A DNA stretch of 64,000 nucleotides, taken from positions 68,997,809-69,061,808 of the forward strand of contig CM068827.1 in assembly GCA_028554795.2 (NCBI GenBank). Reading direction: 5' to 3'. The stretch comes from Sinohyriopsis cumingii. Taxonomy: Eukaryota; Mollusca; Bivalvia; Unionida; Unionidae. Below are positions 1-64,000 of the stretch, in pieces (position 1 is the first letter of the stretch; every line of letters begins with the position of its first letter). The notes beneath the pieces are model-generated. The model made no database searches, was not told the DNA's origin, and saw nothing but the letters and a program-made list of their open reading frames with translations. The translations under genes and the position numbers were made by a program.

Positions 1-207
1 CTTATAGAATACTTATATAATACTTATAGAATATTTATAGAATACTTATAGAATATTTATAGAATACTTATAGAATACTTATAGAATACTTATATAATAC
101 TTATAGAATATTTATAGAATACTTATAGAATATTTATAGAATACTTATAGAATATTTATAGAATACTTATAGAATACTTATAGAATACTTATATAATACT
201 TATAGCA
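1..207. repeat. 11-bp minisatellite, cut by the window edge
   Basis: About 18 head-to-tail copies of an 11-bp unit, CTTATAGAATA, with a recurrent C/T variant at its first base and an occasional G-to-T change. The array runs off the left edge, so its full length is unknown. It ends where the unit breaks into GCACATATAATACAG. Confidence 0.93.
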
Positions 208-1121
208 CATATAATACAGATCAAGATGAACTACTGTGCATCAATCTGAAGGAAACTGCAAGAGCACAATTTATCAGAATTTACCACATAAGCATGCAAA
301 TGTTTTTGGGAAACCTCTTTGGCTGTGGGTCTCTCTTTTGCAAAATGTAAATGAGGGTTCAGTGACCAAAATCAGAAGCATAAGGGACTGACCATTTAAT
401 TTTCTGGATGTGGTTAGTTGTATCAAAATAATACATGTAGGAACAAATATGGCTTCCTTGGGCAAGTGGATTTTAAGTCATGACAAACGATTTTTAGATT
501 TTTTTAGATATGTCTGGCATGTGCCTGTGTCAGAAAGAATTCTCTTAGCACTTGACTGTAAAGCAAACACCACTCTATGCCACTGTTGCATTATTTTTTC
601 CCATTTGTTTTGTGTGGTAAATTACAGCACAACAGACCCTATGAAACGAGTGCAGAAGCAGGCTAAGGCCTTCACTGGTAAAATACCTAAATTGGCATGC
701 CAATATCATAAGCCAATGACTAGAAAAACATATGACTAGAGTATTTAGTAGTGTAGAGAAATGAACAGCAGTCAAGCATACTAAGGAAGAAAAAAAACTA
801 CTAGGTCAATTTAGTACTGTCACTAAGATAGAGGACGCCTAAGTTAACTTCAGTCACATTAGCACCTGAAGTATAACATTGTTATTAGCAAACATATGGC
901 TATGCGATAAACAAAACAAAGCCCAGGACACACACTAGCACAGATTACAGCCAGTGTAAATAATAAGCAGTTCTCACATTTGACTGAACTTATAGATTTG
1001 AATGTTAAATTGTTTGTAATATTGTGCCAGTGGCTGTGCAAATAAAAAAAGATTATCTTTATTTACAAAGCAGCTATAATGGATCTTTTGATATTTGTCC
1101 TTAAAGATCAAACACACAGAG

Positions 1122-1123
<2 letters not shown>
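208..1123. other. Unannotated intergenic or intronic stretch
   Basis: No domain, splice-supported exon or repeat family is recognisable here. The open frames (longest about 109 codons, plus strand from 410) have no family resemblance and are of a length expected by chance. If the leader exon at 3681-3757 starts a gene running left, this stretch could be intronic. Confidence 0.5.

Positions 1124-1184
<61 letters not shown>
1124..1184. repeat. (TA)n microsatellite
   Basis: An uninterrupted run of about 30 TA dinucleotides. Open frames through it that read Tyr-Ile or Ile-Tyr alternation are artefacts of the repeat. Confidence 0.98.
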
Positions 1185-1187
<3 letters not shown>

Positions 1188-1689
1188 CTACTCGGTGCAG
1201 ATGCACACTTTAATCACAGTTGGAATGATATTCACATACCTTTATCTTCTTTATCCAATTATTGCCATGGTCAACAGTTTCAGATTGCATGATGGGATTG
1301 TCACTTTCAACTGTGACTACAAATATTGTAAAGACCAAGACAAATCGAATTTACATGTTTTGTCATAATGTATTTATGACATGATAAAGCTGTCACTAAG
1401 AGAGTGAACATGTGTCCAACCAGCATCATGTTCTCAAGAAAAAAACAGCGCATTAATATTAGACTGGTAATTAAGTTCATTTAGTGAAGTCACAAGATAT
1501 GTCACAGGTCAGATAAAAAATAATGTACAGATTTTTCAAACTGAAAAAAAAGTATTTTTTGTTAGTTAGAATGAGAAGTAAGAATGGTCATTGTAAAAGA
1601 AAATAATACTGAAAAATAGTCAAGAATCTCTTGAAGGGACTGATGCAGTACTGAGTGAGAAGAAATTCCAGGAATTCAAGAGAAGACAT
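1185..1689. other. Unannotated; one weak exon-like segment
   Basis: On the minus strand about 1238-1318 has an acceptor-like TTTGTAG, an open segment and a donor-like GTATGTG. Its phase would fit the leader exon at 3681. The translation lacks Ig cysteines and does not convincingly align with exon 2 or 3 of the complete Ig gene, so I do not call it an exon. Confidence 0.3.
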
Positions 1690-3240
1690 TATCTTCCCTT
1701 TAACTATTGAGTGTTGAAACTATCTCTGATATTCTTTAGCAATAACAAGATTTTCAAATTAGCTGTTGTGGTGGACATATTGGATGACAGATTGGCACCT
1801 GAGTTTCATTTAGGACAAAGTAGATATCATTTTAAGTCTTTTGGTCAAAACCCCATGTCATAATGATCATTCATTATGGGAATGCAGTGACAACAAGATT
1901 TTCAGGAGAGCTGTCATGACAGCCATAATGGATGTATGACTTCATGGTACCATTTTCATTTGGGACCAATAACAAGTCATAAGATGGTGAAAATCCCATG
2001 CTGATTTAACCATCCATTTGGGAGTAAAGATAACCATATTTTCAAAATGACCAGTATTGTGGTTAGTCATTTAGGACCAAGTAGACACCATAATAACTCT
2101 TTAGTTGAAAACTCTGTGTCAGAATGACTTGGCTCTTAAGAGGAGTAGCTAAAACGTGATACTGGACGTCAGTTCAGCAATATTTTCATTTATCGTCAAT
2201 AAAACATGAAAAGTCTTACAGCAAAAACCCCATGATAAGATCACCATTCATTACGTAGTGATAACAAGATTTTCAAGCTGTTTACTATGTCCATATTATA
2301 TCCCAGATCAGCACCACTTTCATTTTGGACTAAGCAGACATCATCAAGTCCCTTGGTGAAAACCCAATATCAATATGACATTCTGTTCCAGAGGGTTAGC
2401 ACTAAAATGATTTTCTAGATAGTTGCTGTGGTGGCCATATTACATGTCAGATCAGCGCCGTTTCACTTAGGACTAAGCGGACATCATAACAAGTCTTTTG
2501 ATTAAAACCTCATGTCGATAAGATCATCCATTCAGGAGAAACAGCAATAATAAGATTATCAAGATGGCCGCAGTGGTGGCCATATTAAATGTCAGATCGG
2601 CACGGTGTTCATTTAAGACAAAGTTGACATCATTCTTTTGGTGAAAACCCCTCGTCAATATAACTTCTGTTAAGGAGGAGTTGCAATAAGAAGACTTTCA
2701 AGATGGCTGCCATGGTGGCCATACTGGACTTTCGATCAGTATGAATTTCATTTAGGCCAACAAAGTATCATAAGAAGTCTCTCAATGAAAACCCCAAGTT
2801 TATATGACAAGCAGTGTAGGAAGAGCTGGGATAGCAAGATTTTCAACATGGCCACTTTGGTGGCCATCTTGGATCCCAGCATGATTTTCATTTAGGAGTA
2901 ACTAGACATGATAAGGAGTCTCTTAGTGAAAACTCCATGTTGATATGACCACTCATTCAGCAAAAGCAGTGATAGCAATGGTTCATGTGGAGGCCATATT
3001 GGACATCAGATTGGCACCATTTTTATTTAGGTCCCAAGAAGCTTGTCTTTTAGTTAAAAGTTCATGTTGATATGACCATCCATTCAGAAGGAGTAGCGAT
3101 AACAGAATTTTCAAGATGGCCACTGTATCAGCCATATTGGAGGTGTAAGCAGCACCATTTTCATCTGGACCACTTAGACCATGAGATAAATATGTGTTAA
3201 TGGCAATCCTCCAAATAGTTTAGGAGGAATAGTGATAACA
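1690..3240. repeat. Diverged ~142-bp tandem satellite, about 10 units
   Basis: A recurring block, GATTTTCAAGATGGCC...GTGGCCATATTGGA, falls near 1753, 1898, 2039, 2268, 2409, 2553, 2693, 2838, 2975 and 3104. Most steps are 130-145 bp; one step of about 229 bp probably hides a degenerate unit. The rest of each unit is also shared, with phrases such as CATTTAGGAC, CATAACAAGTC, GTGAAAACCCCA and ATATGACCATCCATTCAGGA. Copies are clearly diverged, so the array is old. It lies left of the leader exon at 3681-3757, where an intron of that gene would be expected. Confidence 0.85.
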
Positions 3241-3680
3241 AACTTGTGGTAACAGATGCACAATCATCGGACGATGGATGACAGCCAACAGACCATCCCA
3301 TTAGCTATTCTGGTATATGACCAGTAGAGCTAAAATAAACCCCAGAAGAATAATTCCCAAAAATCCACGTCTCTTGGTACATTTTTCTCCTGTCGCCCTG
3401 TGGGCAAAAGAACAGGATTAATGTTGCCAATAACTAAGACACTGCTCTTCTTTGACAAAGAATAGGTGAACTGTCACTTTTGTCATCTGGTATCCATACT
3501 TGAACAATATGAGAAACAATCCCGATTACATGACAACATTTTGGTTTGTATAAAAGTAATCTCTTGTACCTTAATAACTTGTCAGCCAGCTATCGACTAA
3601 GTGTACCCGACATTAAGTAAATTAAAAAAATATAATAGTGTGTTGTCTGACGGAAAACAAAAAAACATAATATATCTTAC
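3241..3680. other. Unannotated; expected intron 1 of the left-hand Ig gene
   Basis: No coding or repeat signal is recognised. It directly follows, in minus-strand sense, the donor of the leader exon at 3681. Confidence 0.35.
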
Positions 3681-3757
3681 CAATAAGAAAACAAGCGAGG
3701 ATAACAGTCATCTGTAGCAACCTGGCTTAGATTCCGTCAGGCTACAATTCATAGTAC
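3681..3757 (-). CDS. Leader (signal peptide) exon of a second Ig-family gene
   Basis: This exon is homologous to the leader exon at 62901-62976. Reading the minus strand, a polypyrimidine tract and CAG acceptor end at 3758. A short 5' UTR follows, then ATG at 3711-3709 and ten codons, MTVILACFLI, ending in a split glycine codon before a GTAAGA donor at 3680. The match with the 62.9-kb exon covers the acceptor, UTR, start codon, coding end and donor, and continues about 80 bp into the upstream intron. The reading frame and intron phase (1) are conserved, although the first residues differ (MTV against MMST). I infer the first coding exon of a tandem paralogue transcribed leftward off the window. 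No partner exon was confirmed between 1 and 3680, so a solitary duplicated exon is the alternative. Confidence 0.72.
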
Positions 3758-4204
3758 CTGTAGAAACACAGAGAAAACATATAACAAAAAATTCCCTACG
3801 GCATCAAAATTATTTAGCTGTGATAAATAGTGCTCAAAATGCAATTCCATAACTGTTAACAATAGGAATGTGGAAGGTCACATATTGTATTAGGCGCCGC
3901 AGCTCACAAAAGTTGGTCCAGTGAGAACATATCAGGTAAAATTTGTGTTACATATTGAGAATCTCAACTTCACATGCTAAATCAAATTATTTTTGTATTC
4001 CATAGTTCCATTTTGTATCAGCAAGATTGAGGGATTGTTGACTTACACAGATATGGTTGAAAGTTTTCTTTCCAATATTGAGATTTTAGATTCTATCTGC
4101 TGAATTTAAATTTCAAATGAAACTTTCTCAATCGAACAAAGCCTCATAAATGCAAAGATTGTTTGTTCTAGGTAAAGTTTATTAAATAGTTTTGCCTATT
4201 TGAT

Positions 4205-4272
4205 CCAAGTCAATGCCAGACTAAGGCCTTCCCGGGCCCTAAGCACTGACAATATTATCATGCCCCCATTTA
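4205..4272. mobile_element. Fragment related to the hAT-like MITE at 23.9 kb
   Basis: CCTAAGCACTGACAA followed by TGCCCCC, with GACTAAGGC just before it, matches the terminal part of the complete MITE at 23889-24156. No terminal repeats or target duplication remain, so this is a broken copy. Confidence 0.4.
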
Positions 4273-4339
4273 CAAAATGTGAAAGTGAAGAAGAAAAACA
4301 ATACTCAAACCTAAATAAGTGGGAAATGGATTGAAACGG

Positions 4340-4341
<2 letters not shown>

Positions 4342-4435
<94 letters not shown>
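4342..4435. repeat. (TA)n microsatellite on the 5' side of the LINE
   Basis: About 47 TA units end exactly where the LINE reading frame becomes recognisable. A matching (TA)n lies at the LINE's 3' end. Confidence 0.98.
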
Positions 4436-6245
<1,810 letters not shown>

Positions 6246-6272
6246 CCATTTCAATTTGCATGTACAAGTAAA

Positions 6273-6287
6273 TATATTAATAATAAT

Positions 6288-6326
<39 letters not shown>
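6273..6326. repeat. (TAA)n microsatellite
   Basis: A nearly pure run of AAT/TAA trinucleotides just downstream of the LINE and its (TA)n tract. It is probably derived from the LINE's ATTATTA-type tail or a neighbouring insertion. Confidence 0.9.
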
Positions 6327-7141
6327 GAAATTCAAATAGTCAGTACTTACCTACTGACAAGATACATGTATGTAGAAATTTAAATATATACCATGTCAAT
6401 TCTAATAGGTCTAATTATTATAATTATTATAGAGATGATATCATCATGAGAAAAGATGGAATGCACATGTCTGGTTGTGATCCAAGTATTAATCTGGAAA
6501 AGCTTTTCACAATTCCATGAAGGTTAGCATTGCCAAAAATATAAGCCCATGAATTTTGTCAGAGTATATAGAATTAGTGAATAGGCAATTGTCTGCAAGT
6601 CAATACCATAATGTGAAAAGAACATGATGTCTTTGAGTTGTACATTCTTAACAGTATAATACATGTTCAGCTGTTTAGTAGTGTACAGTAGTTAAGTACC
6701 TACTGTTAGATTTATGAATAAATCGTGATTTAAACTAGTATATGTATGCTTCTCATATGCTCTTGCTAAATTTGAAACACTGAATAACCAACATGATAAT
6801 ATGAAGGCGTTGCAATTTTCTCTTGATTTAGTACTTTACATAAAGGGGACCAAAATCATATTTGATGGTCATTTGATGTCATATGACCAAAATACAAGGC
6901 ATAAAGACTAAAGTGGCAAGATGAACCTACATACAAAAATGTTCTAAATTTAGTACATTTTTGTTAGTGTTTTGGCAGCTGCTTAAATCAGAATTAATTA
7001 CAATGTATAGTTTCTGCTGTACTTACCGGATGTTATATGGACGGCATACATGGTACCGTATAGTTATCAAAATGGGTCAAAAAGTATTAAGTCGACCCTG
7101 ATTATAAGAAAACATACCAGTTTAGTCATGAATATTTAGAT
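6327..7141. other. Unannotated intergenic stretch
   Basis: AT-rich sequence with no recognised gene, repeat family or extended open frame. Confidence 0.5.
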
Positions 7142-7284
7142 GACTCCAGTGGCTGTGCGGTTAGAGCGTTCACCTAGGATGCAGAAGGTCACAGGTTCAA
7201 ACCCTGGTGGAATCATACCAAAGATTTATAAAAATGGTACAAACAGCTGCCTCACTAGGCACTCAGGACTAAGAGGTTAGTGTT
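7142..7284 (+). mobile_element. SINE-A, left half (tRNA-derived head)
   Basis: This is the 5' part of a tRNA-derived SINE. An A-box-like GTGGCTGTGCGGTTAGAGCG and a B-box-like GGTTCAAACCC are followed by the body phrases CATACCAAAGA and CAGCTGCCTCACTAGGC. It stops at AGTGTT, where a 6-kb element is inserted; the remainder resumes at 13284. It is an early-diverged copy compared with those at 23.8, 24.8 and 45.3 kb. Confidence 0.88.
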
Positions 7285-7790
7285 TATGGAGGGGGTTACC
7301 ACCATAATTCTATGCATGTATTTTCTAATCTTCCTTGATGCATTATTGTAAATGGCCGCGTACAAGTGCTACTTTCATAATTCTATCCATGTATGTTGTA
7401 TTCTTCATTGATGCAAATTGTATGTGGTAGTTTGCAAGTGCTACTTTCCTTCTGCATTGCTATATTTATAATTCTATCCATGTATATTGTATTCTTCATT
7501 GATGCAAACTGTATGTGGAAGTTTGCAAGTGCTACTTTTCTTCGGCATTATTGTCAATGGCTGCTTGCAAGTGCTTAGATCTACTTTCCTTCTGCATTAT
7601 TGTAGTTTTCCAACTACTGAATTGATTATGTAGTTTGTCATATGGCAAATGCTTTGTCAGTTATTACAAGTTTTAATATTCTATTTATAAACTTGCTATA
7701 TCACAAGTTACATTGTTTCAACTGTTAATTTTATTCTGCATTGTACAGATTTTGCCTTGCAAAACCGTAACTTCAAAATGTTCTCCTAGT
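7285..7790 (+). repeat. Left arm of the fold-back element
   Basis: Shares with the inverse of the right arm CCATAATTC-TATGCATG, TTTTCTAATCTTCCTTGAT, TTTGTCATATGG and TATTCTATTTATAAACTTGC. Alignment fades near 7790. Internal ~115-bp direct sub-repeats make the arm itself partly tandem. Confidence 0.85.
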
Positions 7791-8437
7791 CCATGTTTTA
7801 TGACAGACTGCATGTTCTAAAATCATGATTATAAATGTAGCATTAAGCATGCTACAAGTTGGCATCACTTTAGTTGGCATAAAATAATGCCTCATTATGA
7901 CAACAGATGGCGCTGTGATATGTCAATTTCTTACAATATGACTACTCCCCTGACCCTAGCAACTAGAAGCTATACCACTTTACAGCATGTTTGGGCATCT
8001 ATTTTTAAAATATCATCCAAATTATGTTGTTTCATTAAAGTCAGTCGGTTTCTCAGAGTAATAACATTCAGAAGGGAGAAGGCTTGCAAGAAGCACAAAA
8101 CAAATTAAATGTATCAAACTGTATATAATTAGATGTATTTACACAAACTGTATACAATTAGATATATTTACACAACATTATATTTCTGCTGACCGTTCCC
8201 ACTCCATTTTAATTTGGACATTTTGTGGGTGTAATTTACCACTACCACATGGCTTAAGGTCCTAATTTGTTTATGTATTCTCATTCACGGTGTTAACAAT
8301 TAAGAGCAAGCTTATTATTTTAGAGTAATGCAGTGCAAATAATGCTTTTTGTATCAGTAAAGACCTCATAAGGTTTGTGTAAATTGCTGATAATTGAACC
8401 TCAAGGCCATTCTTTCTCTTTCTTGTCTATTCGCTTG

Positions 8438-8458
8438 AGAGAGAGAGAGAGAGAGAGT
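8438..8458. repeat. (GA)n microsatellite
   Basis: Short run of GA dinucleotides inside the fold-back element. A similar impure GA tract lies at 10214-10250, and a TC tract at 11500-11523. Confidence 0.9.
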
Positions 8459-10529
8459 ACATTACAGATGAGGGTTCTCTTTATTCTCTCATCCTTACGA
8501 AAATTAATTTTTAATGTTAATCTGTAGTTTACAGTGGCAGTTTAATAGGTTTAATTCAGTTGTGCATCAATTCAACAACAAATGGTCATTATATAACAAG
8601 AAGTAAGGTAAATATTCAAGTTTTACAGAATTCTAATAAATGTATGGCATGGATGATTATGCAATAGCCAGCAAGCATTGTCACTAGTTGTCTGTGAAAA
8701 GTATCTCATATCTCCAATTTCAGTTTCCAATTCCAATACAATAGCAAGAGGCAATGACTTGAAACAAGGACATCACATACAAAGCATTTACTGTTGCATG
8801 GGTATATGCAAGAAAAATATGAACTTATTTCATTATATAAGAAAATAAATTTTAACAGTATGAAATATATATTTTCTATATCTAAACATAAAGAACATTT
8901 CCATACAATTATGAAATGCTTTTTTCCACAGATATCAAACTGGAAACTACATTTATTATTATTTAAAGTAGTATTCATCCATATATGAAGCGATATTTAT
9001 AGTACAGATGATTGATTGTAAGGTATTTCACTGATAAAACATCAGACTCCTTTGGTAGCAACTATAAAATTATAATATATTGAATATAAATAACCTTGTT
9101 ACCGCTACCAGTAACCAGCTAATTTGTTATTATTATTACTGCTACAATACAGTACGTCAGTACCAAACTTGCTTGATACATCTGGACATGAACTTAATCT
9201 AGCAGTTAATAAGATTAATACAAATTTTTATATGGATCTTCTAGAGATGTGATTGTTTTATGTTAGAGGAATATAACCAACACACCATAATTTAAAAAAA
9301 AGAAATTAAAAGTTTTTAATGCTATTTACAGCTCAGGCTGTTGTAGCATCCATACCCCTACATAAACAACTTCATTTATGTGTGATTTTATCATTATTTT
9401 ATCCTGTTTAAAATAAAAGTTAATATTGTCATGACAACAAATTTCAGCAAAATACAACTATGCAATAAAGCAAAACAAATAAATAAATAAAACGTATATA
9501 CAGCCCTATGTTCAACTTCCATAGGAAATATTAGAGAAAAATAAATATTCTATTTAAAGCAGCATTCATAAAAACAATATTAGATGAATTAGTCTTTAAA
9601 TAAATGTATCATACAGGTAGGCATTTATAAGGAACAAATACCTGAATTGTTTGTTACATTGTTCTTACATGTTTATTTGCCAATCACTTTTGTTTTTCAC
9701 TTTCACATGAATAAAACATGAATAAATACAAGTGTTTCACATAATTTGGCTTTTGGACAGGACATACACTCATAATTGCAAATTCTGAGGAATTAAAACT
9801 CTAAATTCTGGATTGGCTGATGCACATTTCCTTTTGTATACACATACATTTGTAAATTATGCCTCAAGAACAGTCTGGTTATATTCCATAGTAGCTGTTT
9901 CAAGAATTAACCCCAAAAAACATTACATTACTGGATCTATTTTCAATGTTTTCACTGTACAAAAATGCTACAGTTTTGGAAAATATTTTCTGTGGCCAAT
10001 AAAATAAGTTGTTTGCATCTGCTGTGCGCAAAACCAATAAAAGGATTATATTTTATTTGCTAATTTGTTATTTCTGATACTTTGACCCTCACAAAACTAC
10101 CATATGTATGAACCTGAGATGCAATTTTAAATTTGGCCTGTTATCCCTAATATATGTGCCTTGGAACAATGGATAAGGGAAATTCCATAATTCAAATGAT
10201 TTAATTACTCAGCAGAGAGAGAGAGAGAGGAGAGAGAGACAGAGAGAGAGATGCATTAGTAAGTTAGTTTCTTCATAGAATACAGAATGATAGAAGAGAA
10301 AAAAACACTAGCCAATATCTGACTGTAGTTGTAAGATATGTGAGCAGAAAGTAACAGGTACTTTATAAGCATGCAATACATTTTAATGTGAGTTATAGGC
10401 CCCAAAGTACTATTCTGCATAAAAGACACAAGACTGGGTTTCAGAAATTATGAGAAAATGGAGACCACCCCAGGGACCTGCTGGTGATGAGAGGTCAGTG
10501 AGCAATCAAATTGTTCTAAGTCATATAGA

Positions 10530-11105
10530 CAGGCAATCTATAGTCTACCCCATAAAACTCTTACAGCTGATCATTTAGGTGTCAATAAGACTTATCACAA
10601 CATCCTGAATCATTTTTTATTGACCAAAAATTAAAAGTGATGTGTATAAGTACTATAGATCTTGTCACACTTGTCAAATGGTAGGAAATCCCAATCAGAA
10701 TATATCTAAGGCACATCTGCAACCTATTCCTGCATTTGATCATTTGATGAACCATTTAGCAGCAAAATGGAGGCTGTCGGTTGTTTACCTAATACCAAGT
10801 CAAGCAACCAGTAATTGTTGTCCATAATGTGTGCATCCTCAAGATTTCCATAGGCTATTACTTTGAATTATGCTAAAGCAAAATTTGTTCTAAAAGTTTT
10901 GGCAATGTTTATTAACACTTGTTCGCCTCCCCACATCTGTCCAGTCTGATCAAGGGACATATTTTATGTTTGAATATTTCCAACGACTTATGCATGATTT
11001 GGACATCCAACAGTTTAATTTTTATGCCTATCAACCTGAAAGTCATGGGGACAGCACAAGACTGTTTGAAAACACTCTCACCTACCCATGATACATGTAA
11101 AAAAT
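10530..11105 (+). pseudogene. Decayed Ty3/Gypsy-type integrase fragment
   Basis: With two or more frameshifts and several stops, the plus strand reads as the N-terminal part of an LTR-retrotransposon integrase. The zinc-binding HHCC module is visible: DHLGVNKTYHNIL supplies the histidines and YYRSCHTC the C-x2-C pair. The linker phrase HLQPIPAFD that characterises this Gypsy group follows. Core-domain remnants come next, including a degraded aspartate-glutamine-glycine block near 10945 and a YQPESHG block near 11030 carrying the expected glutamate. No reverse transcriptase, RNase H or LTR was found beside it. It lies within the 6-kb fold-back element, so it was either captured by it or inserted into it. 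It is certainly non-functional. Confidence 0.82.
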
Positions 11106-11465
11106 TATATTGAATCAAACCTAAAAAAGACAGTGATCAGCAAAATTCTGTATTGTATAATTATTAAGTAAGATCACGAGAGATTTTAACTCATGCTGGT
11201 AATTATCACTAAATGAAAGACCCCATGACTACCCTAAAACAGCAAAAGACTGTCCCAAAACATCCTTAACTACCCAGGAAATCTATAGGCAATTAAATAA
11301 ATCAAACCAAAAAGAGACAGTGATCAGCAAAATTCTACCGTGTATAATTATCAAGTAAGATCAGTAGAGTTTCTTCCTTCTTGATACTTGCTGAAGGAAA
11401 GACCTTAAGACTGTCCCAAAACACGCTCATCGACCCAGGATACATGTACATGTATACAATTACAA
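11057..11465. repeat. ~160-190-bp local duplication, three partial copies
   Basis: Blocks starting AAGACTGT near 11059, 11248 and 11408 share a following phrase ending CTACCCAGGA or similar. The segment GACAGTGATCAGCAAAATTC...TATAATTAT-AAGTAAGATCA occurs at about 11130 and 11320. The duplication starts in the 3' remnant of the Gypsy integrase. Confidence 0.75.
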
Positions 11466-12639
11466 TTACAATAACTTAATGAAATATGCACATTTGGTGC
11501 GTTCTCTCTCTCCTTCTCTCTCTGATCACTCATAATTCTAACTAAACTACTTTTATATCACGAAGAATGGCACACTTAATAAGTCTGAATCATGTGACAC
11601 TACATTAATATTTCAAAAATTCTTTTTTTAAAAAGAATATTTAATGTGACAAAGAGTAGACGAATAATTTGAACATATATTCATATTTTAAAATTCTTTA
11701 ATCAATTTATTATTTTTAATTGGTTTGATAATCAGGTAAGAATTACAAAAATAAAAATATAATCTCCTGTAACATTACGTCTTTTGTCTCTGATTATTTC
11801 CACTTTTAGAGACACAAGTTTTAAAGGATGCAAACGAGTTTTAAAGTTTAAAAAAAAACCAAAAGAAAACTACATTCAAAGGTTGAGGTTCTGTACACTA
11901 ACAATGCAAATTAAGTATTGGAAAACAATCGTACACTAAATCTAATACCTGTACCTCTAATCATAAGTAAAGATTTTTTATCATGATAAGAACATGATCT
12001 TCCACAATTTGATTTTTTTTATTATGTGCTTTTGATGTTACCCTGAAATATAGTATTTTGGATAGAGCTTATGTACAATAGTATCACTCGAAAAGATAGA
12101 TGTTTGTGAGGTGCGACAAAATGGGTGATGTACTATAAGGTCTTTACAACCAGTGGTTGTCTGATAAAAGCTCGTTAAGAAAAGTACAAGGGAATATATG
12201 TCATTTCTGGTCCTTACTTTGCTAAAATAACTAATAACATTAGTACTGTTTCCAAAGTAATGACAGATATTACTAAGAAGTAGATTTCTTAAACGGTGAA
12301 AGTAAATACACAAGTGCGTTAAAACTGGGGTTGAAGAAGATGGACCATCCTGCTGCAGTGTATGCATTTTTGTTTTCGTAAGGTGTTATAAATCACTTCG
12401 AGAAAGCACATGGTTTTAGAGAGTGATTAAACTTCGCTGCTAACATACATCTTTAAAAAAAAAATGAAAGAGTTATAATGTTTATTTGGCGTCTAGATCT
12501 GGTAAGTTCTTTATATGCTACTTGCCACACCAAATGAATGCCGTAAAGCAATCTAAATTCCTGTGGGAAGCATCCATTATTTTTGATAAAGGAAACACTT
12601 AAGAAATTTAGAGCACCGTCATTATGCCATGCTAATACT

Positions 12640-13283
12640 CTAGTATCCCACTATGACAACAGCTGGCAACACAACTTGGACAACAAAGATGATACGGATT
12701 AAACTTGGTATTTACATTGTTGCAAGGCCAAATCTGTATGAAAACAGCAGTTGGAATTATGGAATTGCAATATAGCAAGTTTATAAATAGAATATAAAAA
12801 ACATTGTAATAACTGACATAGTATTTACCATATGACAAACTACAGACTCAATTTAGTAGCTGGCAAACTACAAAAACGAAGAAGGAAAGTAGATCCAAGC
12901 TTTTGCAAGCAGCCATTTACAGTTTGCATCAATGAAGAAAAGAAAATTAATGACTAGAATTACGAATGTTGCACTTGCAAGCCGTCATTTACACTAATTC
13001 AGACGGAAAGTAGCACTTGCAAAATACAACGTACAGTTTGCATCAATGAAGAAAATTCATGACTGTAATTATGAATGTAGCACTTGCAAGCAGCCATGTA
13101 CAATAATGCAGAAGGAAAGTAGCACTTGGAAACTGCCACGTACAATTTGCATCAATGAAGAATACAATATATATGGAAAGAATTACGAATTTAAAGTAGC
13201 ACTTGCAAGCAGCCATTTACAATAATGTATCAAGGAAGATTAGAAAATGCATGCATTGAATTATGGCGTATTACCCCTCCATA
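12640..13283 (-). repeat. Right arm of the fold-back element
   Basis: Inverse of the left arm, somewhat longer because it retains one more ~115-bp sub-repeat. In plus orientation it shows CATTTACAATAATG, GGAAAGTAGCACTTGCAA and GTTTGCATCAATGAAGAA repeated three times. It ends at CCCCTCCATA next to the AGTGTT target duplication. Confidence 0.85.
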
Positions 13284-13451
13284 AGTGTTGCGCCTGGTAC
13301 GCCTGGTGTCAGGATAATGTGACTGGGCGGGACATCATTTTACATGTCTGCGATATGATGCAGGACATCACTATAAACTGCAACACTGCAGATGTAGCGA
13401 TATGACTGAAAAATTGTTAAGCTACGTTAAAAAGTCAGAATCACAAACACA
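13284..13451 (+). mobile_element. SINE-A, right half (body and tail)
   Basis: Continuation of the SINE interrupted at 7284: GCCTGGTGTCAGGATAATGT, CACTATAAACTGC, GCGATATGACTGAAAAATTG and the AATCACA tail. A short internal deletion removes part of the GCCCCAGTGCTAGAC segment found in other copies. Confidence 0.88.
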
Positions 13452-14629
13452 TGGGGCCATAAATAAGCTCGCTGTAAACAACTTGCAGTGAGTATTGTGA
13501 TCTAAAGATGCATATATCAAAAATGATTTGCAAGCATTTAAATATAGAAAGATGAAGCCCTTGTCACATATATAAGAATGGTTACTAGAATGTAATGGTG
13601 ACTATACTAAAGCGTGCTGTCATATATCTGAAAACTTGGGTATCATTTAGAAAATCAAAACTAAAATCAATCACAACATGAGTAATATCTGCACACGCTC
13701 ACTTCTTTGTTCATTTTGTTTCCCTCATTTTGTTACTGCAATACAGCAGGAATGGGCTTAATAACAATGAACAAAGTTAATCATTAACCAATGCAACTTA
13801 ATTTTGAATACGTGGTAATTGTTCCAAAGAGCAGCCATAGGAAGCAGAAGGCATTTGGTAGTAACCATTCTGAATTTGTAGTGTCCAGTTTAATGACATC
13901 CTATCCAAATAAAATAGGAATTATCTTTCGGCTAAATCAGGGCACCAAATTAAAGGTGACTAATACAAATTTTAGGTACAATAGTTAAATATATCTACAT
14001 TTAAGATAACCCGTCCCAATTAAATATTAAAACTGGTATGTTCAGCACAAAACAAAGTTACAAACATGTTCTGTTCCACCTCTCTGTAGTTCTACATTCA
14101 GTCTACAATATTTTCAAAGAATTGAAATAATGTGAAACTATAAAACAAATACAACATTACAAAATATGCAAGTAATTGAAATTAAAAAAAATAATAAAAA
14201 TAAACAAAACTTGAAATAAACTATAAATATATACAATCTCTGTCTTACAAGCACTAAAAGGTAGCAATGCTCAACCTTGGTCGTTTCATGTGTTATTTTA
14301 TTATATCGTCCACGCACATATCTACAACAAACATGTATATTCTGTATAGTACTTGCCTTTATTGTTTGTGTTTTGTTCTAGTGTTCTTTGTGCAATGGTC
14401 AGTTATATATTTTGTGCCCTTGAAAATGGAATCTAATATAGACCATGAAAGCAATCGGGCTGATTTCATGCAAGTTTTGGATAGCTGTTTGTCAGTTTTC
14501 CTTGCATTAATATTAGTCTTTCTTCTTATGTTTTGATACTTTTTACTTCTCTCTTATTTAAAAGAACATAGTTTATAACTTTACATTTGGATAAAATCTT
14601 AAAACAAAGATTTGATTTCGTAGTCTTGA
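13452..14629. other. Unannotated intergenic stretch
   Basis: No supported gene. An 89-codon plus-strand frame at 14267-14536 has two hydrophobic stretches but no upstream context, splice signals or family resemblance. Confidence 0.45.
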
Positions 14630-15290
14630 GGGAAGGATGCATAAATATATTTGGGGGAGGGGTAAACAAGTAGACTAGTGGTCTGTGGGATGGAACCCCC
14701 AATAGAGGCTTAAGGTCGATGCCACATCTCCTGCATTTTAGCATGTCAAGGGCATATTTTTTAAACATCTGCCTGTAAAGGGAATTTATTACAGGGTATA
14801 ATGGTATCAACTGTACAACCCCAGATGGTTGGAGCTTAAGGTCTAGGAAACATTGGATTCAGAAATAAACAACAAAAGCAGCTGTTATTGGTGAATAATG
14901 TGAGATTCATACTTTCTTTTAGGCTTAAAACAAAGCTGAGCCTCATGGCAATATGTGAGATTATGTTAATTCCTATCTATATCATTTTTTTTATTTGTTA
15001 TGATTATTTTTTTTAAATATGGTACACATGACTGAAAATTAGTCTGTTGTGATTAGACAACTCTTACCCTTGTCTAGTTCCAGCAGAGCTATCTCTCTTA
15101 AATACTATGGAGTACCTGGTTCTGTCCTTGTCAAATTGACAACCTAAAATTGTCCTTTATGACAGTGTGTGGCATACATGCTGAGGTAAGAAAGAAAGCA
15201 TATTTATTTCACAAAACATTAGCATTGAGGTATATGGAAAAACAATTGGTACCATGATACCTATTGGGAATAACAGTCTCAAAGTGTATC
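14630..15290. repeat. Unclassified dispersed repeat R, copy 1
   Basis: Two blocks recur elsewhere in the window. GTAAACAAGTAG...GGTCTGTGGGATGGA...CTCCTGCAT is shared with 23180-23330. TATTTATTTCACAAAACATTAGCATT followed by TATGGAAAAACAA is shared with 18475-18540. No terminal repeats or coding sequence are seen, so its class is unknown. Confidence 0.65.
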
Positions 15291-16392
15291 CACAGAAACA
15301 CATACATGGGGGTGGAATGTATGACTTATACTAGTTTGATGTAGGAAAACAAATGGATGCTGAACATTTCTGGTCAAATATCACAAAAACACGATAAAAT
15401 GTATGAAATCTGCAGAAAATAATACACAAGTTGGCTTTGGATGGGGCTTTTGATGACTATATCTATGACATACATTTGATTTGTATTGCCGATGGAATTA
15501 TGTCCGTTTATTCAGCTCGAAGATTGGCATACATGCAACAAAATGAGTTATTGGAACATAATATAGTTGATTTTATTTTACCTGCAAAAGATGAAAAATC
15601 ATGTATAAAAAACAACTGTCTTGTTCTTGTAAGGCATGTCATAAACCAAGATAGAGAACACTCTAGGTTCAGTTGTAGATAGATCACTTTGTATCACATA
15701 GGATATTCTGGTATGAGTAATTTTAGGTAATTTATTAAAGATAGGATATTCCTTCTCACTTTGATTTTATTTGTCCTGCAATAATTGTGCTTTTTTTAAA
15801 GAATTTCCTGCCTTGAAATTGTTCATGCAGTTTACTTAGATAAGTTCTCTTGCATTCCATTTTGTTGAAGTAGCAGGGAATATCAACAGACAAGAGCAGT
15901 TTCTTTAAGTCAGCATTTCCCATTGACACTTGTATAAGCCCAATTATAACCTACTATTAACTTTCAGTTGATTCTATTTATGTATGTCCAGCTGTTCTTG
16001 TGGAATTTCAATATTAGGTCAAACATTCTTTTGAGTGGTAACCGTATTAGTCACATATTGGCCATTCCTTCCATTCAAGTCCACTCCGTTCTGCAAACTT
16101 TGCATCCCATCACAAGAATCCAAATTGGTGTGGCATCATATCTGCATGGTTACTGAATGCTGCATCCCACATGCCAATCATGTAGCAAAAATGAACTATG
16201 TGTTATAAAAGAACCACCTCATGTCAAAAAACAAAATTACATCACTCATGAGATCTCCACTACATACAGAAGCCTCGATATTGGCTTCTCGCTTTAACAA
16301 TAACGTATTTTTGAATAATTTTCTTGCACTGAAGTTAATACATATATTCATGAACTCATTTATATTAAATGGATAATATACTGGAAGAAATA
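15291..16392. other. Unannotated intergenic stretch
   Basis: An 83-codon plus-strand frame at 15431-15682 is the longest open segment. It has no recognisable domain and no splice signals that support it. Confidence 0.45.
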
Positions 16393-16622
16393 AAAATACC
16401 ACACCTTATGTATATCATCCAGTTATCTCCCTTACATCAGACATAACATTTCAAGAAATAGAAAAATACCACACCTTAAAAATACCACACGTTATGTATA
16501 TTATTCAGCTATCTCCCTTACATCAGACATAACATTTCAAGAAACAGAAAAATACCACGCCTTATGTATATCATTCAGTTATCTCCCTTACATCAGACAT
16601 AACATTTCAAGAAATAGAAACT
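16393..16622. repeat. ~80-bp tandem repeat, three copies
   Basis: The unit runs AAATACCACACCTTATGTATATCAT...CAGTTATCTCCCTTACATCAGACATAACATTTCAAGAAA, repeated three times with few changes; the first junction includes an extra partial copy of AAAATACCACAC. It carries GTTATCTCCCTT, a motif I know as very common in molluscan repeats. Confidence 0.9.
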
Positions 16623-16691
16623 CACATTGTCAGTGATTGGTAATGAAAATAAAGAGAAGAGTTGTGAAGTATTATATTATACCTCAATCTC

Positions 16692-17294
16692 AACTCATTA
16701 ACCCCAGGAGGTTTTTGTCGTTTTTGCCTGAAATGCGAGTAGGAAACACATTTTGGGGTCTATTTCTGAATACGTCCTAATACATCGACTTCCAAGAGAA
16801 TTCCCATAAACCTAATGCCTATAGTTAGAAAGATCTTTTACCCGTGGCTATTTCGCTCACGCATGAGCAGAAGGGTGAACGTTGGAGGTTTTTTCTTCTT
16901 TTTTTGTTGTTGCTTAAAAGACCCATCATTTTCGTATCGAGACCAATCTTTATTCCAAATGCCCACCTTATCCTACTTTTTGCAGAGGTACACCTGTCTG
17001 TCTTCAGTTGAGGCCGGTCTGCCTTAGATTCGAGGCCAAAAGTCTAAAATCCAGACACGAAGTCGGATTCCGACCAGGGCCGAATTTTGGGGTGGAAAAA
17101 ATTGGGTCAAATAAATTTGGTTTTTCCCTCTGTATTTTGTAGTGCAACTAGAACGTCCAGATTATTTGGTATCATTATAGAGCTACATGTGTCTACCTTT
17201 CTATAATACCACCCTCTTTAGTGTATCATACAGAGCTCGGGAGTAGGATACTACCTCCTGCCGCGTAAACGTGGCGCCAGGGGTTAATGAGTTA
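16692..17294. mobile_element. MITE-like element with TTAA at both ends (piggyBac-like)
   Basis: A 603-bp segment is bounded by an inverted repeat, AACTCATTAACCCC at the left and its inverse at the right. If TTAA is taken as the target duplication, the element proper starts CCCCAGG and ends CCAGGGG, which fits piggyBac-type non-autonomous elements. The inverted match extends outside TTAA by six bases, so the true border is uncertain. No transposase frame is present. Confidence 0.6.
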
Positions 17295-18424
17295 ATGCAA
17301 ATGTACATAGAAGTGAATAATTTTCACACAAGTTTACAATTTAAAAACTGATAAAGTATATCCTGTTAGGTTTAGGTACTTTTCTGCCTAACTCAAGCCC
17401 ATTACTGTTAATTTCTTATGTAGAAGAAATATAAATCATATGCATCTACATTATCTATATTATTCACGCTATTATTTTAGATGATAATGCACACTACTTC
17501 ACCTGAAGTTTCTGTGCTTGTGAGGAATGTTCTAGCACATGTGCATTGAGACTGTACTTAGACCTATGGGGCACTGCCTCCATATATTTATCTAAGGTAA
17601 GGTCAGTCAAACTTTCACTTTTCATTTTTCTCAGTGTTGCTTTGTCTCCTTTAATTTCTTTATCATAAGCTACACCTCTCTTTCATATATAAACTTTCCT
17701 TCTGTTTTAACTCCATTTGAATCGCTTTGCTTATTACTTATCTTTGGCATTTTTCTGCATCTTATTCCCAAAATGTCACCCCAAATCCAACATAACCTCT
17801 TCCAAGCTATGATATACTTACTATATTTGGTGACAAATTGGCTTACCGCAGCAATTTTTATTCACAACACAAAGGAGGGAATCTTACTATTTGTGTTACA
17901 AAGATGATGAGTAGGTAGACCTTTGTGTGTGGACTTGGGGTTAGTGACCTCATGTATCTGCAGATAGTATAAAGTGTTCAAAGCTTATACTTTACAATAA
18001 GATTGGTTCATGTCAACCTGTCTCTGATGTTAAGTTCTGCATCTACCAAACAAATATAAAGTCCCTTTATTTTAGATGCATTGTACTTTTTGAAGTAGGA
18101 GAGGTTCATACTAATTGGTACATTGACCTTTGACCTAGTTATTACATAATATGATATAATGTGATTTATCCCATATAACCCATGTGAAGTTCAATTAGTG
18201 CTGATATGGATAGAAACCCAACTCATGGTTAACACAGTTCATTTTATTCCCAAAATGTATTTTGGTAGTCAAGCACACAGCTGAAATAGTTCGATGACCA
18301 TTACATACACATTAATGTAAGACACAGCTTGGTATCTACATAAAATTGTTTCTGACAAGCAAGACTAAGTACACTTGTTACTTGTACAGTCCCAAGCTAT
18401 ATCACAGATTATTGAAAAAATTAA
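17295..18424. other. Unannotated intergenic stretch
   Basis: No gene, tandem repeat or family-level similarity recognised. Confidence 0.45.
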
Positions 18425-19009
18425 GGTTGGCTATGTGTATAACGGTACGAATTGTACAACCCAGGATAGAAAGTATATTTAATTCACAAAACATCAGCAT
18501 TCAGGCCAATGGAAAAAACAAATGATACCTTAGTAACGTTCTGCCCGAACTAATTGTTGTTGTTTGTTTGTTTTGTACTGGCGCACCTCCACCTCCTAGG
18601 ATCAGATCCGTACCTTGCCTTGACGCACAATCTTGATATCACTTAGAAAAGATTTTGTTAGTCACTAGACGTAAACAGTCATACTAACGAATGATGGGGA
18701 TGGGAAATTTTAATTTATGGTAAAGAATAACAAAATCAGTTTGTCTGGAGAATGGAAAGCACTTAATAATTTCCCTTTGTTCATTTAACACAAATACGGG
18801 TCAGGTCAGACAAAACATTACTGGTATTATGGATTAGTGGGGTTTGGAAGCAGCATTTAGGAAGTGTGTATGTGTATATGTGTTTGCTCCATCGCACTTT
18901 CCACACAAATGTACCACAGTAAAATTAAAATTTTCCTACCCTATTCATTTACTAGTCTGCAAACCGGATACCGATATGCGTAAAATGGAAAAACATTAAA
19001 CTACTGCAA
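18425..19009. repeat. Dispersed repeat R, copy 2
   Basis: Matches 23330-23820 in the same orientation over several hundred bases. Shared landmarks are CACCTCCTAGGATC against CACTTCCTAGGATC, AAAGATTTTGTTAGTCACTA, AATAACAAAATCA-TTTGTCTGG, GGTTTGGAAGCAGC and GCACCACAGTAAA-like text. Its left part matches copy 1 (15200-15265). It runs directly into 46-bp minisatellite units. Confidence 0.75.
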
Positions 19010-19109
19010 GGATGAGAGTACTAATTCATGAGAACATGAAGTTGATGGTATAATACAAAAAAAGAGTACTAATTCATGAGAACATGAAGTCGATTGTTCA
19101 AAACTTATA
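19010..19109. repeat. 46-bp minisatellite units, left outlier
   Basis: Two units of AGAGTACTAATTCATGAGAA...GAAGT-GAT, the same repeat as the main array at 20434-21012. The two parts are separated by the 19110-20437 insertion. Confidence 0.85.
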
Positions 19110-19221
19110 GGTTACTGCATTTGTATGGGAAAAGATGAACGAGTGTTTTGCACGACCTTGGGAGTGCAGTATATCCATCCGACAAAACGAGTTCATATTT
19201 TCCCATACAAATGCAGTAACC
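19110..19221. repeat. Perfect 24-bp inverted repeat with hairpin potential
   Basis: 19110-19133 is the exact reverse complement of 19198-19221. The match continues imperfectly inward (GATGAACGAGTGTTTTG against CAAAACGAGTTCATA), giving a 112-bp near-palindrome. Confidence 0.93.
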
Positions 19222-19926
19222 TTTTTATTATATGCTCATTTTTTAATTCTACCTAAGGCTTAATTATAGAAACAAAATACACTACAAGAAACAACGTAAA
19301 TGAATGTATGCTGTATTCCAAACTAAATATACAAGTGCATATTCATCTTTACGCAACAACAACATTATTACAGCGCACATAACTCCGCCCAGATAAATCT
19401 GAAGTTAGTCGCTCGCTCGACATAACTTTGGAACGAAAATGGCGTGTCTAGTTAAAATTGACATTTGGAGTTATATTGTGAATGAATGTGCAATGCAATA
19501 ACTTTTCCATTTGATCTGGAATGAATCGATTTTGGCATTTTTTTCTTCTTTCGATTCTACGATATTTCGTGATAATGGACTAGATTTGTATGTGACAATT
19601 CCACAAGAAATACATGGGACTGAAGAAGCTAGGGGTAAGTGTGTTGACATCTGCAAATTTGTTTCTGTTTCTGTCATTGAATGTTTGAAATCATAATGTG
19701 GTATAAATATGAAGTCTTTCAATTGCAATTATCAAAAAGACGCTATGGAATTTAATGCTTATTTCATTTTGAGTTCAGTTAGGAAGATGTAATTGCACTT
19801 ATCATCGAAATTACTGTACAATTTCGAAATGTGTAATCAAGATTGAGAACCTATGACATGGCTCATGTAATTCGGATTTGCAGAACAAAGAAAGTACATT
19901 TTGAGGAAATTCAGGATGTAAAACTG

Positions 19927-20018
<92 letters not shown>

Positions 20019-20437
20019 CCATTCTTATCACCGGCTAAGGAAGACAGTATATGATTTGTCACTTGTATGTTATTTGTAATGACCTTTTTTTTCGTCTGTT
20101 GTATACTGCAGCTAGCCTAAATCCGAAACATTGTATCAAAGCGGAATGTGCCAAAGCAGCTGGTATGTGGCACTCCACAAAACATCTGTTTTAGTTCATT
20201 CAGAAACAAATTTAAACAACCACAACTTAAAGCGCCTCTTACGCGAGTGTACATGATTTGTTTACAAATCAAAATTGCTGGCGTCTGCGTCCATTGTTTG
20301 TTTACAATAGAAAGTAGTTCCTTTATGCACGTGAATGCTACATGTGTATTGGCGCGCGGGTTCAGTATCGGGTAATACTGCACGATTCTGACAATGTAAA
20401 GTTAACGGGGACAAAATGAGCATATAATAAAAAAAGA
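19222..20437. mobile_element. Candidate ~1.2-kb inserted element with 21-bp inverted ends
   Basis: TTTTTATTATATGCTCATTTT at 19222 is inverted at about 20413-20435, and both ends abut the same 46-bp minisatellite, so the segment looks like an insertion into the array. Inside are a (TA)n tract and weakly exon-like plus-strand pieces. An open segment ends in GAAGCTAGGG before GTAAGTG at about 19634. A phase-compatible segment runs from 20112 (after CTGCAG) to about 20159 (before GTATGTGG). I recognise no protein and no transposase, and the target duplication is unclear. Confidence 0.45.
19933..20015. repeat. (TA)n microsatellite
   Basis: About 41 TA units within the candidate inserted element. 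Confidence 0.98.
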
Positions 20438-21012
20438 GTACTGATTCATGAGAATATGAAGTCGACTATTTATTACAAAAAGAGTACTTATTCATGAGAA
20501 TATTAAGTCGACTGTTTAATACAAAAAGAGTACTTATTCATGAGAATATTAAGTCGACTGTTTAATACAAAAAGAGTAATAATTCATGAGAATAAGAAGT
20601 CGACTTTTTAATACAAAAAGAGTACTAATTAATGAGAATATGAAGTCGACTGTTTATTACAAAAAGAGTACTAATTCATTAGAATATGAAGTCGACTGTT
20701 TATTACAAAAAGAGTACTAATTCATTAGAATATGAAGTCGACTGTTTATTACAAAATGAGTACTAATTCATGAGAATATAAAGTCGACTGTTTAATACAA
20801 AAAGAGTACTAATTCATGATAATATGAAGTCGACTGTTTAATACAAAAAGAGTGCTTATTCATGAGAATAAGAAGTCGACTTTTAATACAAAAAGAGTAC
20901 TAATTCATGAGAATATGAAGTCGACTGTTTAATACAAAAAGAATACTAATTCATGAGAATATGAAGTCGACTGTTTAATACAAAAAGAGTACTAATTCAT
21001 GAGAATATAAAG
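20434..21012. repeat. 46-bp minisatellite, main array of about 13 units
   Basis: The unit is GAGTACTAATTCATGAGAAT + ATGAAGTCGACTGTTTAATA + CAAAAA, and nearly all units contain GTCGAC. Units differ by one to four bases. Shorter arrays of the same unit lie at 19010-19109, 24600-24780 and 25120-25240. Confidence 0.97.
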
Positions 21013-21715
21013 CTACTGTAAACTATGCCATCATGTCGGCCAATTCCGCGCGTCGGGTAATTCTGCGCAACGATACGTCATTTCTGTGAACAGTTGATCA
21101 TGTGCTATTTTGGGTCAAAAATATCCATTTTGTATCAAGAAAGAACGATCTTACTTTAATTAAGAAAAGTGATATTCATAAAGTGTACACAAATATCCCA
21201 TATTTCAACTCGAAAGGCATATGAAAATACGATTTCTAAATCTCAACATTAAGACCCACTCCATGGCATTCTTAAATCTTTAACCCTGAAAATCCTATTT
21301 ACTATGTATCTCTTAGAATCATACAAATAAATATATTATATAAAGGTGGAAATGTATACCTTAAAAAATTCTGCATCTTAATGCAAGTTTCCAGTTTTGC
21401 ATGAAGTTGTCCCACACGTACAATATCATCTGCTACACAACATGTCAACTTGCCGCTAGAACGGCATTCTCAAGAAATTCCCCGGCATATATTCTGTTTC
21501 TAAATTCTTAAGTAATTCTTCCCCAGAAACAAGACATTGTAAACACATTACATCCTATTCATTGTTGTTTCTCTTCCACATATTAGCTTGTTAAAAAAAT
21601 ATAAATGTTGAATTTTACTCATGTTTTACAAGATAGGTTTAGTTTGCTTGATATCTCTTGCCATTTATTGGCATTGTTACGTTGAATTTTGTAAAACTAG
21701 CTATAAACCTGACCT
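21013..21715. other. Unannotated intergenic stretch
   Basis: No gene or repeat family recognised between the minisatellite and the next SINE. Confidence 0.45.
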
Positions 21716-22147
21716 GTGATTGGGATTTTTAAGGTAGCTTTAAAAAATTCAGTCATATCGTTACGATATCTGCAGCATGATGCCCCAGTGCTAGACATCG
21801 CTATAAACTGCCACATTGCAGACATCGTAGCGATATGACTGAAAAATTGTTAAAGCTACGTTAAAAATCCTAATCACACACACACACGATGTCTGCAGTG
21901 TGGCAGTTTATAGTGATGTCTAGTAGTGGGGCATCATGTAGCATACAGGTGGCATGATGTCCCACCCAGGCACATTATCCTGACACCAGGCCGACCAGTC
22001 CTAACAATAACCTCTTAATGCTGAGCGCCAAGCAAGGTAGCTGTCAGTACCATTTTTGTAAGTCTTTGGTATGACTCGGCCGGGGGTTCGAACCCAAGAC
22101 CTCCGCATCCGAGACGGACGCTCTAACCACTAGGTCACCGAAGCGGT
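21716..22147 (-). mobile_element. SINE-A, minus strand, interrupted by a second SINE-A
   Basis: A full-length SINE-A with head at 22147 (AGCGGTCACCTAGTGG-type inverse) and a tRNA B-box inverse GGGTTCGAACC-like at about 22083. It is interrupted at 21776-21887 by a separate, oppositely oriented copy. Removing the insert restores a normal tail. Confidence 0.9.
21776..21887 (+). mobile_element. 5'-truncated SINE-A nested inside another SINE-A
   Basis: A 112-bp plus-strand 3' fragment from CATGATGCCCCAGTGCTAGA to the (CA)n tail. It is flanked by GATATCTGCAG (21765-21775) and GATGTCTGCAG (21888-21898), an 11-bp target duplication with one mismatch. Confidence 0.88.
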
Positions 22148-22379
22148 AAAAACATGACATAATTACTCGACTGATATGCTGACAGAAACAGTCCAAAGTA
22201 ACGTATTTCAGTTATATATCCCGATGCATAAACATTGCATCTTTTCAAAGCTGTGCGCAGAATAGACCGACATATCGCGTGTCATGAAAACACGGGGGTG
22301 GTATCCCGTGTGTCCAAAATTAATATTATCTTGAACAGAATATTCTGGTGACAATTGCCTCTTTTCAAATAGTAGGCTA
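22148..22379. other. Unannotated spacer
   Basis: No gene or repeat recognised between the nested SINE and the duplicated segment starting near 22480. Confidence 0.4.
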
Positions 22380-22479
22380 AGTATTGCAGTATTTTATATT
22401 CGTCAATCGGTCGAACTCGGTAAGCGTTTTGATTCAATATTGGAGACGGAAACCTAATGTACCCCGAAATGCCCTACAC

Positions 22480-22660
22480 CATTGTACATGTATTCAACAA
22501 TTTAGGAGGAAGGTTCAACGTTATTCACTTGTTGGCGGTAACAAGAAAATCATTACCTGTCATCAATCAACACGAGTATTATTTCACCATTTTCCTTAGA
22601 AAACAGTGGAAACTATCACGTAGTAAAACTGTGACGTTGCTATTGTTGTAAATCAATAAT
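22480..22660. repeat. Diverged duplicated segment, copy 1
   Basis: Matches 25425-25625 in the same orientation: CAACAATTTAGGAG, TTATTC-CTTGTTGG, AACAGTGGAAACTATCA and GCTATT-TTGTAAATCA. The spacing is about 2.95 kb. An open 71-codon frame covers part of this copy but is not conserved in the other, so it is not coding. Confidence 0.7.
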
Positions 22661-23164
22661 CATATCTATTCACTCTCAGTGCTGGATAATTGTAATGTTA
22701 AACGACGAGTCACCGTCTAGGATCGTAGCGGCTCGTATCGTTTACCTGTGATACATGTACTAGATAATAACTAGCTATTATATAGTTTACATAAGCAACG
22801 ATACGAGCCCCTGTGTGTAGGATTGGCTACATGTATGTCATGCAGAATAAGTAAGGTAAGTAGAAAATAGATCTTACTTCAGTCAGCTACATCTCATTCG
22901 GGTCTTCAATATTTGAACTTGACAAGTAAATATAGTAGGTGTCCGTAGTTTTTAAAATTACACATCAACTTCCGGCGTATATTTAACAACACAAAGTGAG
23001 GTAATTTAATAGTACTCGTCTCATACACCTCACGAGTTATCTCCCTTGGGCGCGATAATGCTACTGCCACAGCGCTGCATGTTTGGTGGTAAAAACCCAC
23101 CTGAGCAAAAATCAAACACACCCACCCACCCCAGTATTTATATTTGTCTCCAACGATATCCATA

Positions 23165-23816
23165 TACCATTGCAACGATGGGGGTCGGGTGTAAACAAGT
23201 AGGCGTGGGGTCTGTAGGACGGACCCCCCTGTAGGGGCCTAAGTTAGACACCACAGGAAGCTCCTGCATATTTAGCGTCTCCAGGGCAAACTTTTAACTA
23301 TCTAACTGCAAAAATAATTACTATATGAAACGTTCCGTGCTCATTTTGTTTGTTTGTTTGTTTTGCTTTGAAGAGACTCCACTTCCTAGGATCCGCATCC
23401 GGTCTTTACGTACAAATGATCAAGAGCATTACAAAACTATGTGAGTGAAACAGGAACAATCTTCATATCAATTAGACGAAAAAGATTTTGTTAGTCACTA
23501 AGTAAACTTAGTCATACTAATGAATCATGTGGATGATAAATTTTATTTTGTGATAACGAATAACAAAATCACTTTGTCTGGGGAATGGAATGTCTTTAAT
23601 AATTTCCTTTTGTTCATGTAAGACAAATAAGGGTGAATTAAGGTTTGCTTAAGTGAAGGACTATGCCTAGTGGGGTGGGTGTTTGGAAGCAGCGTTCAAG
23701 AAGTGCATATATGGGGTAAGGCTCCATCGTATTTTCCCCAGAAAGGCACCACAGTAAATTTAAATGTTCTTATCCTATCCATTAACTAATCCGAAAACTA
23801 GGTACCGATATACCAT
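23165..23816. repeat. Dispersed repeat R, copy 3
   Basis: The most complete copy. Its left block matches copy 1 (14640-14800) and its right block matches copy 2 (18540-19000). This shows that copies 1 and 2 are parts of one longer repeat. The right end is hit by a SINE-A. Confidence 0.75.
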
Positions 23817-23824
23817 CTCATTAT

Positions 23825-24406
23825 GACCGCTCCGGTGGCCTAGTGGTTAGAGCGTCCGCCTCGGATGCGAGAGGTCGTGGGTTCGATCCAGGGGCTGATT
23901 AAAGCTCACTGGTCCCCTAAGCACTGACAAATCTTGGTGCCCCCCTCCTTTCCACTTACATCTGGGAAGATAACCCTAGGGTGCACCATGATCAAGAAAC
24001 AGAACATTATGATCAATTTGCACTAGTTTTATCAATTTTTTTTACAAATCTTCATTCGTTTTTTTTTTCTCACCCTTTTCTCAACTTTGTGGTGCCCCCT
24101 TTGGCCCTGGTGCCCTAAGCACGTGCTTAGTCTGCTTAATTATTAATACGCCCCTGGTTCGATCCCTGGCCGATTCATGCCAAAGACACAAAAATGGTAC
24201 TCACAGCTGCCTCGCTAGGCGCTCAGCATTAAGAGGTTAGTGTTAGGACTGGTCGGCCTGGTGTCAGGATAATGTGACTGGGTGTGACATCATGCTACAT
24301 GTCTGCGGCATGATGCCCCAGTACTAGACATCACTACAAACTGCCACACTGCAGTCATCGTAGCGATATGACTGAAGAATTGTTAAAGCTACGTTAAAAA
24401 TCCAAA

Positions 24407-24450
<44 letters not shown>
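23825..24450 (+). mobile_element. SINE-A, full length, interrupted by a hAT-like MITE
   Basis: The head GACCGCTCCGGTGGCCTAGT carries an A-box-like GGCCTAGTGGTTAGAGCG and B box GGTTCGATCC; the body and a long (CA)n tail follow. Flanking CTCATTAT (23817-23824 and 24451-24458) is the target duplication. A 268-bp MITE sits inside the B-box region; without it the SINE is about 350 bp, a third of a hundred bases being CA tail. Like all copies it lacks a reading frame and would have relied on LINE machinery in trans. The tRNA ancestor is not certain. Confidence 0.93.
23889..24156. mobile_element. hAT-like MITE inserted in the SINE B box
   Basis: A 268-bp element begins CAGGGGCTGATTAA and ends in the inverse of CAGGGGCGTATTAAT. 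It is flanked by a perfect 8-bp duplication, GTTCGATC (23881-23888 and 24157-24164). An 8-bp target duplication and CAGGGGC-type ends are the hallmark of hAT elements. It has no coding capacity. A fragment of a relative is at 4205-4272. Confidence 0.9.
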
Positions 24451-24599
24451 CTCATTATAGTTAATCGTTATGAAAACATATCCTTCCTATACAGACGTGC
24501 AAAGTCTCCCAGCTTGCTTTAAATTATAATTCAGTTGAAAATTTGGAATTTTTTTACCTTCCATTTGCATTTAGAATTCACCTTTGAGGATCTAATATA

Positions 24600-24780
24600 T
24601 ATAAGTACTGCAACGATGAGAATAATAATTCATGACAATGTGAAAATGATGGTATAAATACAAAGAGTACTAAAATTATGACAATATGAAGTTTATGGTA
24701 TATTACAAAAAGAGTACTAGTTTATGACAATATTTGGTTATGGTATAATACAAAATTAGTATTAATTCACGACAGTGTGT
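24600..24780. repeat. 46-bp minisatellite units, diverged
   Basis: Four units of the GAGTACTAATTCATGA type, more diverged than the main array. The run is broken by the SINE-A at 24791 and continues at 25120-25240. Confidence 0.8.
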
Positions 24781-24790
24781 AGATTATTGT

Positions 24791-25119
24791 GTGTGATTTG
24801 GATTTGTGATTTGGATTTTTAACGTAGCTTTAACAATTTTTCAGTCATATCGTTACGATGTCTGCATTGTGGCAGTTTATAGTGATGTCTAGCACTGGGG
24901 CATCATGCCGCAGACACGTAGCATGATGTCCCACCCAGTCACATTATCCTGACACCCGGCCGACCAGTCCTAACACTAACCTCTTAATGCTGAGCGCCAA
25001 GCGAGGTAGCTGTTAGTACCGTTTTTATAAGTCTTTGGGTATGACTCGGCCAGGGATCGAACCCACGACCTCCCGCATCCGAGGCGGACGCTCTAACCAC
25101 TAAGCCACCGGAGCGGTGA
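24791..25119 (-). mobile_element. SINE-A, full length, minus strand
   Basis: An intact 329-bp copy flanked by AGATTATTGT (24781-24790 and 25120-25129). It inserted into 46-bp minisatellite DNA. The tRNA-like head is at the right end, with the inverse B box GGATCGAACCC at about 25054 and inverse A box CTAACCACTAAGCCACC at about 25095. Confidence 0.95.
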
Positions 25120-25240
25120 AGATTATTGTATAATACAAAAACAGGTATTAATTCACGAGAATATTAAGTTGATGGTATAATACTAAAATAATACTAATTC
25201 ATGAGAATACGAAGTCGATGTTATAATACAACGTTTCCCA
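25120..25240. repeat. 46-bp minisatellite units after the SINE
   Basis: Two to three diverged units (AGTATTAATTCACGAGAATATTAAGT and relatives) continue the array interrupted by the SINE. Confidence 0.75.
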
Positions 25241-25424
25241 AATTTATAACATTCGCGTACCTCTTTTGGGACATCGGTATTATCGGCGTATTTTAGTGAT
25301 ATATTTTCTGCCACGTACCCCTTGAAACCCTTTCGCGTATCACTGCTGGTACAAGTACTACGCCTTAAGAAACGCTAGCATATACAAAAAGAGTGTGAAT
25401 TCAAGAGAATATAAATGGATGTAA

Positions 25425-25625
25425 ATATATGTGTATTAAACAATTTAGGAGTAGTTTCGACATTATTCTCGAGTTGGTGTTTACATGAAAATCTTTATGT
25501 CTGTAATCAAGCCCTCCACAACAACAGCAATAATTCACTAGTTTCCTTATAAGACAGCGGGGAACTATCAAGTATCATGCAATTAATCTGCGACGCTGCT
25601 ATTCTTGTAAATCACATAAATTGTA
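25425..25625. repeat. Diverged duplicated segment, copy 2
   Basis: Partner of 22480-22660. Frame-disrupting differences between the two argue that neither is coding. Confidence 0.7.
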
Positions 25626-25639
25626 TTATCAGCGAAGAA

Positions 25640-28620
25640 TATTTGTTACGGGAAATTAAAGGTTGATTCACCATTTCGGGCTGGCTAAATGTATGTAAAG
25701 CAGTAATGCGGGTTTTGGATTGTTATTACTTTTCTAGGTCGTAGCCCCATGACTGTTTCTTATTTAGCAAGCAAAGTCACAGACGTTGTGCAACCCGTGG
25801 ACTATTAGCATTAATAATCCGCGATAGTTAAATGACCCAAGCCAGAATCATCCTGAAACACAGAGCAGGGACCGCCTATAACATTATTACGGTAGACGTT
25901 TAACTCGACTTTTATTGTCTCATATTTGCAATAGCATGGTTCCTTATTTGTGCTTGGAGTTGTCGGTGATTTTGCATTTCCGCCAACACTGTCTTGAATT
26001 CGGCCACGCTAATTGTTTTAATATCAATTAGCGCCAAATATAGTTTCCTAATACGTATTGAACCTACTTTGTGCCGCTGAAAGCAGTTCTGAATGTTTTT
26101 ATTTCACTTGTTTAGGCTCGAATAAACATTAACACAAGAAAGAGTGAAACCAATAAGCTTTGGAAAGAATGCAATAATTTATTTTCCTGGAAGAATTCTG
26201 TAAAAATTAAAAACAATATGAACTTACGGTTTGATAGAATCAAATCCAAAATGATCCAAGAATAAAATTTTAGTAGTCCTAATAACAAAATGTCCTACTG
26301 ATTTCAAGTTCGAATCCCGACGAAGAATCCAAGATGGAAGACGATGACGTATGGTGAAATCTGTATTGTTGAATTCTACAGTTCATTGTAGAAAGAAGAA
26401 TTATCACTCCGGTTTCTGATAGCTTAATAAATGTTTATAAACAACTGTCTTTGTTCAAGCATTTTACATGAGCACATGTATTTTCAAGAAAAATAACAGA
26501 ATTAATCCTTTTGAATCCAAGCAATTCGAAATAATTCCAATCCAAGTAATTTGAAATAACTCCAAACAGCAGAACATACATCTTCCAATTTAACAGCACA
26601 GCTTCTACTGAGAATAACTCTCCAAAATAGAGGTTATATCGTCTCCTAAAACGTAAACAAGGGGTCACGTGATCATCTTCTGGAAGCTTATAGAAACTAA
26701 GTACTTGTTAAAGGTCACGTACCATGCCGAAAACTAATCATTTTACTCTTACAAGAAGAAAAAAAGTTTACATCTTAAATACGAAGTCTCATCATGACCT
26801 CGACAACAACCAATAATTTTAAAATAAAGATAGAACTTGTTCACGTGATTGCTACAAATTTCGAAACAAGTTCAGGATTTCGATCATTACCTGGTGTTTA
26901 TAAACTAACATTCAAGGTCAAATTATTTTCAGAAAAAATTATCATCTCTAGTGAATAAATGTATATTACAATATCATGTAATAAAAAAGCCTACAAAAAA
27001 CTGACAAACAATTTAATTGAAATAAATGTATATTAAATCAGATATAATTAAATCAAATATACATAACAATATACACGTATTCGTGAATGTAATTGCATCG
27101 AAACTAATTTCCAAGCACCACCAGATACACCTATTACTATCGATATCCCTACTATAATTCCAGTTGGTGCAGCTATGATTGTTCTCGTGGTTGCGATTCC
27201 AGTCACAGCAAGACAAAGCGAGACCGCACATGGTACCTACAGCCAAACACGGCTTTTCTATTTCATGATCAAAGTGGGGTTCTTGGTGATTTGATCTCCC
27301 AGCTGTTGCTCCACTTCGATTATTTATTTTTTACGTCGGTAACACTGGGGGTATTTCATAGTTCTTCTATTGATAATATAATCACATAGTACAATTGTAC
27401 GACTGGGAGACTCCATCCCGACTCGTTACGCCCAGGTGTAATATGCACACGCAATTCTAACCAATTACACTTTTATACTGGTACAACTGTCATACAATTA
27501 TACAAATCTTTGTCTGAAAAATTCTTAAATTTTAATAAATTTTACTTTCTTGAGATCTAGCATTAAAGTTATGTACAAAAATACACTGGTTGCGCCTGTG
27601 TCTGATGTATTAAACGCTTGTTCTCGTCGTCTGACAACAGCTATTCCACGGGTATGTGCATCCATGCTCAATAACAGTCGAGATATTTTTTGTCTCAGTT
27701 AACTTAATGTAAGTATTACAAATTCGTTGATGAATATAACCAGGGTGAATACAGCTGCGAATTTCACTCGAGTTGTCGTACAATTAGGGATCGTAGCCAG
27801 TTATCTTTCCTGTAAACCGCCAGGTGGCAGCATGGCACAAAGCGGTCCAAGATTATATCCGGTATTATATTTCATGCGGAACAAACAAACAATAAAAAAT
27901 AGAGCATATTCGTCTTGCTTTACAAAATATCTCAGTCGGATGGATTATGTAAGTTATCGTCGGTGAGAGAGGATTTAAAAATGACGAGGTGCTATGCTAT
28001 CTGGGTGAAAAAATTTCATCGATAGATAAATAAATGTTAGGCATAACCGGTGATATTGTAGTCGTAAGTGGAACATCAAATGTTCTCGTATCTGCATAAA
28101 AATAAAATACTCATTTCCACATAATTAACTCTGTGATTATCTTTTGAAATTATTGCTCAACATGTTCGCATCCATTTAATTGTATTAATCATGGACGATT
28201 CAGCCATCTATTCTGAATACTTCTTTAGACAGTTACATGGTGGGGTAATTTTGTAAAAATATTCGACCTCATTAGAATTGATTTTAGCTGTTTAGTTTTG
28301 AAATTTACAAGATTCTCGCTGAATATCTTTTACGTTAAATATGTATCTGATATATTATTACGGTAATATCACATCTGCATTATATGCTACTGTAAATGTT
28401 CTTTTTCTCCTCAGGTTAGAGGTCGACGACAATAAGCTTTTTCAAAGATGTCATCCTAGACCAGTATTTTTATAAGTCATATAAGTGAAAAGGTTTGCTA
28501 TGTTACTGCTGTACTCATCCAAAAATACAAAAATTCGGTGAAAAAGACCTATTATTAACTTTATTAAGACGACTATACTTCTTATTTAAATTGGTTTTAA
28601 TTTGATATTAAGCCATAGAT
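25640..28620. other. Intergenic stretch with weak exon-like pieces
   Basis: No gene could be assembled. Plus-strand 27070-27300 is open and reads a juxtamembrane-like segment followed by a hydrophobic run, TIIPVGAAMIVLVVAI, after an AG acceptor-like site at about 27114. Plus-strand 27715-27790 reads NQGEYSCEF, which resembles an Ig F-strand. The two are in the wrong order for a single receptor, and no flanking exons were found. A CTCF-like sequence lies at 27817-27831. Confidence 0.3.
27817..27831 (+). promoter_or_regulatory. CTCF-like core motif
   Basis: CCGCCAGGTGGCAGC agrees with the animal CTCF core (CCGCGNGGNGGCAG) at 13 of 14 positions. A 14-base match can occur by chance, so this is a sequence match, not a demonstrated site. 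Confidence 0.35.

Positions 28621-28624
<4 letters not shown>

Positions 28625-28663
<39 letters not shown>
28625..28663. repeat. (GA)n microsatellite
   Basis: About 20 uninterrupted GA units. A (CA)n tract of about 15 units follows at 28954-28982. Confidence 0.97.
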
Positions 28664-28668
<5 letters not shown>

Positions 28669-28952
28669 AAAGGTGTGCGTGTTTTGTGTGCGCATGTGTG
28701 CGCAATGATATATGTAAGAATTGCTAGAAGTGAAATGATCTATTTTCATTTTATTCCGACAATCTATACATAAAATATTAATTGGAAGAACATAAAAAGA
28801 GAATTATCATGGTGTAAATACAGTTGTATTGTTCTCGGTCTGTTAAATTCAGTTTTGCAGTGACAGTATGCAATAAGATTCAAAACATTACATCGGATTC
28901 TGTCACAATAAAACATGTGGTGCAATATTTTAAAGGGAGTTGTTTCTGATTA

Positions 28953-28982
<30 letters not shown>

Positions 28983-28984
<2 letters not shown>

Positions 28985-30324
28985 CTGTTCCTTTTTTAAT
29001 CAGTTATTTATATGAGTCCTTGCCCTTTTCATAGAGGTAATCATTATAAATTCATACCAAGTCTATCTTCCTCTTTGTGACCATATATTAAAATTTTTTT
29101 AGCAAAATAAAGGCAATTATTTTCTTTTCGCTTAAAGTTTAAATACGAAATTGTTCTTACAGTTGTTTTGCATAAAATGTCTTATAATAAGTGAATAAAA
29201 ATAATAAAACAATAAGTTGTACATTTTTTATTTACTTATTAAGTCCTTCCTTTCATGTAGTTAATTATAAAATGCAGCGTTCCATTTTTAACTATTGTTT
29301 AAGAGATTTCAATTAGGCCACACTAATCTGGTCGTTTAATTAAAGCCATGCTAATTGGAGGATAAGAAAATGAAGTTAATAGCATTAAGATTTTATATAT
29401 AATAGGTTGGCAATAAGGGTTTCAACATAAGGAGACCAAAAGTGGTAAGATATATTATTCTAATTAAACAGAAAAAGAAGACAAACGTCGATTATGTGTC
29501 TTATAGTGCTAATATAGTATATATTTTGCTACATCTAAACATGAAATAAGACAATATCACAGTCAACACCAAGGAGCTCAACAGGTATCCTAAATTCGGC
29601 TGAAGTAACAAAGTTGGCTTTTTCTGAGATGCACGATCAGAACATTCCAAGCAAAACATGTTTCCTCTCTTAACTGTATATGTGGCACAAAGGAAGTAAT
29701 TAGTAAATTGGTTACGGGTACTGATACTTTAAACGATGTTATGGAAAAATAAGGGGAGACGCTCATGGAGAACACCACCCGGTCAGTAGCGTTTATAACG
29801 AAACTTACATCTGCCATCCATGAGCAAACCATGACCTGTATGGAACTAAACAATAACATCACAAACATTTTATAACACCTTATCGAGAAGTGGAACCACC
29901 ATGAAAAATTGGTTGGTGATAAAGATAAAAGTGAGGGGCGAAAAAATCCAAAAGAAGAGGGGGCAACCAAAAAAGGAAGAGGAGCGAAGAAATCCAAAAG
30001 AAAAGGTCAGAAGAAACCATTGACACGTCTGTGACAGGGAAAACCAACAAGAAAGAAGCGACAAAGAACAAAAGGATAAAGAAGCCCCGAGGGATAGCCA
30101 GAAAGAGAACATAAGAGAACGGTCGGCAAAACGTTGCAAGCATCGACTCTCAGCCTACTAGGGAGAGGCATTATTTTAGTATCAATTATGTATCTCGTAC
30201 AACTGCTAATTTTACTCTGGTATCTGTAAAAAAATTGAGATTAAAACAAAACTACTGAGTTAACTAGGTTGCTGTAGCATTGTATTTGTTTAAAATTACC
30301 AAGTAAGTTAAGATTTTGGATGCG

Positions 30325-30325
<1 letters not shown>
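28983..30325. other. Unannotated; strongly purine-rich block at 29900-30120
   Basis: Minus-strand frames of up to 135 codons at 29590-30143 exist because the plus strand is extremely A/G-rich (AAAAAATCCAAAAGAAGAGG and similar). On the plus strand it reads as a broken lysine/glutamate-rich segment that could be a decayed LINE ORF1-like or unrelated sequence. I do not assign it. Confidence 0.35.

Positions 30326-30415
<90 letters not shown>
30326..30415. repeat. (TA)n microsatellite
   Basis: About 45 TA units. Confidence 0.98.
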
Positions 30416-30417
<2 letters not shown>

Positions 30418-32109
30418 TACATTTTTAGACAGCCATGCTAAAATCAATTTTCTAAGTTTTTTCCAGGGATTATTGTGTATTTACTGTTTGTGTGGACACT
30501 AAACAGAAACGCGGAGGGTAATGTACTGGGCAGGAAATCTAGCCTAGTAATTTTTTAAAATTAAGTTCATTAACGTAAAGCTATCGGTGATAAAGCAAGG
30601 TAGGTAGTATTACTAATACTAGCGTCCGTATTTTGTGGACGGTACTACTAATGTATTGTATTACTATCCAAGATATCAGCCTCGTTTCCATGTAAGCACA
30701 TTTGGAAGTCTCCCTTCGACATCTCGTCTGATGGTCGATTACGGTACCACCCACTTTAAAGGTAAACCGTTTTTGTATTGTAATTGTTATAATTTAGACA
30801 TATATTCGTTATATGCAGACTTAGCTAATACTCTAAGTAATCTAGGATTTTAATCAAAATTATTAATTAAGGTGCGATTTTGTTGCTATCGGTAGCAACG
30901 TATGGTTGCCCCTGCAAACGCTGCTTGCAAAATTGTCCCTGTGGTTGCCATGCAGAGAACGGTAGAGGTTTCCCTGCCAGGCGCAGAATTCTGCAGGAAG
31001 TAAAACAAGGTTTGTTGGCGTCTGTGCTGGGACCTGTTCGGGTTTCCGTGGGTCGTGTTAAGAGTTCTGTGTGTTCATACAGTGCGTGAGAAAGTCGCTT
31101 TACTACTATACTACGAAGTCCATATAAGGCAGTGTGCAAAGAAAAAGTAATTCCTCTGTTTATTAATTTCCCGCTAATAAGAAATTTACAGTTAATATTA
31201 GCCAAGAAAAACAGCGTAAATTTTAAAAGTAAAATTTGGACAGGACTAAAAGTCAGTTTTGAAATCTGCATCTATTTAATAATACCCTAGGCAGTAGTTT
31301 AATATAAAATCGAAACATTGGAACTTTGATATTTGTAAATGTTCATGTCAATTTCTATCATACTAAGCGGTTAAATTACTTATTTTTGTCCAAATGCACA
31401 CTACCACAGTGACATAAATTCAACGAGTTCTTATTTATAAGTGATGCACCTGCTATCTGAGTCTTGCATTCTTACTGCCATATGATTTTGCGACTTTTAG
31501 TAACTCAGATGAAACTGCGTTTGATTCCTAGACCCACTGTTGTTGAAATGATTCCCCACTTCATCAGAGAGTCCCAGATATTTCTTAGAGTTAAGGTCTA
31601 AACGGGTCTTTATTCTAATGAGATCTTCTTTTTTGGCCAGAGAGCATTGATCATTAATTTCTCCCATTTGTTAAAAAGAAAATATTGCTTGGACTGAAAA
31701 ATGAGCATGTTTGTTTCCTTGCTTACTTTCTCGTGACATTTGTTTATATATATGGTATTAGCTGGCTTAGTGCCGTGCCAGGTGCAGGATCCTATCACAT
31801 CAGGACATACTAATGACTTTCTTACTTTGAACTGAAGACTATATAACTATTTTGATCTTGCAACACTTACAATTAACAGTTGACTGCGACTGGATCTAAA
31901 CCAAAAATGATTACTATTTTTAAGAAACTGTTCATAAAATGTTACTATTTTAACGGACTATATGGAACGGTCCTGATGTGAGCTTTCGCTCCACCCACTA
32001 ACATTTTTTTGGGACAATCTGTCCTCTTCATTATCATTTTCCCGAACTAATATCTATTTATGGAGCAAGGGTGTACCTATTGTGGACTGCATATTCTGTA
32101 TGATATGAC
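30416..32109. other. Unannotated intergenic stretch
   Basis: The 134-codon minus frame at 30867-31271 has no recognisable domain. A small perfect stem, GTTGCTA-TCGG-TAGCAAC, occurs at about 30892-30909. Confidence 0.4.
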
Positions 32110-32580
32110 TCTGGTCACAATTATTACTTCCGGTTCGGTATCCATGTTATGTAGTGCCGTCCATTTTTAGGCATTTTAACTCCTCTCCTCTTGTTGGTGA
32201 CAGAAGAGTTTGATTTTGGCATTCGTAGTTTTGATTTAAAGGTAATTGTTTATTTTTTAAAGAATTTCAGTATCACGGTATGGTTGTCTGTGTGTATTTC
32301 GGCGACAGTGTACATTGATTAATGAGAAATTGATGTTGCTCCGGTAGTGAAATCAGTGACCCAAAATGCCCAATGCTTTGACGGTAGTGCAGCCTATCTA
32401 AAAACAAAATGCCGGATATCATACACCAAACACTTCACCACGAGTTCATCATAGAACTTACTTCACAATGAGATATGATTTATATTCATTTGGACACCAC
32501 GGAAATTTCAGTACTGAGAAACAAATGCTGAGTATGTATAGTAAAATTAATAGTGACCTGATTCCTGTCAGTAGTGTATT
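32110..32580. repeat. Duplicated segment, copy 1 of 2
   Basis: Matches 35085-35535 in the same orientation: GGTCACAATTATTACTTCCG, TTGATTTAAAGGTAATTGT, TATTTCGGCGACAGT against TGTTTCGGCGACAGT, GAGTTCATCAT and TAGTAAAATTAAT-GTGACCTGATTCC. Divergence is substantial. No open frame is shared. Confidence 0.8.
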
Positions 32581-33009
32581 GTTGAAAGTTTTAATTGGTA
32601 TTAAATGTTTATTATTATTGATAGACACAGGAAATTTTGATATGTTGTTTATACTGATTTTAGAAAAAGAAGAAATGAAATTTAATGTTTTTAATTTTTA
32701 CCTAAAAATGTACATATATAGAACTTATTGGGAATTATATTAATTATTATCAGCATATCCAAGATGTATTCAAATGACAAAATTCAGCCTTTATTCAAAA
32801 CACATGAAGACATGTTTCAAGTTGATATTTTGCCTTTCTGCCATTTATTATGGGTCCATGCAGTAGAGCATTCAATAATCGTCTATATACATAGTTATGA
32901 TAGAGATGATAATTTTGTGGTAGAACCTACTCATGTTGTCTTCTAAATCATTTTAAACTGTCAGAAAATGACAAATGTCAAAAGAAATATAGGTCAAATG
33001 GATAAAATA

Positions 33010-34200
33010 TACTTTCCCCAGCTATTTGTACCCTTGGATTTGAGAAATAACACAATGATGTAAATTGAACACGAAATGCATTCCATTATATTGTTCAGCA
33101 TGGTTAAGACACTGATTGACATAGTGCGGCTTTTTGTGGCCTAAGCCAATATTTTGAGAATTCTAAAGAACCATTTCACTTTATGCATTGTTAATTACTA
33201 ATAATAATTGTTAACTGACACTCTAAAGATTACACCAGAAATATTCAAACAGATTATTTAGATTTGACATTGTACAACTAATCTGAACATGGTTATATAT
33301 CCCACATGAGCAAATATCGATATATTTTAAAATGTTTGGGATCAGAAGTTCACACTCAGTACATCATACATGATCTCACTGTACCTATATATCATCTGTT
33401 AGGCACATAGCTGGCCCTATGCACTTAAAATATCCCAAAATGTTTTTTTTTCTCATTATAAATATGCTTTTATATGGTAACATATTTTAATTAAATACTT
33501 TGACAGAGTGCGGTATTGTAGCAACAGCTTATATCACATTGCAATGAAGCATTCCTTTTAATAATTTTTAATCGACACTCTTAAAAATCTACTAAAAGTT
33601 TTCAAACACATTATTTGAATGATATTTGTGCATTTGATCTTAATAAGTACATGGTACATGTCCCAATTATTCAAATGTGTCTCCTTGTTTACTTGTTTTG
33701 GGGATAAGAATTTCACATTTAGTTGATGAAATATAACCGATAGGTGATCTATGAAACATACAGTAGGCTCATTTTGCTTGCAATATCCAAAATTGTTTTG
33801 TTTTTTTAAAATAATGAATACGATTACTTATGGAAATATCTTTTACTTTATAACATTGTCACTTAACTTCCCTGTATACTGGTATGTACTAATTTTTCCA
33901 CCAATGATCAAACCTCGACCTCCCCACATTGTCTTTTACTTTATGATACCTTGTGTACTTAATTAGTTATTTAGTCTGTAAATGGCCAAACATACTTCTA
34001 GAAACCTCATATATTCTTTGGATGAATTGTCACTTTAATACACGGCCATTGCGTAACATTTCTTAGTGACTCTATGTCAAGTATAGTATTTTTCCCCCTG
34101 CTTGCACCCTTATTGTAATTTCTGAAGACACCATTTCTAGCACATTTTAAAATTATTAACTAACATCATACTGTTGTATAAGATTAGGAGAAACATGTCA
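33010..34200. repeat. Very diverged ~390-bp tandem repeat, about three units
   Basis: Similar strings recur at a spacing of about 390 bp: AGTGCGG (33123 and 33508), GACACTCTAAAGATTACACC against GACACTCTTAAAAATCTAC, and TTGGGATCAGAAGTTCACA against TGGGGATAAGAATTTCACA. A third, weaker unit follows near 33900-34190. An alignment is needed to confirm it. Confidence 0.45.
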
Positions 34201-35084
34201 TATGGTTTCAGGTAACTGGAAGAGTTTGATTGGTTCAGAAGCTCTCCAGTAGTCAGGCGGTAATATAAGGTTTCTTAAGAACACATAGAACGTACTTGCT
34301 ATAAGTGAGCAAAATTTGCACGTATTACCGCACTGATATATAGCACCATACCTCAAATACATATCTCAAATTTTCATGAGAGAGATGATCACCATTGTTC
34401 AGTGAGTTAGAGCCTCCTAGGAACTATATTTTTCTATTACATTGGCGTGTTTTGTATTTATCGACAATAAAACGCAATGCATTTTTGCTCTACAAGATGA
34501 TACTGATCACATCAAAATGTTACCTAACACAATGAATGTTGAAAATAGCATTTGTAATTGGTTCTTTAGTACGTACACTTATATGCATTTGAACAGGCAT
34601 ATTGCAATTTGTTTCAAAAATCACTGTACGCCATATTGCTTCAGCACCCCTGGGATAAATGCTATAAGTTGTACAGACCCAAACTAACATGTGTTTTAAA
34701 TATAATTCATTAATTAACTTTGCTGTCTAAAATTTGTCAGTGTCTAAATGTAATGGTTTATTTAAATTTCCAGCAAAATTTATCAATATTTTTATTTATG
34801 AAACATTTTTGCAGACAGAACTTATTTGTATTACAACTGTTTTTTACTGCATTGAAAAATTCCTATAATTAAGGAAGATATAGCAAATTTAGCTTTGGTT
34901 ACTCAAGATCACTTGGGCCAAATCTTGCACCTGTTAAACACCAGCACTACGCACTTTCCGACAGCTATGAAATTTTTTTAAAAAAGTCTTCATGTATAAA
35001 ATTCAAATAGGTGCGGCAGATCAATATTAAAGTTTGACTAAAATTGGCCATAAATACTTTGGCCTGGTAAGGAATCGGGTCACA
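34201..35084. other. Unannotated intergenic stretch
   Basis: No supported gene or repeat. Confidence 0.4.
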
Positions 35085-35535
35085 ATTATTACTTCCGATT
35101 CTATATCCATGAATGTAGTCTCAAACTTATTTTTTAGAGCATGTTTCCTCTCTCCTTTTGATGACGATACAAAATTTCGATTTGGTCATTCTTAGTATTG
35201 ATTTAAAGGTAATTGTGTATGCTTTAGAATTTGAGCATTATGGTATGGTTGCCTGTGTGTGTTTCGGCGACAGTCTACATTGAATAATGAGGCATTGATG
35301 ATGATCCGGAAGTAAAATCTATGACCCAATGCACGGTGCTTTGTCTATATTCAGCCTCTCAAACAAATGCAGGATAAACTAAGATAAGTTTTTCACCGTG
35401 AGTTCATCATTGAAGCTACTTTAAAATAAGAAATGATTTATGATCATTTGGGTACAAAGAAAAGTTAAGTACTCAAGAAAATAAATGTGGGGAACATATA
35501 GTAAAATTAATTGTGACCTGATTCCGTATAAGCAA
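35085..35535. repeat. Duplicated segment, copy 2 of 2
   Basis: Partner of 32110-32580, about 2.97 kb downstream in direct orientation. Confidence 0.8.
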
Positions 35536-36685
35536 TAGCAAAACCGATGGGCTCAGTACGTTCACACCTGAAACATTCAGAGCTCTGTTCGTAACAGGCG
35601 AGAAACATTGTATATTGTTTCAAATTTTAAAGGTTTGCCTCTTTGCTCACTTTAAGAGCCTTTCATCGCATAATTTAGTAAAATAATCTGATTTTTAAAG
35701 GTATTTAGCTTTCATGTCATGTATCTCTTCCAACAGCTGTTATTTTCTTTTGTTGCGAAATATTGTTTTAACTTGTATTATAAATTTATGATGTGTGATA
35801 ATTAGTTTTAGAAATAATATACTTTCGAAGTTAGAAACCATGATGTTTCGGCATTTAGTGACGATCATTCAAAATTTTGTATTTTTTGTAATTCATGCAA
35901 AACGATGAGAGCATTATATATAAATTTTATATATATTTTGACTATCTTTGGTTGATTTGACATTTGGTCACTTACTTCATATATTAAATACAGAAATTCG
36001 ATACCTTTATGAAATATTCCAGTCATGATTAGGTTTGTATAAAATAAAAAACCGCTTCCGCAACATTTAGAATTCTTGTTCTCTTCTTTATAGGTATAGC
36101 TCAACCCTAGACACCTCTTGCACAAATGAAATGTGACACCTATTACATGTCAGAATGGAGCGATACCTTCCCAATCATTATCTCTGTGTGGTGGTACAAA
36201 ACTGCCCTTCTATCTCTCTTCTTTAGATCCAAAGAGTTTCCTGAGCAAACAATCCTTATGAGAATCATGGTGAAAACGTAACCTTAATGATGAACCGGCA
36301 AACAATGCACATTTCTGTCATAGTAACTGGTGTAGATTGTTTTCATCATAATAAAGGGATTACCTAAACAAGCCACGGAATGTGCATTTTGTACTAATGG
36401 AGAAATCGGTTATGAATTTCATTGTTTGATCGAAAGTAAATTTATTGGTCAAAAACTGCTAGTGTCATTTAAAAAACCCACAATACTTTTAAATTAGACC
36501 ATTTATGATAAATATATAAAACTTGGAGCTGTGAAAAATATTGGTGAAGTGGAAGCATGTTTGTGAATATTTTGCTAAATACATTTTAACCCCTTCCATG
36601 TTTAATCATTAAAATTTGTAGTTCAACAAGTATGTAAAATGTCAATGAAATTATTTTTATTGTTATTAGTATAACCAAGCTGTAG
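35536..36685. other. Unannotated intergenic stretch
   Basis: No supported gene or repeat. Confidence 0.4.
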
Positions 36686-36689
36686 TGTG

Positions 36690-37440
36690 CTACGAAAAAT
36701 ACACGGATTATCACCTGTCAACCGACCTGAGTGGATGTGTTATAACTGTGTCGAGGACACTGCATCTCATTATGAATCTGAGAGGTTTGCAGAACAAGTT
36801 ATTCTTGGATTACCAAAAAGATTTAAATCTGTTCATGTAAATACATGTAGCTTCATAGACAAACTTCATCAAGTAAAATTTTTAGTCAGGATGCATGTGT
36901 TTGATATTGTTGCCATTGCTAAAAGTAAATGTGACTTTATTTTTGTTCATGATGCTGAGTTGTTTTATCCATGATGCTGAAGTTCGAAGCAATAGATACG
37001 GAATATAATCTTCACAGAGGTAGTGTTACATTATATTTCTGGTGATATCATCATGTGAATAACATAGCAGTATCAATTCCTGCCAAACTGAAAACTGTGG
37101 TGTTTGAGGCAAAGCTGGTAAACACATCCGGTATTGTATATGCAGCTGTTTACTGATACCCAGTTTTCTTTATGGAATTATTTTAAACTTTTAAACTATT
37201 GATGGAATAGTGAAATAAAATATATGACAGACTTAATTTGATCGAGGATTTCAATACTAAGGAATGTAAAACGTCAAAACTTAAAGACACGATGAATATT
37301 GATCAGATGTATGAAATAATAAAATAAAACACTCATGACACAAAGGACATAATCACACTAATTGACCGTATCCGTGCCCGATATTAATTTTTATTCTGGA
37401 GGCATTTCCCATCGTTTCATAAAAAATAAAACAATAAAAA
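36690..37440 (+). pseudogene. Decayed LINE endonuclease (APE-type) domain
   Basis: The plus strand is open for 95 codons and then continues with stops and frame changes. FKSVHVNTCSFIDKLHQVKF is the degenerate start of an apurinic-like endonuclease as found in CR1/L2/Jockey LINEs. It is followed by a degraded ISETWCD-like block (IAKSKCD), a NLHRGSVTLYF block, IPAKLKTVVFEAKLVN, and IEDFNTKEC where the family has GDFN. The catalytic glutamate of the SET box is lost. No reverse transcriptase follows in frame; the copy is cut off before the 30-bp array. It may belong to the same broad LINE group as 4435-6133 but does not overlap that domain. Confidence 0.72.
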
Positions 37441-37720
37441 CAGCTGTTCATTGTGTGGTATAGTCAGTGAAGAAAAGAAAGGAAATTAAAATGGAGAATA
37501 GGAACGAAATTAGGCAAAGCACTCGTGTAAATCTTAAATACTGCGATTTGAAAAACTTAGATGAGCTTGGTCCAAGGATTGGAAATAAGTTTATTTTTAG
37601 ACACAATGTTTGATAATATAAATATTGTATTCATAGATTTCAAGGATTTATCATTTCATACAGCATTTACCATAGGAAGAACGTGGCATCACATCAAATT
37701 CTAAGAAGTGGATTATGATG

Positions 37721-37932
37721 ATCTCTTACCTGTCATGAGTACTATAAAATATCTCTTATCTGTCATGAGTACTATAAAATATCTCTTATCTGTCATGAGT
37801 ACTATAAAATATCTCTTATCCGTCATGAGTACTATAAAATATCTCTTATCTGTCATGAGTACTATAAAATATCTCTTATTTGTCATGAGTACTATAAAAT
37901 ATCTCTTATCTGTCATGAGTACTATAAAATAT
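37721..37932. repeat. 30-bp minisatellite, seven units
   Basis: Seven almost identical copies of CTGTCATGAGTACTATAAAA + TATCTCTTAT. Because 30 is divisible by three and the unit lacks stops in some frames, it stays open on both strands (repeating MSTIKYLLSV on plus). Those frames are artefacts. Confidence 0.98.
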
Positions 37933-37935
37933 TGA

Positions 37936-39797
37936 ATATTGCATTATCTGCATACTTTAATTTAATGGGTTTTTTTAAATATTATTTACTGCACATGCAA
38001 TAAAACAAAATAATGTATCTGCACTGAGTAAAACAAATATGGTGGCATAGGGTCTCTTTGTATATAGGCTCTTCTTACTAAAAATCAGTCTGATAAAAAG
38101 CCATTCTGTATAATCAGGGTTTAAATGGTTGTTATTAATAATCCATTTTTGCTATGTGCTCAAATTAAAATGCTTCATAACTTTGCAAAGAAGATTCCAG
38201 ATGCTGAATCAAATGCATTTTCGTAATCAGTGCAAACTAGTTGACTAGGTATTTTGTATTTTAGGGACAGTGCAATGAAGCTAGCTGTCTAGCCTATTTA
38301 CCTGCCTTCAATACATTTTGTACTCTCTGGGCTACATACATGAACGGTAATTTACAGCACAAATTTAGAAGGTAATAGGAGTCGATTGTTTTTGTTGTTT
38401 ATTTGTTTATTTTATAACTGTTTTGGATTATCTCCTTTCAGTAAGCAAAGAATAAGAACGTGTATCGGACTAACTGAAAACTGTTGCTTTTCATGAACCT
38501 CATTCATTATTCTCGATATGAAATATTTTAAATCACTGTATTCTAGAGAAATAAATTATTTGTTGAATTTTACAAAACGTTTCGTTTTTGCTCTTTTCTA
38601 TTACTTAATTTACGACCATATGGTCGTAATATCGCAATTCAGCAAATCCAAAAGTTGCATCTTTTTATCCAAGTTTAGGTTAGTAAGGCGGACATTTAAT
38701 GAATAGTCATATATTTTTTCATTAGACAAAACTCGTCATTCTTGGACATACCTAGACAATATATTTTAACAGAAAGTACACTTGTTATGACATAAAATAC
38801 GTGTTTTTGTTTAATCAGGTATGTGTTTGTTAAAGGTATCTTATGCAATAATTAAAATGCGAATATTCACTGATATGTGCCTTTGTGTAATAGAATACAT
38901 TTCTTCATGCAAAGAATACGAATGTTGAAAATGAGGATATGCCAGTAAATAGGTCGGGCCATATTATCAATTGATCACTATAACCATTTGGGTCACATTT
39001 ATGATTTTTTAGTATTTGTTAAACGTGCACTGAAATAAACATTTTGAAGATCCAGCCATGTTATGCCCTAAACCCACAGATAAATTGATAATATTTTTAT
39101 CCAAGGTTTCAATCTAAAAATATATGTTATTGCTTTTCAACACAGAGTACTGCGCATTTATACAAATATGTTAATGAGGGTAATGGGGCGACCTGTCGAT
39201 CTTAAGTAAACAAGTAGTACGAATGAGAAAAAGGAAACATTAAACCATTTGATATTATTACTTAATTATCACATTTAATCGACGGGTGTCATATGAAAAT
39301 AACAAAAAGTCATTCATATATGTAACACTGATAACTTTAAACTTTCATCAATTCTAATTGGGATAAAGTTTTATGGTAGACAACCGTACGATACATAACA
39401 ATACTGGGTACTGTCTACAGAACAGTTCTAAGCGAATAGGGACGGAAGAGATTTCTAATTCATGATATTCTTGGAAATCAATATATTTCTTTCGTAGAAA
39501 CATGTCAAGTATTGCTATTACTAATGCAGTGATACGCTACATGGAAATCTTGTGGAATAGCGTGTGGACTGATGAATGAACCACTCTAATTAGTAAGTGC
39601 AGGAGTTTTCATCTGTTTAGAATGTTGATTCAAGTGGCTGTGTTTGGTGCTGTTTGACAAAGTTTGAAGAACACAGGTGTGATATAACACATGTCTAGTT
39701 GTTGCGGTCTTTGCAGTAGCTCTTGAGAGAGGTTGGATTTTAAATTTGTGTAGTCAGTGATGTGTACAGTCTATGTGCCTGAGACAGTGTTTACTAT
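37936..39797. other. Unannotated intergenic stretch
   Basis: No gene, splice-supported exon or repeat family seen. Confidence 0.4.
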
Positions 39798-40023
39798 CAT
39801 AGTTCATTCATCACAGCATAGCGAATTTTATGCTATCTGTAGCTCAGTAAATTTTCAGGTCAGCATCATTAAATGTAGCTAACAGTATCTAGTTCATTTC
39901 TCACGAAGTATTTAAAACTAATTAGGTGCCTGTAGCTACATTTAATGACGTTGACCCGAAATTTTAGTGCCTTTGTTCTACAGATAGGATAAAATGCACC
40001 ATGCTGTGTGGAACGAACTATAG
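39798..40023. mobile_element. Hairpin-type MITE or fold-back sequence
   Basis: The left half (39798-39890) and the inverse of the right half (39925-40023) align over about 90 bp. Shared pieces are ATAGTTC-TTC, CACAGCAT, TTTTAT-CTATCTGTAG and CATTAAATGTAGCTA. The loop is about 35 bp. No target duplication was identified. Confidence 0.7.
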
Positions 40024-40055
40024 TTTTAAGCACAAAACCAAATAGCTCGACTTCG

Positions 40056-40056
40056 C

Positions 40057-40087
<31 letters not shown>

Positions 40088-40092
40088 TGTGT
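40056..40092. repeat. (CG)n(TG)n alternating tract
   Basis: About nine GC units run straight into about eleven GT units, an unbroken purine-pyrimidine alternation of the kind that favours Z-DNA. Confidence 0.95.
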
Positions 40093-40693
40093 CTAAAACT
40101 GTTTTATATGGTATGTTCGCAAAGTTGGAGAGATCTTAAGTTGATTTACGTTTTTGTGTTATATATCTGTTGCTGTTGTTGTTTGATTTTATAAAAACTC
40201 TGTCAGGCACAGCAGAGAACAACAAGGGTTTCTTATTTTTATTAGTTCCTGGCGTTTGGACACCTTAACTGAGACGATTTGACTGAGACAAAGAGACAGA
40301 GATAAGAAAAGTAAGTTTATCAAAACAGCTAGAATTCTCTGTCGCATGGGTGAGAAAATAATTAATGAAGTCTCCATTCATAAATTACTAATATGGACAA
40401 TATTAGTAAAATCCCAAAGCAAGGCGAATAATTGAAGCTATCGAATAATAAAAAAGAAAAATTATATGAAAACAAATTTGCAGGTAAACATACAACTTTA
40501 TGCGAAACGAATAGGGTCCCTATACAATACTAATGACATTTTGAACAAAACAGGTAAATAGCGGTATCATTCTGAGTTGATTTTATTGCAAGTGTCTTTT
40601 ATGGGTAAGTGTTCTTTAAATGGACACTGATTTTAGAGCAGGTAAAAGAAGTATTAAGCAACACTAGCAAAAGAAACTCGGTCGTTGTAAAGA

Positions 40694-40699
40694 TTTATT
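40694..40699 (-). terminator. Candidate polyadenylation signal of the Ig gene
   Basis: AATAAA on the minus strand about 350 bp beyond the predicted stop at 41047. There is no further evidence; AATAAA is common in AT-rich DNA. Confidence 0.25.
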
Positions 40700-41046
40700 T
40701 GAAATATTTCCCTCTTAACAGACTGTTCTATACGATCAACTCTAATGGTATTTGGCAATGTAAACTTAAAGTACAATGTATATTATTTGGGAACAGCAAA
40801 TGACAAAATAAAATTAGCTGAGTGTTTAATACACTTGACAATTAACATATTTCAATGTCGTAGCAATTCAAAATACAAAGTATACTAGCATGTGGTAAAA
40901 TTATTCAAGAGTTACACAATATATCATATCTGAAAATATTCATGCGGCTCGTGACAAAACACAAGTACAACAATAAATACTCGTCCTCGTTATGAATATT
41001 AGCAATCAGAAGTCGACGTATAAAGTATTGATTTCAAACGTCAAAG

Positions 41047-62976
<21,930 letters not shown>

Positions 62977-64000
62977 CTGTGAAAACATGCATAACAAACA
63001 CGGATTCAGTATCGAAATGATTTAGCTATGATAAGGAGTACACACAACACACTCGACGTTTAACTAGGTAAAGGATGTGATAGTTCACGTTTTCGGGGTG
63101 TACATACTTTTCATTTAATTGGTCAGATTCAAATTAAACTTTTTCAATATCTATTTTGTTTTGTTTTGTTTTGTCATTTCACCTGAGCTTTCTAGAACTT
63201 CTTGTTTCATGGGTGAAAGGCACGGAATTAATGCATACACTAAGTATTGATTGTATTAACTGAGTCTGATGTACCTGACCTGTTTTTTTTTTCTTTCTGC
63301 TTTCTGATACGTCTACCTGTACGCAGCAAGTGTTTTGTCAGTTTTATCCTCAGATGTACCAAACAAATTCGCTTTCTTGGTAATTTTAATAGAAAAAATT
63401 GTATGTCTCTCCACTTATAACTTGCTCCTAAAATACAATACATTAGACCATATTTTTGAAACTCTGAAGTTTAAATGGTTTTTATCTATGTCTGGTGGTT
63501 TAGAAGATTGACATTGTGGAATGTCTTCTGGCAATTGACCTTACGCGAGATGATAGATCGCTCCGCCTACCAAAGCACGTGACATGACCACCTGTTAACC
63601 TCCGATAAGCATGCAGTATTTGGCAAAGAAATATGTTTCAATTTAGGTTATAAGTTTATTAAAAATGATTTGTGTTATACTTAGAAATGTAAAAATGCAA
63701 AGTTGCATAACTTATACTGCAGTAAAAAGTATGTATATTTGTATTTCAAGTTCGTGTAGTAATAACCTTAGTGTTTTATTTCAGTGAATAATAAAAATCA
63801 ATTTAAAAGCTGCTCAAGAAGTTATTAATGGAAAAGGAAATTCTCTCCAAAAGATGCTAATGTATTTGGTATATAATATTATCCTCATTAATTTTATCTA
63901 TCTGATGTTTCTGCTGCCTTGAAAGTAAACAACAACATAATCCTAAATGATTGCTGTTTAGAAGTATATTGTTGAACATAATAATTTAAAGTTCTAATGT
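62977..64000. other. Upstream side of the Ig gene, unannotated
   Basis: The first ~80 bp mirror the intron upstream of the duplicate leader exon at 3.76 kb. Beyond that no first exon or promoter could be defined. Confidence 0.4.

Follow-up and report, generated by a model that had tools for sequence, protein, structure and literature searches.

A foldback-shaped DNA transposon of probable IS3EU/GingerRoot type inserted in a SINE of Sinohyriopsis cumingii

A 5,999-bp element running between two inverted arms (7285-13283) interrupts a SINE in the window, the 64,000-nucleotide stretch of Sinohyriopsis cumingii DNA analysed here. The element entered a pre-existing SINE and duplicated 6 bp of it, which is demonstrated for this one insertion. 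Judged from the ends and the duplication length of this single copy, set against published descriptions, it is probably an old IS3EU/GingerRoot-type element, a non-autonomous, foldback-shaped cut-and-paste DNA transposon. The IS3EU name is preferred because the ends fixed by the SINE (TATGG..CCATA) and the 6-bp duplication agree with the published signature. The element supplies a base-exact example for a superfamily with few descriptions, its own arms being unusually long and sub-repeated, and it illustrates that a 6-bp duplication combined with long TIRs is not a Polinton by default.

The interrupted SINE and the ends of the element

The two parts of the split SINE (Table 1) have blastn counterparts elsewhere in the window at 24803-25113 (-), 24156-24417 (+), 21892-22128 (-), 45283-45577 (-), and 50725-50971 (+), along with three further shorter matches. 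The tRNA called at 25042-25114 by tRNA searches (Pro by ARAGORN) is the head of one of these copies, so the interrupted SINE is, by its sequence, tRNA-derived. For an empty-site comparison, the flanks were joined, one AGTGTT was removed, and the product was aligned to the five other copies. The insert is absent at the corresponding site in 5/5 uninterrupted copies, and all five hold a single target site, which reads AGTGTT exactly in two and differs by one base in three; therefore, the SINE was already in place when the element entered it and duplicated 6 bp. Two random 6-mers of the window are identical with a probability of ~0.0006. The preliminary description had proposed that a 6-kb long-inverted-repeat element with a 6-bp duplication splits a SINE and that the SINE fixes both ends to the base; the five empty sites bear out the former, and the AGTGTT abutting either end confirms the latter.

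Table 1. Coordinates of the element, its parts, and the split SINE (window positions).
Feature	Position	Strand	Basis
SINE 5' part	7144-7284	+	blastn to window copies begins at 7144; alignment
Left target-site duplication, AGTGTT	7279-7284		sequence; uninterrupted SINE comparison
Left inverted arm, starts TATGGAGGGG	7285-7786, inner limit approximate	+	repeat finding, blastn, global alignment
Left-arm tandem sub-repeats, 91-bp unit x 1.9	7377-7549	+	tandem-repeat finding
Interior, AT-rich, no transposase detected	7787-12695		Pfam scan of 60 pieces
Decayed Gypsy-type integrase fragment	10518-11090	+	PF17921 matches; frames; core-like stretch judged by eye
Three partial repeat copies, spacing 188 and 161 bp	11058-11448	+	repeat families D6 and D7
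Right inverted arm, ends CCCCTCCATA	12696-13283, inner limit approximate	-	repeat finding, blastn, global alignment
Right-arm tandem sub-repeats, 109-bp unit x 2.6	12940-13227	-	tandem-repeat finding
Right target-site duplication, AGTGTT	13284-13289		sequence; SINE alignment
SINE 3' part	13284-13451	+	blastn; alignment

The element terminates in TATGGAGGGG...CCCCTCCATA, with AGTGTT outside both ends. The TATGGAGGGG 10-mer occupies 7285-7294 (+) and 13274-13283 (-), where it is read as CCCCTCCATA, and AGTGTT follows to 13289. These two sites are the only exact TATGGAGGGG matches in the whole window. With up to one mismatch, there are four against 1.65 expected, and since 8/100 shuffles reach four or more, the 10-mer by itself is unremarkable; what is remarkable is the paired arms. 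A terminal hairpin, formed by TATGG and an inner CCATA, was rejected as not stronger than in shuffles (z -0.81 and -0.29).

Inverted arms and their sub-repeats

Two main inverted blastn blocks connect the arms, with 77% over 318 columns (E 2.5e-72) and 69% over 465 columns (E 3.4e-64), gaps counted in both. Global alignment gives an identity of 410/478 columns, or 86%, out to 7780/12702, as the sum of 50-column alignment blocks with gap columns excluded. The right arm is ~86 bp longer, and the inner limits are approximate because the likeness fades inward. The earlier observation that arms of ~0.5-0.6 kb contain tandem sub-repeats of their own holds for both sides, with unit lengths and copy numbers as listed in Table 1.

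Two candidate binding motifs, chosen by eye from the arms after the repeats were known, were counted in the window. With up to three mismatches, GCAAGTGCTACTTT has 12 matches against 6.4 expected, a number reached by 6/100 shuffles and not clearly above chance; eight of the 12, including all those with up to two mismatches, lie inside the arms. For TTCTTCATTGATGCAAA, six matches were found against 0.75 expected (reached by 0/100 shuffles), five of them exact and within the arms.

Because the arms differ in ~14% of aligned columns and the split SINE is ~18-27% divergent from the five other copies (blastn), the insertion is probably old. Comparing the element to the window by blastn revealed no further arm copy, its other matches being GA-rich simple repeats and one short match of 36 bases. 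The arm DNA had no match in phage records, a result uninformative for animal-looking DNA, and the arm patterns had none in viral and prokaryote collections, which says little for such DNA.

Interior content and family assignment

The interior is AT-rich, with a GC fraction of 0.317 (7787-12695). A Pfam scan covered all 60 stop-free pieces of at least 34 aa from 7780 to 12700 on both strands. Among these 60 pieces, no match was found to a transposase family, a reverse transcriptase family, or the polymerase B, ATPase, protease, and capsid families. Two pieces matched Integrase_H2C2 (PF17921), with E 9.3e-05 and 5.3e-04, neither of which reaches the Pfam gathering score. We regard this family as the only real one among the interior Pfam matches, and four others, each with one weak match (E 0.006-0.047; a bacterial leader peptide and a geminivirus region are included), as chance.

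The PF17921 matches belong to a fragment whose H2C2 zinc finger lies partly in one frame and partly in another; after it comes a stretch resembling a DDE core, broken up by stops and frame changes. When compared to solved structures, the first integrase piece had one weak unrelated match, a viral replicase polyprotein (E 0.46), and the second had three weak matches, all integrase by name (E 0.57-0.71). We take the fragment to resemble Gypsy integrases, with the PF17921 matches and the three weak integrase matches as support. It is probably nested debris, and since IS3EU transposases have no zinc finger, it is unlikely to be the transposase of the element. In the available part of PMC10045372, the HHCC motif is given as absent from IS3EU, GingerRoot, and Polinton. 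The three partial repeat copies overlap the integrase fragment and continue beyond it.

As described in the available part of PMC10045372, TA..TA termini are invariable in complete IS3EU families and a duplication of 6 bp is usual, and the accessible text of PMC12730594 gives a rust-fungus IS3EU set TAYGG..CCRTA ends, TIRs longer than 30 bp, and 6-bp duplications. The element runs from TATGG at 7285 to CCATA at 13283, which fits both TA..TA and TAYGG..CCRTA; its one insertion is flanked by the 6-bp AGTGTT, and its arms of ~500 bp exceed the 30 bp of the fungal set. Where the preliminary description could not assign the ends and the AGTGTT to a family with certainty, they fit the published IS3EU signature. 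Its suggestion of an undescribed fold-back transposon survives as to the foldback shape; "undescribed" probably does not apply at the superfamily level, given the IS3EU ends and duplication. GingerRoot, reportedly described from clubmoss, is the second candidate name. PMC10045372 ascribes to it 6-bp duplications and mostly TA..TA termini, both shared with the element, and IS3EU and GingerRoot are not separated here.

Of the 45 Repbase families assigned to IS3EU, PMC10045372 lists 17 as autonomous, so members free of a transposase are common. No IS3/IS481-like DDE transposase was found among the 60 interior pieces, in keeping with a non-autonomous copy. The element differs from the published IS3EU descriptions in that its arms measure 0.5-0.6 kb with tandem sub-repeats and no transposase was detected, whereas the fungal TIRs are given only as longer than 30 bp in the text consulted. 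The literature surveyed, itself a partial sample, describes no IS3EU with tandem-sub-repeated arms of ~0.5 kb. Two oyster satellites, with monomers of 690 and 129 bp, are labelled IS3EU in a table of PMC8268682 (available in part), which suggests that IS3EU-type arms may seed satellite arrays.

For an IS3EU/GingerRoot-type element, the following course of events is proposed. A relative located elsewhere in the genome would have supplied a DDE transposase that bound the arms, perhaps with the sub-repeat units as its binding sites. After cutting at TATGG/CCATA, this enzyme would have inserted the element at a staggered 6-bp break in the SINE, duplicating AGTGTT. The arms would have diverged, with sub-repeat units gained or lost before or after insertion, and the Gypsy-type integrase fragment now lying mid-element most likely came in by separate insertion or capture and has decayed.

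Long arms, often of tandem sub-repeats, are also found in the foldback transposons Tetris and Galileo, whose duplication lengths differ; the element resembles them in its long arms. A foldback element of another or unnamed superfamily, such as hAT6, which takes its name from 6-bp duplications, is an unlikely reading in which the TATGG ends would match IS3EU by chance. In its favour, internal tandem repeats within long arms are a foldback trait, the element retains no transposase that could decide, and hAT families with 6-bp duplications exist (PMC12730594, available part). Against this, the ends were set by the SINE and not chosen, and ends and duplication length both agree with IS3EU.

A gutted Polinton/Maverick, also raised in the preliminary description, would have retained the long inverted repeats after losing its genes. 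Intact vertebrate Mavericks do share 6-bp duplications and long TIRs (46-1,447 bp) with the element, according to the accessible text of PMC8097293, and an integrase trace is present here. However, that text gives vertebrate Mavericks an intact size of 12.7-24.6 kb and the end motifs (AGT)2, (AG)3, and (AC)3A, AGT/AG-type ends unlike TATGG in a comparison with vertebrate ends only. Likewise, the N-terminal zinc finger seen in the trace is absent from Polinton integrases (PMC2836005, PMC10045372, available parts), and the Polinton polymerase, ATPase, protease, and capsid families have 0 matches among the 60 pieces of at least 34 aa. With vertebrate end motifs that differ and Polinton genes that were not found, this origin was rejected as very improbable.

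A Ginger1-like reading, in which the integrase remnant would be the transposase of the element and the ends and duplication would be unusual, is scarcely credible. In its favour, Ginger1 does have TIRs and a Gypsy-type integrase with a zinc finger, a likeness that the trace shares with Ginger1/Ginger2, the remnant is enclosed by the two arms, and the interior scan matched no reverse transcriptase family. However, Ginger1 (4-bp CCGG/CCGT duplications, TGTNR ends, TIRs of ~40-270 bp) and Ginger2/TDD (4-5 bp duplications, TGTNR ends) are both unlike the element, as far as the available part of PMC2836005 describes them, and were rejected. There is likewise only the faintest prospect that a foldback-shaped animal IS3EU lineage evolved long tandem-sub-repeat arms and captured a Gypsy-type integrase (zinc finger and core) that once served as or replaced its own transposase.

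The surrounding window

The window was scanned for TAYGG..CCRTA pairs whose flanking duplications share at least five of six bases. Of the three pairs found, only the element at 7285-13283 has a perfect duplication. In 40 first-order random copies of the window, the same scan returned 0-4 pairs each, perfect duplications not being tallied separately; the other two pairs are at this noise level and were rejected as a second such element. CpG depletion specific to the element was likewise rejected, its observed/expected ratio of 0.31 falling within the 0.24-0.46 of 6-kb sub-windows starting from 1 to 14001. In 6-kb sub-windows starting at ~17-27 kb and 50-58 kb, the ratio is 0.8-0.98, and the contrast between 1-20000 and the rest of the window looks like mosaic methylation.

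A 421-aa open frame at 4436-5698 contains a reverse transcriptase domain (PF00078, E 5.7e-32) and is probably a LINE-type element. A weak Ig-domain match, under the Pfam cut-off, was also seen in the window. Two minisatellites were found, one at 42596-44292 (71-bp unit x 24, with GA runs) and one at 49074-50720 (34-bp unit x 48), the end of which adjoins the SINE copy at 50725. Three places (20425-21019, 24627-24755, and 25128-25231) carry a 46-bp satellite unit judged alike by eye, the latter two flanking the SINE copy at 24803-25113.
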